From NCBI GenBank assembly GCA_036268055.1, contig DATAUW010000016.1, forward strand, positions 124,001 through 188,000: 64,000 bases of DNA, written 5' to 3'. Source of the stretch: Verrucomicrobiia bacterium (GTDB lineage Bacteria; Verrucomicrobiota; Verrucomicrobiia; Limisphaerales; Pedosphaeraceae). Position numbers and translations under genes: made by a program. Under the pieces are notes generated by a model that was not told where the DNA came from, ran no database searches, and saw only the letters and a list, made by a program, of their open reading frames with translations. Each line of letters begins with the position of its first letter. Within the stretch, counting starts at the first letter, position 1. Positions 1 to 64,000 of this stretch are shown here, piece after piece.

Positions 1-390
1 CTGGTCGAGCACGACGCCGGCTCCGACCCGGACGGTGCGGCGTTCCAAATCCAAACCGGTGATCTGGCGGTTGTGCCGCGAGAAATCCACGACGAGGCCC
101 GCGCCGATCGCGCCCCCGACCAGCCCGGTGCCCGCGCCGCGCGGGATGATGGAGATGTCCGCTGTTGCCGCAGCGCGAATGACCGAAGCCGCCTGGCGGG
201 CGTTGCGAGGAAACGCGACGGCGATGGGTTCGATTTGATAAAGCGACGCGTCCGTCGCGTAAAGCTGGCGGGTCAGGTTGTCAAAGGCCACGTCACAATC
301 CGCCGCGGCGAAGGCAGAGTGATCGAGAGCGCGAGGCGCGGGAGCGGAAGTATGGGGAGCCGGATTGGGATGAGCGCGAACGCCGGTCAT
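1..390 (-). CDS. FAD-linked oxidase (GlcD/D-lactate dehydrogenase type), N-terminal part
   Basis: Only the first 130 codons lie in the window; the gene runs off the left edge. Read on the minus strand, the product starts MTGVRAHPNP and contains the segment ATDASLYQIEP, then PRGAGTGLVGGAIG, which is the dinucleotide/FAD-binding signature of the FAD_binding_4 (PCMH) fold found in GlcD, D-lactate dehydrogenase and related 2-hydroxyacid oxidases. These enzymes oxidise a hydroxyacid using bound FAD. The C-terminal substrate domain, and any fused Fe-S domain, cannot be seen, so the substrate is unknown. I chose the ATG at 390 because coding similarity begins about 30 codons after it and no other in-frame ATG lies close by. 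Confidence 0.8.
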   Translation of the reverse strand, partial: MTGVRAHPNPAPHTSAPAPRALDHSAFAAADCDVAFDNLTRQLYATDASLYQIEPIAVAFPRNARQAASVIRAAATADISIIPRGAGTGLVGGAIGAGLVVDFSRHNRQITGLDLERRTVRVGAGVVLDQ

Positions 391-421
391 TGGGCAAGCG
401 AAAGTAAACCCAAAGACGAAA

Positions 422-937
422 TCATTTCTGTCCTGGGTCCGCAGGCTTTGGCTGCGCGGCTTTCGGCGCGGCAGCGTCGGCTGACGAACTGTTCGTTGAC
501 GCGGGAGCCGTGCCGGGAGGACGCATGTCCCGGGTCGCTTTCATCCACATCGTGAATTGTTCGGGCGAAAAAATTCCCTTCAAAGTAGCGTCGGTGTCAT
601 CAAGAATTTCGCGAATTTTGTCGAGTTGGTTGGCTTGGGTGACGGAAGGGTCATTGCGGAGCATCACAATCCGGCGGCCTTGATTCTTAAGCGCGTCATT
701 AATTTGCGCCCGTTGAAGCGGCGTGAGCGTGAAGTTGGCGAGCATTTTTTGCAAAGCCGCGTTACGAGCGGCACGGGCCTCCGGACTGTGGTCGCCGGGG
801 GCAGGCGGCGGCGGCGGGGCGGAAGCGGACGGCGGGGCGGGAGAGGGGGTCGTGCCGTCCTGCGCATAGCCGCTCAGTGCGCATAATAAAACAAGGATGG
901 AGAGGGTGAGCGAAAATTTGAATGGATTGGCTTTCAT
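422..937 (-). CDS. secreted Pro-rich protein with an LTxxQ-like motif
   Basis: The protein has 171 residues when started at the ATG at 937, which places a good signal peptide (MKANPFKFSLTLSILVLLCALSGYA) at the N terminus; a longer reading from 1012 only adds an unlikely Arg/Cys-rich stretch. After the signal comes a Pro/Ala/Ser linker, then a helical domain with FTLTPLQRAQI, similar to the LTxxQ motif of Spy/CpxP-type periplasmic proteins, and a disordered Ala/Pro tail. A periplasmic role is likely, but the exact function is unknown. It lies just downstream of the methyltransferase gene on the same strand. Confidence 0.75.
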   Translation of the reverse strand: MKANPFKFSLTLSILVLLCALSGYAQDGTTPSPAPPSASAPPPPPAPGDHSPEARAARNAALQKMLANFTLTPLQRAQINDALKNQGRRIVMLRNDPSVTQANQLDKIREILDDTDATLKGIFSPEQFTMWMKATRDMRPPGTAPASTNSSSADAAAPKAAQPKPADPGQK

Positions 938-1027
938 AAAAAAATTGCGGCAAAGCGGAGCAACTCTGCATCGGCAGCGGCGGATGATGACTGCCGACTC
1001 CGCCGGGAACATAAAACTAACGAAGCA

Positions 1028-1603
1028 TCACTTCTGGTACACACTCACGCGCGCGGGCGGCAAATTCAGCCAGATCAAGTCCGACGCCACGTTCTGAAAA
1101 TGCGCCGCGGCCTTGGGTTGCTGGTTGCCGAGATGATAACTGTATTGCACGAGCTTGCCCTGGTCGGGCAGCAGGGCGCGAATCTTCCGGGCGAGCATGT
1201 CCGCGATGTGCGCCTCAAAATTCAGCAGCGGCAGGCTCGAAAAAACGACGCCGATCTTTTTTCCGGGAGCGTGTTTGGCGAGCAGTTCGTCGAGTTCAAA
1301 AGCGTCGCCGGTGATGATCGTCGCGCGAGGAAAACTGGAACGCAAATGGTCGGCCATCTTCGGGGATTTTTCGATCGCGATGAGGCGGTCTTCGCGCAAG
1401 CCGCGTTCCAGCAGCGCGTGGCTGACGACACCCGTGCCGGGCCCGAGTTCGAGGGCATAACTGTCGCCGTGGGGCGGCAGCCAGCGGGCCATGGCCACCG
1501 CGAGTTTTTTTGAACTCGGAAGAATCGCGCCGACCTGCCGCGGTGCGTTAACGAGTTCCTGAAGGAAAAGAGTCGTGGAGTTCAATTTCGCGAGCAACTG
1601 CAT
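1028..1603 (-). CDS. class I SAM-dependent methyltransferase, phospholipid N-methyltransferase (PmtA)-like
   Basis: A protein of 191 residues. The N-terminal segment RQVGAILPSSKKLA (residues 22-35) and the SAM-binding loop ELGPGTG (52-58) are typical of the COG3963/PmtA family, which methylates phosphatidylethanolamine or related substrates at the membrane surface. Further family features are AIEKSPKMA (acidic residue after strand 2, binding the ribose of SAM) and the FSSLPLLNF motif. rRNA adenine dimethylase-like proteins share the same fold, so the lipid substrate is inferred from the N-terminal motif. The gene precedes the small secreted protein at 422-937 and may be co-transcribed with it. 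Confidence 0.8.
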   Translation of the reverse strand: MQLLAKLNSTTLFLQELVNAPRQVGAILPSSKKLAVAMARWLPPHGDSYALELGPGTGVVSHALLERGLREDRLIAIEKSPKMADHLRSSFPRATIITGDAFELDELLAKHAPGKKIGVVFSSLPLLNFEAHIADMLARKIRALLPDQGKLVQYSYHLGNQQPKAAAHFQNVASDLIWLNLPPARVSVYQK

Positions 1604-1773
1604 GTTATTAGTAATAGACGTTTATTGCGCCGACAGGCCACCGCGGTTATTTGACGCAAATATCTGGCATTTGTTCGATTAGAGAATCGTGTTCTCCTGG
1701 GTCGCCGAAAACATAGACCACAACCAAATGCCGGGCGAGGAAAAAGTTCGGCCAATTTTGGCGTCCCTTCGAT

Positions 1774-1822
1774 AAAAAAACGCGGCGCATTCCGCTCAGC
1801 ATCAAGCTGTAGAATGCGCCGC
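1774..1822 (-). terminator. Rho-independent terminator of the double-HMA gene
   Basis: A perfect 11-bp stem, GCGGCGCATTC (1782-1792) with GAATGCGCCGC (1812-1822), is followed on the minus strand by a run of seven T. It lies 36 bp past the stop codon of the HMA protein gene. Confidence 0.85.
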
Positions 1823-1857
1823 ACGCAAATTCCTTAAATTAGTTCAGGGCTTCGGTA

Positions 1858-2370
1858 TTATTTGCCTTCCTTGCCGGTGAGGCCGGCTTTTTGCAAAGCA
1901 TCAAATACGTCCTTGTCATTGAAATCGCCAGTGACGGTGAAGGAGGTCGCGTTCTTGGTGGCGTCATCACCGGTCACACCGGCAACGGATTTCACGGCTT
2001 TGTCCACGGCCTTGACGCACTTGCCGCAGCAAAGATGCACGCCTTCGACTTTGAGGGAGGAAACCTTCTGATTTTTCGCACCGGAGGTGGAATCAAGATT
2101 CACATCCGTGCTCGTGCCGAAATATCCGGCGGCGACCAAGGCGTCCGCAGCCTTTTGAACGGAGGCTTTATCCGGGCCAGTCAAGGTGACAGTGGAACCA
2201 TCTTTATCGGAGACAGCTTTTACGCCGGGCACATCCGCGACCGCTTTGTTCACGCCTTTGACGCAGGAATCGCAGCAAAGATGAACGTCGCTGATTTTGG
2301 CGGTCACATCGGCCCGCGCGGCGAGCGTGAGGGTAGATGCCGTCAGAAGGATCGTTAGAAAAAGTTTCAT
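1858..2370 (-). CDS. secreted protein with two heavy-metal-associated (HMA) domains carrying HLCCxxC motifs
   Basis: A protein of 170 residues with a signal peptide (MKLFLTILLTASTLTLAARA). Two HMA-like ferredoxin folds follow. Each keeps the metal-binding loop in an altered form: VHLCCDSCVKGV (Cys 32, 33, 36) and VHLCCGKCVKAV (Cys 114, 115, 118), instead of the usual GMTCxxC. The family binds Cu(I), Zn or similar soft metals; export to the periplasm and the third Cys suggest metal sequestration or delivery outside the cytoplasm, which is inference. The gene stands alone, with a strong terminator downstream; no transporter or sensor of metals is adjacent. Confidence 0.8.
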   Translation of the reverse strand: MKLFLTILLTASTLTLAARADVTAKISDVHLCCDSCVKGVNKAVADVPGVKAVSDKDGSTVTLTGPDKASVQKAADALVAAGYFGTSTDVNLDSTSGAKNQKVSSLKVEGVHLCCGKCVKAVDKAVKSVAGVTGDDATKNATSFTVTGDFNDKDVFDALQKAGLTGKEGK

Positions 2371-2488
2371 AATAGGACTTTTTAGGACTTTCGATTTTTG
2401 GAATTTTTGATGGTAAAACTCTCGGCGGGATTAAACGAGTTCAACCTGTTTGCGTCAAGGCGATTCGGTTTGGACTGGCCGAATCCTT

Positions 2489-2517
2489 TTGCAAACATCG
2501 GCGCAATGTGCTATCAT
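2489..2517 (+). promoter_or_regulatory. promoter of the toxin-antitoxin operon
   Basis: TTGCAA (2489-2494), a 17-bp spacer and TATCAT (2512-2517) fit a sigma-70 type promoter. The expected start of transcription is near 2524, only about 7 nt before the antitoxin ATG at 2531, and no Shine-Dalgarno sequence fits in that space. Confidence 0.55.
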
Positions 2518-2526
2518 TGATAGCAC
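2508..2526. promoter_or_regulatory. palindromic operator of the toxin-antitoxin operon
   Basis: GTGCTATCATTGATAGCAC is a perfect 19-bp palindrome around a central T. It overlaps the -10 box and ends 4 nt before the antitoxin start, as expected for autorepression by a ribbon-helix-helix antitoxin with its PIN toxin. A second inverted repeat, GATTCGG/CCGAATC, lies upstream at 2462-2485. Confidence 0.7.
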
Positions 2527-2530
2527 CAGT

Positions 2531-2764
2531 ATGGCTCAACTTATTGTCCGGCAAATCGAAGATAAAGTGGTCAGGAAATTGAAGCAACAGGCGGGCGCTC
2601 ACGGCGTGTCCATGGAGGAGGAGCATCGCCGCATCCTGCGGCAATCGTTGTTGAAAGCTTCCCGCAAGGGGGCTTCGTTTAAAGATTTTCTGCGCAGCAT
2701 GCCCACTGGCGATGATGCCGATTTCGCCCGCGGCCCGCAAATTTCGCGGAAGATTGAATTGTGA
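2531..2764 (+). CDS. FitA/VapB-like ribbon-helix-helix antitoxin
   Basis: A protein of 77 residues from the ATG at 2531. The start MAQLIVRQIEDKVVRKLKQQ followed by HGVSMEEEHRRILRQSL matches the FitA/Arc-type ribbon-helix-helix family: a short beta strand for DNA contact, then two helices for dimerisation. The tail is expected to wrap and block the PIN toxin. Its stop overlaps the toxin start in GTGA, so the two are translationally coupled. A reading from 2450 would add 27 codons across the operator and is unlikely. Confidence 0.88.
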   Translation: MAQLIVRQIEDKVVRKLKQQAGAHGVSMEEEHRRILRQSLLKASRKGASFKDFLRSMPTGDDADFARGPQISRKIEL

Positions 2765-3180
2765 GCTGGCTGCTGGACACAAATATTCTCAGTGAGATTC
2801 GCAAGGGGAATTGCTGCGATTCCGGAGTGCAGCAATGGTTTGCCGCTGCGGATGAGGAAGAGTTATTCGTCAGCGTTTTGGTGCTGGGGGAAATACGAAA
2901 AGGCATTGAACAAATCCGCCTGAGGGATTCCGCGCAAGCGCGATTGCTGGAAAAATGGCTGGCGACATTGAAGACCAAATTCGCCGAGCGCATTCTGCCG
3001 ATTGATCAGGAGACGGCTGAGCAATGGGGCGGATTGGGCTTGCGACAGCCGGTTCCCGTGCTGGACAGCCTGTTGGCGGCGACGGCGCTGGTTCACGACT
3101 TGACCATCGTAAGCCGTGATGAAAGTGGATTCCGCAACACGGGCGCGAAATTTCTGAATCCATTTTCCAAGCCCAAATAG
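2761..3180 (+). CDS. PIN-domain ribonuclease toxin (FitB/VapC family)
   Basis: A protein of 139 residues starting at GTG, overlapping the antitoxin gene by 4 bp. The PIN active-site acids are all in place: D6 (LLDTNILSE), E44 (VLGEIRKG), D102 (VLDSLLAATA) and D120 (VSRDESGF). The family cleaves RNA with Mg2+/Mn2+, often tRNA or rRNA, and is neutralised by the upstream antitoxin. The GEIRKGIE segment is typical of the FitB branch. All catalytic residues are kept, so the toxin should be active. Confidence 0.92.
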   Translation: MSWLLDTNILSEIRKGNCCDSGVQQWFAAADEEELFVSVLVLGEIRKGIEQIRLRDSAQARLLEKWLATLKTKFAERILPIDQETAEQWGGLGLRQPVPVLDSLLAATALVHDLTIVSRDESGFRNTGAKFLNPFSKPK

Positions 3181-3205
3181 ATTTTTGGCCGGATGGGTAT
3201 TTTTT

Positions 3206-4648
3206 TTATTTACCTCGCGTCACGGCAAAATCTTTCACCAAATTTGGAAACTCACAGTCTTCGCACAAGGCGTTCGAGTGATCGCAGAAATCCCGGAGGA
3301 TTTGGAGCAAGCCTTGTTGCGCGGCCGCGCCATTCAATATGCCGGGCTTCGCGCCGCCTAATAATCTGTCGCGCGCGAGGCGCAGGGCGCTGTTGTCTTC
3401 GGCAGCGGGCCACGCGAGGTAGCGCTGTTCGGCTTCGCGGCGCAGTTTTTCATTTTTGCCTTCCACGGCGCGCATCCAAAACCACGGCAGGACGACGTTG
3501 ACCGCGAGGTCGGTCACCCGCGCGGAACCGAGCATGGGTTGGGGGCGCGCGAGCCGCGCGGAGGAAAATGTCCAGTGCCACGACCAAAAATCATCCGGCT
3601 CGACTTGCAGGATTTTCAACAAGGAATCTGCCAGTTCGTCTTCGGCAATGTCGCTCGTGAACCACGACTCTAATTTCGCCGGCAAATCTCCCGCGGCCAG
3701 CCAATGCGCCGCGAGCGCGAGACGCCGCTGGGGATGGTTCGCGGGGCGCAGGCTGTTGAATCGCCACAATTCGCGCGGCAAAATAGTTTCTGAAAAATGT
3801 TCGCGCTCGCGCCACCAGCGGTCCCAGATACCGCGCAGATAATCATTCGCCGATGCGCGTTCGCGCGCCATTTCTTTGGGCAACAATCCGCTGATGCCGA
3901 ATAATCGCGCCTGGCATGCCAGCGCGTCCTTGGGCGCGACCCAAGATGTTCGCAATTCCGCCAGCCGTTGCATCGGCCAAATATTTTGTTTGTAGCCCAA
4001 GGCCCGAAATATTCCTTCCCATAATGCCTGTTCCCAGCCCGCTTGTTTGGCGCGCGCTTCGAGTTGCTGCGCCTTGCCGCGCCAGCGAACTTGCGCGGCC
4101 TCGTGCAGTAGATTGATCAAACTTTCGCGCGAGAGTTGCATCAGCGGCGCGCAACATTTTCCGCGCATGTTTTCGGGCAGCGAACCCAGCGAATCGCGTC
4201 CGAGCCACGAACTGAGTTCGCCCAGCGGCGCATCGAGCCGTCCGCTCAACACCATTGCGGGCAGATGTTCCGCCACGGCGCGATCGCCTTCCCAAATGAC
4301 GTGGAGCACGACGTTCTTGAATGCCGGGTTGCGGTCGTGGCCGTGCGCGTGCCAGCCGTTGGCGCGCAAATCAATTTCGATGTCGCCGCGTTGGGCCACG
4401 CCGGTTCCGATCTGGACAATCGCCTCGCGAAAATCCGGCCCGGCCTCGTGATTTTTAAAACCGGGATGAAGGACGCGCACGGTTTGTCCGTCCAAGGTAA
4501 ATAGCTGGTCGCGCTTGAGCCGCTGCTGCTGCCAGATCGCCTGCAATAAAAATTCGGGCGGCACCGCGCCGGCGCTATCTTGAAGCGCGGCGCCGGGCAA
4601 GGCTCGCGCGCGGCGAAGAGAATAAAAATTGTCAAAACCTAGCGGCAT
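3206..4648 (-). CDS. DUF2851 family protein
   Basis: A protein of 480 residues, full length for DUF2851. The N-terminal third holds the conserved block PGFKNHEAGPDFREAIVQI, then GDIEID and WHAHGHDRN (residues 70-105). The order GPD...ExD is reminiscent of a PD-(D/E)XK nuclease core, but that is my inference; the family has no settled function. The rest is helical and poorly conserved. The gene is convergent with the PIN toxin gene (25 bp apart) and divergent from htrA. On the minus strand TATTTC lies 6 nt before the ATG. Confidence 0.82.
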   Translation of the reverse strand: MPLGFDNFYSLRRARALPGAALQDSAGAVPPEFLLQAIWQQQRLKRDQLFTLDGQTVRVLHPGFKNHEAGPDFREAIVQIGTGVAQRGDIEIDLRANGWHAHGHDRNPAFKNVVLHVIWEGDRAVAEHLPAMVLSGRLDAPLGELSSWLGRDSLGSLPENMRGKCCAPLMQLSRESLINLLHEAAQVRWRGKAQQLEARAKQAGWEQALWEGIFRALGYKQNIWPMQRLAELRTSWVAPKDALACQARLFGISGLLPKEMARERASANDYLRGIWDRWWREREHFSETILPRELWRFNSLRPANHPQRRLALAAHWLAAGDLPAKLESWFTSDIAEDELADSLLKILQVEPDDFWSWHWTFSSARLARPQPMLGSARVTDLAVNVVLPWFWMRAVEGKNEKLRREAEQRYLAWPAAEDNSALRLARDRLLGGAKPGILNGAAAQQGLLQILRDFCDHSNALCEDCEFPNLVKDFAVTRGK

Positions 4649-4808
4649 TTGAATGAAATATTTGAGCGATTAATGGCGAAAGATTTGAGCGCAGGGGCTT
4701 GCAAAGTCAAGGTTCCGTGCATAAGTTCAAGCGTTGCCGGCGGCACGGTTCGCTGCCGCCTCTGCTGTTGTGTTTGAACGAACCGCCAGAGGAGATGTCC
4801 GGTTGAGT

Positions 4809-6215
4809 ATGAAATTGTTTTTGATAACTATGTTTTCGTCGGCTGCCAAAAATTCGCGCTCGCAAGTTTTCGCTTTGTTTCTGCCGCTCTTTTTCGCCGT
4901 TACGCAATCTGCTTCGGCTGAGAACACCGCGCCTGATATTCGCCGGGATGCCACGGTGGAGGCGGTCGAGCGCGTGCTGCCGAGTGTCGTGAACATTGCG
5001 ACAGAAACCATGATTCAGGTTCGCGATCCGTTCGAGGACATGCTGCGCCAATTTTTCGATCCCTATCATCGCCAGCAAGCGCCGAATTCGCAGCTCAGCC
5101 TGGGTTCCGGCGTGATCATTGATGAGGACGGATATATTCTGACCAATGACCACGTCGTGCGCCGCGCCGACAAAATCTGGGTGAAGGTTTATACCAACGA
5201 AACTCCCTACGAAGCCAAGCTCATCGCCACCAATCCGAAACGCGATGTCGCGCTGCTCAAGCTTCAGGCGAAGCCCGGCCAACATTTTGCCGCCGTGAAA
5301 TTTGCGCCCGACGACGATCTGTTGCTTGGTGAAACGGTGATTGCGCTCGGCAATCCATTCGGCCTCGGCGGTTCGGTCAGCCGCGGGATTCTTAGTTCCA
5401 AGAGCCGCTCGGCTCCGCGCGAAAATGATGCGCTCGACGTTCCCAACTGGCTTCAAACCGATGCGAGCATCAACCCCGGCAACAGTGGCGGTCCACTGAT
5501 CAATTTGCGCGGCGAACTCATCGGCCTCAACGTCGCGATTCTTTCGCAGGCGCAGGGCATTGGTTTCGCCATTCCCATCAAGCTCGTGAGCGCGGCGCTT
5601 TCGGAAATTTTCACGCCGGAATCTTCCGGCAAGTCGTTGTGGTTCGGCGCGCGCATTAAAGTCGGACCGGCGCCGTTCACCATCACGACGGTGCAATCGC
5701 AGAGTCCGGCTGATCTGGCCGGGCTTAAGGTGGGCGACCACATTCTTCGCGTAAACGGCGTTGCGCCCAAAGGGTTCATTGATTTCAATGAACTGATCGT
5801 GAACAGCGAAAAGCCGGAAATCGCGCTCGGGGTTGAGAGCGGCGGCAAGACGCGCGAGGTGAGCGTGACGCTCATGCCGGAGAAGGATTTTTTCAACGCG
5901 GGTTTGATTGAGCAAATGCTCGGGGTGCGTTTGCAGGCGATCACGCCGCAGATCGCGCAGCGTTTCATGCTGAATTCCACGAATGGGTTTTTGATTTCCG
6001 GGATTGAGGAGCATTCTCCCGCGGCGGACCAGCTTCGACCGGGTTATCTCGTCACCGGCATTGACGGGCAGGCGCCGGAAAATCTTATTGCCGCCGCGAA
6101 AATTATTTTTGCAAAAAAGAAGGGTGAGAGCGTCAAACTGGATGTGACGGTGCAGGAGCGGCGCGGCGCATTTATATATCATGTGCCGGGCACGATCGAG
6201 TTGCCGGTGCGCTGA
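4809..6215 (+). CDS. trypsin-like serine protease of the HtrA/DegP/DegQ family
   Basis: A protein of 468 residues from the ATG at 4809, which has a GAGGAG ribosome-binding site upstream and gives a signal peptide ending near FFAVTQSASA. The catalytic triad is present: H115 (LTNDHVV), D146 (KRDVALL) and S226 (NPGNSGGPL). Two PDZ domains follow (roughly 270-360 and 375-465), as in DegP. Such enzymes degrade or refold misfolded periplasmic proteins, with PDZ domains selecting substrates and building oligomers. A TTG start at 4734 would put 25 extra residues before the signal peptide and is less likely. Confidence 0.93.
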   Translation: MKLFLITMFSSAAKNSRSQVFALFLPLFFAVTQSASAENTAPDIRRDATVEAVERVLPSVVNIATETMIQVRDPFEDMLRQFFDPYHRQQAPNSQLSLGSGVIIDEDGYILTNDHVVRRADKIWVKVYTNETPYEAKLIATNPKRDVALLKLQAKPGQHFAAVKFAPDDDLLLGETVIALGNPFGLGGSVSRGILSSKSRSAPRENDALDVPNWLQTDASINPGNSGGPLINLRGELIGLNVAILSQAQGIGFAIPIKLVSAALSEIFTPESSGKSLWFGARIKVGPAPFTITTVQSQSPADLAGLKVGDHILRVNGVAPKGFIDFNELIVNSEKPEIALGVESGGKTREVSVTLMPEKDFFNAGLIEQMLGVRLQAITPQIAQRFMLNSTNGFLISGIEEHSPAADQLRPGYLVTGIDGQAPENLIAAAKIIFAKKKGESVKLDVTVQERRGAFIYHVPGTIELPVR

Positions 6216-6229
6216 CGAGAGTTCTTTGT

Positions 6230-6285
6230 GGAAGTGTTCGGCGGGATGCCGAACACTGCACGCGGGACGTGTGCGCTCCGCCAAG
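6230..6285. repeat. hairpin repeat downstream of htrA
   Basis: GTGTTCGGC (6234-6242) and GCCGAACAC (6248-6256) form a perfect 9-bp stem, followed by a second, weaker hairpin (GCACGC/GTGTGC). There is no T run after it, so it resembles a dispersed palindromic unit more than a terminator. Confidence 0.5.
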
Positions 6286-6392
6286 ACTACTTTCGGGTTA
6301 TTTTTGAACGGTGGGGATGCGATGGTGTTTATTGGCTGACAAGACTTTTTGTTGGCTCAACCGCTGATTGCGACTAAGCTGCCTTTGCTAGC

Positions 6393-7349
<957 letters not shown>

Positions 7350-7350
7350 C

Positions 7351-8103
7351 ATGCAAGCCTACCTCACACTTACGCGGCGCGAACTCGGCAGCCTGTTTGT
7401 TTCGATCACCGGGTACATCATCATTGCGGGCGCGGTGTTTTTGCTCGGATTGAGCTTCGTGGATTTGCTTGATTTGTTGCAAGGCGAGGCGACGCCGGCG
7501 CCGGTCACTCAATTATTTTATTCCACCGGTTACTTCTGGGAAATCCTGCTGCTGGCCGCGCCGGTGATCACGATGCGGCTGTTCGCGCTCGAAAAATCCT
7601 CCGGCACATTTGAAACCTTGATGACCACGCCGGTCAGCGATCTTCAAGTGGTGCTGGCCAAGTTTTCCGCCGCGATGGTTTTCTACATGCTGATGTGGCT
7701 GCCATCGCTTTTGTGCATTTTGATTTTGCGCCATTACGTCAGCCGCACGGATGTCTTTGACCCCGGTCTAATCGCCAGCACGTTTCTTGGGATTTTGTTG
7801 CTTGGCGGATTATTCATGTCGCTCGGCTGTTTTGCTTCTTCGTTGACGGGCAGCCAAATCGTGGCGGCGATGATCAGTTTCGTCTTGGGTTATACTTTGT
7901 TCCTGTTGAGTTATCTGCCGGGACATTTGCCGCTGGCGTCCGGCTGGCAAGCGGCGCTGGTGGCGCACGTCGCGCTATTCGATCACATGAATGATTTCGC
8001 GCGCGGCGTGGTGGACACGCGGCACGTGGTTTTTTACGTCACGGTGACGGGACTGTTCCTGTTCCTGACTCTGCGGGTGGTGGAGAGCCGCCGTTGGAAA
8101 TAA
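7351..8103 (+). CDS. ABC-2 type permease (GldF-like)
   Basis: A protein of 250 residues with about six hydrophobic segments. The start at 7351 is set by the GAGGAGG sequence at the end of the ATPase gene; a start at 7336 would overlap it. The motif ITMRLFALEKSSGTFETLM is the characteristic MR(x)LxEEKxxGTxELL-like loop of ABC-2 permeases, and DVVLAKF-like VVLAKFSAAM follows it. It forms the membrane part of the transporter with the preceding ATPase. The GldG-like gene begins 4 bp downstream. Confidence 0.9.
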   Translation: MQAYLTLTRRELGSLFVSITGYIIIAGAVFLLGLSFVDLLDLLQGEATPAPVTQLFYSTGYFWEILLLAAPVITMRLFALEKSSGTFETLMTTPVSDLQVVLAKFSAAMVFYMLMWLPSLLCILILRHYVSRTDVFDPGLIASTFLGILLLGGLFMSLGCFASSLTGSQIVAAMISFVLGYTLFLLSYLPGHLPLASGWQAALVAHVALFDHMNDFARGVVDTRHVVFYVTVTGLFLFLTLRVVESRRWK

Positions 8104-8107
8104 CCGC

Positions 8108-9583
8108 ATGTCCAGCGAACCCACCCCACCATCCAGTTTCTCGGCGCAACGGCGCTGGGCGATTTTTTTCTCCGTCCTTATTTCCATCATCACCGTTTTC
8201 GCGCTGGTGGCGATGCTCAATTATCTGGGCGCGCGTTATTACATGCGTTTCAACTGGAGCAAAGACGCCGCCGTGCAGCTTTCGCCGCAAACGGTTTCGC
8301 TGCTTAAAACGATCACCAACCAAATCAACGTCACGATTTACTTCGACAAGACCGACGGCCTTTACGATTCCACCAAGGCGTTGCTTGATGAATATCATCT
8401 TGCGAATCCGAAGATCGTGGTGCAGACGGTGGATTACCTCGTGGATGCCAGCCTGGCGCAGCAGGTCAAGGCCACCAATCAACTTGGCTCCGATCAAAAG
8501 AAAAATCTCGTGATCTTCAACAGCGGTGGCCGACGCAAAATTGTGCAGGCGCCGAGCCTTGCAGATTACACTTACGAGTCCGTTCCAAACAACAAGGAGC
8601 GCGAATGGGCACAGCATCTCAAGGATTTCAAAGGCGAAATTTATTTCTCCGCCGCGATCCTCAGCCTTTCCAGTCCGCACACGCTCAAGGCGTATTTTCT
8701 CGAAGGCCACGGCGAGCACGGCCTTGAATCCAAGAGCGACGATGGTTACCAAAAGTTCGGCGAGGTTTGCGAAGACAATAATGTGCAGACGTCCGTCATC
8801 AAATTGTTCGGCTCCAATAATGTCCCGGGTGATTGCAACCTGCTCGTCATCGCTGGCCCGCGCAATCCCATTCCCGCGGAAGAATTGCATAAGATTTCGA
8901 CCTATCTTAGCCAGGGTGGACGCCTGCTGGCGCTGTTCAACTACGACACGCGCTTCACCTATACCGGCCTCGAACCTATTTTGACGAATTGGAATGTTTC
9001 CGTCGGCATGGATGTGGTTAGCGATCCCAAAAATAAAATGACCAGCGGCGCGATTGCGGTCAGTGCGTTCAATCCCAACCAGCCGATCAGCGCGGAACTC
9101 GTTGGTTCCACATTGGCGATGGTCAACCCGCGTTCCATATCCATCGCGAGTCTAACCAAGGACGGCCCGGAGACGCCGAAGGTGGAGGAACTCGCGATGA
9201 CGGGAGAAGATTCGACGTATGCGGAAACCAGCGCATCCACTTTTCGCGGGCGAGTGCCGGTGATTTGCACGGTTGAAAAGGCGAGCATCAAAGGCGTCTT
9301 TTCTGAGCGGGGGACCACGGCCATCGTGGTCGCCGGCGATTCGGTGTTTGTCGATAATCTTCATATTGACGATTCAGACGATCGCGCGTTCGCCACTTCC
9401 GCAATCAACTGGCTGCTCGACCAGACTCAACTTTTGCAAGGCGTCGGTCCGCGCGCGGTCAAAGAATACAAGCTCACCATGACGCAGTCGCAGATGTCAC
9501 ATGTAACGTGGTTGTTCCTGGGTGCGATGCCGGGGGCGATATTGTTTTTGGGCCTGCTGGTCTGGTTGCGCCGGCGGCGTTGA
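8108..9583 (+). CDS. GldG-like ABC-type transport system accessory protein
   Basis: A protein of 491 residues with one N-terminal transmembrane helix (about 17-40), a large periplasmic part and a C-terminal transmembrane helix followed by RRRR (about 468-491). The beginning of the soluble part (QLSPQTVSLLKTI, then VTIYFDKTD) and the later FLEGHGEHGL and GGRLLALF motifs match the GldG/DUF7088 family, also called the auxiliary component of ABC systems linked to gliding. The role of the family outside Bacteroidota is not settled. Gene order with ATPase and permease is that of gldA-gldF-gldG. Confidence 0.88.
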   Translation: MSSEPTPPSSFSAQRRWAIFFSVLISIITVFALVAMLNYLGARYYMRFNWSKDAAVQLSPQTVSLLKTITNQINVTIYFDKTDGLYDSTKALLDEYHLANPKIVVQTVDYLVDASLAQQVKATNQLGSDQKKNLVIFNSGGRRKIVQAPSLADYTYESVPNNKEREWAQHLKDFKGEIYFSAAILSLSSPHTLKAYFLEGHGEHGLESKSDDGYQKFGEVCEDNNVQTSVIKLFGSNNVPGDCNLLVIAGPRNPIPAEELHKISTYLSQGGRLLALFNYDTRFTYTGLEPILTNWNVSVGMDVVSDPKNKMTSGAIAVSAFNPNQPISAELVGSTLAMVNPRSISIASLTKDGPETPKVEELAMTGEDSTYAETSASTFRGRVPVICTVEKASIKGVFSERGTTAIVVAGDSVFVDNLHIDDSDDRAFATSAINWLLDQTQLLQGVGPRAVKEYKLTMTQSQMSHVTWLFLGAMPGAILFLGLLVWLRRRR

Positions 9584-9589
9584 ACGAGT

Positions 9590-9617
9590 TTGAACCTGGC
9601 AACGCATGAATTATATT
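9590..9617 (+). promoter_or_regulatory. internal promoter before the DUF4340 gene
   Basis: TTGAAC (9590-9595), 16-bp spacer, TATATT (9612-9617). The hexamer ends 6 nt before an ATG at 9624, so transcription would start at or next to that codon. Confidence 0.5.
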
Positions 9618-9623
9618 TGTGAG

Positions 9624-9692
9624 ATGGCTTACGGCTTGCCATGTTTGCCGAAGAGCGCCCCGGTGCGGCGTTCGTCTTTCACCGCGCCATGA
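9624..9692 (+). CDS. possible leaderless 22-residue upstream ORF coupled to the DUF4340 gene
   Basis: The ORF encodes MAYGLPCLPKSAPVRRSSFT and two more residues, and stops with TGA inside the sequence CCATGA, which also contains the ATG of the DUF4340 gene. A good promoter hexamer pair ends 6 nt before its start. The DUF4340 ATG has no ribosome-binding site, so ribosomes finishing this ORF could restart there. Whether the peptide itself matters, or only its translation, cannot be told. It may be chance. Confidence 0.3.
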   Translation: MAYGLPCLPKSAPVRRSSFTAP

Positions 9693-11536
9693 ATCCCAAA
9701 AACACCGCTTTTCTAGTCGTGCTGGCGGCGGGATTGTTCGCCTTCATTTTCTTTTTTGAGCGGCATCAGCACAAGGTTGAGCCGGGCGTTCCGCATGTGC
9801 TTCCGGCGTTCAAGCCCGCTGAAGTCACCGGGGTTCAAATCCTGCTGCCGAAATCGGAAATCTCCGCCGAGCGCACGAATCATACGTGGCAATTAACCAA
9901 GCCGCTCATTTATCCCGCGCAATCCAATCTCATTGAAAACCTGCTTCAAGCGACGGCGGAACTCACGCCGCAAACACAGATTCCCGCGCAGGAACTCAAG
10001 GATCGCACCAAGCTTAATGAGGAATATGGTTTCGATAATCCGCTCGCGACGATCGTTTTCCAACAGGGCGATGAACAGCGCCAGTTGAAGCTCGGCCATC
10101 TTACCGCGCCGGGCGACCAGATTTACGCGCAGGTCGTGGGCCTGGATCGCGTGGATATAATTGATGTCGAGTTCGTCAAAAAATTTGTCCCGCGCGATGC
10201 CAATGACTGGCGCGATACCCTCTTCATCAATCTTAGCGACTCAAACTTTGACCAACTCACGGTGGCGAATGGCGCGCAGGGTTTTGTGCTTCAACGCGAG
10301 TCCACCAATCAGCCGTGGCACATGTTCAAGCCCGTCCGCACCCGCGCCGATTATCCGAAGGTGGATGACTTGCTTCAGCATCTGCTTCAACTACGCGTCG
10401 CGCGTTTCGTGACCGACGATGAGAAAGCGGATCTGGAATCGTACGGCTTGCAGCCGCCCGCGCTCGAAGTGAAACTGGACCACGGTACGAACGCGGTGTT
10501 GGGCGTGGATTTTGGACGGAGTCCCACGAACGATTCCGGAGCGATCTTTGTCCGCCAAGTTGGGAAAAGCACGGTCGTGCTTGTTCCTCGCGAGGCTGTG
10601 GCGGCGTGGTTTTCCGGCGCGGAGGAATTTCGCGATCGCCATCTTGTGCGGCTCGATGGCCGGTTGCCGGATCTCATCGAAGTGACCGGCTATGGGACCA
10701 ACCAGGAAACTTTCACGGTGGAACGCACGACCAACGACTCGTGGCATCTCACCAAGCCGGTCGAATTTCCGGCGGACACGAACATGATGCGCGCGTTCGT
10801 GGAGGATTTCGCGCGACTTCAGGTCGTGCGCGTGGACAATCGCGTGGCGGTCAACGATGCCGCCTTGCCCGATCCCGATTTCGTCCGATACGGCCTCGTC
10901 AAGCCCGTCCGCCAATACATCATCAAGCGCAAAGCGATGTCTGGTTCGAGCAATACAGTCATCGCGCAACTGGATTTCGGTTCGGTGAAGGATGGCAATA
11001 TTTATGTGCGCCGCGCGGATTTGCCGGAGGAAACTTCCGTTTATGCGGTGCGCGAATCGGAATTTGAACGATTGGCCGCGACGAGCCAGCAGTTGCGCGT
11101 CCGCCGCATCTGGGATTTTTCTGAGGACGATGTCACCTCGATCATCATCCACCAAAATGGGCACGAACAAAAATTGATTCACAAAGGTCCGAACCATTGG
11201 AGTATTGCGCCCGGTTCGCAAGGGATGATCAACGAACTCGAAGTGGAAGTGGGCGCGCAGGAACTTGGTTTGCTTGAAGCGGCCAACTGGATCGAAGCCT
11301 CGCCCGCGAACCTTGCGCGTTATGGCATTTCCGACAAGTCGCCGCAAATCAGCGTCGAGGTCAAATTGAACGGCAAGCTGGAAACGCTCACGCTGAAAAT
11401 CGGCTGGGTTCCCGGCGGATTGCGGTACGGCCTGGTGCGCATGCCGGACGGCCAGGATTGGGTTTTTGATTTTCCGCCGCTCGTGCTGGCGAAATTCGTT
11501 TCGTATCTCAACCTTCAGGACGCCCCGACGCCCTAG
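9689..11536 (+). CDS. DUF4340 domain-containing membrane-anchored protein
   Basis: A protein of 615 residues with one N-terminal membrane anchor (MNPKNTAFLVVLAAGLFAFI) and a long periplasmic region built from repeated beta-rich units; the motif W-x-L-T-K-P (WQLTKPL, WHMFKPV, WHLTKPV) occurs three times, as is usual in DUF4340 proteins. The ATG at 9689 is preferred over that at 9641 because it places the membrane anchor at the very N terminus. The family is regularly found right after gldG-like genes, so it probably works with the transporter at 6393-9583. Substrate unknown. Confidence 0.85.
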   Translation: MNPKNTAFLVVLAAGLFAFIFFFERHQHKVEPGVPHVLPAFKPAEVTGVQILLPKSEISAERTNHTWQLTKPLIYPAQSNLIENLLQATAELTPQTQIPAQELKDRTKLNEEYGFDNPLATIVFQQGDEQRQLKLGHLTAPGDQIYAQVVGLDRVDIIDVEFVKKFVPRDANDWRDTLFINLSDSNFDQLTVANGAQGFVLQRESTNQPWHMFKPVRTRADYPKVDDLLQHLLQLRVARFVTDDEKADLESYGLQPPALEVKLDHGTNAVLGVDFGRSPTNDSGAIFVRQVGKSTVVLVPREAVAAWFSGAEEFRDRHLVRLDGRLPDLIEVTGYGTNQETFTVERTTNDSWHLTKPVEFPADTNMMRAFVEDFARLQVVRVDNRVAVNDAALPDPDFVRYGLVKPVRQYIIKRKAMSGSSNTVIAQLDFGSVKDGNIYVRRADLPEETSVYAVRESEFERLAATSQQLRVRRIWDFSEDDVTSIIIHQNGHEQKLIHKGPNHWSIAPGSQGMINELEVEVGAQELGLLEAANWIEASPANLARYGISDKSPQISVEVKLNGKLETLTLKIGWVPGGLRYGLVRMPDGQDWVFDFPPLVLAKFVSYLNLQDAPTP

Positions 11537-11545
11537 CTAATTTGT

Positions 11546-14500
11546 ATGCCTAAGCGCGTGCCCAGCAAATGGTGGCGGAGAACAAAGATTTGCCTGAGCG
11601 CGTTGCGGGTGATCCTCCTGCTGCTCGTGCTGCTGGTGGTGACGGTCGTGGTTTACCTGAATGAAGTTGGCCTTCCCGGTTTTGCGAAACGTCCGATCAT
11701 TGATGCGCTGCACGCGCGCGGTTTCGATCTCGAAGTGGGGAGCATTCGGTGGCGGTGGTATCGCGGGCTGGTCGCGGAAAATGTTCGTTTCGGCTCCGCG
11801 CAACCCGAGGCGAACATCCCGCAAATGTCTTTGCGCGAACTCGCCCTGCAACTGAATCATCACGCGCTGGTGAGATTTCATCTCAAGGTGGATTTGCTTA
11901 CCTTGCGCACCGGCCAACTCACGTGGCTGCTCGCGGAGACGAACCAGCCGCCCGAATCGCTGGTTATGACCAATATCCAGGCGCAACTTCGCCTGCTGCC
12001 CGACGATCAATGGGAACTGGATCATTTCACCGCCGCGTTCGCGGGCGCGCGTTTGCATTTGTCGGGCTCGCTCACCAATGCTTCGGCCATTCGCGATTGG
12101 AAATTCATTCACGGCCACGGCGGCGGCGAGCCGGAAGCGCTCCGCCAACGCCTGCGGGAATTGGCGCGCACGATTGATTCGATCCGGTTCGCCTCGCCGC
12201 CGGAATTGAACGTCATCATTCGCGGCGACGCGCGCGAATTTCAAAGTTTCAGCGGCCTCATCACGCTCGAAGCCCCCGCCGCGCATACGCCGTGGGGCGA
12301 CCTCTCGAACGGCACGCTGCTCACGCGGTTGACGGGCTCGGGCGAAACAAACGGTTTGTCGAAAGCGGAATTCATTCTGCGCGCGGATGAAGTTTCGACG
12401 CGCTGGGGCAGCACGAAACATTTTCAACTGGATCTGCACGCGTCCGGCGATGACAACCTCACGAATCTCGTGCGCGCGCATGTCGAAGTTTCCGCCGCGC
12501 AATTCACCACGCCCTGGGCGCAAGCCACCAATGCGCAATTCACCGCGCGCTGGACGCATTCGCTCACCAATCCCATACCCATCGCGGGCAGCGGTGAGTT
12601 GCGCCTGGCCAATCCGTACACGCGCTGGGGCCATGCCGATGAGTTGCGCCTCGACGCCAGCCTGAGCACGCCCGCGACCAACGGGCCGCGCGCCGATGCA
12701 AGCTGGGCGTGGTGGGCCCCGCTCGCGCCGTATTATCTCGATTGGAATTGCCGCCTCGAAAATCTGCGCGCGGAAGATTTCAAATCGCAGACGATTTTGT
12801 GCGCTGGAAATTGGCGCGCGCCCGAACTCACGATCACGAACCTGCACACGGAAATGTACCAGGGCCAGGTGACGGCCAACGCGGACCTGAATGTCGCTTC
12901 GCGCATGGCGCGGTTCGCGTTCGTTTCAGATTTCGATGTGCAAAAAGCCGTGCCGTTCCTTTCGCCAAAGGGCCGTGAATGGTTCGCGCAGCAGGAATTT
13001 AGCTGGCAAAGCCCGCCGACCCTGCGCGGCAGCGGCTATGTCACTTTGCCCGCGTGGACGAACCATCATCCCGATTGGCGCGAGGAAGTTTTGCCCACGT
13101 TTTTCATCCAGGGTGATTTCAAGGTGGGGGAAGGTTCGTATCACAAACTGCCGGTGACATCGGCGCGCTCGCATCTGACTTATTCCAACATGGTCTGCAA
13201 TATTCCCGACCTTGAGGCGGTCCGTCCCGAGGGCAAGATCGGTTTGGCCATGACCGCCGACGACCGTACGCGCGAATATTATTTCAACATCCACAGCACC
13301 GTGGACTTGAAAATCCTGCGCGTCTTCGCGCCGGAGAAGGCCCAGCGCGCCGTGGATTTCATCACGTTCACGCAAATGCCGCGCGTGGATGCCGAGGTCT
13401 GGGGGCGCTGGCGCGATTACGATCATATCGGCGCGCGCGCTGAGATCGCCCTCACTAATTTTACGTTTCGCGGGCAGGCCATGAGCAACGTCCACGGCTG
13501 GCTGGCCTATACCAATAAATTTCTGCTGCTCACCAACGGGCGACTCGAACGCAGCAATGAAGTTGCCACGTGCAGCAGCATCGGTTTTGATTTTCCCGGC
13601 AAGCGCGCCTTTCTCACCAATGGCTTCAGCACCATGGAAACTTTTCCCGGCATGCAGATGATCGGCCCGAAAGTGGCGCGCGACGTGGAGCCGTATCATT
13701 TTCTCGTGCCGCCAACGGTCGAGGCCAACGGCGTGATTCCGCTTTCAGATGATATTGACGTCGCGGACTTGCATTTCAAGATGAAGGCGGGGCCGTTTCG
13801 CTGGTTGAAATTTCACGGCTCGGAAGTCAACACGCTCGTGGATTGGGTTGGCCAAAAAATGACGCTGAACCAGCTTGAGGCGCACGTTTACGACGGCACG
13901 ATTACGGCGAGCGCGGCGTTCGATTTCACCCGGCCGGGTGATGGCGCGGATTTCAAATTCGACATGATCGCCACGGGCATTAATTTGCAAAAGCTCATGT
14001 CCGATGTTTCTCCCGCCACGAATCATCTCGAAGGCGTCTTCAACGGCCATCTCAATGTGACCTACGCGAATACTCAGGACGATAAAAGCTGGTGCGGCAG
14101 CGGGCAGGTGGATTTGCGCAACGGCTTGATCTGGGACATCCCGATCTTCGGCGTGCTCTCGCCAGTGCTTGACAGCGTGATTTCTCCGGGGCTGGGCGAG
14201 AGCCGCATCAACCAGGCGTCCGCAAATTTTACAATGACCAATAGCGTGCTGCACTCGGATGATTTGCGGCTGCGCTCGCCGACGGTTCGTTTGCTCTATC
14301 GCGGCACGGTGGGTTTTGACATGCAGGTGGATGCCACCGTGGAGGCGGAGGTGGGACGCGACGCGCCGCTTGTAGGGCCAGTCGTCAGCACCGTGTTCAT
14401 GCCGTTTGGAAAATTATTTGAAACGCGTGTCACGGGTTCGCTCACCAATCCCAAGCGCGCGCCGGTTACTCTCGCGGCGAAATTAATCTCGCCGTTCATC

Positions 14501-14596
14501 CATCCGCTGCGCACGTTGAAGGATCTTTTGCCGGGCGAATCCAGCAGCACGACGAATGCGCCGCCGGTTTTCCCCGATCCGCCGCCGGCCAATTAA
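11546..14596 (+). CDS. large AsmA/TamB-like inner-membrane-anchored envelope protein
   Basis: A protein of 1016 residues. A single transmembrane helix (about 15-40, very Leu/Val-rich) is followed by a start typical of AsmA-like proteins (ALHARGFDLEVGSIRWRW) and by long beta-strand repeats; the C-terminal part (FNGHLNVTYANTQD..GSGQVDLRNGLIW) resembles the AsmA C-terminal region. These proteins form groove-like bridges thought to carry phospholipids between the membranes. It begins 9 bp after the DUF4340 stop, so it is probably the last gene of the same operon. The tail is Pro/Ser-rich. Assignment rests on architecture and motifs only. Confidence 0.75.
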   Translation: MPKRVPSKWWRRTKICLSALRVILLLLVLLVVTVVVYLNEVGLPGFAKRPIIDALHARGFDLEVGSIRWRWYRGLVAENVRFGSAQPEANIPQMSLRELALQLNHHALVRFHLKVDLLTLRTGQLTWLLAETNQPPESLVMTNIQAQLRLLPDDQWELDHFTAAFAGARLHLSGSLTNASAIRDWKFIHGHGGGEPEALRQRLRELARTIDSIRFASPPELNVIIRGDAREFQSFSGLITLEAPAAHTPWGDLSNGTLLTRLTGSGETNGLSKAEFILRADEVSTRWGSTKHFQLDLHASGDDNLTNLVRAHVEVSAAQFTTPWAQATNAQFTARWTHSLTNPIPIAGSGELRLANPYTRWGHADELRLDASLSTPATNGPRADASWAWWAPLAPYYLDWNCRLENLRAEDFKSQTILCAGNWRAPELTITNLHTEMYQGQVTANADLNVASRMARFAFVSDFDVQKAVPFLSPKGREWFAQQEFSWQSPPTLRGSGYVTLPAWTNHHPDWREEVLPTFFIQGDFKVGEGSYHKLPVTSARSHLTYSNMVCNIPDLEAVRPEGKIGLAMTADDRTREYYFNIHSTVDLKILRVFAPEKAQRAVDFITFTQMPRVDAEVWGRWRDYDHIGARAEIALTNFTFRGQAMSNVHGWLAYTNKFLLLTNGRLERSNEVATCSSIGFDFPGKRAFLTNGFSTMETFPGMQMIGPKVARDVEPYHFLVPPTVEANGVIPLSDDIDVADLHFKMKAGPFRWLKFHGSEVNTLVDWVGQKMTLNQLEAHVYDGTITASAAFDFTRPGDGADFKFDMIATGINLQKLMSDVSPATNHLEGVFNGHLNVTYANTQDDKSWCGSGQVDLRNGLIWDIPIFGVLSPVLDSVISPGLGESRINQASANFTMTNSVLHSDDLRLRSPTVRLLYRGTVGFDMQVDATVEAEVGRDAPLVGPVVSTVFMPFGKLFETRVTGSLTNPKRAPVTLAAKLISPFIHPLRTLKDLLPGESSSTTNAPPVFPDPPPAN

Positions 14597-14651
14597 ATTT
14601 CGCCACGACGATGTTCGGCATCTTCAAGAGCCGCGCCAGTTAAAATCCGTA

Positions 14652-14679
14652 TTGAGTTTGGCTCCGCCCCCGCTACCTT
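14652..14679 (+). promoter_or_regulatory. promoter of the secreted protein gene at 14686
   Basis: TTGAGT (14652-14657), 16-bp spacer and TACCTT (14674-14679), which ends 6 nt before the ATG. A leaderless transcript is predicted. Confidence 0.45.
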
Positions 14680-14685
14680 TGGCTC

Positions 14686-15144
14686 ATGCGCTGGTTCCTC
14701 GTAGTCTGCTGCTCGATGCTCGTGCTCGGTTCAACCGCGAACGCCGCGGATGGACGCGTGCTCAAGGTGCTGCCGCAATTTCTCGACCTTCAGGGACGCG
14801 AAGCGATCACGCCGAGCCTTTACGACCGCGATGCCTACCAGGCGATTTTGCGGAAGAATCCGAAATTGCGTTCGGGAATACGTTTCGCCATCCAGTGGAA
14901 GGCGAATGCGCCGGCGACGGAAGTGTTGAAACTTCGCGTCGAAATGCGCGGGACGCCCGAAAAGGATTTGCCCAAGGAAAGTTCCATCGAAATGGAAGTT
15001 CACCAGCATCATTGGTTCAGCCACTGGGCCTATATCAAATTGGGCGAGGATAAATACAAGGCCCTGGGCGAGGTCACGGCGTGGCGCGTGACTTTGTGGG
15101 ACGGGGACAAACTTCTCAGCGAGCAAAAATCGTTTCTCTGGTAA
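14686..15144 (+). CDS. secreted protein of unknown function
   Basis: A protein of 152 residues with a signal peptide ending at TANAADG. The mature part begins RVLKVLPQFLDLQGR and continues PSLYDRDAYQAILRKNP, then a beta-rich segment. I do not recognise a named family. The gene lies 89 bp after the AsmA-like gene, behind its own promoter-like sequence and without a ribosome-binding site, and is convergent with the TPR gene (3 bp between stops). Confidence 0.75.
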   Translation: MRWFLVVCCSMLVLGSTANAADGRVLKVLPQFLDLQGREAITPSLYDRDAYQAILRKNPKLRSGIRFAIQWKANAPATEVLKLRVEMRGTPEKDLPKESSIEMEVHQHHWFSHWAYIKLGEDKYKALGEVTAWRVTLWDGDKLLSEQKSFLW

Positions 15145-15147
15145 GCG

Positions 15148-16197
15148 TCATTCCATGATGACGTTGGCCGCGTGGCCTTTTTGGCGCGTCTTCAAGGCCT
15201 GTTCGTAACATTCCAACGCTTCGCTGTAGCGCTCCATGCGGTTGAACACGCCGCCTTTGTAGAGATAGGCCATCGTCATCGAATTGTCCTGCGCGATGGC
15301 GCGATCGTAGCATTCGATCGCTTCCGCGAAACGCTGAAGGCGTTCGAGCGCCGCGCCTTTTTTGAGGAGGGCGTCCGCATTGCCGGGGTCCATCGCCAGC
15401 GCCTGATTGAGGCAATCCAAGGCCTCGTCGGGTTTGTCCAGCTTGAGGAGCGTCTGGCATTTATTGAGCAGCAGGGAAATGGAATCGGTTTTGCCCGACA
15501 CGGGGACCGGCGGCATTTCCTCGCTCGGTTCGGTGAGCGCGAGTTTTTTTACTTCGTCATGGTTGACGGAATTCTCCGGCAACGCCGCGGCTGGTTTGGT
15601 GGACGTTTCCAATTCCTGCACGCGCTGTTCCAAGCGGCCAATGACGTCCAAAAATTTATTGGTGGATTGTTCGAGCACGGAGGACGAGATGACTTGGCTT
15701 TCGCCCAGGCCCAATCCGCCTTTGGAATAGGCGCCCGAAATGCTCGCCGCGGCGAGGGTCAGGCGGTTCACCGCCGTCCACTGCAAAAATGCGGCCATCA
15801 GCAAAACCAAAAAGCCGATGCCCGCAAAAATCCCCGCCGCGATCAGCACCATGCGGTCGGAATGCTCGATGCCTTTCAATTCCTCGATGCGTTGCGCCGC
15901 GAGCGATTTTTCCATCACACTGAATCGCTCTTCGAGCACGAGGGAATTCCGGGTGGCTTCGGCCTCGGCTTCCTGGCGATTTTTTTCGATGGCCAGTTGG
16001 GTGTTGTGCAGTTGCTCCTGCACTTGGAGCAACGAGCGCAGCGAATCCTGGTTGGCGGCGATGCTGGACGCGGCATCCGCCGGGGTGTTGGTATTGGTTT
16101 CCGCCGCCGAAGCGGAACTCAGCGTGGCCATCAGGAGCAACGCGATAAAGGCGAAAAAGCGAAAGAATCCGGAGGTTGTTTTGAAGATGGTAACCAT
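15148..16197 (-). CDS. membrane protein with C-terminal TPR repeats
   Basis: A protein of 349 residues from the ATG at 16197; the reading from TTG at 16233 would add 12 residues before the signal sequence. Order of parts: signal peptide (FFRFFAFIALLLMATLSSASA), helical coiled segment rich in Gln/Glu (about 40-120), a transmembrane helix (VLIAAGIFAGIGFLVLLMAA), a linker with a second coiled coil, then three TPR units near the C terminus (CLNQALAMDPGNADAL, CYDRAIAQDNSMTMAY, CYEQALKTRQKG). TPRs mediate protein contacts; the partner is unknown. Confidence 0.8.
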   Translation of the reverse strand: MVTIFKTTSGFFRFFAFIALLLMATLSSASAAETNTNTPADAASSIAANQDSLRSLLQVQEQLHNTQLAIEKNRQEAEAEATRNSLVLEERFSVMEKSLAAQRIEELKGIEHSDRMVLIAAGIFAGIGFLVLLMAAFLQWTAVNRLTLAAASISGAYSKGGLGLGESQVISSSVLEQSTNKFLDVIGRLEQRVQELETSTKPAAALPENSVNHDEVKKLALTEPSEEMPPVPVSGKTDSISLLLNKCQTLLKLDKPDEALDCLNQALAMDPGNADALLKKGAALERLQRFAEAIECYDRAIAQDNSMTMAYLYKGGVFNRMERYSEALECYEQALKTRQKGHAANVIME

Positions 16198-16299
16198 CAA
16201 AACGAACCGTAGAAAATCGCCGTGAAAATGCAAGAGGAAAACTGAAATTCCCTTCCTTCTTCAGCGATAATTTTCAATCCCGGCAAACTCCTCCATCCG

Positions 16300-16328
16300 T
16301 TGACACCTTTGGGAATGGCGTTTAGCCT
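16300..16328 (+). promoter_or_regulatory. promoter of lolC/E-lolD
   Basis: A consensus TTGACA (16300-16305), 17-bp spacer and TAGCCT (16323-16328). The -10 box ends 6 nt before the ATG at 16335 and there is no Shine-Dalgarno sequence. Confidence 0.5.
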
Positions 16329-16334
16329 CCTGCC

Positions 16335-17621
16335 ATGTCGCGTTTGCCGTTTGAAATCTTGCTGGCCCTGCGGTACTTGCGGCCCAAACGCACGTTCGTT
16401 TCCGTCATTACTTTGATTTCGGTGCTGGGCGTGACGCTGGGGGTCGCCGTGCTGATCATCGTCATCAGCGTCATGAGCGGGTTTGACCGCGACTTGCGTG
16501 AAAAGATTTTTGGGTTCAACGCGCATCTCACGATCCTTCAGATCAATCCGGCTGAAGGCCGCCAGGTTCCGATGACCAACGCCGCGCTCGTGATGCAAAT
16601 CGTGAATGCCAATCCGCGCGTGAAAGCTTCTTCGCCGTTCGTCTCGTCTCAAGTGATGTTGCGCACCGAGCCGGATGCGGGGCGTTCGCTGATCTCGGCG
16701 CCGTTTCTGCGCGGCATTGATCCGCGCGCGGAAACGAATCTGAATCTCATCACGTCGAATATCATTTCCGGCAATCTTGATTTGAGTGGCCACGGTTTGC
16801 TGGTGGGTGAAGATTTGGCGGCGAATTATTACCTGAGTGTCGGTGATCACGTCGCGATTCTTTCGCCGGGCGATCTTCAAAAGATGCTCGATACGCGCAC
16901 CAATAATCAGTCTGAAGTGGTTCCGCCAACCGATTATGAAGTGCGGGGTATTTTCAACACTGGCTTCTACGAATATAATTCCACCGTCGTCATCACGTCG
17001 CTCGGCAACGCCCAGGATTTGTTCGACCTCGGCGACGATGTGCAGGCCGTCATGGTCATGCTGCACGATCCTTACGACGCGAATAAAGTGGCGATGCAAT
17101 TTGAAAAAGCGCTTGGCCCGAATTACGCGATCCGTTCGTGGGAGAATGAAAATTCCGGCATGTCCGCCGTGCTCGTGGAAAAAAACGTGATGCTCTATAT
17201 TTTATTTTTTATCGTGATCGTCGCGGCTTTTGGTATCACGTGCACCCTGACGACTTTTGTGGTACTCAAGACGCGGGAGATCGGGGTGCTCAAGGCGCTG
17301 GGCGCGAGCAACCGGCAGGTCATCTGGATTTTTCTCAGCCAGAGTTTGATGGTGAGCATCATGGGGGTGCTCATTGGGACGGGCGCGGGGATGCTGGCGA
17401 TCACGTATCGCAATCCGTTTCTTCATCTCATGCGCAACCTTACGGGCATCGAATTATTTCCCGCGAAGATTTATCAGTTCAGCGAATTGCCGGCGCAAAT
17501 CGTTCCCGGCGACATCGCCATCATCTGCGGCGGTTCGCTGATCATCTGCCTGCTCGCCTCCGCTTTTCCCGTATGGAACGCCAGCCGTCTCAAGCCCGTC
17601 GAAGCCTTGCGCCATGAGTAA
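16335..17621 (+). CDS. lolC: lipoprotein-releasing ABC transporter permease (LolC/LolE family)
   Basis: A protein of 428 residues with the FtsX/MacB layout: first transmembrane helix at about 22-48, a large periplasmic domain (about 50-280) and three helices near the C terminus. The start MSRLPFEILLALRYLRPKR is typical of LolC/E. Only one permease is present, so it probably acts as a homodimer, as in species with a single LolC/E-type (LolF) protein. With LolD it lifts outer-membrane lipoproteins from the inner membrane. The lolD gene overlaps its last 8 bp. Confidence 0.9.
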   Translation: MSRLPFEILLALRYLRPKRTFVSVITLISVLGVTLGVAVLIIVISVMSGFDRDLREKIFGFNAHLTILQINPAEGRQVPMTNAALVMQIVNANPRVKASSPFVSSQVMLRTEPDAGRSLISAPFLRGIDPRAETNLNLITSNIISGNLDLSGHGLLVGEDLAANYYLSVGDHVAILSPGDLQKMLDTRTNNQSEVVPPTDYEVRGIFNTGFYEYNSTVVITSLGNAQDLFDLGDDVQAVMVMLHDPYDANKVAMQFEKALGPNYAIRSWENENSGMSAVLVEKNVMLYILFFIVIVAAFGITCTLTTFVVLKTREIGVLKALGASNRQVIWIFLSQSLMVSIMGVLIGTGAGMLAITYRNPFLHLMRNLTGIELFPAKIYQFSELPAQIVPGDIAIICGGSLIICLLASAFPVWNASRLKPVEALRHE

Positions 17622-18306
17622 CGAACCCGCCAACGCCATGCTCGACGCGCGCAATCTCCATAAGCGCTATGAAATGGGCCCGCGCTCGCTCGAAGTTTTG
17701 CGCGGGGTCAGTTTGACCATCGCGCGCGGGGATTTTCTCGCGCTGCGCGGTGCATCCGGCACGGGCAAGAGCACGCTGTTGCATCTGTTGGGCGGACTTG
17801 ATTCGCCGAATGTGGGTGAAGTCTGGTTCGATGGAAAAAATCTCGCCAAGCTTTCCACAACGGCGCTCGCGCGCTTGCGCAACTTGAAAGTCGGTTTTAT
17901 TTTTCAGGCGTATCATCTCTTGCCCGAACTCGATGCCTTGGAAAACGTCTGCCTGCCCGCGCGCATGGCTCGCACTTCGGCTTCCGCGACGGAAGCGCGC
18001 GCGCGCGAATTGCTTGCCCGCGTGGGATTGAAGGATCGCATGGAGCATCGGCCCACTGAGCTTTCCGGCGGCGAACAGCAACGGGTCGCGATTGCGCGGG
18101 CGATGATTAATTCACCCGAATTGATTCTTGCCGATGAGCCGACCGGGAATCTCGATTCGCAAACCGGCGGTGAAATCATGGATTTGCTCTGTGCTTTGCG
18201 CACGGAACACAACACGACGCTCGTCATTGCCACTCACGATTCCAAACTTGCCGGTCGCGCGCCAAAAGTCGTCCATCTCGCAGACGGCCAAATCGTGCAG
18301 AAGTGA
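17614..18306 (+). CDS. lolD: lipoprotein-releasing ABC transporter ATP-binding protein LolD
   Basis: A protein of 230 residues. Walker A GASGTGKST, signature LSGGEQQRVAIARA, Walker B LILADEPTGNLDS and H-loop ATHDSKL are intact. NLDSQTGGEIMDLL and the Q-loop FQAYHLLPELDALENV fit the LolD/MacB-type subfamily. The ATG lies within ATGAGTAA shared with the end of the permease gene, so translation is coupled. It ends 6 bp before the convergent guaA stop. Confidence 0.92.
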   Translation: MSNEPANAMLDARNLHKRYEMGPRSLEVLRGVSLTIARGDFLALRGASGTGKSTLLHLLGGLDSPNVGEVWFDGKNLAKLSTTALARLRNLKVGFIFQAYHLLPELDALENVCLPARMARTSASATEARARELLARVGLKDRMEHRPTELSGGEQQRVAIARAMINSPELILADEPTGNLDSQTGGEIMDLLCALRTEHNTTLVIATHDSKLAGRAPKVVHLADGQIVQK

Positions 18307-18312
18307 GCGAGG

Positions 18313-19854
18313 TTATTCCCACTCAATCGTTCCCGGCGGCTTGCTCGTGATGTCGAAGCACACGCGGTTGACGCCTTTGACTTCATTCGTGATGCGGCTG
18401 GAAACTTTTTCGAGCACGTCGTACGGAAGCTTTACCCAATCCGCCGTCATGCCGTCCTGCGATTCCACCGCGCGCAACGCGATGGTGTATTCATAAGTGC
18501 GTTCGTCACCCATGACGCCGACGCTTTTCACCGGCAGCAGCACCGCGAAGCTTTGCCAAATCTTGTAATACCACCCGCTCGATTTCATTTCCTCGACGAC
18601 GATGGTGTCGGCCTCGCGCAAAATATCGCAACGCCGCTCGGTGACTTCGCCGAGGATGCGCACGGCCAAACCCGGTCCGGGGAACGGCTGGCGTAAAACG
18701 ATCTCGCGCGGCAAGCCCAATTCCAATCCGAGTTCGCGCACTTCGTCCTTGAACAAACATTTCAACGGTTCGACCAGTTGAAATTTCATTTTTTTGGGCA
18801 AGCCGCCGACGTTATGATGGCTCTTGATCATGGCGGCGGGATTGCCCGCGATGGGAACCGATTCAATCACATCGGGGTAGAGCGTGCCTTGCGCGAGAAA
18901 CTTCGCCTTGCCCGCGCGCTTGGTGGCGGCCTGAAAAACCTCGATGAAAGTGCGGCCGATAATTTTGCGTTTGCGTTCTGGATCGGTCACGCCCTTGAGA
19001 CGATTCAGGAAAAGTTTCGAGGCATCCTCGTACTGCAAGCGGATCTTGAAATGCCGACTGAAAACTTCCTGCACGACGCCCGCCTCGCGTCCGCGCAACA
19101 GGCCGTTGTTGACGAAGATGCAGGTGAGTTGATCGCCGATGGCCTTGTGCAAGAGCGCGGCGGCGACGCTCGAATCCACCCCGCCGCTCAAGCCGAGGAT
19201 CACGCGCTCGTCGCCGACCTGGGTGCGAATCGCGGCCACCGCCTGATCAATGTAATTGTGCATCGTCCAGTTTTTGCCGCAGCCGCAAATATTATGGACG
19301 AAATTGGCGATGATCTTTTTACCCTGCGGCGTGTGGGCGACTTCGGGATGAAATTGCAGGCCGAAAATTTTTGCCGCGCGATTTTCGATGGCGGCGTAGG
19401 GCGAATTTTCCGTCACCGCGACGGACTTGAATCCGGCGGGGACTTTGGTGAGTTTATCAGCGTGGGAATTCCACACCTGCAACTTCTCGGGAAGATTCGC
19501 GAAGAGCGGGCAAAAGCTGTCCTTCACCTGCAACGTGCCTTTGCCGTATTCGCGCTTGAGGCCTTTCTCGACTTTGCCGCCGAGATATTGCGCGAGCAGT
19601 TGGATGCCGAAACAAATCCCGAGAATGGGCACGCCGAGTTGAAAAATATTTTTATCGGGCAGGGGAGCGTCCTTAGCATAAACGCTCGATGGGCCGCCAG
19701 ACAGGATCAATCCGCTGGGGCGCAATGCGGCGATTTCCGCCGCGGGCGTGTCGTAGCGCAGGATGATGGAATAGACATTGCACTCGCGGATGCGGCGCGC
19801 GATGACCTGGGTGTATTGGGAACCGAAATCGAGGATGACAATTTGTTCGTTCAT
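18313..19854 (-). CDS. guaA: GMP synthase (glutamine-hydrolysing)
   Basis: A protein of 513 residues, the usual length. The N-terminal class I amidotransferase domain has the nucleophile C81 (GICFGIQLL) and the His/Glu pair in [12 protein letters not shown]; the ATP-pyrophosphatase domain has the P-loop [12 protein letters not shown]; the C-terminal dimerisation domain ends in the conserved [10 protein letters not shown]. It converts XMP, glutamine and ATP to GMP in purine synthesis. It stands alone on the minus strand; no guaB is adjacent. Confidence 0.98.
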
Positions 19855-19905
19855 GCCGTTTAAAGGCGATGCGTTCTAACGCGGAAAGGCGGGTTTGGCG
19901 AGAAC

Positions 19906-19935
19906 AAAAAAAGCCGTCACGAAATCGTAACGGCT
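19906..19935 (-). terminator. Rho-independent terminator of the pilin-like lipoprotein gene
   Basis: AGCCGT and ACGGCT close a long stem (19912-19935) around a small loop, followed on the minus strand by a run of seven T. It separates the lipoprotein gene from guaA. Confidence 0.85.
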
Positions 19936-19963
19936 ACAAACCGGGCGCGGAATTGAAAAATGA

Positions 19964-20323
19964 TTATTCGCTGACCATCGTGACTTTGCCGGTCGTGGGG
20001 TCGTAATCCAATTTCATGCCGTTGGGCACGTCGGGAATTCTCACGATCAATTTTTGTTCGATCAATTCGTTCAAATCTTTGGGGTAATGTCCTTCGGTCG
20101 CATTATACATCTGGACGGCCTGATTGAGCGAGGCGAGGTCCACGACCTTGAGCGCTCGCTGCTGGCCATTGGCCATGGCGCCGACGTAATCGGCGGGTGC
20201 GCTCAGGGGACTGACACCGCTGCTTCCTGAACTGGATGGCGTTGAAGAAGTTGACTGGCTGGATTTGCCGCAGCCGGCCACCAACGCGACCGCAAGCACG
20301 GTGATATAAACGGGCGTTCTCAT
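19964..20323 (-). CDS. lipoprotein with a pseudopilin-like C-terminal domain
   Basis: A protein of 119 residues. The lipobox LVAGC (Cys 18) is followed by a Ser-rich linker, so it is a lipid-anchored envelope protein. The C-terminal half (LASLNQAVQMYNATEGHYPKD, then LIVRIPDVPNGMKLDYD) strongly resembles the C-terminal part of T2SSG-type pseudopilins, but the pilin N-terminal helix is replaced by the lipoprotein signal. A promoter-like TATATT ends 6 nt before the ATG. Function unknown; a role in a type II secretion or pilus-like assembly is only a guess. Confidence 0.8.
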   Translation of the reverse strand: MRTPVYITVLAVALVAGCGKSSQSTSSTPSSSGSSGVSPLSAPADYVGAMANGQQRALKVVDLASLNQAVQMYNATEGHYPKDLNELIEQKLIVRIPDVPNGMKLDYDPTTGKVTMVSE

Positions 20324-20329
20324 GCCCGT

Positions 20330-20357
20330 AATATATCACCGGCGGCAGATTATCCAA
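20330..20357 (-). promoter_or_regulatory. promoter of the pilin-like lipoprotein gene
   Basis: On the minus strand TTGGAT (20357-20352), 16-bp spacer and TATATT (20335-20330), with exactly 6 nt to the ATG at 20323. A leaderless transcript is predicted. Confidence 0.5.
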
Positions 20358-20364
20358 GCGCCGA

Positions 20365-20523
20365 CTATTGATTAGTCGAAGGCGGCATGGTGTTCGTCGC
20401 CGCTGGCGGCGCCGAATTGGTGTTGACTGGAGGAACGGTGCTGTTGCTGGGGGCGTTTTGATCGCAGCCAGCCAGGACGATTCCAGTGACCATTAACGAG
20501 AGTAGGATAGTAATCTTCTTCAT
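20365..20523 (-). CDS. small lipoprotein, 52 residues
   Basis: The reading frame encodes MKKITILLSLMVTGIVLAGC and a Pro/Asn/Thr-rich tail of 32 residues ending in PPSTNQ. The lipobox VLAGC (Cys 20) and positive N terminus give a clear type II signal. The tail is of low complexity, with no domain. TAGGAT ends 6 nt before the ATG. It sits 41 bp upstream of the pilin-like lipoprotein gene on the same strand. Small entericidin-like lipoproteins look similar, but no family is claimed. Confidence 0.7.
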   Translation of the reverse strand: MKKITILLSLMVTGIVLAGCDQNAPSNSTVPPVNTNSAPPAATNTMPPSTNQ

Positions 20524-20529
20524 ATTCGC

Positions 20530-20556
20530 ATCCTAGCACGGCTTTCTTGAATGCAA
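20530..20556 (-). promoter_or_regulatory. promoter of the small lipoprotein gene
   Basis: On the minus strand TTGCAT (20556-20551), 15-bp spacer and TAGGAT (20535-20530), 6 nt before the ATG at 20523. The AGGAT part could also be read as a weak ribosome-binding site. Confidence 0.4.
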
Positions 20557-20627
20557 AATTTTTCCAGGGAAAAAATTGGAGAAGGCCTAATCTTATGCGG
20601 GGTGGAAGGGGTGGATTTTGGTTTGTG

Positions 20628-20692
20628 CCGCTCCTATGGAGCTTGAGGATTAGGGGAACGCTATTATAAACATGGCGCTCCTAGCGGAGCTT
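20628..20692. repeat. pair of short hairpin modules
   Basis: Two related stems, GCTCC-TAT-GGAGC (20630-20642) and GCTCC-TAGC-GGAGC (20677-20690), separated by about 35 bp in the 343-bp gap upstream of the small lipoprotein gene. Both are followed by TT, and they look like units of a dispersed palindromic repeat. I see no gene in the gap 20524-20866. Confidence 0.55.
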
Positions 20693-20866
20693 CAAACAGG
20701 CGCGAGGGGAAGGTTTCAGGCTTTCGAACTTCGCTGAGAGAGCCAGGTTTATAGAATGAACCATTTATAACCAAGCTCGAGAAGAGCGGCATAAAAGGGC
20801 CATGTCCTTTTCGCACTTTCCAAAAGTTGTAGAAAATGAGGTGTGCCCAAAACTCGCGCTGGCTAA

Positions 20867-22861
20867 TCAAGACTGGAGTTTCGTCGCCAAATCCCGGGCG
20901 AGCTTGATCAACTCAAAATCCTTCACGAGATCGCCAAAACGGAACGAGGGCATGCCGCTTTGCTGTTGGCCGAGCAATTCGCCGGGGCCGCGTAATTTCA
21001 AATCCGCCTCGGCAATGCGAAAACCATCCATCGTTTCTTCCAGCACGGCCAAACGCTGGCGGGCCTCGGCGTTCTTCGCGTTCGCCACGAGGATGCAGGT
21101 CGAATCGTGCGCACCGCGGCCGATGCGTCCGCGCAGTTGATGAAGTTGGGCGAGGCCGAATTGCTCGGCGTTCTCGATGACCATGATGGTGGCATTCGGC
21201 ACGTCCACGCCGACCTCAATCAGCGGCGTCGCGAGCAGGACTTTTATTTCGCCATTGCGAAAGCCCGCCATCACGCGTTCTTTTTCCGCACTAGCGAGAC
21301 GGCCATGCAACAGTCCCACCGCATGCGGCGCGAACAGTTTTTTCAAGTGCTCGAATTCTTTCGTCACCGCCTTCAGACCCGCTGCGCCGGTTTCCTCGAT
21401 GCGCGGATAGACGACGTACGCCTGCCGTCCCGCCGCGAGCTTTTCGCGCGCGAAGGCCCAGACTTTCGGCAGCTTGTCCGCGGCGCGCACGAAGGTCTTG
21501 ATTTGCCCGCGGCCTTTCGGCAGTTCGTCAATCACGGAGACATCCAGCTCGCCGTAGAGCGTGAGCCCGAGCGTGCGCGGAATAGGGGTCGCAGTCATCA
21601 CCAGCAGATGCGGATAATTTCCCTTGCGAACAAACTGTTCGCGCTGCGTCACGCCGAATTTATGCTGCTCGTCAATGATGACGAGGCCGAGGCGTTCCAT
21701 CGCGAAACCGGATTCGATCAGGGCGTGCGTGCCGATGGTCAGAATGCCGCGAGAATTTTTCGCGAGCAGCGAGGCGCGTTCGGTCTTGCGGCTGCCGGTT
21801 TGCAACTGCACGTCAATCCCGAGCGGCTCGAACCAGCGCGTGAAGGTCTGGAAATGTTGCGCCGCGAGAATTTCCGTCGGCGCCATGAGCGCGACATTGT
21901 AACCGCTTTCCAGAGCCATCAAGGCGCTGCACGCGGCGACGGCGGTTTTGCCCGAGCCGACGTCGCCTTGCAGCAATCGCCGCATGGGATGAGGGCCGCC
22001 GAGGTCGTGGCGCAACTCGCGCAGCACGCGGGTTTGCGCATCGGTCAGGTGAAATCCAAGTTTCGCGAGAAAGGGGCGGATCAACTGGTTATTTCCCGCG
22101 CACGGCAAACCTTTCGCCTTGGCTTCGAATTTTTTTCGGCGCGCACGGATGTCGCTTTGAAGCACGATAAATTCATCCAAGGCGAGCCGACGCCGGGCCA
22201 TTTCCATGTCGTCCAGCGCCTCGGGAAAATGCAGCATGCGAATGGCATTGGCGCGCGCGGGAAAATCGTTGAGCGCTAGCGCGGGCCACGGTTCGGTGAT
22301 GTGCCCCTCGAACAGATGGAGCGCGCGCCAGATCAGGGCGCGCAGCCAGCGTTGCGGCAAGCCTTCGGTCAGCGGATAAATCGGCGCGATGCGATTGATG
22401 TGAATGGCGCTTTCATCGCCGTCCTCGATGATTTCCGTTTCGGGATGGTCCATCGTGCGGGGCTTACCGGGTTTCAGTTTGCCGAAGATGAAAAGCTCGT
22501 CGCCGACGGCAAAATAATTTTGCATGAACGGCAGGTTCCACCAGCGGCAATGCAACCGCGCGGAGCCGTCATCCACTATGATTTCGAAAACTGATTTTTG
22601 GCCGCCGCGAAATCGCTTGAGGCCGAGGGCGATGATTTTTCCGCGGGTCGTGGCGGCTTCCTCGGGTTGCAATTCACTGATGGCGCGAAAATGGCGGCGG
22701 TCTTCGTAACGCCGCGGGCGGTGCAGAAAAAGATCGCCGACGGTGAGCAGGTCCAGGCGGGCGAGTTGCGCCTCGCGGTCCGAGCCGACGCCGCGCACGT
22801 GCCGCAATGGGCGTTCCAGCGGCGAAGCGATGGGGGAAGGATTGGCGGGCGGCACGGACAT
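20867..22861 (-). CDS. recG: ATP-dependent DNA helicase RecG
   Basis: A protein of 664 residues. The N-terminal wedge (OB-fold) domain with LDLLTVGDLFLHRPRRYEDR is followed by the helicase core: Walker A GDVGSGKT (299-306), DEQH box, MTATPIPRTL (motif III) and QLRGRIGRG (motif VI), then the TRG-type segment near FRIAEADLKLRGPGELLG. RecG remodels stalled replication forks and Holliday junctions. The gene is monocistronic, flanked by repeat-rich DNA on both sides. Confidence 0.97.
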   Translation of the reverse strand: MSVPPANPSPIASPLERPLRHVRGVGSDREAQLARLDLLTVGDLFLHRPRRYEDRRHFRAISELQPEEAATTRGKIIALGLKRFRGGQKSVFEIIVDDGSARLHCRWWNLPFMQNYFAVGDELFIFGKLKPGKPRTMDHPETEIIEDGDESAIHINRIAPIYPLTEGLPQRWLRALIWRALHLFEGHITEPWPALALNDFPARANAIRMLHFPEALDDMEMARRRLALDEFIVLQSDIRARRKKFEAKAKGLPCAGNNQLIRPFLAKLGFHLTDAQTRVLRELRHDLGGPHPMRRLLQGDVGSGKTAVAACSALMALESGYNVALMAPTEILAAQHFQTFTRWFEPLGIDVQLQTGSRKTERASLLAKNSRGILTIGTHALIESGFAMERLGLVIIDEQHKFGVTQREQFVRKGNYPHLLVMTATPIPRTLGLTLYGELDVSVIDELPKGRGQIKTFVRAADKLPKVWAFAREKLAAGRQAYVVYPRIEETGAAGLKAVTKEFEHLKKLFAPHAVGLLHGRLASAEKERVMAGFRNGEIKVLLATPLIEVGVDVPNATIMVIENAEQFGLAQLHQLRGRIGRGAHDSTCILVANAKNAEARQRLAVLEETMDGFRIAEADLKLRGPGELLGQQQSGMPSFRFGDLVKDFELIKLARDLATKLQS

Positions 22862-22869
22862 TTTTCCAG

Positions 22870-22898
22870 ACGATACAAATGCGGGCGCGGTCGTTCAA
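22870..22898 (-). promoter_or_regulatory. promoter of recG
   Basis: On the minus strand TTGAAC (22898-22893), 17-bp spacer and TATCGT (22875-22870), ending 8 nt before the ATG at 22861. No Shine-Dalgarno sequence is visible. Confidence 0.45.
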
Positions 22899-22959
22899 CG
22901 GGAAAGGAGGGCGGCGTGCTGGACGTTTGCCATTTCGCCATTGAGATTTGGCGAGGATG

Positions 22960-23277
22960 GTTCCAGGGAATGGGCTCGCCTCGCTATGCTCGGGATAGAT
23001 TTTTTTTGGCGGATGAATTTTCCCCCGGCTGAAGCACGGGGGTTAATGAGAAGCGGTGGGTGAATGTGGGCGCTGGTTTCGTGCAGGGATTTCTTTCGTC
23101 CCTGCCGGGACTCGGATTGATGGGATTTCAACCCAGCAATGAATTGCTGGGCTAAGATCGGTCGTCCCTGCGGGACTTCGGACGACGGAGCGGCAGCGCT
23201 GTCCTACCATGGTGGTTGGGTGAAGGTGCGCTTTAGACAGATTGAGTTACGGCTCGCGGGTACGCTCGCCCTCCCTA
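22960..23277 (+). repeat. mosaic intergenic repeat, copy A
   Basis: Fills most of the 426-bp gap between recG and the aldehyde dehydrogenase gene. Modules in order: AATGGGCTCGCCTCGC, a CCCCCG/CGGGGG hairpin followed by GTTAATGAGAAGCG, TCGTCCCTGCCGGGACT, the hairpin CCCAGCAAT-GA-ATTGCTGGG (23132-23151) followed by CTAAGATC, CGTCCCTGCGGGACTT, CGGAGCGGCA, and GTTACGGCTCGCGGGTACGC. The same order is found in copy C (28151-28478) and part of it in copy B (25261-25460). Short reading frames inside it (with the string CWAKI) are not genes. Confidence 0.85.
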
Positions 23278-23287
23278 GATTAAAGTT

Positions 23288-24160
23288 TTATACGCCGATG
23301 GGGTGCCAGGCGGTTTTGTATTCGATGGTGTCGAGGATTTTGTAGGGGTCTTCGGCTTTGGCGGTGAACCAGTCGGCGAAGGAAAGTTTGGTGGCGGTGT
23401 AGCGCTTTAGATTTTTGGCGGAGCCGGCTTGCAGAGTCGCGCCGAGGGCGGTGTCGCCGGAGGCGTCCACAATGGCGTTGATGTCCATGTGGGTGGCGAG
23501 GTGCGGGGCGAGTTCGGCGCGTTTGCCGGCGAGGAGGTTGACGACTCCGCCGGGGAGGTCGCTGGTGGCGAGAATTTCGGCGAAGGTGAGGGCGGTGAGG
23601 GGATGTTTTTCGGAGGCGATGACGACGCAGGTGTTTCCGCTGAGGATGGCGGGCGCGATGACGGAGACGAGGGCAACCAGGGGCGGTTCATCGGGCGCGA
23701 CGACGGCGACGACGCCAGTGGGCTCGGGGGTGGTGAAATTAAAATGGGAGGAGGCAACGGGGTTCACGGAGCCGAAGACCTGGGAATATTTATCGGTCCA
23801 GCCGGCGTAATAGACGAGGCGGTCTATGGCGACGTTGACGCCGGCGCGGACTTTGGCGGGGCCGGTGCCGGTGGAGCGGATGATTTCGTGGGTGAGTTCA
23901 TCGGCGCGGTTTTGGAGCATCTCGGCGGCGCGGTAGAGGATTTGGCCGCGGAGGTAGGCGGTGCGTTTGGCCCAGCCATCGAACGCGCCACGGGCGGCGG
24001 TGACGGCATCGCGCAGGTCTTTGCGGGAGGCGTGGGAGTAATTATCGAGGTGTTCACCGGCGGGGGACTTGGCGGAGAGGTAACGACCGCTCTCGCTGCG
24101 GACGAAGGCGCCGCCAATGTAGAGCTTGTAGGTCTTGAGGACTTGGAGATGGGTGCTCAT
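23288..24160 (-). CDS. short aldehyde dehydrogenase family protein without the catalytic-Cys half
   Basis: A protein of 290 residues from the ATG at 24160. It matches the N-terminal NAD-binding half of aldehyde dehydrogenases: YKLYIGGAFVRSESGRY, ASRKDLRDAVTAAR, FNFTTPEPTGVVAVVAPDEP and ILSGNTCVVIASEKHP, GGVVNLLAG. The catalytic Cys region and the conserved Glu segment (ELGGK) are missing, and the protein ends in KTAWHPIGV. The ending looks orderly rather than broken, and short paralogues of this kind occur next to full-length enzymes in related phyla, so this is probably a real short family; here no full-length partner is adjacent. Confidence 0.8.
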   Translation of the reverse strand: MSTHLQVLKTYKLYIGGAFVRSESGRYLSAKSPAGEHLDNYSHASRKDLRDAVTAARGAFDGWAKRTAYLRGQILYRAAEMLQNRADELTHEIIRSTGTGPAKVRAGVNVAIDRLVYYAGWTDKYSQVFGSVNPVASSHFNFTTPEPTGVVAVVAPDEPPLVALVSVIAPAILSGNTCVVIASEKHPLTALTFAEILATSDLPGGVVNLLAGKRAELAPHLATHMDINAIVDASGDTALGATLQAGSAKNLKRYTATKLSFADWFTAKAEDPYKILDTIEYKTAWHPIGV

Positions 24161-24253
24161 TTTGGTTTGATAATTATTGGGTATGTCATAGCACGGCGGA
24201 AGCGGTGGGGCAATCACGCAATTTAATTTGTGCGCGTTGGTAGAATGCGATTT

Positions 24254-24289
24254 GACGCAGAGGCGCAGAGGCGCAGAGGCGCAGAGGTC
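24254..24289. repeat. tandem repeat of an 8-bp unit
   Basis: Four perfect copies of CGCAGAGG at 24256-24287, upstream of the short aldehyde dehydrogenase gene. The flanking DNA (CACGGATGGAACACGGA) is also of low complexity. It is too short and lacks spacers, so it is not a CRISPR. Confidence 0.85.
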
Positions 24290-24375
24290 CTTGCGGACGG
24301 CCACTGGGGGAAGGAAATTGGCCACGGATGGAACACGGAACAAACACGGAAAATTTGGCGGATGGATTTTTAGGG

Positions 24376-24666
24376 TTAGAACATGGGATCGAACAGTATT
24401 CCTAAAGTCAGCCATTGAATCATTATAAGAATCATAGCGCAGAGGACTGAAGCGGCGGTGACTTTCCATTTCGAGAGGGTTTTTCGCAGCGAGAAAAATG
24501 TGGCGAGGAAAAATGCAAGCAGCCAGCCCCAAGACATCAGCACCTGATCAATTCTTTCGATGGAGTGTTTGTCTAAATGACCTTCGCCGTAATAGATGAT
24601 GGTGAATATTACCACCAGCAGCGCGTTAGCGAATACGCAGCCGAGAATGGCGCGAAGGGTTTTCAT
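24376..24666 (-). CDS. small membrane protein of unknown function
   Basis: A protein of 96 residues with three hydrophobic segments (about 5-26, 45-60 and 68-92), so an integral membrane protein. No family recognised. Its ATG overlaps the stop of the TPR gene in ATGA, so the two genes are translationally coupled and probably act together or at least are expressed together. Confidence 0.7.
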   Translation of the reverse strand: MKTLRAILGCVFANALLVVIFTIIYYGEGHLDKHSIERIDQVLMSWGWLLAFFLATFFSLRKTLSKWKVTAASVLCAMILIMIQWLTLGILFDPMF

Positions 24667-25157
24667 TTTTCAATGATTGCTCGCAGGGGTTCGAGGTCGG
24701 GGTCTTCGGCGGCCATTTGTTTGATGGCTTTGGCGTCGCCGAGTTTCAGGGATTCTGCGAGCCATTTCTGGGCTTCGGGGAGGCGTTTTAGCTGGCAGCA
24801 GTAGCAGGCGAGGTTGTAGCGGACGTGCCAGCTATTGGGGAAAAGGGCGACGGCGGTTTCGAGGTGGTCGAAGGCTTCCTGGGTGCGCTTGAGTTCGTGG
24901 AGGGCGTAGGAACGATGGATCCAGCCGAAGGAGTTGTTGAAGTCGTCGAGGACCATGCCGTTGGCGAGGTCCACGCAGGCTTCCCAGTTTTTTTCTTTGG
25001 CGAGGATTTGCCAGCGGACTTCGAGGACGTCGGGGTGGGATTGGAGCGAGGGGGTGATGTGCGCGAGTTCGGCGTGGGCTTCAGCGGCGTTCCCAAGTTC
25101 GATCCAGCCGGTGGCGGCGGAGAGGTGATGGGTATCGGGTGGTTGCAACGGTGGCAC
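24663..25157 (-). CDS. TPR-repeat protein
   Basis: A protein of 164 residues starting at GTG (25157). It is all-helical, with TPR-like units: ATGWIELGNAAEAHAELAHI, a VRWQILAKEKNWEACVDLAN unit, RSYALHELKRTQEAFDHLET with VALFPNSWHVRYNLAC, and YCCQLKRLPEAQKWLAESLKL. Cytoplasmic by lack of a signal. TPR proteins of this kind are common in the phylum; its partner is unknown. The membrane protein gene at 24376-24666 overlaps its end by 4 bp. Confidence 0.75.
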   Translation of the reverse strand: MPPLQPPDTHHLSAATGWIELGNAAEAHAELAHITPSLQSHPDVLEVRWQILAKEKNWEACVDLANGMVLDDFNNSFGWIHRSYALHELKRTQEAFDHLETAVALFPNSWHVRYNLACYCCQLKRLPEAQKWLAESLKLGDAKAIKQMAAEDPDLEPLRAIIEK

Positions 25158-25260
25158 GAAGGATTGTTTTCAGGATGGAGCGGAGGCGTCAAGTGCGGGA
25201 GTGGAGGCATCTGCATGTCGCTCCCGTACGGACCGGGAACGCCAGCGATGGCAAATCCGC

Positions 25261-25460
25261 GAAACGGTTGAAAACCGTTTCTTGCGCGCGTTTAGGTTTT
25301 TCCCCCAACTGAAGTTGTGGGTTAATGAGAAGCGTTGGGCGAGTGGGTGAGCGGCGATTCCAGATGGGAATTTCTTTCGTCCCTGCGGGACTTGATTTGC
25401 AACGGGCACAAACCCAGCCATAAATGGCTGGGCTAAGATCTTTCGTCCCTCCGGGACTGA
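25261..25460 (+). repeat. mosaic intergenic repeat, copy B
   Basis: Starts with a perfect hairpin GAAACGGTT-GAA-AACCGTTTC (25261-25281), then CCAACT/AGTTG with GTTAATGAGAAGCG, TTTCGTCCCTGCGGGACTT, the hairpin CCCAGCCAT-AA-ATGGCTGGG (25413-25432) and CTAAGATC, then CGTCCCTCCGGGACT. Compared with copies A and C, one stem pair has changed on both sides (A:T to C:G). It fills most of the 390-bp gap before the HEAT-repeat gene. Confidence 0.85.
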
Positions 25461-25548
25461 CGGGGAGCAGCGACAGTTGCGTCTTGTGCAACCAATGTGG
25501 GTCAGAAAAGTTCTCGTTATGGCGAGGGAATTAAATCATTCTGGCGGC

Positions 25549-26454
25549 ATGTGGAAAGGGCGGCGATTTTTGGCGGTGATCGTGGGCGTCGTTGTGGTAA
25601 CGGCGGTGGCGTGGGGGGTGTGGAGCGGGCGTAGGAGGGAGCCGGTTTATGAGGGGAAGCCAGTGTCTTATTGGCTGGAAGGGTATAGGATCTCCGGCAA
25701 TTCGGTTTCCACGGGCAAGGGGCTAGCTCCGCCGACGTGGGCAGAAGCCAATATAGCATTTCAGCATATGGGGGCTGATGCGATTCCGTGTTTATTGCGG
25801 GCGTTGCAATGGCAGGACTCGCCAGTGAAGCGGCAGGTGCGGGCGGTTTTAGCAAGGCTGCCGTTCTTGCCGACTCGACTGTTTTCGGAAAATCTGAATT
25901 GGAAAGCGGAGGCAGCGCTGACTTCGGCGGGGCCATGGGCGAGCAATGCCGTGCCGCAACTGGTGGTGATGCTCAATCAGGATGGCTCGCCGTTTTGTCA
26001 GACGGTGGTTCCGGGTATTCTCGTGAGAATCGGGCCGGCAGCGGCGGCGGCAATTCCGACGCTGGTGCGGATGACGGCGCACACGAATTTCATCGTTCGC
26101 ATGGATGCGATTTATGCGTTGGGAAAAATCGGCGTGGAGCCTGAGGTGGTGGTTCCGGTATTGATCCGGTGTTTAAAAGACCCAGATCCGAGTGTTCGGG
26201 GTCATGCCGCGCGGGCGTTGCAGAATTTTGGCAAGGACGCGATTTCAGCGGTTCCGGCATTGGAGGAATTGGGCCGAATAGAGCCGACGAGCACTCCGGC
26301 AGGCGGGAGCGGGAACGCGATTTCGACTGCCGGCCCAGTTGGGACTTCCTCGTGGAGCGTTTTCCTGCCGTCAGCGGCGCGAGCACCCGATGTGGGCAAA
26401 GCGGCGAAGGAGGCGGCGGCGGTGATTAAGCGGCAGGCGGGGATGCGCCAATGA
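25549..26454 (+). CDS. membrane-anchored HEAT-repeat protein
   Basis: A protein of 301 residues from the ATG at 25549; starts at 25519 (ATG) and 25477 (TTG) are also possible. The N terminus MWKGRRFLAVIVGVVVVTAV is a membrane anchor or signal. The body has HEAT/PBS-lyase-like helical repeats, for example AIPTLVRMTAHTNFIVRMDA with IYALGKIG, and VVPVLIRCLKDPDPSVRGHA with ARALQNFG. Such repeats bind proteins. The C terminus has a Gly/Ser-rich linker and a helix. It lies between mosaic repeats and has no clear operon partner. Confidence 0.8.
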   Translation: MWKGRRFLAVIVGVVVVTAVAWGVWSGRRREPVYEGKPVSYWLEGYRISGNSVSTGKGLAPPTWAEANIAFQHMGADAIPCLLRALQWQDSPVKRQVRAVLARLPFLPTRLFSENLNWKAEAALTSAGPWASNAVPQLVVMLNQDGSPFCQTVVPGILVRIGPAAAAAIPTLVRMTAHTNFIVRMDAIYALGKIGVEPEVVVPVLIRCLKDPDPSVRGHAARALQNFGKDAISAVPALEELGRIEPTSTPAGGSGNAISTAGPVGTSSWSVFLPSAARAPDVGKAAKEAAAVIKRQAGMRQ

Positions 26455-26474
26455 AGAGTAAGAGAGGAGTGGGT

Positions 26475-26516
26475 GGTAACGCGCCTTGGGGCGCGACTCG
26501 CTGCGCTCTATATGGT
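26475..26516 (+). repeat. 42-bp direct repeat, first copy
   Basis: Begins GGTAACGCGCCTTGGGGCGC and ends CTATATGGT; identical over all 42 bp to 27033-27074. It contains a CGCGCC/GGCGCG hairpin. The two copies, 558 bp apart, flank the gene at 26549-26941. Confidence 0.9.
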
Positions 26517-26548
26517 TGTTTGCTTGAGCGTTAATCTATTTTGAATAT

Positions 26549-26941
26549 TTACATGACATGAATATTATCCAAATGGAGGATGATGCCCTCTTGCGTCAAA
26601 ATTATCCAAAACGTCGCTGTTAGGTCCGAGGCCAGACCGTCAATATTCAAATCGTACCATACTTCGCCAATACACCTGCGCGGATTTATTGGCCACCGTG
26701 TTACCGTCTTTCTCTGTTTGATGTCAGTTGGTTTACCTTTGAGAGTTACCCGCTGAGTTGGTGAAGCGTGGCCATAATTCTCAATTACTTTCTGAATCAA
26801 TTCAGGTGTCCAGACTGTTTCCGGGGGGTGATCAATGAATTGAAATGCTTCGGAATAGGCTTCGATTTCGAGAAGACATGCCCAACGATCAATACGCGCA
26901 ATCAATTCCTGGTCAGTAGATGTCGAGGGCAGTGGATTCAT
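26549..26941 (-). CDS. DUF7668-like small protein
   Basis: A protein of 130 residues. The N-terminal half is helical; the C-terminal half (residues 85-130) reads IGEVWYDLNIDGLASDLTAT, FWIILTQEGIILHLDNIHVM, which resembles the DUF7668 domain (a conserved G-x-W-S-DLTA pattern and a terminal IHV). Function unknown; such small proteins often appear among immunity-type genes. Its AT content is visibly higher than that of its neighbours and it lies between two identical 42-bp repeats, so it may have been acquired or moved. Confidence 0.6.
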   Translation of the reverse strand: MNPLPSTSTDQELIARIDRWACLLEIEAYSEAFQFIDHPPETVWTPELIQKVIENYGHASPTQRVTLKGKPTDIKQRKTVTRWPINPRRCIGEVWYDLNIDGLASDLTATFWIILTQEGIILHLDNIHVM

Positions 26942-27032
26942 GTGCTTTGGTCAATGAACGCAATAAGACTAATTTCCCGGCCATAATTTCATCAACAAGG
27001 AAAAATAGTTTCAGTAATTGATGGGAATAGGC

Positions 27033-27074
27033 GGTAACGCGCCTTGGGGCGCGACTCGCTGCGCTCTATATGGT
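27033..27074 (+). repeat. 42-bp direct repeat, second copy
   Basis: Identical to 26475-26516 and in the same orientation. It is followed by further hairpin modules in the gap 26942-27361. Confidence 0.9.
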
Positions 27075-27100
27075 GGGGGAATTTTGGCGGGTGACCCAAG

Positions 27101-27160
27101 GTAGCGCCGTGGGACGGCGCAACCGTTGGGCTTTGTAGGCAGAACCTGCTTCGAGGTTCT
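27101..27160. repeat. hairpin modules after the second 42-bp repeat
   Basis: Two perfect stems: GCGCCGT-GGG-ACGGCGC (27104-27120) and AGAACCT-GCTTCG-AGGTTCT (27141-27160). A third, TTTCAAAC-GGCT-GTTTGAAA, lies at 27260-27279. None has a T run typical of a terminator on the plus strand. Apart from these and the 42-bp repeat I see nothing in the gap 26942-27361. Confidence 0.7.
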
Positions 27161-27361
27161 CGGAGGGTGGATGGGGGAGTTGTTTTTTTGGAAAATGGGG
27201 ACAGCGGAGCGCAACTCCGACCTGCCGCGCGATGGGTTTGGGAGGGATTTTGACAGGCGTTTCAAACGGCTGTTTGAAAAAAAGGGGGGTCGTTCTGGTT
27301 TGGGTTTGTCAAACCTATGGAGAGTTACACAATTCCCCGGAAGCGTGAGATACTTGCGGGC

Positions 27362-28072
27362 ATGAATAGTAATATATTGAATACTGGATTGAGGAAAACA
27401 CGGTCGGATGCGAGTTGGAGCCGGCTGACGAATGCGCAACAAAAAATTTTGGAGGAGTGGTTGTTTGAGGAACATTTGAGTTTTGAGGAGGCGCTGGGGC
27501 GGGCGAAGGCGGAACTGGGATTTGCGGGGTCGGTGTGGGGTTTGAAGCGGTTTTATAAGCAGCGCGCGCAGGCGAGGTTGTTGGTGGAGTTGATGGAATC
27601 GAGTCGCGAGGCGGGCGAGGTGTGCCAGGTGCCGGTGGCGGAAGGGGCGTGGCTGGAGGCGAATTCGAGGCTGTTGGCGCGAGGGTTTTTTGAGCGGTTG
27701 CGGGATGAGGGGATTGGCGATGCGGGGTTGATGGGTAAATTATGGTTGCAGGCGGAGGCGAACCGGACGCGTCGCGAGCGGCTGAAGGTGCAGCAGTCGG
27801 CGCAGGAGGTGAGGCGGGAACGGTTGGCTTTTCAGCGGGAGCGCTGGCAGCACGACGCAACGAAAGAGGCGGACAAAATTTTGGCGGAGATGATCGAGTT
27901 TGAGAAGATCCAAAAGGAGGCCGAGGATGAGTATTCGGAAAACAAGCGGATCAACTTGATTCGGAAGCGGATGTTTGGCGAGGCGGTCATGGGATTGCTT
28001 TTGCCGGAGAGCGCGGAGGAGGAGGCGGCCAAGAGCGGGTCGGAGCGCGTCAGTGCGGATAAGTGCGGATAA
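27362..28072 (+). CDS. DUF3486-like (phage Mu gp27-like) orphan protein
   Basis: A protein of 236 residues from the ATG at 27362. The N-terminal segment WSRLTNAQQKILEEWLFEEH, LSFEEALGRAKAELGFAGSV, then WGLKRFYKQRAQARL is a helix-turn-helix-like region resembling the Mu gp27/DUF3486 family, a putative small subunit of the packaging machinery. The rest is a long charged helix rich in Arg, Glu and Gln (about 120-200). No other phage gene is near, so it is either a remnant or a host gene built on this fold. It stands between repeat blocks. Confidence 0.55.
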   Translation: MNSNILNTGLRKTRSDASWSRLTNAQQKILEEWLFEEHLSFEEALGRAKAELGFAGSVWGLKRFYKQRAQARLLVELMESSREAGEVCQVPVAEGAWLEANSRLLARGFFERLRDEGIGDAGLMGKLWLQAEANRTRRERLKVQQSAQEVRRERLAFQRERWQHDATKEADKILAEMIEFEKIQKEAEDEYSENKRINLIRKRMFGEAVMGLLLPESAEEEAAKSGSERVSADKCG

Positions 28073-28150
28073 ATTTTTATGAGGAGAGGAATAGGAATAA
28101 TGAAAAATTTTATGAGGATGATGTGCGTGGGGATGAGGTTCCTGGAAGTT

Positions 28151-28478
28151 GGTTCCAAGGAATGGGCTCGCCTCGCGTTGCTCGGGATGGGTTTTTTGAG
28201 GGGTGCGGATTTTCAGCGGCTGAAGTCGGGGGTTAAGTGGTGGGTTTTGTGGATGTTTTGGACACGGCGCAGGTTTTGTATTTGGGAGATTCTTTCGTCC
28301 CGGGCGGGACTTGGGATGGATGCGGACAAAACCCCAGCAATAAATTGCTGGGCTAAGATCTTCCGTCCCTGCGGGACTTCAGACGGCGGAGCGGCACCGC
28401 ATGGGAGGTTTTGTTGCGCTAAACAGGTTACGGCTCGCGGGTACGCTCACCCTCCCATTTTGGAGGGTGGTTGCGCGC
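28151..28478 (+). repeat. mosaic intergenic repeat, copy C
   Basis: Same order of modules as copy A: AATGGGCTCGCCTCGC, CGGCTGAAGTCGGGGGTTAA, TTTCGTCCCGGGCGGGACTT, the hairpin CCCAGCAAT-AA-ATTGCTGGG (28333-28352) with CTAAGATC, CCGTCCCTGCGGGACTTC, CGGAGCGGCA, GTTACGGCTCGCGGGTACGC and a CCCTCC/GGAGGG hairpin. It fills most of the 451-bp gap before asd and ends directly at the asd promoter. Confidence 0.85.
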
Positions 28479-28481
28479 CCG

Positions 28482-28509
28482 TTGACACGTTGGGTTTGGT
28501 GGATATAAT
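28482..28509 (+). promoter_or_regulatory. promoter of asd
   Basis: Perfect consensus TTGACA (28482-28487) and TATAAT (28504-28509) with a 16-bp spacer. The expected start of transcription, near 28516, leaves a leader of about 8 nt before the ATG at 28524, with no Shine-Dalgarno sequence. Confidence 0.8.
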
Positions 28510-28523
28510 GATTGGCTCTATTT

Positions 28524-29531
28524 ATGAATAGTCATCCGCATGTTGCTGTGGTCGGTGCGACGGGAGCCGTAGGCATCGAAATGATCAAGACACTGGAGAA
28601 GCGAAATTTTCCGGTGGGGAAACTGACTTTGCTGGCTTCGGCCCGGTCGGTGGGCAAAAAGCTCAAGTTCCGCGGTCATGATGTCACGGTGACGGAGTTG
28701 ACGGCGGATTCGTTCAAGGGAATTGATATCGCGTTATTCAGCGCGGGGGGAGGGATTTCGAAGGAGTTTGCGCCGCTGGCGGTGAAGGCCGGTTGCGTGG
28801 TGGTGGATAATTCGAGTGCGTTTCGCATGGAGTCAAATGTCCCGCTGGTGGTTCCGGAGATCAATGCGGCGGATGTGAGCAAGCATCAGGGGATCATCGC
28901 GAATCCGAATTGCACAACGGCGATCACGTTGATGGCGCTGTATCCATTGCATCAGGCGTTTGGGGTGAAGCGGATTTTTGCGTCGAGTTACCAGGCGGTG
29001 TCGGGCACGGGCGCGAAGGCGATTGAGGAATTGGAGCGTCAAGTGGGCGAAGTCGTCTCGGGCAAGCCGGTGACGAAAGAGGTTTATCCGCATCAGATCG
29101 CGTTCAATGTGTTGCCGCATGTGGACTCGTTTTTGCCTTCGGGTTACACGAAGGAGGAAATGAAGATGGAAAATGAGGGCCGCAAGATCATGCATCACCC
29201 GGCGTTTCGCGCGAGTGTGACGTGTGTGCGGGTGCCGGTGTATCGGGCGCATTCGGTGGCGGTGAGCGCGGAGTTCGAGAGGCCGGTGACGGTGGCGGCG
29301 GCGCGCGAGGTGCTGGGCAAGGCGCCGGGACTGGACCTGGTGGATGCGCCGGAGAAGAAAGAGTATCCGCTGCCGCTGTATGTGGCGGAAAAATATAATT
29401 GCCAGGTGGGACGCATCCGTGTGGATTGCGCGCTGGACAATGGGCTTTGCTTTTGGGTGGCCGGGGACCAGTTGCTGAAGGGGGCGGCGTTGAACGCGGT
29501 GCAGATCGCGGAAGTTTTGGTCCAAAAGTAG
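28524..29531 (+). CDS. asd: aspartate-semialdehyde dehydrogenase
   Basis: A protein of 335 residues from the ATG at 28524. The NADP-binding loop GATGAVG (residues 11-17), the active-site Cys 130 in IANPNCTTAI, and the later blocks SSYQAVSGTGAKAIEEL and RVPVYRAHSVAV are all conserved. The enzyme reduces aspartyl phosphate to aspartate semialdehyde for lysine, threonine, methionine and diaminopimelate synthesis. A TTG at 28512 is in frame but follows the -10 box too closely. The M42 peptidase gene follows after 51 bp. Confidence 0.96.
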   Translation: MNSHPHVAVVGATGAVGIEMIKTLEKRNFPVGKLTLLASARSVGKKLKFRGHDVTVTELTADSFKGIDIALFSAGGGISKEFAPLAVKAGCVVVDNSSAFRMESNVPLVVPEINAADVSKHQGIIANPNCTTAITLMALYPLHQAFGVKRIFASSYQAVSGTGAKAIEELERQVGEVVSGKPVTKEVYPHQIAFNVLPHVDSFLPSGYTKEEMKMENEGRKIMHHPAFRASVTCVRVPVYRAHSVAVSAEFERPVTVAAAREVLGKAPGLDLVDAPEKKEYPLPLYVAEKYNCQVGRIRVDCALDNGLCFWVAGDQLLKGAALNAVQIAEVLVQK

Positions 29532-29547
29532 CCGCGGAAGTTTGACC

Positions 29548-29577
29548 TTGGAACTTTCGCGGGCGTGCTGCCATAAT
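29548..29577 (+). promoter_or_regulatory. possible promoter of the M42 peptidase gene
   Basis: TTGGAA (29548-29553), 18-bp spacer and CATAAT (29572-29577), 5 nt before the ATG at 29583. No Shine-Dalgarno sequence. Confidence 0.4.
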
Positions 29578-29582
29578 TTGGC

Positions 29583-30647
29583 ATGCGTGATAGTTCATTG
29601 AAATTTTTGGAGAGGTTGGTGAATACGCCGAGCCCGACGGGCCACGAATCGCGCGGCCAACGGGTGTGGCTGGATTACGCCAAGCAATACGCCGACACGA
29701 CTTATTCCGATGCTTACGGGAATTGCGTGGCGGTTTTGAACAAGGGTGGTTCGCCACGATTGATGCTCGCCGCGCACGCGGATGAAATCGCGATGGCGGT
29801 GAATTTCATTGATGGCGAGGGTTTCATTTATGTTCGCAAAATGGGGGGCGTGGATGCCGCGATCACGAAGGCCCAGCGCGTCACCATTCATACCCGCGAC
29901 GGAGCGGTGCGCGGGGTGGTCGGCAACGTCGCGCCGCATCTCAGCAAGCATGACGACGCGCATAAGGTTCCGAAGATACACGAAATTTTTATTGATATCG
30001 GCGTGAGCAGCCGCAAGGACGCGGAGAAGTTGGTGCGCATCGGCGACCCGATCACGTTGAACGATGAGTTTGAGTTGTTGCGCAATGATCTGGCGGTGGC
30101 GCGCGCGTTTGACAATCGCATTGGGACGTTCGCGGTCGCGGAGACGCTGCGTTTGTTGAGTGACGCCAAGCTCGAGGCGGAAGTTTGCGCGGTGTCGAAT
30201 ATTCAGGAGGAGGTCGGGTTGCTGGGCGCGCGGCAGATTGCGTATTCGCTGAAACCGGATGTCGCGCTGGTCGTGGATGTCACGCACGCGACGGATTATC
30301 CGACCGTGAACAAGGCGCAACATGGCAACACAAAAATCGGCGAAGGCCCGACGGTGACGCACGGTGGTTGCAATCACGTCGAGGTGGTGCGCCGTCTCGA
30401 ACAACTCGCGAAGGCCAAAAAAATTCCGCTGCAACACGAAGCGATGTCTTCCACGAGCGGCACGGATACGGATGTGATTTTTTGGACGCGCGGCGGCATT
30501 CCGAGCGCGCTGATCAGCCTGCCGAATCGTTACATGCATTCGCCGGTGGAGTTGGTGAGTTTGAAAGACCTGGAAAAAATTCCCGAGTTGCTCGCGGCGT
30601 TTGCGCGTTCGCTCAAGAGTGGTGAGGAATTCAAAGTGAAGATTTGA
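29583..30647 (+). CDS. M42 family aminopeptidase (FrvX/glutamyl aminopeptidase type)
   Basis: A protein of 354 residues. The metal ligands and catalytic residues of the M42 family are visible: AAHADEIAM (His), ARAFDNRIGTF (bridging Asp), IQEEVGLLGA (catalytic Glu and ligand Glu), DVTHATDYP (Asp) and YMHSPVELVSL (His). These cobalt- or zinc-dependent cytosolic enzymes form dodecameric tetrahedra and remove N-terminal residues from peptides. It sits between asd and the M48 peptidase gene. Confidence 0.93.
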   Translation: MRDSSLKFLERLVNTPSPTGHESRGQRVWLDYAKQYADTTYSDAYGNCVAVLNKGGSPRLMLAAHADEIAMAVNFIDGEGFIYVRKMGGVDAAITKAQRVTIHTRDGAVRGVVGNVAPHLSKHDDAHKVPKIHEIFIDIGVSSRKDAEKLVRIGDPITLNDEFELLRNDLAVARAFDNRIGTFAVAETLRLLSDAKLEAEVCAVSNIQEEVGLLGARQIAYSLKPDVALVVDVTHATDYPTVNKAQHGNTKIGEGPTVTHGGCNHVEVVRRLEQLAKAKKIPLQHEAMSSTSGTDTDVIFWTRGGIPSALISLPNRYMHSPVELVSLKDLEKIPELLAAFARSLKSGEEFKVKI

Positions 30648-30744
30648 GGGTGGGCATCGCGACGGTTATGAAGGGCTGCTCGGACTTGACGAGCGGTTGT
30701 AAAAAGCGCAGACTACAGTTGTAGCCGTTGCCGCGCTGACCATC

Positions 30745-32943
30745 ATGGACGCTTCGCCTGAAAATAATCCCGCCCCGGATTCCGATTCACAATCGGCGGA
30801 ATGCATCATCAAGCTTCCACGCATCTCACCGGTCTATCGCCTCACGGTGCTGGTGGTTTGCGCGGCGATGGTTTTGTTGCCACTGATTTATTTCGCCTTC
30901 GCGGCGGCGGTGGGATTGGGCGTTCTTTATTTCGCCGTTCACTATTATCACGTTTTGACGGAGGGTAGTTTGCGATTCGAAGTCATTGGACTTTTTCCTT
31001 TTTACGCGGTCCCGCTTGTCGGCGGAATTCTTCTGACACTGTTGCTCATCAAACCATTTTTTGCGCCGCGCCGCGCTGATCCGGAAATGTTTCCGCTCAC
31101 CGAAGAAGACGCGCCAGAGTTGTTCGACTTGATTCGCTGGATTTGCCAGGTCTTGCACGCGCCGCTGCCGAGCCGCGTGGAGGTGAATTGCAGCGTCAAT
31201 GCCAGCGTGGGTTTGCGTGGCACGACACGCCGCATGTTCAACAACGATGTAGTGCTATCCATCGGATTGCCGCTGGTGGCGGGGTTGAATTGCCAGCAAC
31301 TCGCGGGCGTGATTGCGCATGAGTACGGCCATCTCTCGCGCGGCAAAACCATGCGCGCGGATTTTTTTATCCAGCAAATCAATCGCTGGTTTTACGACGC
31401 GGTTTATGAGCCGGACGATTGGGATTTATACCTGCGCGAAAAATGCGAGGACGAAAATCAGCGGCTGTCGCTGGTCATTTTTCTTAGCGTGTTGCGCGCC
31501 GGAATTGCGGTTGGCCGCGGTGTGCTTTGGCTCCTGCTGGTCACGGGGAATTTGTTTAGTTCGCTTTTGTCGCGGCAAATGGAGTTCGACGCCGATCAAT
31601 ACGAATTGAAAATTTCCGGCAGCAAAAATTTCATCAGCACGACCTTGCGCTTGCAGCAATTAAATCTCGGACTAGCGACGGCGCAGAAACAAATGATCGC
31701 AAAATGGAGAAAGGAGCAAAAACTTTTTGATCGCATCCCGGATTTTATCGTGAGCCGCGCCGATGAAATTTCCGCCGACACGCAGGAGGTCCATTACGCG
31801 CGAGTTTTTCGCCGCCAAACCGGATTGTTCGACCGGCATCCGTCCGATGCCGAGCGCACGCGGCGCGCCCGAGAGGCGAACGAAGCGGGCGTGCTCGAGG
31901 CAACTGCGCCCGCGAGAAATCTTTTTGGCAACTATCGCGAACTGTCTCGGTGTCTCACGCTTTTTTTCTATCGCGACTTGATTGGTGCGGCGTTTTCATC
32001 GGAATCACTGGTATCACACGAGAAAAATCCGGTTTACATCGAACATGATTACGATGCGGACCAAGCAAACATCGTGCGGCATTTTATTGGCGTCGCGACC
32101 GATTTGCGCCCGCAGGTATTGGTCGAAAATAAATCGCTGATTTGCCGTCCGCAGGAAATTTTGCGGGAAGAAATTGTTGCCTGCCAGCGGCTGATGAACG
32201 AATCGTTGCCGCAAGCCCGCGCCGCGCTTTCAACTTTCACGCTCGCAACTCAAATGCTCGAACGATCTGCGTGCGCCTCGGAATTGATTGCGGCAGGGTT
32301 TCAAGTTGAGCCGGCAGATTTTGGATTGAGTGACGGCGACACCGATGCCGCGCAGACTGAGATGCGTCTTGAAATGGAAAAGGCCGGCAAAGAATTGGAA
32401 ATTTTTGAGATGGCAGGACGTTTACGCTTGCTGAATGCGGTTCAATTACTCCCGCTGCCCTGGATGGCGGCGCGGATTCCTGAGGCTGTAAAACTTCAGG
32501 ACGAAGCGCGCGAGATGATCCATGTGCTGTCGCGATTGGAAAATGTTTTTCGACCGTTGCAGGAATTACGGGCGTTGTGCGTGACTTTGAAGATGTTGCT
32601 CGCGTATTCGCAGACACAGCCCGCGGCCGACAACGCCGCGATGATTCTTGAAAATATCTGCATGGAGACCCAGGAACGCGTGAATGCCATTCAGGAAATC
32701 ACGGCGCAGATACGTTATCCCTTCGAGCATGAAACGGGTCACGTGATGATCGGCGAATTTTTGCGCAATAAGGAATATCACGTGGAACCGCGCGAACTGA
32801 CGTTGCGTGAAGGCAGAAGCCACGTGGAAAATTTGTTCAGGCTTTATCATCGTTTGCTTGCGCGAGTCGCTTCGATTTGTGCGCTCGTCGAAAATGAGAT
32901 TGCGCGGCAGGCGGATGAGGCGGAATCGGCAGGACGAGGCTGA
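30745..32943 (+). CDS. large membrane-bound M48-type metallopeptidase
   Basis: A protein of 732 residues. Two transmembrane segments lie at about 33-67 and 83-104. The zinc motif HEYGH is at 192-196 (VIAHEYGHLSRGK), and the third ligand is probably the Glu of RQMEFDADQYEL, as in M48/HtpX-like peptidases. The family's usual length is 280-420 residues; here a helical C-terminal extension of over 350 residues, without a recognised domain, follows. The active site faces the cytoplasm or membrane in related enzymes, which act in membrane-protein quality control. Confidence 0.85.
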   Translation: MDASPENNPAPDSDSQSAECIIKLPRISPVYRLTVLVVCAAMVLLPLIYFAFAAAVGLGVLYFAVHYYHVLTEGSLRFEVIGLFPFYAVPLVGGILLTLLLIKPFFAPRRADPEMFPLTEEDAPELFDLIRWICQVLHAPLPSRVEVNCSVNASVGLRGTTRRMFNNDVVLSIGLPLVAGLNCQQLAGVIAHEYGHLSRGKTMRADFFIQQINRWFYDAVYEPDDWDLYLREKCEDENQRLSLVIFLSVLRAGIAVGRGVLWLLLVTGNLFSSLLSRQMEFDADQYELKISGSKNFISTTLRLQQLNLGLATAQKQMIAKWRKEQKLFDRIPDFIVSRADEISADTQEVHYARVFRRQTGLFDRHPSDAERTRRAREANEAGVLEATAPARNLFGNYRELSRCLTLFFYRDLIGAAFSSESLVSHEKNPVYIEHDYDADQANIVRHFIGVATDLRPQVLVENKSLICRPQEILREEIVACQRLMNESLPQARAALSTFTLATQMLERSACASELIAAGFQVEPADFGLSDGDTDAAQTEMRLEMEKAGKELEIFEMAGRLRLLNAVQLLPLPWMAARIPEAVKLQDEAREMIHVLSRLENVFRPLQELRALCVTLKMLLAYSQTQPAADNAAMILENICMETQERVNAIQEITAQIRYPFEHETGHVMIGEFLRNKEYHVEPRELTLREGRSHVENLFRLYHRLLARVASICALVENEIARQADEAESAGRG

Positions 32944-32954
32944 CGTGATTTGCG

Positions 32955-32983
32955 TTTCCAAAATTTTTCTGGCGGCATAAAAT
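32955..32983 (+). promoter_or_regulatory. possible promoter of the BtpA gene
   Basis: TTTCCA (32955-32960), 17-bp spacer and TAAAAT (32978-32983), 6 nt before the ATG at 32990; no Shine-Dalgarno sequence. The -35 box is weak. Confidence 0.4.
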
Positions 32984-32989
32984 CGCACT

Positions 32990-33802
32990 ATGAAATTGCG
33001 GCTTTTTCCACGAACGAAACCCATCATCGGCATGATTCATGTCGGGGCATTACCTGGCACGCCAGCGAATAAATTATCACTCGCAAAAATCATTGCTGAT
33101 GCGGTGCGCGAGGCGCGGATTTATCGCGAGGCGGGCCTTGACGGCGTGGCGCTGGAAAATATGCATGATGTTCCGTATCTGCGCGACGGTGTGGGGCCGG
33201 AGATTGTCGCGGCGATGAGCATTGTCGGGCAGGCGGTGAAAGAGGAATTCAACGGCGTGACGGGCATTCAAATTTTGGCGGCGGCGAATTGCGAGGCGAT
33301 GGCGGTGGCGCATGCGGCGGGACTGGATTGGGTGCGCGTGGAAGGTTTTGCGTTCGCGCACGTCGCGGACGAAGGCATCATTGATTCGTGCGCGGCAGAG
33401 TTGTTGCGTTACCGCAAAAAAATTGGCGCGGAAAAAGTGCAGGTCTGGGCGGACATCAAAAAGAAACATTCTTCCCACGCCATTACTGCCGATATTTCAC
33501 TGGGTGAAACCGCGCATGCCGCTGAGTTCATGCGTGCCGATGCCTTGATCGTCACGGGGCCGGTGACGGGCCGCGCGCCTGAGTCCACCGATGTTGAGGA
33601 AGCGAAGTCGCATTGCGAAATCCCGGTTGTGCTCGGCTCCGGCATGGACGCGGCGAACATCGAAAAATTTTTGCCGTCCGCGGATGCGTTTATTGTCGGC
33701 TCCGCTTTTAAGCGCGGCGGACATTGGACCAACGCCGTGGATGCGGCGATGGTCGGGAAATTTATGAAGAGCGTGGAACGCGCTTCGCGCCACGCGCGTT
33801 GA
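32990..33802 (+). CDS. BtpA/SgcQ family protein
   Basis: A protein of 270 residues with the family start KPIIGMIHVGALPGTP and conserved ALENMHDVPYL, WVRVEGFAFAHVADEG, VWADIKKKHSSH and VVLGSGMDAANIEKFLPSAD. The family has a TIM-barrel fold; BtpA is needed for photosystem I stability in cyanobacteria and SgcQ is a putative nucleosidase-like sugar catabolism protein, so the actual reaction here is unknown. It ends 3 bp before the convergent stop of the DEAD-box gene. Confidence 0.9.
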   Translation: MKLRLFPRTKPIIGMIHVGALPGTPANKLSLAKIIADAVREARIYREAGLDGVALENMHDVPYLRDGVGPEIVAAMSIVGQAVKEEFNGVTGIQILAAANCEAMAVAHAAGLDWVRVEGFAFAHVADEGIIDSCAAELLRYRKKIGAEKVQVWADIKKKHSSHAITADISLGETAHAAEFMRADALIVTGPVTGRAPESTDVEEAKSHCEIPVVLGSGMDAANIEKFLPSADAFIVGSAFKRGGHWTNAVDAAMVGKFMKSVERASRHAR

Positions 33803-33805
33803 GTC

Positions 33806-35737
33806 CTACGCGACCTTGACCTTCAGCTTGTGGTTCTTGATGCGCGTGCGATTCAGCTTGGAGATGATTCCGTTGGCGTGTTCGGAGGCGACGTCCACAA
33901 ACAAATGCCGTTCACGAATATCCACCGTGCCGACGACCGCGGCTGGCAAGCCAGTCTCACCGAGAATCGCGCCGACAACATCACCGGGTTTCACATCCAT
34001 TTCTTCGCCGATATTCATGTAAAGGCGCGTCTGAGTTTCGGGCGTGCGACGGCTTATTTTTGGCGGCGGCGCAGATGGGCGCAGAGCGATTTGCGCGGGG
34101 CGGCGATCGGGGAAAGGCAATGGCCGTGGAGTTGGCGCGGTGGGCTTTGGCGTTGAAGGAGCTTGAGGCACAGCTTTAACTGGATCATCCGTGGCAATAG
34201 GCTTTGGAGCCGTGACTACGCGAGGAGAAACAGGCGGCCGTGGCGCTGGTAGAATGGGGCGTTCAATGCGCGGTGCAGGCGTGGGACGCGGTGCGTTTTC
34301 ATCCGCAGTTCGCCAGGGCTTGCGAGTGGGCGCGGAGTCGCGCGGCGCGGAACGAGAATCACGAGGAGCGGAACGGCGGTCAGAACGCTCAGGACGTTCG
34401 TCGCGGAAAGAAGTTTCGGTGCGCACTGTTTTCGCGGCAGCAACGCCCTCGCCAGCTTGTAATTGATGCAGCAACGCCGATGCGATGTCGGTGCTCGTGA
34501 AACCTTCTTCGAGCAGGCGTTCGATCAAATGATCCTGGCGCTTATATTCGCCGCTCTGCAAGGTGCCGCGCAGTTTTTCCAGAAACACATTTGCGCGCGC
34601 CTCGTCCACTTCGTTTTGCGTTGGCGGACGCCCGTGATGCATCTTCACCTTCGTGTAGCGCTCGATGTTGTAAATTTGAAAAAGCTCGCGGCCCGCGGCG
34701 AAGGAAATCGCCCGTCCGCTGCGGCCCGCGCGGCCGGTGCGCCCGATGCGATGAAGATAATCCTCCACGTCGTAGGGCAAATCGTAATTAAAAACCACCT
34801 GCACATCGTCCACGTCAATGCCCCGCGCCGCGACGTCGGTGGCGACGAGAAATTCGAGACCGGACTTGCGAAATTTATTCATCACGCGATCGCGCATGGC
34901 CTGGCTCATGTCGCCGTGCAGGCGGTCGGCGGAATAACCCTGCGCATTCAAATGATCCACGAGATCATCCACCATGCGCTTGGTATTGCAAAAAATGATG
35001 CCGAGTTTGAGATCGTGAATATCAATCAGCCGCGTGAGCAGTTCGATTTTATAACGGCGATCCACCTCGTAGTAAATCTGCTCGACCGTCGGGACCGTCA
35101 GCGCGGTTTGTTCGATGCGCACATTCTGGGGATCGCGCGAATATTTTTGGATCAACTCCTGGATTGGGCGCGGCATCGTCGCCGAGAAAAAAACCGTCTG
35201 CCGCTCCTTGGGGACCGCCTGCAAAATGAATTCGATGTCCTCGCGGAAACCCATGTCGAGCATGACGTCGGCTTCATCGAGGATCACCATCTTGACCTTC
35301 TCAAGCCGCAAGGTTCCGCGGCGCATGTGATCCATCACGCGGCCCGGCGTGCCGATGACGATCTGCGCGCCTTGCTTGAGCCCGAGAAATTGGCGCTCGT
35401 AAGATTGGCCGCCATAAATCGGCAGCGCGTGAATGCCGCGCTTGAACAACGCGAGCTTATGCACTTCCTCGGAGACCTGCACGGCGAGTTCGCGCGTGGG
35501 GCAGAGAATGACCATCTGCACCGCACGCAACTGCGGATCCACTTTTTCAATCGCGGGTACGGCGAAAGCCGCAGTTTTGCCAGAGCCCGTGCGCGATTGC
35601 CCGACGACATCGCGTCCCTGCAAGAGCACGGGAATCGCTTCTGCCTGAATCGGCGACGCCTGTTCAAAGCCCAGTTTATCAATGGCTTTCAGCAACTCCG
35701 GCGAAATGCCCAATTCGGAAAATAGTTTCGTTGTCAT
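33806..35737 (-). CDS. DEAD-box RNA helicase with DbpA-type RNA-binding domain (DeaD/CsdA-like)
   Basis: A protein of 643 residues. The helicase core shows the Q motif (FEQASPIQAEAIPVLL), Walker A SRTGSGKTAAF, PTRELAVQ, the DEAD box, SATMPRP and HRIGRTGRAGRSG. A long Arg/Pro/Ala-rich linker (about 440-570) leads to a C-terminal DbpA RNA-binding domain (RLYMNIGEEMDVKPGDVVGA to the end). This layout is that of DeaD/CsdA, which unwinds RNA in ribosome assembly and at low temperature. Monocistronic; no cold-shock element was identified. Confidence 0.93.
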   Translation of the reverse strand: MTTKLFSELGISPELLKAIDKLGFEQASPIQAEAIPVLLQGRDVVGQSRTGSGKTAAFAVPAIEKVDPQLRAVQMVILCPTRELAVQVSEEVHKLALFKRGIHALPIYGGQSYERQFLGLKQGAQIVIGTPGRVMDHMRRGTLRLEKVKMVILDEADVMLDMGFREDIEFILQAVPKERQTVFFSATMPRPIQELIQKYSRDPQNVRIEQTALTVPTVEQIYYEVDRRYKIELLTRLIDIHDLKLGIIFCNTKRMVDDLVDHLNAQGYSADRLHGDMSQAMRDRVMNKFRKSGLEFLVATDVAARGIDVDDVQVVFNYDLPYDVEDYLHRIGRTGRAGRSGRAISFAAGRELFQIYNIERYTKVKMHHGRPPTQNEVDEARANVFLEKLRGTLQSGEYKRQDHLIERLLEEGFTSTDIASALLHQLQAGEGVAAAKTVRTETSFRDERPERSDRRSAPRDSRSAPRDSAPTRKPWRTADENAPRPTPAPRIERPILPAPRPPVSPRVVTAPKPIATDDPVKAVPQAPSTPKPTAPTPRPLPFPDRRPAQIALRPSAPPPKISRRTPETQTRLYMNIGEEMDVKPGDVVGAILGETGLPAAVVGTVDIRERHLFVDVASEHANGIISKLNRTRIKNHKLKVKVA

Positions 35738-35800
35738 TAAATCTATACGATCACAAGTAATTTACCTGATAACGGGCGGCTTGGGGGAATTATTTATATG

Positions 35801-35835
35801 GAAAGAAAATGGGGGCAAAAAATAATTTTGCCCCC
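35801..35835 (-). terminator. Rho-independent terminator of the gene at 35877
   Basis: GGGGGCAAAA (35811-35820) and TTTTGCCCCC (35826-35835) form a perfect 10-bp stem, followed on the minus strand by ATTTTCTTTC. It separates this transcript from the DEAD-box helicase gene. Confidence 0.85.
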
Positions 35836-35876
35836 AAAGCGTGTTGCGAAATTTGCCGTTTTAAACGGCCATCGCA

Positions 35877-36581
35877 TTAACTGGAAATTTTCTTCTTGGC
35901 GTCATCCGGCACTTCGACCTTGGTTTTGCCAATGTCTTTGATTTCCACAGTCATCGTGCGGTTGATGTCGCGGCCATTGCCGTTGAACTCGATATGGCCG
36001 GATGTCGTCAGTTGGTATTTGGAGAGCATACCGTCCTTGACCCAAAATTTCACTGAGCCCTTGGCATTACTCACTTCGGGGCCGTTGCCGCCGCCGCGGC
36101 GAAAGGTCAGGCGTTCCTTCGCACCATCCTCGGTCAAATCAGCGGAATAAGCTCCGTCGGCCATTTTGATGTCCTGAGTTTTCGCGAGCAGGCTTTCGGC
36201 ATCAGCAGCCGGAGCTTTGTAATTCTGCATGGTCAAGGCAAAGAAACGGCCTGGGCTAAATCCGCCCCCGCCGTCATCCTTCGCGGCATCGGCAACCGAT
36301 TGCCAATCGCCATCCGTTTTGATTGCGCCCTTGCCATCTTTCAAAACGGCGTGGTTGACATTGTCTCCCATCGTAATGTCGAGCGTGGTGTAACCCATCT
36401 TTTCGGCTTTGCCTTCGGTCGAGGAAGTGAAGCGGCCACCGTCAGTCGAGGTTGTCCAGCTATAATTGTCTGAAGCGGCAAGTTTCTTGATCGCGTTCGA
36501 GAGATCATCCTTGGAAGCATCGGCGGCAAGGAGTGTTCCGGCGGCTAACAATATCGCGGCAAATGGAATTAGTTTTTTCAT
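35877..36581 (-). CDS. secreted protein of unknown function
   Basis: A protein of 234 residues with a clean signal peptide (MKKLIPFAAILLAAGTLLAADA). The mature part is beta-rich (NYSWTTSTDGGRFTSSTEGK, later FWVKDGMLSKYQLTTSGHIE) and ends KVEVPDDAKKKISS. The sequence of strands recalls the LolA-like fold of lipoprotein carriers, but I cannot establish this. A strong terminator follows the gene, so it is probably a single-gene transcript. Confidence 0.75.
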   Translation of the reverse strand: MKKLIPFAAILLAAGTLLAADASKDDLSNAIKKLAASDNYSWTTSTDGGRFTSSTEGKAEKMGYTTLDITMGDNVNHAVLKDGKGAIKTDGDWQSVADAAKDDGGGGFSPGRFFALTMQNYKAPAADAESLLAKTQDIKMADGAYSADLTEDGAKERLTFRRGGGNGPEVSNAKGSVKFWVKDGMLSKYQLTTSGHIEFNGNGRDINRTMTVEIKDIGKTKVEVPDDAKKKISS

Positions 36582-36692
36582 AGAAAGAAGTGGTTGTTGG
36601 TCTAGGCGAGCTTAACGGAAGGGCGGGAACCGTCGAGCGCAAAATAATCAAACAAACGGACAATTCTCGGCCCGGAAAAAGGCAGCGCTATT

Positions 36693-38603
36693 TTACCATC
36701 CGCCACCGCCGCCACCGCCACCTCCACCACCTGACGAACCACCGCCACCGCTCCCACCACTGCTTCCGCCGGAGCTTTCACCGGGTGCAGTCGCCGCCGA
36801 CGCGATCGTGCTTGAGAAAGTCGTGCCGAGAGAAGTGCCAAACGCGGCCACGTCCAGCGCACTCCACGCAGCCCCCTGATACCACAAGGGCATATAACTT
36901 GCGCCACGCGGGCCGATGGTTGCCTCTTTCAAAATTTGCGCGAATTGTTCCGACCATTTTTGCTCGATGCCGAGTGCGAGCGCATAAGGCAAAAACTTCT
37001 CGAATAATGCCGGGGTTTGGTCCGGCGGATTTTCCACGTTCAACCGATCCTTCTCCGCGCCGCTGAGGAATAATTTGAAGCCCTCGATCTGATCGAGGAT
37101 TTTTCGTCCGGCGAGCGTGGGCGCCTTCATGAGGTGATAAAAAATTCCATTGAGCGAGATGCTGCAAACGAAAATCGCCACGACCCAAATCGAAGTGCTA
37201 TGCACCAAAAACCAGATGCCCAAAACCTCGCCCGCGAGGAAGGGCAAGGAGAACAAGGCGAGTGGCAAACTCTTTATGCCGTAGCCACGGCGCGTGGAAC
37301 TGAGGACCTGGGAGATAAGCAGTGTCACGACTGCCGTCCACGGCGTGAGCCAGACGAACATGAACAGCGCAGTCGCGATGTCGCTGGCGTCCATCAACGA
37401 AATGATCACGGGCACGACGGAAAAAATTAATCCCGGCAGCCAATAACGCCAGTTGCGTTTGAAGTAAATTTCCTCCTCCGATTGTTTTAACTGGCGTTGC
37501 AATTCTTTGCGCGCGTTCTGGAGGGTGGAATAATGCGCTTGTATGAGGCGCAGAGGACGTCCGCGGTCGAGCAGATTTTGCAGCAGCGTTTTTTCCTCGG
37601 GCAGCAGGTCGTCATAATCGGCATCCGTACGCGTGAGGATATATTGTTTGCGCGCCTCTTCGCGGATGGTGATCTTGCCCTTGACAGCGAGATTAAGGAT
37701 CGCGGCAGCAAAAGCCTTATCGTCAAAACCCATGCGCACCAGATAACGGACAGCGGCGGGAGAAAATTTTTCAGGCGGTGAAGACCTGGCCATGATGATG
37801 CCGTGGGCGAGATCGCGGCCCACCATCATCCACGCCGCGATATAATAAAGCAGAAGGAAAAAGAAACAAATCGTAGCGAGAGTGAGGCCTTGATTATCCG
37901 ACATCAGCGCCATCCCCTTGGTCTGGATGGTGGGAGCGACGACAAAACCTTTCGGCCATTCAACAACAATGGTGAGGCCTTCATGAACATTGAGCCGGCG
38001 AGTGGTTTCAAAGTGTGCATTACCGTTGATCATTTCCACAGAATAATTGGTCGCGCGACTGCCCTGTGCGCCGGTATAGGCGATAAGATCGTGCGGCATC
38101 GCGCCGGTGGGCAAGGTCACTGTGGCGGTGGCCAGATCAATGGGAAATGACCAGGCGTTGCCGGTGACGTTCCAATAAAGTTCGTCGTGCGTATCAAAGA
38201 AACCCAACTGACGACCGGTCTTGTAAGTGATGCGATAAGAATGCTGGCCGGACGGCAGCAGCGCCGTCGCGGAACCGATATAAACGCGCACGCCGTTGTC
38301 GCGCTTTTCGAGATGGTACGGCTCCGGTTTCCCGTCGCGTTCCACGTTGAGCACGTCGAAACGAGTGCGCACGCGCAGGCCGAACTTGCCGTGGTAAAGT
38401 TGCGGAAAATCGCGGTAGATGCCGTGCTTCATCTGCTGCCCGTCGGCGGTGACATCAATCGTCTCCGTGACCAGCAACGTGGCATTCGATTGGACGGTAA
38501 TCTGGCTGTCGAAATGGGAGATACGTTCCAAGGCCGCCGAAGCGGGAAATATCGCCAGCCAGATAAACGTGATGCAGACTATCCAGCAATAACGGCGAAT
38601 CAT
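36693..38603 (-). CDS. DUF2207 membrane protein with Gly-rich tail
   Basis: A protein of 636 residues from the ATG at 38603, which has GGAGGT upstream. Order: signal peptide (ending FPASA), a DUF2207 beta domain (ISHFDSQITVQSNATLLVTE to about 230, with KHGIYRDFPQLYHGK), a transmembrane helix near 245, a cytoplasmic part, two or three more helices (about 400-490) and a tail of Gly and Ser ending GGGGW. The Gly-rich tail is common in the family. Such proteins are predicted membrane proteins without a known function. Confidence 0.87.
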   Translation of the reverse strand: MIRRYCWIVCITFIWLAIFPASAALERISHFDSQITVQSNATLLVTETIDVTADGQQMKHGIYRDFPQLYHGKFGLRVRTRFDVLNVERDGKPEPYHLEKRDNGVRVYIGSATALLPSGQHSYRITYKTGRQLGFFDTHDELYWNVTGNAWSFPIDLATATVTLPTGAMPHDLIAYTGAQGSRATNYSVEMINGNAHFETTRRLNVHEGLTIVVEWPKGFVVAPTIQTKGMALMSDNQGLTLATICFFFLLLYYIAAWMMVGRDLAHGIIMARSSPPEKFSPAAVRYLVRMGFDDKAFAAAILNLAVKGKITIREEARKQYILTRTDADYDDLLPEEKTLLQNLLDRGRPLRLIQAHYSTLQNARKELQRQLKQSEEEIYFKRNWRYWLPGLIFSVVPVIISLMDASDIATALFMFVWLTPWTAVVTLLISQVLSSTRRGYGIKSLPLALFSLPFLAGEVLGIWFLVHSTSIWVVAIFVCSISLNGIFYHLMKAPTLAGRKILDQIEGFKLFLSGAEKDRLNVENPPDQTPALFEKFLPYALALGIEQKWSEQFAQILKEATIGPRGASYMPLWYQGAAWSALDVAAFGTSLGTTFSSTIASAATAPGESSGGSSGGSGGGGSSGGGGGGGGGGGW

Positions 38604-38787
38604 GACACCACCTCCGGCGAGCTGCCTTTCAGCAAGGTTCTGCTTACAAGAAATGACGAAAGCGTCGGCTTGCACGATGAAGCCGGTTCAAGTTCAGGAC
38701 GAATGAGCACGCTGCACTATAGCAGCGAGAGTGGCGATTGAAAAGCGGTCTGTCGGATTACGCGTTCTATATTTTTGTGATAAGAGC

Positions 38788-41247
38788 TTACGGTCGCGTC
38801 ACATTTACGCGGAGATAATGGGCGCGCTGGCCAGCCATGCCGGACGTATCGCGAATGACGACGGTTTCGTTCGGCGAACCGCTGCGGGAAATTTCTTTTG
38901 CCGATGCCGCGAGCACGATGTTGGTTCCCGTGTAGGTCGCGATGTCTGACCATGCGCTCATGTTTGTCGAGGCTTGCACATGGTACGTGACGCCGGTTTC
39001 CGCCGGGCGGCGCACGAAGCTGATTTGGAAATATGACAAGCCATTGCTGCTAGTAATCGCCGCTTGCACGGTGGCGTTGGACTTCCAATAATTGAGGAAT
39101 TCGATGAGCGCGAGCGGCGTGTTGGTCGGCGCGGGTTGCTGAATTTGATCGGCTTCGTTGATGCCGTGACAACTGGTGCAACTGCGGATCTCACCCGGCG
39201 CGAAGGTCAGCCAGTAGCGTTCGCGCACCACGCCAACGCCGTTAGTATCCGCAAGCTGCCACGTCATCGCGCGGCGCGCAGGAACGATCGCGGCGGAAGA
39301 GCCATCGGGGCCGAGTTGCACGCTCGCGATGGGCGCGGTAGCGGTAGCGGGATTATCAACGCCGGGATCGTGGAGATACTGCGCCAGCACGCGACGACCA
39401 TTGCCAGGATTGCCGGGATCGCCGTAATTGAAACTGCGCAGTTGATCCGCCTGGAATAATTGCAGCCACGCGATGTCGTAAATTTTTCCAGGAACACTGG
39501 CGGTCGTGTGGCTCGTGCCCGCGATGTTCAAATTATACGGCTGTTGATGGTCGGCCTGGTCGCGCGTGGTGACATCGCGACTGACGATGAGCGCCAGTTG
39601 ATGCGTGATCAGATATTTTTGAAACGTGGCGATGTCCACCTTCGCGGCGGCAAACGCGGCGAGTTCGGGACCGGGAATCGGCACGCTGAACGGAACCGGT
39701 CGCGGACGGGCATAGACTTCCACTGGATCGAGTTCCCACAGCAAATGGTTTTGGGTTATGTAGGCGTAGAGATTCGGATTCCAATACACGGCCTGGTTGG
39801 TGAGACCGCTGGTCAAGGGCGCGCCAGGAACATAGAAGCCATTGGTAAACACCAAAAATTTCAAACGAAAATCATACGCGGTCGAAGGATATAAGGGATC
39901 GGGGTCTTCGGTCTCGGTGAATACATTTGCTGTGTGCGCCGCGATCATGTAACCGTCCGTAGTCATCAATGGATTGCGATAAAAACCGGTGTCGTCGGCA
40001 GGGACATTTCCGGGAGTGGCGGTGGAGCCTTCCGTTGAGCGCGGCGTGAGATAATTGATGCGCATGTAGTAGGCGTTGATATTCGTCGCGCCGGTCAGCG
40101 AGATTAATTGTCCGCCGCTGTGCGTGGTGAATTCTGGCGCGTCAATGCCGTAGAAAAGTCCTGGCATGCGCGGGTCTTCGCGAATTTGCAGGAAGTCCTC
40201 GATGCGGTTGGTATTATAATCCGTGCTGAAATCGTATTTGTCGTAAAGGTTGGGATCGTTGGTGTAAGCCGCCGAGATATAACTGCCGCCGAGTTCGTGG
40301 CGGCCCACGTGATTCACAGTTTCCTCATCGGTGCCGTCCTGATTGATCGCCCAAGGAAAAAATTGATTGAAGGTATTTCCGGCAAGGCCAGTGCCCGCAA
40401 GCAAGTCGGTGCGCACATCGCGCGGCTCAGGAAAAACTTCAGTTTGATTGGTAGTGATGACTGAGTTCGACGATTCATCGCTCCAGTTGAACGTGCCGTA
40501 AACAATTTTGCCTTCGAGAAAATCCGTGTCGGCCTGCTGGTCGCGTTGCAGATGGTCCCAACGCACGAATACCACGCGGCCGGCGCTGTCAAGCAGCGGT
40601 GAGAACGCTCCGCTCGGAGTGTGATTGAGCATGAACAAAATGCCATTCGTGGGTTGCAGGCTCCAAAGGCCCGTGACGGTCGGTTGCTCCTCGTATTCGT
40701 CGAGCTGCGGATACAGTTGTGCTTCGCCGTTGCGCGGACGGTCGCTGGTGAAAATGATTTGATCGTCGCTGCCGTAAATGGGGGAGACGTTATTGAAATT
40801 CGCAGGTTGATTCGGGACCTTGATGATGACGGGAATCGAATTTGGATCTGTGAAATTCGTGATTTCGTAAAGTTGCCAGTAAGCGTCCGGCGCGGAATAT
40901 GATTTGTACGCGCCAACCCCGCCCGCGACCATGCTGAACACCGCCTTCTTCCCGCTCCAATGCACACATGGCTGGCGCACGGCGATGCCGTTGGGATATT
41001 GATCACCCCATTGACCGTAGCCAGCCGCGCGCGTCAGGTTTTTTGTCGTGCCATCGGGATAACGAATGTAAAGGTCGCCGCCGCGCCCGCAGGAATCTAC
41101 CGTTGGCCGATGATTGCCGAAAGTGGAACCGATCGTGGCAAAATCGGCGGGAATGGGAACTTGCGTGACGAACAAGATGGAATTCGTCGGACCCGCAAAG
41201 GCGCTCGTGATCGCGCCGAGAAATAGAAATAGAAAAAAACTTTTCAT
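38788..41247 (-). CDS. HzsA-related secreted protein with a c-type heme motif
   Basis: A protein of 819 residues from the ATG at 41247, giving a signal peptide (MKSFFLFLFLGAITSAFA). The start of the mature part (ILFVTQVPIPADFATIGSTF, then GRGGDLYIRYPDGTTKNLTR, CVHWSGKKAVFSMV) and the DDQIIFTSDRPRNGEAQLYP block resemble the propeller-like and middle parts of the hydrazine synthase alpha subunit family, which is widespread outside anammox bacteria. A single CTSCH motif (690-694) should bind heme c. The C-terminal 100 residues form a beta domain. Substrate unknown; hydrazine synthesis is not implied. Confidence 0.75.
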   Translation of the reverse strand: MKSFFLFLFLGAITSAFAGPTNSILFVTQVPIPADFATIGSTFGNHRPTVDSCGRGGDLYIRYPDGTTKNLTRAAGYGQWGDQYPNGIAVRQPCVHWSGKKAVFSMVAGGVGAYKSYSAPDAYWQLYEITNFTDPNSIPVIIKVPNQPANFNNVSPIYGSDDQIIFTSDRPRNGEAQLYPQLDEYEEQPTVTGLWSLQPTNGILFMLNHTPSGAFSPLLDSAGRVVFVRWDHLQRDQQADTDFLEGKIVYGTFNWSDESSNSVITTNQTEVFPEPRDVRTDLLAGTGLAGNTFNQFFPWAINQDGTDEETVNHVGRHELGGSYISAAYTNDPNLYDKYDFSTDYNTNRIEDFLQIREDPRMPGLFYGIDAPEFTTHSGGQLISLTGATNINAYYMRINYLTPRSTEGSTATPGNVPADDTGFYRNPLMTTDGYMIAAHTANVFTETEDPDPLYPSTAYDFRLKFLVFTNGFYVPGAPLTSGLTNQAVYWNPNLYAYITQNHLLWELDPVEVYARPRPVPFSVPIPGPELAAFAAAKVDIATFQKYLITHQLALIVSRDVTTRDQADHQQPYNLNIAGTSHTTASVPGKIYDIAWLQLFQADQLRSFNYGDPGNPGNGRRVLAQYLHDPGVDNPATATAPIASVQLGPDGSSAAIVPARRAMTWQLADTNGVGVVRERYWLTFAPGEIRSCTSCHGINEADQIQQPAPTNTPLALIEFLNYWKSNATVQAAITSSNGLSYFQISFVRRPAETGVTYHVQASTNMSAWSDIATYTGTNIVLAASAKEISRSGSPNETVVIRDTSGMAGQRAHYLRVNVTRP

Positions 41248-41537
41248 CGTGCCGGGTGGTTCAGCACATCGCACTCCAAGGCGGCTGTAAAGTCATACGC
41301 CGTCTGGCGTAGGCGGCTTTTTGCGTGGGCGCAAAGGCATATAACCGTTGCCTTGGCACGAGTTGGCATGGTTATCGGCTCGCGAATCAATAAAGTGCCT
41401 CAAAACCGAACATAAACACGTTTGTCTAAATAATTTTGGACAGATGGCCAATGGCGAATTGCTTTTTTCATATTTTCTGCCAAAGTGATGTTAGGAACAA
41501 ATCGTGGCTCAGCCGTAAATCTCAACGCCATATATAT

Positions 41538-42263
41538 ATGATCTCGTTTTCTTCGACTTCGTGCCCGGCACGTCCATTTTACCATTCGCTTGTGACAATC
41601 ATCATGTTTGGCTTGGCCGTGGCAACCTTCACTCAACCGGTGCGCGCTGATATGATTGAATTGACCAATGGTGATCATTATCGCGGTGTAGTTATTTCGA
41701 TGACGCAAACGAACATGGAATTTCTGAGCGAAATTCAGGGACGCGTCACCTTGCCGCGGAATAAAATCGCGCAGATCACCTTGAATGAAGTCATCACCAA
41801 ATCCGTGGTCGTCACCAAGCCGCCCGTGACCAACGGAACTTTAGTCGCGGCTCCCCTGATTCTTTCGGGCGCTTCAACGGCTGCTCCTGTCCGCCACGAC
41901 GCCGCGCCAGGCAACCAGGCCGATGCGGTGGTTCAGCAAATGCGCCAGCAAGGCGTGGATCCCAGATTGATTGATCAAGTGCAGGAGCAAATTTTCGGCA
42001 AGTCCAGTCCTGCAGCCGCGCAAAAATTCAATGAGATGATCGGCGGTCTCCAATCGGGCAGCATGTCCATCCGCGACCTGCGCAACCAGGCGCAATCGGC
42101 CATCAACCAGATCAACAGCGCGAAAAAAGAATTTGGCAGTGACGCCGGTGATATGCTTGACGGTTACCTGACCATCCTCCAAAACTTCGTGCGCGATGCC
42201 GACACCGACGCAGCCAACACGATTACGCCTTCACCGCCGACCGCCGCTGTATCCACGAAATAA
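41538..42263 (+). CDS. secreted protein with SH3-like N-terminal segment
   Basis: A protein of 241 residues from the ATG at 41538, with a signal peptide ending near TFTQPVRA. The following 45 residues (MIELTNGDHYRGVVISMTQT, then GRVTLPRNKIAQITL) have the look of a small beta barrel, as in many secreted proteins of the phylum that carry a metal- or RNA-like SH3 unit. The C-terminal part is helical (VVQQMRQQGVDPRLIDQVQE). No function assigned. An upstream ATG at 41436 is in frame but would hide the signal. Confidence 0.7.
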   Translation: MISFSSTSCPARPFYHSLVTIIMFGLAVATFTQPVRADMIELTNGDHYRGVVISMTQTNMEFLSEIQGRVTLPRNKIAQITLNEVITKSVVVTKPPVTNGTLVAAPLILSGASTAAPVRHDAAPGNQADAVVQQMRQQGVDPRLIDQVQEQIFGKSSPAAAQKFNEMIGGLQSGSMSIRDLRNQAQSAINQINSAKKEFGSDAGDMLDGYLTILQNFVRDADTDAANTITPSPPTAAVSTK

Positions 42264-42308
42264 TTTTGCACGCATCGGTGGACAGAGAAATTTGCCGCTG
42301 ATGTCCGC

Positions 42309-42773
42309 ATGAACATCGTCCTCGTCGAACCCGAAATTCCGCCGAACACCGGCAATGTCGCGCGCCTTTGCGCTGCCACAAAGACGCGCCTGCATCTCAT
42401 CGAGCCGTTTGGATTTGATCTGAGCGATAAACAGCTTAAGCGCGCCGGGATGGATTATTGGCGGCAGGTCGAGTGGGAACGCTGGGCGGGCTGGGCGGCG
42501 TTTCAAGCAGGACTGCCGGCGGGCGCTCGTCTTTGGTTTGTGGAATCGGACGGCCCGCAAATTTATTCCGAGGCGCGTTTTGAACCGGATGACTATTTGG
42601 TGTTCGGCCGCGAGACGGCGGGGTTGCCGCGGCAATTATTGGAGCAGAATCGCGAGCGCTGGCTGCGCATTCCCATGTTTAATCTGGAATCGCGCTCGTT
42701 GAATTTATCGAACTGCGCCGCGCTGGTTTTATTTGAAGCGTTGCGCCAGCAGGGATTTCCTGGCGGCGCATGA
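42309..42773 (+). CDS. trmL: tRNA (cytidine/uridine-34-2'-O)-methyltransferase TrmL
   Basis: A protein of 154 residues, the length of the minimal SPOUT enzyme TrmL. Motifs: VEPEIPPNTGNVARLCAAT (motif 1), FGRETAGLP (motif 2, SAM-binding knot) and RSLNLSNCAALVLFEALRQ (motif 3). It methylates the ribose of the wobble nucleotide of tRNA-Leu isoacceptors, using SAM, as a dimer. The ATG overlaps a minimal ATGTCCGCATGA frame. It is convergent with the PTS IIA gene, 2 bp apart. Confidence 0.94.
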   Translation: MNIVLVEPEIPPNTGNVARLCAATKTRLHLIEPFGFDLSDKQLKRAGMDYWRQVEWERWAGWAAFQAGLPAGARLWFVESDGPQIYSEARFEPDDYLVFGRETAGLPRQLLEQNRERWLRIPMFNLESRSLNLSNCAALVLFEALRQQGFPGGA

Positions 42774-42775
42774 GG

Positions 42776-43285
42776 CTAACTTTCCGCTTCCGCTTCGCGA
42801 ATGAGGGTGATGACTTTCTGTGGGCTGTCCACCATCAGCAAACTTTTCCGTAACTTCGGATTTCGCAGGAGGCGGCTGATGCGCGCGAGAATGGCGAGGT
42901 GCTCGGTAACCGTTGGCGCAATGAGCAGGAAAAATAATTGCGCGGGCGAATCGTCAATCGAGGCGTAAGGAATTCCGGTATCGTGCCGGCCAAAAACGAG
43001 GATCGGATGATCCACCAATCCCACCAGCGCATTGCGCGCGTGCGGCAGGGCAACACCATCGCCGATGCCCGTGCTGTGCAGTTGTTCGCGTTCCTCGAGC
43101 GCGCGCAACAAGGTTTGCCGAGCCTCGGGACGGTCGGCGATCTCCGGGATTTGGCTCACGAGTTCGGTCAGGACAGCCTCGCGGGTGGCGCCGGCCAAAT
43201 GCAGTTTGATCATTGTTGGAGAAATGAGCTGGCTGAGGGCAACGCGCCGGGGTGGGGGATTTTGCATAATGAAACTGCGGCCCAT
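42776..43285 (-). CDS. PTS system EIIA type-2 domain protein (PtsN-like)
   Basis: A protein of 169 residues; a start at 43267 giving 163 residues is equally possible. The phosphorylated His lies in GDGVALPHARN (H82), and SPAQLFFLLIAPTVTEHLAI follows as in PtsN/FruA-type IIA domains. No IIB, IIC, HPr or EI gene is in the window, so a regulatory role (as in the nitrogen PTS) is more likely than sugar uptake. It is divergent from nothing close; the ankyrin gene lies upstream on the same strand. Confidence 0.88.
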   Translation of the reverse strand: MGRSFIMQNPPPRRVALSQLISPTMIKLHLAGATREAVLTELVSQIPEIADRPEARQTLLRALEEREQLHSTGIGDGVALPHARNALVGLVDHPILVFGRHDTGIPYASIDDSPAQLFFLLIAPTVTEHLAILARISRLLRNPKLRKSLLMVDSPQKVITLIREAEAES

Positions 43286-43299
43286 TCAATGACGAACAC

Positions 43300-44286
43300 T
43301 TATTCGCGAGCGCCGTATTTTTTCAACAACTCAACAATCGTTTCGTGCTCATTGTTGCGTGCGTAGTAAAGCGAAGTCTTGTTGCTGTAATCCGGCGCGT
43401 TCACATCCGCGCGGCGCGAGAGCAGCAACTCCACTACCTCCGGCTGTCCGCAGGTGGCGGCCATGTGCAACGGCGAACGGCCGGGATAATTCTTGCGGTT
43501 GATGTCGGCGCGTTTGTCGAGCAGCGCCTTGACGATGTGCGCATGGCCGACGCGGCAAGCGATGTGCAGGGGCGTGACGCCGTGCTTGTCGAAGGCATCC
43601 ACGCGCGCGCGATTTTCGAGCAACAATTCCGTGACTGACAAATGCCCGGAACTCGCGGCGTGATGCAACGCGGTCCAGCCACCCTTGTCAGCGGCATTCG
43701 CGTCCGCCTGGTTGGCGATCAAAATTTCCGCCACCGCGCGCTGACCGTAAGCCGCCGCGGCGAACAGGGGAGTCGCGCCAATCTTATCGCGAGCATTTAC
43801 CTCTGCGCCGCGGGCGATCAAAACTTTTACCGCGCGGCTGTGGCCGTAATTCGCAGCCTGATAAATGGGCGTCTGGCCTTTGCTCTCCTGCGCGTTGACG
43901 TCGGCTTTATTATCGAGCAGCAATTCCACGACGTCCTTGTGGCCAAAGTTGGCGGCCAGGTGAAGGGGAGTAATTTGCCAGCGGTTCGCGGCATTGACGA
44001 GCGCGCCTTTCGACAGAAGCAGCGCCACTACTTCCTTGAAGCCGTAATACGACGCCATCTGGAGCGGTGTTTGAAATTTTTCGTCGGTCGTGTTGACGTC
44101 TGCGCCGCTGGCCACCAGCAATTCCACGACCTCGAGGCAGCCGCCGCGCGCGGCGAGTTGCAAGGCGGTGCGCTGCTTTTCATCGCGGATATGCACCATG
44201 GCCGGCGTGGCTTTGAGCAACGTCCGCACGCCTTCGATGTTCCGCTTTACCGCTGCTTCATGCAGCTCTGTTGATAGCTTGCTCAA
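43300..44286 (-). CDS. ankyrin-repeat protein
   Basis: A protein of 328 residues starting at TTG (44286), composed almost wholly of ankyrin repeats of 33 residues: about nine, each with the pattern TPLHLAANFGHKDVVELLLD, KADVN. No signal peptide, membrane segment or enzymatic domain is seen, so it is probably a cytoplasmic protein-binding module. The PTS IIA gene follows 14 bp downstream on the same strand, and the two may be co-transcribed. Such genes are common in the phylum and do not by themselves indicate host association. Confidence 0.88.
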   Translation of the reverse strand: MSKLSTELHEAAVKRNIEGVRTLLKATPAMVHIRDEKQRTALQLAARGGCLEVVELLVASGADVNTTDEKFQTPLQMASYYGFKEVVALLLSKGALVNAANRWQITPLHLAANFGHKDVVELLLDNKADVNAQESKGQTPIYQAANYGHSRAVKVLIARGAEVNARDKIGATPLFAAAAYGQRAVAEILIANQADANAADKGGWTALHHAASSGHLSVTELLLENRARVDAFDKHGVTPLHIACRVGHAHIVKALLDKRADINRKNYPGRSPLHMAATCGQPEVVELLLSRRADVNAPDYSNKTSLYYARNNEHETIVELLKKYGARE

Positions 44287-44706
44287 TGGATTTTCCGTTG
44301 ATGGTTTTTTAATTATTCAAAAAATGACGACAAAGTGCAACTGCATTCAGTTTGCACGGCTCATTCGAGATATGAGGAAGTGAATGTGCCCGGCGCGGCT
44401 GGACTGCTAAACAAGTTTGGCGTCTTGAAACAAATAATTCGGTCATGCGGTCGTAAAATTTGCTTTCGCGGTTTGCCGGGCGGCGGAAATCGGAGAACCT
44501 CTCCGCGAATAAAGTCTGCCTATCAAATATAGCCGACAGCCACATAAATCAATGTATTTTGTTACTTCCCAACCCACTTGTAATGGTGCTTCGCTCGATT
44601 CTAATCCATTTTTGACGCTCGCACTGTCGCCAGTATTCTGGCAAAGTTGTCCGAGTTCGTCCTACAGCGTGGCCGTGAGGCAATGCCGATGGGAGATGAA
44701 AACGGA
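44287..44706. other. intergenic region, nothing recognised
   Basis: A 420-bp gap between the ends of the Hsp70 gene and the start of the ankyrin gene. It is AT-richer than the surroundings. I see no reading frame with coding character, no tRNA, no mosaic repeat and no convincing terminator in it. Confidence 0.6.
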
Positions 44707-46617
44707 TTATTGAATCAGGCCGCGCTGGCGCAACATGCTTTCCATCGCGCGATCCATCAGCAATTCGGCCAGTGGCTTGGTCGCTTCGTCCAATGCGGCG
44801 TTGGCAGCCTGGAGTTTTGCGGTATCGCCGATTTTTGTGCTGGGATTTTCGGTGGCGAGGGCATCATCCACGTTCTTTGAAGCTGCTTCGACTTGTGTTC
44901 GGTAATTTTCGTCGAGTTCTGTGGCACAATCCACCAAGCCTTTGCGCGTTGCCGTCAAAGTTTCTCGCGCGCGCAATGCGGCCTCGATCCAGCGGCGCGC
45001 CGCCAGATCTTCAAATGCGTGTTCGACGGATTCCTCCACCATGCGTTGCACTTCCGCATCGTCCACATCCACGGCGGATTTCATCTCCACCACCGTTTGG
45101 CGGCCGGTTTTGGTATCGCGCGCGAGCACGTGCAAAATCCCGTTGGCATCAATCTCGAATTGCACGCCGATGCGCGGCACGCCTTTGGGCGCGGATTCAA
45201 AATCAATCGTGAAACGGCCCAGGCTCCAGTTGTCCTTTGCGCGTTCGCGTTCGCCTTGCAGCACATGGATGAGCATGTTTTTTTGATTGTCCACGGCGGT
45301 GGTGAACATCTCGCCCGCCTTCACAGGAATCGTGGAATTGCGATGGATAATGACGTTCATCAGCCCGCCAAAGGTTTCAATGCCCAGTGAAAGCGGTGTC
45401 ACGTCCAGCAATAATAAATTCTTAAATCCGCCGGACAAAATCTCCGCCTGAATCGCCGCGCCGAGCGCGACCGCTTCGTCGGGATTTTGCGAGGTGTTTA
45501 GCAGCGGGCCCACCGGGCGATGATATTCGGTGCCGAGGCGGATGCTGCCGCGCGTCTCTTCGAATTCCACGCAGACAAAAATTTCAGTGACCATCACGCG
45601 GACCAGCGGCATGCGCGTTTGTCCGCCGACGAGAATCACCTGATCCAAATCCTTGGCTTCAAGCTTCGCATCCGCCAGCGCGCGCAAGCAATGGGGCCGG
45701 GTTCGCGCGATGATTTCGCGCGTCAAATTTTCTAGTTCGGCGCGGGTGAGTTTATAATGAAAACTGAAATCGGGAGTAATAAATGGCAACGCGATCTCAG
45801 TTTCCAATTCGCTGGACAACCGAATCTTTGCCTGTTCCGCCGCTTCGCGAATGCGCGAAAGCAGCGGGAGATTTTCTGCGGCGTCCGGGCCGCCCGCGTT
45901 TTTTATTTGCGCGACTAAAAATTCAATGATGCGTTTGTCGAGGTCATCGCCGCCGAGACGCGTGTTGCCATTGGTGGACAACACTTGAAACACGCCATCT
46001 TTCAATTCGAGAATCGAAAGGTCGAACGTCCCGCCGCCGAGGTCATAAACTGCGATGCGCGCGTGCTCCTTCAATTTATCCAAACCGTATGCCAGTGCGG
46101 CGGCGGTGGGTTCGTTGAGGATACGCTCGACGGTGAGCCCGGCCAATTCGCCCGCGTGCTTGGTGGCGTTGCGCTGGGCGTCGTTGAAGTAGGCGGGCAC
46201 GGTGATGACCGCGCGCGTCACCGGTTCGCCAAAAAAAGTTTCGGCATCGCGCCGTAATTTTTTCAAGACCTCGGCGGAGATTTCCTCGGGTGTGCGCGAT
46301 TGCCCGTGCATGGTCACGGTGACCGGCCCCGCACCCGCGCCGTGCACGGGATAGGTGACCAGCATTTCTTCGCGCGCAATTTCATTGCCGCGCCGCCCCA
46401 TAAAACGCTTGATGGAGTAAACCGTTTCCGACGGTTTGAGCACGCGCACGCGATTCGCCTTGTGACCGACAATCGGCCCGGCCTCGGCGGCGAAATACAC
46501 CACAGAAGGCGTCAGCCGCTGGCCATCAGAATCCGCGATGACGATGGGGATTCCTGAATCCACCGTGGCCACCAACGAATTGGTGGTGCCGAGATCAATG
46601 CCGACAATTTTGCTCAT
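44707..46617 (-). CDS. Hsp70/DnaK-type molecular chaperone
   Basis: A protein of 636 residues from the ATG at 46617. ATPase domain motifs: [63 protein letters not shown], and [13 protein letters not shown]; the substrate-binding domain starts at [16 protein letters not shown]. The lid lacks the Gly/Asp-rich tail EEVD-like ending of DnaK, and the lengths of several loops are closer to HscA or secondary DnaK paralogues. No dnaJ, grpE or Fe-S cluster gene is adjacent, so it is likely a second Hsp70. Confidence 0.9.
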
Positions 46618-46723
46618 CGCGGAACATGCTGCCACGATTGGAGGATTGAGGAAAGCGGTGTGTGAAATAATCTGTGGTCATTCGTGGCTCCCAAATTTTA
46701 TTTTCGCTTGCCGCAGCTTTCGC

Positions 46724-46729
46724 TAGGCT
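46724..46729 (+). promoter_or_regulatory. possible -10 box of the CoaB gene
   Basis: TAGGCT ends 7 nt before the ATG at 46737; there is no Shine-Dalgarno sequence and no clear -35 box. Confidence 0.3.
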
Positions 46730-46736
46730 TCGCGCA

Positions 46737-47387
46737 ATGAATTGCGTCATCACTGCCGGGCCCACTTATGAACCGCTGGACAATGTCCGCCGGCTGACGA
46801 ATTTTTCCACGGGCCGTCTGGGCACCGAACTCGCCGGTTACCTTGCGAGCCGTGGCCATTCAGTGACGCTTCTGCTCGGTGAACAAGCTACCTATCGGGT
46901 GACGAGTAATTCGTATAAAACTGAAGCTTTCACGACCACGGCTAATTTGATGTCGCAATTACAATCGCTTTCACGCGGCAAGGTGGATGCGGTTTTTCAC
47001 GCGGCGGCGGTCAGCGATTATTCTTTCGGAAAAATCTGGTTGCGCAGCCAAAACGGGGAGATGGCCGAAATCAAGTCGGGCAAGATCGCGACGCGTGACG
47101 GCGCGCTGCTCGCGGAATTGGTGCCGACGCCGAAGATCATCGCGAGCTTGCGCGAATGGTATCCCTTAGCGCGATTGGTCGGTTGGAAATTTGAAGTGGA
47201 AGGAAATCGCGCGAGCGTCATCGGTCTGGCTGAGCGGCAAATGGCGGAATGCCGGACGAATGCCAGCGTGGCGAATGGCCGGGCTTATGGGGAAGGTTTT
47301 GGCTTGGTAACTGGCGCGGAGAAGTGCGAGCACCTTGCGGACAAAAGTGCGTTGTTTATGGCGCTGGAGAAATTCGCCAGCCGCTGA
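46737..47387 (+). CDS. phosphopantothenoylcysteine synthetase domain protein (stand-alone CoaB)
   Basis: A protein of 216 residues beginning MNCVITAGPTYEPLDNVRRL, TNFSTGRLGTELAG, the nucleotide-binding signature of CoaB; VDAVFHAAAVSDYSFG and LVGWKFEVEG are further family blocks. CoaB joins cysteine to 4-phosphopantothenate using CTP or ATP in coenzyme A synthesis. In most bacteria it is fused to the decarboxylase CoaC; here it stands alone, as in some lineages, and no coaC is adjacent. Some paralogues are not true CoaB enzymes. Confidence 0.82.
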   Translation: MNCVITAGPTYEPLDNVRRLTNFSTGRLGTELAGYLASRGHSVTLLLGEQATYRVTSNSYKTEAFTTTANLMSQLQSLSRGKVDAVFHAAAVSDYSFGKIWLRSQNGEMAEIKSGKIATRDGALLAELVPTPKIIASLREWYPLARLVGWKFEVEGNRASVIGLAERQMAECRTNASVANGRAYGEGFGLVTGAEKCEHLADKSALFMALEKFASR

Positions 47388-49136
47388 TTAAAATTCGAAA
47401 TGTTGCAACTGCCGCAGGCCGAGACGAAACGGCACCCAGCCGAGCACGAAGGAGAGCACGAAGAAAACGGTCACGCTGAACGCCGCCCAGCCTTGTGAGG
47501 GCGCGTGTGTGCGCATTTCCGCCGAGCCGAACGCCAGCACGAGCACAGAGCCGAGAATGTAAAGAAAGCTGAGCACGAGGCAAAACGTCCCGCCGAAACC
47601 GCTGACGATTTTGCTGGGGTTGCCTTCCTTGAAATTGGGATACAGCACGCCGAGACCGGCAGCGAGACCGTTTAACGTGAAGGTCATCACCGTGATCACC
47701 GCACCGAAAAACATCACGCGATCCCAAGGCATCCGCAGCAGGCAACTCGATAATATGACCAGCGTCAGCGTCACGATCAGGGATGAAAAACTGGCGAGCC
47801 AATATTTTGCTTTCACAACTTTCGCGAGTCCCATCGGGGCCATGCCGATGATCCAAAGCCGCCGTCCTTCGAGCGAAAATTGCGGATAAACAAAACGCGT
47901 GGTGAGCGTGGCGAGGTTGAGCGAGCACGCGCCAAGATTGAGATACGAAACCAAATGGATCCAGAACGGGTTCACAAACTGGCTCGTGAAATGGCGGACG
48001 TTGATGACGTAAACGCCGAGCAAGCCGAACAGCAAAACGGTCTGTCCCCATTGCGTGGTGTCGCGCCAGAACATGCGCGCATCCTTGACCAGCAACGCGC
48101 GCGTGTCGGGTTCCAGCCAGCGAAGTTGATGCACAAGTTTTTCACCGATGCCGATGGGGTAGGTAAATTTTTTCTTGCGCTGGGCAGATTCGCGAAACCA
48201 TTCCCATTGGCCCCAGACACTCGCGCGGCTTTGCACGCGTGACGCGGCGTCGTAGTAAAGATTGCCCAGCCGCGTGAATGCCAGGAAGCCGAAGAAGAGC
48301 ACATTGCTCAGGAGCACGAGCGCGAAAAATCCGGCGAGCGTCAGCGCGCCTTCCGCCCATTGCAGCACGCTCGTGGAAAGCCAATAGCTCGGCAGAAACG
48401 GAAATTGGGCGAAGCGCGTTTTTTGCAGCAGTTGGTCCAGCACGGCCAGCACGCGCGTTTCCAACATTTCGTCGCTGACCGGTTGCGAACGCCAATAGAA
48501 TGCGGCGAACCCCAATCCCACAACCGCGACGACAAGCGCCGTCACTTGAAATGCCCGGCGGTCGAGATAGCGCGCCAGATTCAACGCCGCCCACGAGCCG
48601 GCCACGCCCGGCAAAACGATGAACAGCAAAATCAAAAGCATCGTCACCGGGTAAAAATGCCAGGCGACATCGCGGGTCAAACCGAATGCCGCGAGCAACG
48701 GCGCGATCAAAAATAAAAACGCCCACGACGCGAGCAGTGTGGATTCAAAAAATTTGCATTGGAAAATCGTTTGCGCGGGAATCGGCAGGGACATGAGGTA
48801 GCTCGCCTCGCGATTGCGAAATAAATTGGTGTAGCTGATGATGAGATTACTCAGCAGCAGCAGCACGAAAAGAAACGCGAACAGGAGATACAAAAGCCGC
48901 TCCGTGAGCACCGTGCCCAAACCCGGAAATGCGCCGACGAATTTCAGCCCTTTGAAAAACAGCCAGAAGGAAAGCACGAGGTAGCCTACGATGAACGCCA
49001 TGATGAGCGCGGTGAGCAGGCGGGACTGGTCGCGCACGGACTTGAGGCGGCGCCAGGATTGCAGCAGGTTCACGCGCAGCAGCAAGGCCAGGGGGGCTGG
49101 AGTGGCGCTGGCGCTGGCTTTTACGGCATCGGACAT
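47388..49136 (-). CDS. putative ABC exporter membrane protein (ABC-2-like)
   Basis: A protein of 582 residues with about a dozen hydrophobic segments in two groups (about 45-220 and 260-560) and charged loops. NREASYLMSLPIPAQTIFQC is the loop typical of large ABC-export permeases (PF16962 type), which lack their own ATPase. No ATP-binding gene is next to it, so its partner must be encoded elsewhere. It is convergent with the CoaB gene, the stop codons being adjacent. Confidence 0.78.
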   Translation of the reverse strand: MSDAVKASASATPAPLALLLRVNLLQSWRRLKSVRDQSRLLTALIMAFIVGYLVLSFWLFFKGLKFVGAFPGLGTVLTERLLYLLFAFLFVLLLLSNLIISYTNLFRNREASYLMSLPIPAQTIFQCKFFESTLLASWAFLFLIAPLLAAFGLTRDVAWHFYPVTMLLILLFIVLPGVAGSWAALNLARYLDRRAFQVTALVVAVVGLGFAAFYWRSQPVSDEMLETRVLAVLDQLLQKTRFAQFPFLPSYWLSTSVLQWAEGALTLAGFFALVLLSNVLFFGFLAFTRLGNLYYDAASRVQSRASVWGQWEWFRESAQRKKKFTYPIGIGEKLVHQLRWLEPDTRALLVKDARMFWRDTTQWGQTVLLFGLLGVYVINVRHFTSQFVNPFWIHLVSYLNLGACSLNLATLTTRFVYPQFSLEGRRLWIIGMAPMGLAKVVKAKYWLASFSSLIVTLTLVILSSCLLRMPWDRVMFFGAVITVMTFTLNGLAAGLGVLYPNFKEGNPSKIVSGFGGTFCLVLSFLYILGSVLVLAFGSAEMRTHAPSQGWAAFSVTVFFVLSFVLGWVPFRLGLRQLQHFEF

Positions 49137-49324
49137 CTTGTGAGGTTATGATAATAATATGCGGCGGGCAATCTTTGAGAACGTCTGAAAGTACATCGCT
49201 TAGAACATTGTTCAGGGCAAATCGCCAGATTTACCATGGCGAATCGTAAAGCAGGTCTCAGATTTTTTGGCCTCCGCTTAAATTTTCTTTCTCACAGTTG
49301 CAGAGCTTACGGCATGTGACTACG

Positions 49325-50335
49325 ATGGGGCAATATCGGTTGTTGTCTTTTACGGATACCGATAAAAAATTTGTGAAACCGTTGACGAGTTATACTTGCA
49401 AGCTGACTGATGACCAGGCGGAGGCGTTGCGTGGTTATTTGCGGGAGCATGGCTTCAAGTTTCGCGAGGTTCCGTACGCGCGTTACGCGGGTGCGAATGA
49501 CACGGTGCAGGTGGTTTTTTACGAGAGCGGCAAGCTGGTGTTGCAAGGGAAGGGGACGCAGGAGTTCATCGAGTTTGTCCTGGAGCCGGAGATTTTGCGG
49601 GAGGCGCGGATGGGTTACGAGGCGGTGTTGAACCCGGAATTGCTCATGGCGCGGCTCGGCGTGGACGAAAGCGGCAAGGGCGATTTCTTTGGGCCGTTGT
49701 GCATCGCGGGTGTGTATGTGAACGAGGCGGTGATCAAATCGTGGGAGGACGCGGGCATCCGCGATTCCAAAAATATTTCGAGCGATAAAAAAATCAAAGA
49801 GCTGGCGGAGTTGATTGTGGATACGCCGGGGTGCGTGACTTCGGTGGTTCCGATTGGCAACGAGGCTTACAATCGTCTTTACTTGAAAATGCGGAGCGTC
49901 AATACGGTGCTGGCATGGGGTCATGCGCGGGTGATTGAGAATCTCATGGGGCAGAAGCATCGTATGGTTCCACCACCGGTTCGGGCCATCAGCGATCAAT
50001 TTGCGTCGAGCAAAGATGTGGTTGGCAAGGCTTTGATGACCCTTGGCCGTGAGATTGAATTAGTGCAAAGGCATAAGGCTGAATCAGATATAGCGGTTGC
50101 GGCGGCTTCGATTTTGGCACGGAATGAATTTGTGAAGCGGTTGGGCGATTTGGAGAAGCAATTTGAGATGCCCTTGCCCAAAGGCGCATCGGCGGCGGTG
50201 GATAAGGCGGCGAAGGACTTCATCGCCCGTCACGGTGTCGAAAACCTGTCAAAAGTGGCTAAAATGCATTTTCGGACGGCATTGCGCGCCCAGGGATTGC
50301 CGGAACCACCGAAAACGGAGTGGCGCAAACGATGA
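49325..50335 (+). CDS. rnhC: ribonuclease HIII
   Basis: A protein of 336 residues from the ATG at 49325; a TTG at 49298 is in frame. An N-terminal substrate-binding domain (1-95, TBP-like) is followed by the RNase H core with LGVDESGKGDFFGPL (D114, E115) and IRDSKNIS (D147), then AISDQFASS with the last acid of the active site. The length, the N-terminal domain and the GKGDFFGP form separate it from RNase HII. It removes RNA from RNA-DNA hybrids. It lies immediately upstream of the tRNA-Thr/tuf promoter. Confidence 0.93.
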   Translation: MGQYRLLSFTDTDKKFVKPLTSYTCKLTDDQAEALRGYLREHGFKFREVPYARYAGANDTVQVVFYESGKLVLQGKGTQEFIEFVLEPEILREARMGYEAVLNPELLMARLGVDESGKGDFFGPLCIAGVYVNEAVIKSWEDAGIRDSKNISSDKKIKELAELIVDTPGCVTSVVPIGNEAYNRLYLKMRSVNTVLAWGHARVIENLMGQKHRMVPPPVRAISDQFASSKDVVGKALMTLGREIELVQRHKAESDIAVAAASILARNEFVKRLGDLEKQFEMPLPKGASAAVDKAAKDFIARHGVENLSKVAKMHFRTALRAQGLPEPPKTEWRKR

Positions 50336-50382
50336 GCGATGGCTTTTGGCGAAAAAATTGTCAAAAAAGTTGTGAAAAGCCA

Positions 50383-50410
50383 TTGACACAAATTTCAACG
50401 CTGATATTTT
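50383..50410 (+). promoter_or_regulatory. promoter of tRNA-Thr and tuf
   Basis: Consensus TTGACA (50383-50388), 16-bp spacer and TATTTT (50405-50410), about 125 bp upstream of the tRNA-Thr gene; a likely strong sigma-70 promoter for tRNA-Thr and EF-Tu. Confidence 0.65.
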
Positions 50411-50535
50411 GGATAACAGTCTTTGGGCCGTAAACAGTATAAAAACACAGCCCCTGAGGGTTTTTGAAGAAAAAGCCAGGGGAATGGGTTTTTGTCGTTT
50501 TTTGGGTGTCAGGATGTATTTAGAGATTTGGCTAT

Positions 50536-50611
50536 GCCCATGTAGCTCAGTTGGCAGAGCACGTCCTTGGTAAGGACGAGGTCATCAGTTCAATCCTGAT
50601 CATGGGCTCCA
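50536..50611 (+). tRNA. tRNA-Thr (anticodon GGT)
   Basis: Complete cloverleaf: acceptor GCCCATG/CATGGGC, D-arm GCTCAGTTGGCAGAGC, anticodon stem CGTCC/GGACG with loop TTGGTAA (anticodon GGT, reading ACC/ACU), T-loop GTTCAATCC. CCA is encoded (50609-50611). It precedes tuf, as in many bacteria. Confidence 0.95.
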
Positions 50612-50692
50612 AATTTGGACGTTTTGAGCAGTTTTGATTGTTTAAGTTGTAAAAAATTAGATAGAAAATAACCAACATCAGGAGATCGAGTA

Positions 50693-51883
50693 ATGGCAAA
50701 AGAAAATTTTCAAAGAACGAAACCGCACGTCAACATCGGCACCATCGGCCACGTTGACCACGGCAAATCCACTCTCACTGCGGCCATCGTTGAGGTTCAG
50801 CACCGCAAAGGTCTGGCTCCGGCGATTTCCTATGCCGATATCACCAAGGGCGGCACCGTCCGTGATGATACCAAGACGGTGACCATCGCGGTGTCGCACG
50901 TGGAATACGAAAGCCCGCTGCGCCATTACGCTCACGTTGACTGCCCCGGCCATGCTGATTATGTGAAAAACATGATCACCGGCGCCGCGCAGATGGACGG
51001 GGCGATTCTCGTCGTCAGCGCCGCTGACGGCCCGATGCCTCAGACCCGCGAGCACATTCTCCTCGCCCGCCAGGTCGGCGTGCCTTCGATCGTGGTTTTC
51101 CTGAACAAGGTTGACCTCGTTGATGATCCGGAATTGCTCGACCTCGTCGAGATGGAAATCCGTGATTTGCTGAGCAAATACCAATTCCCTGGCGACACCA
51201 CGCCGATCATCCGCGGCAGCGCGACGGCTGCGCTCGCAGCGAAGCCCGAAGGCGAAAAAGCCATCGCGGATTTGCTGAATGCCGTGGACTCGTTCATTCC
51301 GCTGCCCACGCGCGAAATTGATAAGCCCTTCCTGATGTGCATCGAAGACGTGTTCAACATTGAAGGTCGTGGAACGGTCGTGACCGGTCGTGTCGAACGC
51401 GGTGAGTTGAATCGCATGAGCGAAGTTGAAATCGTCGGCCTTGGCGAAACCCGCAAGACGACCGCGACGGACATCGAAGCGTTCCGCAAGCTGCTGGACA
51501 AAGCCAGCGCTGGTGACAACGTCGGCGTCCTGCTCCGCGGCACCAAAAAGGAAGAAGTCGAGCGCGGCATGGTTTTGGCGAAGCCCGGTTCCATCACTCC
51601 GCACACGAAGTTCAAGGCGGAAGTTTATGTGCTGTCCAAAGAAGAAGGCGGCCGTCATACCCCGTTCTTCAACAAGTATCGTCCGCAGTTCTATTTCCGC
51701 ACGAGCGATGTCACGGGCAATGTGACCTTGCCGACGGGCGTTGAAATGGTTATGCCGGGCGACAATGTCTCGGTGGATGTCGAATTGATCTCCCCGGTGG
51801 CCATGGAAAAAGGCCAACGCTTCGCGATTCGCGAAGGTGGGCGCACCATTGGCGCCGGCCGCGTGAGTGAAGTTTTGGCTTAA
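50693..51883 (+). CDS. tuf: translation elongation factor Tu
   Basis: A protein of 396 residues with an AGGAG ribosome-binding site. The P-loop GHVDHGKS (19-26), DCPGHADY (switch II), NKVDLVDD and the two beta-barrel domains (with [20 protein letters not shown] and [16 protein letters not shown]) are conserved. Switch I, however, reads [12 protein letters not shown] (from K61) where nearly all EF-Tu have RGITINTSHVEY; only the Thr that binds Mg2+ and the following Ile are kept, and the loop before is 2 residues longer. EF-Tu delivers aminoacyl-tRNA to the ribosome with GTP. Confidence 0.98.
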
Positions 51884-51902
51884 CCCAAGCGTTTAATTAT
51901 AT

Positions 51903-51937
51903 GGAGTGCGGGAGCGAACCTCCCGCCTCCGTTTTTT
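51903..51937 (+). terminator. Rho-independent terminator after tuf
   Basis: GCGGGAG/CTCCCGC stem with a short loop, extended by GGAG/CTCC, followed by six T (51932-51937), 20 bp past the tuf stop codon. It would separate tuf from the tRNA-Trp, tRNA-Ser and secE part, or attenuate read-through. Confidence 0.8.
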
Positions 51938-51982
51938 AGTCTGAATTAATAATGATAAAGGGCCAGCCACTGGCGAATTTGT

Positions 51983-52058
51983 AGGGCGGTAGCTCAATTG
52001 GTAGAGTAGCGGTCTCCAAAACCGTCGGTTGGGGGTTCGAGTCCCTCCCGCCCTGCCA
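51983..52058 (+). tRNA. tRNA-Trp (anticodon CCA)
   Basis: Acceptor AGGGCGG/CCGCCCT, D-arm GCTCAATTGGTAGAGT, anticodon loop CTCCAAA (anticodon CCA), T-arm GGGGGTTCGAGTCCCTC; encoded CCA at 52056-52058. It lies between tuf and secE, the usual place in many bacteria. Confidence 0.95.
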
Positions 52059-52070
52059 AAACGAAAAGCT

Positions 52071-52160
52071 GGAGGGGTGGCAGAGTGGTCTATCGCGGCG
52101 GTCTTGAAAACCGTTAAGGTGTAAAAACCTTCGGGGGTTCGAATCCCTCCCCCTCCGCCA
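52071..52160 (+). tRNA. tRNA-Ser (anticodon TGA)
   Basis: A class II tRNA with a long variable arm (AAGGTGTAAAAACCTT) between the anticodon stem CGGT/ACCG and the T-arm GGGGGTTCGAATCCCTC. Anticodon loop CTTGAAA gives TGA, reading UCA and UCG. Acceptor GGAGGGG pairs with CCCCTCC; CCA is encoded. Its place between tRNA-Trp and secE is unusual. Confidence 0.93.
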
Positions 52161-52172
52161 GGAAAGAGTTTT

Positions 52173-52424
52173 GTGAATTATAGTTTAATAGCATTTATCG
52201 TCGTCGTCGCGGTAACATTCGGCCTCCTCTGGTGGTCGGGACAGTTGCTGCGTCTATCCGCGTACGTCGAATCCACCCGCGAAGAGTTAAAAAAATGCAC
52301 GTGGCCGACGTGGGACGAACTGAAAGGTTCGACCGTCGTGGTAATGATTTCAATCGCCATCATTGGCGGTTTCACCATGGCGGTGGATTTTGTGTTCGCC
52401 ATGCTCGTCCGCTGGATCACTTAA
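52173..52424 (+). CDS. secE: preprotein translocase subunit SecE
   Basis: A protein of 83 residues starting at GTG (52173), with AGGAAAG upstream. An N-terminal hydrophobic segment precedes the amphipathic helix with the conserved STREELKKCTWPTWDELKGS, then the C-terminal transmembrane helix (VVVMISIAIIGGFTMAVDF). SecE clamps SecY in the translocon. nusG follows after 15 bp, which is the universal order secE-nusG. Confidence 0.95.
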   Translation: MNYSLIAFIVVVAVTFGLLWWSGQLLRLSAYVESTREELKKCTWPTWDELKGSTVVVMISIAIIGGFTMAVDFVFAMLVRWIT

Positions 52425-52439
52425 ACGCACCCTTTATCT

Positions 52440-52985
52440 ATGCCTAGCCAGTGGTTTGTCATTCATACTCTGTCCGGACAGGAACAGAAGGTTAAAGAAA
52501 GCATCGAAAAACGGATCAAGGCCGAAGAGATGGAAGAGTATATCCATGAGGTCCTGGTACCGATGGAAAAGGTTGTCGAAGTGCGCAACCAGAAGAAGAC
52601 GGTTTCGACGCGCAAACTTTGGCCCGGTTATGTGTTTGTGGACATGGCGCTGTTGGATGATAACAAGCGCATCATCGAGAAGCCCTGGTATTTCATCAAA
52701 GACACGCAAGGCGTGATCGGTTTTGTGGGTGATCCGCCAATGCCGACTCCGGCTGACGAAGTGGAGTCCATCAAGGCGCAGATTTCGGACTCGGAAGAGC
52801 GCGAGAAGCCGAAGGTTAATTTTGAAGTGGGCGAAACGATCAAGATCAACAATGGTCCGTTCCTCAACTTCAGCGGTGTGATTGAAGAAATCGAACCGGA
52901 TCGTGGCAAGTTGAAAGTGACCGTGAACATTTTCGGACGCAATACGCCGGTGGAACTGGAATATTGGCAGGTCGAAAAATCCTAA
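52440..52985 (+). CDS. nusG: transcription termination/antitermination factor NusG
   Basis: A protein of 181 residues. The NGN domain begins SQWFVIHTLSGQEQKVKESI and contains TRKLWPGYVFVDM; the KOW domain at the C terminus has FEVGETIKINNGPFLNFSGV. NusG binds RNA polymerase through the NGN domain and Rho or ribosomal S10 through the KOW domain. It lies between secE and rplK as in most bacteria. Confidence 0.97.
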   Translation: MPSQWFVIHTLSGQEQKVKESIEKRIKAEEMEEYIHEVLVPMEKVVEVRNQKKTVSTRKLWPGYVFVDMALLDDNKRIIEKPWYFIKDTQGVIGFVGDPPMPTPADEVESIKAQISDSEEREKPKVNFEVGETIKINNGPFLNFSGVIEEIEPDRGKLKVTVNIFGRNTPVELEYWQVEKS

Positions 52986-52994
52986 GAGAATTTT

Positions 52995-53420
52995 ATGGCA
53001 AAAAAAGTTACAGGACAGATTAAGTTGCAAATCCCGGCCGGGCAGGCCAATCCCGCCCCGCCCGTCGGCCCGGCGCTCGGTCAGCACGGCGTCAACATCA
53101 TGGCGTTTTGCAAAGAGTTCAACGCCGCGACCAAGGCGGATGCCGGTCTGGTGATTCCCGTGGTCATCACGGTATTCCAGGACAAATCGTTTACTTTCAT
53201 CACCAAGTCGCCACCCGCGTCCATCCTGCTCAAGAAAGCCGCCGGCATTACCTCCGGCTCCAAGACGCCGAATAAGGAAAAGGTCGGCAAAGTCACGCGC
53301 AAACAGGTCATGGACATTGTCAAGCTCAAGAGCAAAGACCTGAATTCCATTTCTGACGAAGCCAGCTTCCGCGTTGTCGCGGGCACGGCGCGCAGCATGG
53401 GCATTGACGTCGTGGGCTGA
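52995..53420 (+). CDS. rplK: 50S ribosomal protein L11
   Basis: A protein of 141 residues beginning [35 protein letters not shown], with [20 protein letters not shown] and the terminal [11 protein letters not shown]11 binds 23S rRNA at the GTPase centre. The next gene is not rplA but a small lipoprotein gene 17 bp downstream. Confidence 0.98.
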
Positions 53421-53437
53421 TTTTAATTGATCGTCGC

Positions 53438-53608
53438 ATGAAACCAACCATCAAAGGCCTGTGCGGGTTCGCCCTGCTCGGTTTGTTGTTAGCCGGTTGC
53501 ACCACCGGTCATGGTGGTTCATGCTGTGATGGCGGCTCGTGCGACGCCAAAACCGCGATGAAGCCCGCCGCAACTAATACCGTTTCAACCGTTCCAAGCA
53601 GTAAATAA
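53438..53608 (+). CDS. small Cys-rich lipoprotein between rplK and rplA
   Basis: The frame encodes 56 residues. A type II signal peptide with lipobox LLAGC (Cys 21; the segment FALLGLLLAGC) is followed by TTGHGGSCCDGGSCDAKTAM and a Thr/Pro/Ser-rich tail. The mature part has His and three further Cys close together, which may bind metal. No family recognised. It lies in the rplK-rplA gap (235 bp), 17 bp after rplK on the same strand, where no gene is normally found, and rplA starts 47 bp after it. Confidence 0.7.
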   Translation: MKPTIKGLCGFALLGLLLAGCTTGHGGSCCDGGSCDAKTAMKPAATNTVSTVPSSK

Positions 53609-53655
53609 TAAACCGCGGGAGAGCCTCAAAACTCGTTTGCACCGCAACACATTGA

Positions 53656-54363
53656 ATGCCAAAAAATCCAAGTAAAAGATATAAAAAGGCACTCGAGGCC
53701 GTGGATGCGAAAGTTTCCTACGCCCTTAAGAATGCCGTCGAAGTGCTGGCCAAATTTCCCAAGGCCAAGTTTAACGAAACCGTCGAAGTCGCGTTCAAGC
53801 TCGGCGTTGACCCCAAGCAATCCGACCAGATGGTTCGTGGCACGGTTCCGCTTCCTCACGGCAGCGGCAAGACCGTCAAAGTTTTGGTGTTCGCCAAGAA
53901 CGGTGCAGCGGCGGATGCCGCCAAAGCCGCTGGCGCTGAATTTGTCGGTTACGAAGAATTGATCAAGAAGTGCGTGGAAGGCTGGAACGACTTTGATGTC
54001 GCGATTGCCACGCCGGACGCGATGGTTGAAGTCCGCAAGCTCGGCAAAGTCCTCGGACCGCGCGGTTTGATGCCCAATCCGAAAACCGGCACTGTGACCG
54101 AAGACACCGCGAAAGCTGTGAAAGAAGTCAAAGCAGGCCGCGTGGAATTCAAGCTCGACAAAGCCGGCAATGTGCATGTGCCCATCGGCAAGGCGTCCTT
54201 CACTCCCGTTCAACTCGCGGAAAATGCCCGCGTGGTCATCGAAGCTGTTGCCAAGGCGCGTCCTGCGAGCGTCAAGGGCTCTTACTTGCAAAGTTGCACA
54301 CTTTCCGCTACCATGAGTCCTCCGGTGCGCATTGATGTGCGTGAGTTCCTGGCCACCGCTTAA
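53656..54363 (+). CDS. rplA: 50S ribosomal protein L1
   Basis: A protein of 235 residues with KRYKKALEAVDAKVSYALKN at the start, TPDAMVEVRKLGKVLGPRGL and MPNPKTGTVTEDTAKAV as expected for L1. L1 forms the mobile stalk at the E site and can repress its own operon by binding the mRNA. rplJ follows after 20 bp. Confidence 0.98.
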   Translation: MPKNPSKRYKKALEAVDAKVSYALKNAVEVLAKFPKAKFNETVEVAFKLGVDPKQSDQMVRGTVPLPHGSGKTVKVLVFAKNGAAADAAKAAGAEFVGYEELIKKCVEGWNDFDVAIATPDAMVEVRKLGKVLGPRGLMPNPKTGTVTEDTAKAVKEVKAGRVEFKLDKAGNVHVPIGKASFTPVQLAENARVVIEAVAKARPASVKGSYLQSCTLSATMSPPVRIDVREFLATA

Positions 54364-54383
54364 CCCCTAACTTTCCAGATCAC

Positions 54384-54896
54384 ATGCGTGCCGAAAAACA
54401 AAATCTTACTAAAGAATATCTGGCCCGGCTTAATGCCTCGCCCTTCTTCATCGTGGTGAATTATCAGGGCCTCAAAGTGGGTCCGATCACCGAACTGCGC
54501 AAACGCCTGCACAAGGCCGGCGCGGAGATTCACGTCGTCAAGAATTCGATTTTCCGCCTCGCGGCCAAAGAAGCCGGCGTTGCGGAATTGAATGGCTCGC
54601 TCGATGGCCAGGTTGCCGTGGTGACCGGCCAGCGCGACGTTTCTTCCGCCGCGAAAGTCGTGAAGACTTTCAACTCGGAATTTGAGAAACTCAAAGTCCG
54701 TTTCGGTTATTTGAACAATAACCGTTTAGAATCCACCGACCTCATGGCGCTGGCAGACTTGCCATCCATCGAAGTGTTGCGCGGCAAGTTCCTCGGCGTG
54801 TTGCAAGCCCCGGCGACCAAGCTCGTGGCCTTGTTGAACACTCCCGGAAGCCAGCTTGCGCGCGTGTTGCAGGCCCGGGTGGACAAAGGCGCATAA
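54384..54896 (+). CDS. rplJ: 50S ribosomal protein L10
   Basis: A protein of 170 residues with the L10 N-terminal domain (LTKEYLARLNASPFFIVVNY, QGLKVGPITELRKRL, HVVKNSIFRLAAKEAG) and the C-terminal helix that carries the L7/L12 dimers. L10 anchors the stalk. A 160-bp gap with two hairpins separates it from rplL. Confidence 0.97.
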   Translation: MRAEKQNLTKEYLARLNASPFFIVVNYQGLKVGPITELRKRLHKAGAEIHVVKNSIFRLAAKEAGVAELNGSLDGQVAVVTGQRDVSSAAKVVKTFNSEFEKLKVRFGYLNNNRLESTDLMALADLPSIEVLRGKFLGVLQAPATKLVALLNTPGSQLARVLQARVDKGA

Positions 54897-54907
54897 GCAA
54901 TTATATT

Positions 54908-54964
54908 GCGGGCCGCGATTGGCCCGCGAAAAGATTTCGCCATCGTTTTAAGCCAATGATGGCG
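54908..54964 (+). other. two hairpins between rplJ and rplL
   Basis: GCGGGCC-GCGATT-GGCCCGC (54908-54927) and CGCCATC/GATGGCG (54938-54964). Neither is followed by a T run, so they may be processing or regulatory structures of the mRNA rather than terminators. Confidence 0.5.
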
Positions 54965-55056
54965 GGAAAAACAACAACAACAAAGTAAATCGTCGGCTTG
55001 CTGGCAGTAAGCTTAATATATCTGCGGCCGCGGATGGCGACGAGACGAAAGGTAAC

Positions 55057-55446
55057 ATGGCTGAATTAGCATCACTCGTAGAACAACTCGGAAAATTGAC
55101 TGTAATCGAAACCGCTGAATTGGTGAAACAATTGGAAGCTGCCTGGGGCGTTACTGCCGCAGCTCCCGTTGCTGTCGCCGCTGCCGGTGGAGCCGCTGGT
55201 GGCGCTGCCGCCCCGGCCGCTGAAGCGAAGACCGCGTTCGACGTCATCCTCGTGTCCGCTCCGGCTGACAAGAAGATCGCCGTCATCAAGGTCGTCCGCG
55301 AAGTCAAGGCCGGCCTCGGTTTGGCCGAAGCCAAGACGCTCGTGGAAGGCGCTCCGAAGCCCGTGCTGGAAGGCGCGAACAAGGCCGACGCCGATGCCGC
55401 CAAGAAGAAGCTCGAAGAAGCTGGCGCCAAAGTCGAAGTCAAGTAA
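55057..55446 (+). CDS. rplL: 50S ribosomal protein L7/L12
   Basis: A protein of 129 residues: N-terminal dimerisation helices ([20 protein letters not shown]), Ala/Gly/Pro-rich hinge, and the C-terminal domain with [38 protein letters not shown] clear AAAGG ribosome-binding site precedes the ATG. It recruits translation factors to the ribosome in several copies. Confidence 0.98.
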
Positions 55447-55461
55447 TCAGTCGCTTTATCG

Positions 55462-55492
55462 GGGCGGCGGGTTTTTCCTGCCGCCCTGTTTT
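55462..55492 (+). terminator. terminator or attenuator between rplL and rpoB
   Basis: GGGCGGC (55462-55468) and GCCGCCC (55480-55486) followed by TGTTTT. Such partial terminators between rplL and rpoB lower rpoBC expression relative to the ribosomal genes in other bacteria. Confidence 0.7.
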
Positions 55493-55692
55493 GGCCTGTC
55501 GTCCGGTTCCGGCGGCCACTTGCAAATCGAGCCGGAAGAAGCAGATTATCAAAGTAAAAATTAACGAAGCCGCGCGAGCGGTTTTTGTCCGGCAAGTCTC
55601 TGTGAAATTGAACACAGGGTGCTTGCCTTGTGTCGTTTATTGAAAACAAAGGGTCTGGCGCCGTAGCCGGGCTAATATTGTAAAGGTCCAAA

Positions 55693-58600
55693 ATGCCATC
55701 GCGAGTAACTGAACGCATCAACTTCGGTAAGATCAAAGAAATCATCGCCCCGCCGAACCTGATCGAATTGCAAACCAATTCGTACAAGGAATTTCTGCAG
55801 GCGGAGATTGCCCCCTCCAAGCGCAAGAACCTTGGGCTGCAGGCGGTTTTCACCGAGGTCTTCCCCATCGAAAGTTACGATGGCAAATGCGTTCTCGATT
55901 TTCATAGCTACGAAATCGGCGAGCCGAAGCTCGACTGGCTCGAATGCCTGCGCGAAGGGTTGACCTTCGGCGCGCCCTTGTACGTCACCTTCCTGCTCAA
56001 GGAAGAAAAAGGCGCCAAGGAAGAAAAAGTTTTCATGGGCGAACTGCCGCTCATGACGCCGCAAGGCACGTTCGTCATCAACGGCGCCGAACGCGTTATT
56101 GTGAGCCAGTTGCATCGTTCGCCCGGTCTCGCGTTTGAAGAGACGCAGCATCCGAACGGCAAGAAACTTCATTCGTTTCGCATCATCCCGGACCGCGGTT
56201 CGTGGTATGAAGCGCAGTTCGACACCAGCGATTTGCTTTACGTTTATCTCGATCGTAAAAAACGCCGCCGCAAATTTTTGACGACGACGTTCTTCCGCGC
56301 CCTTGGTTATGGCTCGGATGCCGACATCCTCAAGCTGTTCTACGAGATCGAAGAATTGAGCGTAAAGGAAGCGGAAAAGCTCGAAGACTTGCAGAACAAG
56401 GTCTTGATCGAAGACGCGTTGGACAACGACAAGGGAATTGTTGTCGCCCGCGCTTTCGAGCCGCTGTCCAAAGCGGTCGTGAAACAGATTTCCGAACTGG
56501 GCATCACGAAGATCAAAGTCGTGGATACCACTTCGGACGAGGGGATCATCATCAAGTGCATGAAGAAAGATCCCGCGAAGAACGAGGAAGAAGCCCTCAA
56601 GGACATCTACCGCCGTTTGCGCCCTGGCGATCCGCCCACGGCCGCGAACGCTCGCGCGCTCATCAAGCGCCTGTTCTTCGATCCCAAGCGTTATGATTTG
56701 GGCCGCGTCGGTCGTTACAAGATCAACCAGAAACTTGGCATCAAGGGCGGCGATTCCCGCATCCTGACCAAGGAAGATCTCGTGGCTGCGACGAAATATT
56801 TGCTCCGCCTCAAAAAAGGCGAAGGCAGTCTTGATGATATTGACCATCTCGGCAGCCGCCGCGTCCGTACTGTTGGCGAATTGCTCGCGAACCAATGCCG
56901 CGTCGGTTTGGCCCGCACTGAGCGTCTCGTGAAAGAACGCATGACCTTGTTTGATCAAGGCATGGAAAGCATGGCGCCGCAGAAGCTTATCAATCCGAAA
57001 GCGCTCTCGGCGGTCATCCGCGATTTCTTTGGCCGGAGCCAGTTGTCGCAGTTCATGGATCAGATCAACCCGCTCGCCGAGCTTACCCACAAGCGCCGGT
57101 TGTCTGCGCTCGGACCTGGGGGTTTGTCGCGCGATCGTGCGGGCTTTGAGGTCCGCGACGTGCATCCTTCCCATTACGGACGCATCTGCCCGGTGGAAAC
57201 TCCGGAAGGCCCGAACATCGGTTTGATAGCGTCGCTCGCGACTTTTGCGCGCATCAATGATTTCGGTTTCCTCGAAACGCCGTATCGCAAAGTGGAAAAT
57301 GGCCGCGTGACCAACCATATTGATTACCTCACCGCCGACCGCGAAGAGACTTTCGTCGTCGCGCAGGCGAATGCCGTCATTGACGACAAAGGCCACTTCC
57401 TGACCGAGCGCGTCATGTGCCGCGGCAAGGGAGACTTCATTGACGTCGAACACAAAGACGTGGATTACATGGACGTGTCGCCCAAGCAGCTCGTCTCGGT
57501 CGCCGCGAGTTTAATTCCGTTCCTTGAGCATGACGATGCGAATCGCGCGCTCATGGGTTCAAACATGCAACGCCAGGCCGTGCCGCTGCTCATCACCGAG
57601 TCGCCGCTGGTCGCCACCGGTTTGGAAGATCGTGTTGCCAAGGATTCCCGCGCGGTCATCGTCGCGGAAGAAGCCGGCAAAGTCGCGTCCGTGCTCGGCA
57701 ACCAGGTCATCATCACTGCTGACGGAAAATTGCCCGAGACCAAGAAGAAATTGAAACACAGTCCCGAGAACGGAATTTACGTCTATCAGATCCGTAAATT
57801 CATGCGCTCGAACGCCGCCACCTGCATCAACCAGAAAATTCTGGTGAGCAAAGGCGAGACCGTGAAAAAAGGCCAGGTCATTGCCGACGGTCCTTGCACC
57901 CAGGGCGGAGAATTGGCGCTCGGCCGCAACGTGCTTTGCGCGTTCATGCCGTGGAATGGTTATAACTTTGAGGATGCCATCCTCATCAGCGAACGCATCG
58001 TGAAGGACGACATCTTTACCTCGATTCACATTGATGAATTCGAAGTGGGTGCTCGCGACACGAAACTCGGACCGGAAGAAATCACGCGCGACATCCCGAA
58101 CCTCGGCGATGAAGCGTTGAAGAACCTCGGGCCCGACGGCGTCATCCGCGTCGGCGCGGAAGTCAAACCCGGCGACATCCTTGTCGGCAAGATCACGCCC
58201 AAGAGCGAGACGGAATTGGCCCCGGAAGAACGCCTCCTGCGCGCCATCTTCGGTGAAAAAGCCGCGGACGTAAAAGACACTTCTCTGAAAGTTCCCTCGG
58301 GCACTTACGGCATCGTCATGGACGTGAAAGTTTCCGCAAAAAAAGAAGCGGACCAAAACGCCAAGGCGGTTGTCTCTGAAGAGAAGCGCCATTCCAAAGA
58401 AGTGGAAGAAGAGCATCGCAAGAAGACGGAAGAATTGCGCGAGCAACTGACGGAAGCGTTGAGCAATATTTTGCTCGGCGAAAAAATTCCGCTCGACGTG
58501 GTGAATTCCGAGACCGGCGAAATCATCATCCCGGCGAACCGCAAGATCACCAAGACACTGTTGCGCAAACTCGCGACGGTCTATGATCGCATTGAAATTG

Positions 58601-59508
58601 ATCCCTCGCCCATCCGCAACAAGATCAATGAAATCATCGGCAGCTTCAAAAAGAAATTTGACGACTTGCAGATGCAGTACGACGAAGAAATCGAGCGCGC
58701 GGAATCCGGCGACGGTGTGGATACCGGCATCATCAAATCGGTCAAGGTCTATATCGCCTCCAAGCGCAAGCTTTCGGTCGGTGACAAAATGGCTGGACGC
58801 CACGGCAATAAAGGTGTCGTCGCCAAGATCGTGGCGGAAGAAGACATGCCGTTTCTCGAAAACGGAAACCCGGTGGACATCGTCCTGAACCCGCTCGGCG
58901 TGCCTTCGCGCATGAACGTCGGCCAGGTATTGGAAACGCACTTGGGTTGGGCCGCAAAACTGTTGGGTCTCAAGTTCGCGACGCCCGTCTTCGACGGCAT
59001 CAAGGAAAAAGAGATTCGCGGTTACCTCAAGGAAGCCGGTTTGCCGGAGCACGCCAAGATCAAGCTGATTGATGGCCGCACGGGAACCATCTTCGACCAG
59101 GAAATCGTCGTGGGTTATATTTACATGATGAAGCTGGGTCACTTGGTGGCCGACAAGATTCATGCCCGCGCAGTTGGACCTTATTCGCTCGTTACCCAGC
59201 AACCGCTGGGCGGCAAGGCGCAATACGGCGGCCAGCGCTTCGGCGAAATGGAAGTGTGGGCAATGGAAGCGTACGGCGCAGCCTACACACTCCAGGAATT
59301 GCTCACTGTCAAATCCGACGACGTGCAGGGCCGCACCCGGATCTACGAAAGCATCGTCAAAGGCGACAACAGCCTGGAAGCCGGCGTGCCGGAATCCTTC
59401 AACGTGCTTGTGAAAGAAATGCAGTCACTGGGCCTGGATGTGAAAGTCGGATATTCCAATCCGATTGATCAACCGGCTGAAGGCAGCACGGCTTTGACGG
59501 CAATCTAA
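55693..59508 (+). CDS. rpoB: DNA-directed RNA polymerase subunit beta
   Basis: A protein of 1271 residues. The rifampicin region reads [40 protein letters not shown], close to the sensitive consensus. [55 protein letters not shown] and the C-terminal [20 protein letters not shown] are all intact. It is the beta subunit of the core enzyme. rpoC follows after 53 bp. Confidence 0.99.
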
Positions 59509-59561
59509 AACTTTTAACGCAGTAAATTTTAGGGCGGGCAGCCGCCATCTTTAACAATAGT

Positions 59562-62500
59562 ATGATTAGCACTAAAGAAAACGCACGCGAGTTACTTGGG
59601 TTGGACAAAGTGAACCAGGTGGAATATGTCGCGATCTCGGTCGCGTCACCGGAAGCCATCCGTTCCTGGTCCAAGGGTGAAGTAAAAAACCCCGAGACCA
59701 TCAACTACCGCACGTTCAAGCCGGAAAAGGGCGGCTTGTTTTGCGAACGCATTTTCGGTCCTGTCAAGGATTGGGAATGCTCCTGCGGAAAGTATAAACG
59801 CATCAAGCATCGCGGCGTGGTCTGCGATCGTTGCGGCGTCGAAGTGACGCTTGCCCGCGTTCGCCGTGAACGCATGGGCCACATCGAACTCGCCGTTCCC
59901 GTCTCGCACATCTGGTTCTTCAAGTGCATGCCCGCGCGTATCGGCCTCGTGCTCGATATGACCGCGCGCAATCTCGAGCGCGTCATCTATTATGAGGATT
60001 ACATGGTGATTGATCCCATGTCCACGCCGCTCAAAGAGCATCAACTTTTAAGCGAAATGGAGTACCGTGAAGCGCGCGAAACCTACGGCGCGGAAGCATT
60101 CGTCGCCAAGATGGGCGCGGAAGCCGTTCGCGAAGCGATGGCCCGCGTGAATCTTTCGGCACAGATTGATAAGCTCCAAATCAACATGACCGAAACCAAG
60201 AGCAAACAAATCCGCAAAAAAATCGCCAAGCGCATCAAGCTTCTTCAGGGCTTGCTCTCGTCCAAGAGCCGTCCCGAATGGATGATCCTCACGGTGCTGC
60301 CGGTGATTCCTCCCGACCTGCGCCCGCTCGTTCCGCTCGAAGGCGGACGTTTCGCGACGTCAGATTTGAACGACCTCTATCGCCGCGTCATTAACCGCAA
60401 TAACCGGTTGAAAAATTTGCTCCAACTCAAGACGCCGGAAGTCATCATCCGCAACGAAAAACGCATGTTGCAGGAAGCCGTTGACGCCTTGTTTGACAAT
60501 GGCCGCCACGGTCGCGCTGTCACCGGCGCCGGCAATCGCTCGCTGAAATCCTTGAGCGATATGCTCAAGGGCAAGAGCGGCCGTTTCCGTCAGAACCTGC
60601 TCGGCAAACGCGTGGATTACTCGGGCCGTTCCGTCATCGTCATCGGTCCTGAATTAAAACTCAACCAATGCGGTCTGCCCAAGAAGATGGCGCTCGTTTT
60701 GTTCGAGCCATTCATTATCCGCCGCTTGAAAGAGCTTGGCTACGTCCACACCGTTCGTTCGGCCAAGAAAATGATCGAGCGCCAGACCACGGAAGTGTGG
60801 GACATCCTCGAAGAAGTCACCAAAGGCCACTCGGTGTTGCTTAACCGTGCGCCGACGCTGCATCGTTTGTCCGTCCAAGCCTTCGAGCCGATCCTCATCG
60901 AAGGCGAAGCGATCCGTATTCATCCGCTCGTCTGCACCGCCTATAACGCGGACTTCGACGGCGACCAGATGGCCGTGCACGTTCCGCTTTCTGTGGAAGC
61001 GCAGATGGAAGCGCGCATGCTCATGATGGCGCCGAACAACATCTTCAGTCCGTCCAGCGGCAAGCCGATCATCACGCCCACGCAGGACATCACACTCGGT
61101 TGCTATTATGTGACCGCTGAACCCCGCGGCAACAACGCGACCAACACCGGCCGCAAACTTTTCGGCAACAAAGACGAAGTCGTCTTCGCCTACGCCGACG
61201 GCGCCGTCAACACGCACGAAAAAATCCGCCTCGCCAATCCCGATTACGGCGTCAAAACCGAATACGGTGATGCTGACAAGAAGGTCATCGAGACCACGGT
61301 TGGCCGCGTTATCTTCAGCGAAATTTGGCCGCCGGAAATGGGTTTCCCGAACCGCGTGGTCGGCAAGTCGCAACTTGGCGATCTCATTTGGAAGTGCTAC
61401 AAGATTTGTGGCCACGAAAAGACTGTCATCATGCTCGACCGCCTCAAGGAACTTGGCTTCCGTGAAGCGACCCGCGCCGGTGTGTCCATCGGTATTGACG
61501 ACATGATCATCCCGAAGGAAAAGGGCCAGGAAATCGCCGCCGCGCAAAAGCAGATCGCGGAAGTCGAAAAACAATATCGCAAAGGTGTCATCACCCCCGG
61601 CGAGCGCTACAACAAGATCGTGGATATCTGGACGCATTGCACCGACCAGATCGCGAACGTCATGCTCGCGACCCTCGGCAACAACCAGGGCAAGCAGGAA
61701 TACAATCCTGTTTCGCTGATGGTGGATTCCGGCGCGCGCGGCAATCGCCAGCAGGTTCGCCAGTTGGCCGGTGTCCGCGGTTTGATGGCCAAGCCCTCCG
61801 GCGACATCATCGAAAAACCGATTCTTTCCAACTTCCGTGAAGGTCTTACGGTGCTGGAATATTTCATCTCGACGCACGGCGCCCGCAAAGGCCTTGCCGA
61901 TACGGCGCTCAAGACCGCCGACTCCGGTTACATGACTCGCAAGCTCGTGGACGTGGCTCAGGACGTCATCATCCGCGATCGCGATTGCGGCACGACCAAC
62001 GGCATCTGGGTCCAGGCGATTTACGAAGGCGAAGACGAAGTCGTCAAGCTCAGCGAACGCCTTGTCGGACGCTTCTCTTGCGACGACATTCATAACCCGA
62101 CGAACCCGAAGGAAGTGTTCGCGCATTCCAACGAAGAGATTGACGAAATCAAAGCCAAGCGGATTGACACCGCTGGCATTGACCGCATCAAGATCCGTTC
62201 AGTGCTCACTTGCGAAAGCAAGCACGGCGTTTGCGTTTGCTGCTATGGCCGCAATCTCGCGACCGGCGGCCTCGTCAAGCTTGGTGAAGCGACCGGCATC
62301 ATCGCCGCGCAATCCATCGGCGAGCCCGGCACACAGCTCACCATGCGCACGTTCCATATCGGTGGCACGGCGTCGCAGGTGTTCAAGCAGCCGCAGATCA
62401 AGTCCAAGCACGAAGGCACCATTCGCTACAACGAACTGCGCCTCGTGCAACTCGAAGACGGCAACAACATCGTCCTCAACAAAAACGGTTCCATCTCCAT

Positions 62501-63695
62501 CATGGATGATGATGGCCGCGAAGTGGAGACGCACAATCTCGTCATCGGCTCGGTCATCTCCGTGCAGAACAATGGCCGCGTGAAGAAGGGCGAAGCGTTC
62601 GTTGAATGGGATCCGTACAACGTCCCCGTGCTTTCGGAAAAAGCGGGCCGCGTGAAGTTCCACGACATCATCGAAGGTGTCACCATGAAACAGGAAGTGG
62701 ACGATACCACCGGCCAGGAAGCGATGGTCGTCATCGAGCACAAGGAAGATTTGCATCCGCAGATCGTCATCACCGATGAAAAAGGTGAAGCGCTCGCGAA
62801 CTATCCGATTCCTTCCGGCGCGCACATCGTCGTGAACTCGGGCGACAAAATTGTCGCCGGCACGTTGATGGCGAAAACGCCGCGCAAACAATCCAAGACG
62901 AAAGACATCACCGGCGGTCTCCCGCGCGTGGCTGAATTGTTCGAGGCTCGCCGTCCGAAAGACGCCGCGGAAATCTCGAAGATTGACGGCGTGGTGGACT
63001 TCGGACCGAGCGTGCGCGGTAAGCGTTGTATTCTCATCAAGAACACGCAGACCAACGTGGAAGAGGAACATCTAATCCCCATCGGCAAACACGTCATCGT
63101 CTTCAAGGGCGACTATGTGAAGAAGGGCCAGCAGTTGACTGAAGGCCCGGTTGATCCGCATGAAATTCTGGACATCTGCGGACCCCAGGAATTGCAGGAA
63201 CATTTGGTCAACGAAGTGCAGGAAGTTTATCGTCTGCAAGGCGTGACGATCAATGACAAGCACATCGAGATCATCGTGCGTCAGATGCTACGCAAGGTGC
63301 GCATCACCGAGCCCGCTGACACCACCTTCCTGTGGGGCGAACAGATTGACAAGATCGCGTTCGAAGAAGAAAATGCGCGCGTCGAAAAAATGGGCGGCAA
63401 ACCCGCGGAAGCCCAACCCGTGCTGCTCGGCATCACGAAGGCTTCACTGGAGACCGAAAGTTTCCTCAGCGCGGCTTCCTTCCAGGACACCACGCGCGTC
63501 CTCACCGAGGCGGCCACGCTCGCCAAGGTGGATTATCTCCACGGTTTCAAGGAAAATGTGATCATGGGTCACATCATTCCGGCAGGCACGGGTTATGATT
63601 ATCATCGCAAAGTTCAACTGAAACATTTGGTTGAATTGGAAGAAGAACCGGCCCCGGAACCCGCGTTATTAACGGAGAATCCGCTCGCCAGTTAA
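59562..63695 (+). CDS. rpoC: DNA-directed RNA polymerase subunit beta'
   Basis: A protein of 1377 residues. Zinc site 1 is [20 protein letters not shown]; the catalytic loop is [17 protein letters not shown] (three Asp holding Mg2+); the second zinc site includes [18 protein letters not shown]; the trigger-loop region is near [18 protein letters not shown]. The C terminus ends in an acidic Pro-rich tail. It forms the active centre with the beta subunit. A promoter for rpsL lies in the 90 bp after it. Confidence 0.99.
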
Positions 63696-63712
63696 AAAAA
63701 GTGAAATAAAAG

Positions 63713-63740
63713 TTGCAACACAAAATAGTTTTGATATTAT
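63713..63740 (+). promoter_or_regulatory. promoter of rpsL
   Basis: TTGCAA (63713-63718), 16-bp spacer and TATTAT (63735-63740), about 46 bp upstream of the rpsL ATG. It would allow the next ribosomal operon to be expressed apart from rpoBC. Confidence 0.6.
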
Positions 63741-63785
63741 CCGCGCTCCGTTTCCCTGATTACTGGGAGCGACGCAAAAGCTGAA

Positions 63786-64000
63786 ATGCCGACTATCAAT
63801 CAATTGGTCCGTAAGGGCCGCAGTAAGTTAAAGCGCAAGTCCAAGTCACCCGCCTTGGAGGTCGCGCCTTTTCGTCGCGGCGTGTGCATCCAGGTCATGA
63901 CCCGCACGCCTAAAAAGCCGAACTCGGCGATGCGCAAAGTAGCCAAGGTCCGTTTGACCAATGGCTACGAAATCATCGCCTACATTCCCGATGAAGGTCA
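63786..64000 (+). CDS. rpsL: 30S ribosomal protein S12, N-terminal part
   Basis: The first 71 codons are in the window; the gene runs off the right edge. [20 protein letters not shown] is followed by [20 protein letters not shown], with the two Lys of PKKP that take part in decoding and streptomycin response in place. It is the first gene of the expected rpsL-rpsG-fusA group. Confidence 0.97.

Follow-up and report, generated by a model that had tools for sequence, protein, structure and literature searches.

The rplK-rplA spacer and its short reading frame

The window (the whole stretch of Verrucomicrobiia DNA analysed here, 64,000 nucleotides) contains the standard gene block tuf, tRNA-Trp, secE, nusG, rplK, rplA, rplJ, rplL and rpoB, with names assigned from sequence and position. 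ARAGORN places a tRNA-Ser(TGA) at 52071-52160, between tRNA-Trp and secE, where tRNA-Trp alone was expected. The spacer between rplK and rplA is 238 bp long and holds two features, a short open reading frame (ORF) and, downstream of it, a predicted stem-loop:

52995..53420, + strand: rplK (uL11), the upstream neighbour; its L11 is 91-94% identical to L11 of the same family
53438..53608, + strand: ORF for an apparently orphan small lipoprotein of 56 residues; ATG at 53438, stop codon ending at 53608; absent from relatives
53615..53645, + strand: uL1-operator-like stem-loop upstream of rplA, GCGG-GA-GAG...CUC-GUUUGCA-CCGC
53656..54363, + strand: rplA (uL1), the downstream neighbour

The ORF starts 17 bp after the rplK stop codon and translates as MKPTIKGLCGFALLGLLLAGCTTGHGGSCCDGGSCDAKTAMKPAATNTVSTVPSSK. 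The initial annotation had described the frame with these coordinates, this strand, length and distance from rplK, and a lipobox, and all of this agrees with our reading. It had also reported a Cys cluster, which is present, but the motif reads HGGSCCDGGSC and not HxGGSCC. The protein comprises a signal peptide (residues 1-20), the predicted lipid-accepting Cys21, the Gly/Cys-rich stretch just given (residues 25-35) and a Thr/Pro/Ser tail. The predicted mature chain has 36 residues, chiefly Gly, Thr, Ser, Ala and Cys, and includes three Cys and one His in addition to the Cys that would bear the lipid. There is no clear Shine-Dalgarno sequence before the ORF and no terminator-like site between it and rplA; ORF, rplK and rplA all lie on the same strand.

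In a pattern test, the N-terminus was recognised as a class II lipoprotein signal, MKPTIKGLCGFALLGLLLAGC, with a basic n-region, an uncharged h-region and a perfect LAGC lipobox. These features and the short hydrophilic tail are those of small bacterial lipoproteins, which carry class II signal peptides and are matured by the general Sec/Lgt/LspA pathway; the ORF differs from them in lying inside a ribosomal operon and in having no family match.

When the 238-bp gap was shuffled 20,000 times with its dinucleotides preserved, 21% of the shuffled sequences had an ATG frame of at least 56 residues on this strand, so that such frames are common. Those that carry a class II signal arose at a rate of only 5e-5, which argues that the ORF is probably a real gene and lends support to the proposal of the initial annotation that a small lipoprotein gene resides in the rplK-rplA operon. 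Of the frames of at least 40 residues in the window, counted over all six reading frames, only four pass the same lipoprotein pattern. The codon evidence is weak. The ORF has the highest codon score of the six frames, yet this score is close to zero bits overall, i.e. neutral; its synonymous choice is above the base-composition null (p = 0.018), and its synonymous use is about 2.5 standard deviations below the expectation from the genes of the window, unlike that of a highly expressed ribosomal-operon gene. Given that the codon evidence is equivocal, the case for a real gene rests mainly on the signal peptide. In our view the ORF is probably genuine, a gene of an ordinary kind in an unusual location.

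A putative uL1 operator ahead of rplA

The element immediately before rplA had escaped the initial annotation. Its layout, common to 92 of 97 distinct rplK-rplA gaps, consists of a GCGG/CCGC stem, an internal loop made up of GA at its 5' side and of exactly seven nucleotides at its 3' side, and then a second stem. The inner pairs of the second stem covary (GAGC/GCUC, GAGU/ACUC, GAAU/AUUC, GGGC/GCCC, GGAC/GUCC and others). Because our pairing script kept whichever pairing was best in a given gap, the pair counts are biased towards pairing; the constant sequence and spacing are visible directly in the gap sequences. The covarying element was seen in the gaps of loci L004-L155 across Limisphaerales. 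Folding energy alone does not set it apart (z = -0.6); the comparative pattern does. No Rfam model matches the element, and recording one that covaries across an order without such a match is in its own right a modest but useful addition to annotation.

uL1 operators mimic the uL1 site of 23S rRNA and form irregular stem-loops with an internal bulge; in Actinobacteria and Cyanobacteria they are located ahead of the L1 cistron, in Firmicutes ahead of both cistrons (review, PMC10931766). The element described here is likewise an irregular stem-loop with an internal bulge, located ahead of rplA and laid out like the 23S site. A search of the genome that contains the window for the exact 23S pattern GTTTGACTGGGGCGGT found no occurrence, and the mimicry comparison was therefore made with E. 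coli 23S rRNA, which is arranged similarly (GGUGGGAGGC...GCCGACCUUGAAAUACCACC) but has a longer 3' loop than the element. From this likeness we consider the element at 53615-53645 a putative uL1 operator that probably controls rplA. It departs from the autogenous operators of the review (PMC10931766) in that a gene, the ORF, intervenes between rplK and the predicted element, and in the missing Rfam match. As the predicted operator still lies directly ahead of rplA, rplA could remain under uL1 feedback, with the inserted gene following rplK.

The spacer in related genomes

The initial annotation had assumed that the rplK-rplA gap normally spans a few bases. This applies to E. coli (3 bp), but the median of 88 distinct gaps, almost all of them from Limisphaerales, is 50 bp, and the gap of this order normally contains the uL1-operator-like element. 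A lipobox frame with conserved Cys, which had been suggested as something to look for in relatives, is missing from the gaps of the six closest readable genomes (five of the same family plus the one containing L055), all of which are 49-56 bp long, too short to accommodate the gene, and have no lipoprotein frame. L055 is the nearest locus, with L11 96% and L1 90% identical; its gap of 53 bp retains the same element before rplA, and the ORF therefore represents an additional block of about 185 bp.

We found no credible homologue of the ORF in its own genome (including a search for paralogues) or in 58 relatives, among 320 genomes of the order and 387 of the phylum, or in viral contigs and plasmids. 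The best matches, with E-values of approximately 0.003-0.07 per genome, were rejected: they are at chance level over hundreds of genomes and correspond to other lipoproteins or to frames of other genes. A DNA search of the same family matched the segment before rplA and not the ORF. Searches of curated families and solved structures with the ORF protein gave no significant match, and our literature search found no paper on a lipoprotein gene within the rplK-rplA operon. The ORF is best read as a species-restricted orphan, found in one genome.

The gaps of the order were also surveyed from the coordinates of L11 and L1 and their sequences then fetched; this survey covers the best-scoring matches listed, so its counts are lower bounds. 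In at least four genomes of genus g46 (loci L138-L141; genomes G215, G209, G216 and G225), the gap is 330-342 bp long and contains a gene for a lipoprotein of 81-86 residues, upstream of the same uL1-operator-like element. Two of the four proteins match DUF4177 (PF13783) above the Pfam cut-off, one falls just below it, and one has no match. For one pair, L138 and L140, the dN/dS of 0.11 indicates purifying selection, and at least these are therefore selected genes; given their position, the site tolerates working lipoprotein genes. In a tree of L11 and L1 with moderate support, the g46 carriers are scattered among sisters with short gaps, which implies repeated loss or repeated gain: the gap of L139 measures 342 bp and that of its sister L191 only 48 bp. 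Further long gaps in the order contain no convincing gene. The gaps of L069, L077, L079, L016 and L144, from several families, are filled by inverted-repeat blocks of about 90 bp, GATTAAGATT...AATCTTAATC, which look like a dispersed hairpin repeat; repeats of the GATTAAGATT type are absent from the window.

The g46 genes share with the ORF their site and their position upstream of the element. The ORF protein has no Pfam match to DUF4177, and a profile of the g46 proteins found no match in the genome of the ORF at E 0.1. The two cases are therefore best treated as separate events.

Origin and possible role of the ORF

With a probability of about 0.6, we favour the reading that the ORF is a real, lineage-restricted small lipoprotein gene, placed in the rplK-rplA spacer upstream of a uL1 operator and probably carried on the rplK-rplA mRNA. 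Strand and position suggest co-transcription with its neighbours. The 17-bp spacing and the lack of a clear Shine-Dalgarno sequence point to hand-over from rplK, i.e. the start codon may be reached by ribosomes that have just finished rplK. Sec would export the product, which would then receive its lipid on Cys21 and be cleaved to a 36-residue lipopeptide. In E. coli, Asp at position +2 is a retention signal; the ORF protein has Thr at +2, so that the outer membrane is the likeliest site of anchoring. The tail is probably too short to fold independently, and, speculatively, Cys29, Cys30 and Cys35 would most likely form disulphides or a loose thiol or metal-binding patch.

The competing explanation that deserves most attention is a young or decaying insertion, in which DNA with a lipoprotein signal arrived in the gap and has little or no translation and no selected function. 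The restriction of the ORF to one genome, its neutral codon score, the fast turnover of gap contents in the order (L139 and L191 above) and the long gaps that lack a convincing gene would all fit this scenario. We nevertheless consider it rather unlikely, as an intact and complete signal of class II, sharing its frame with a start and a stop codon, rarely arises by chance and the synonymous choice exceeds background. Descent by truncation from an ancestral DUF4177-like gap lipoprotein, kept in some g46 genomes and reduced here to signal peptide and linker, would account for the common site and order relative to the uL1 element, for the similar start (MKxTIK) and for the CC that follows the lipobox in one g46 copy. 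Against it stand the silent g46 profile, the missing DUF4177 match and the gene-free gaps of the other readable members of the family, and we rate it the least probable of the explanations considered.

The initial annotation had envisaged a Cys-rich lipoprotein that may bind metal and whose expression would follow ribosome synthesis. Operon position makes coupling of ORF expression to ribosome synthesis plausible, and metal binding by the Cys/His cluster is possible given the three Cys and the single His of the 36-residue tail. The combined proposal strikes us as very doubtful: with no homologue found there is no conservation to back the Cys residues, there is no family match, and Cys-rich stretches also follow the lipobox in other Verrucomicrobiota lipoproteins (L172, L163 and L161), so that the cluster alone is not distinctive. 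A broader idea is that small lipoprotein genes have docked repeatedly in the Limisphaerales gap, upstream of the uL1 operator, allowing an envelope protein to be made in step with ribosome synthesis and outside direct uL1 repression; we think this unlikely.

If the ORF is indeed a gene, then rplK-rplA, among the most conserved gene pairs of bacteria, can accept small membrane-protein genes and yet keep its RNA operator. Being short and easy to clone, the ORF also lends itself to the question whether passenger genes of this kind track ribosome synthesis.

Elsewhere in the window, two small lipoprotein frames of 119 and 52 residues lie close together on the minus strand, starting at 20323 and 20523, respectively. 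The 52-residue frame contains PAATNT and has a Pro/Thr/Asn tail like that of the ORF protein, a likeness that we counted in favour of a real gene.
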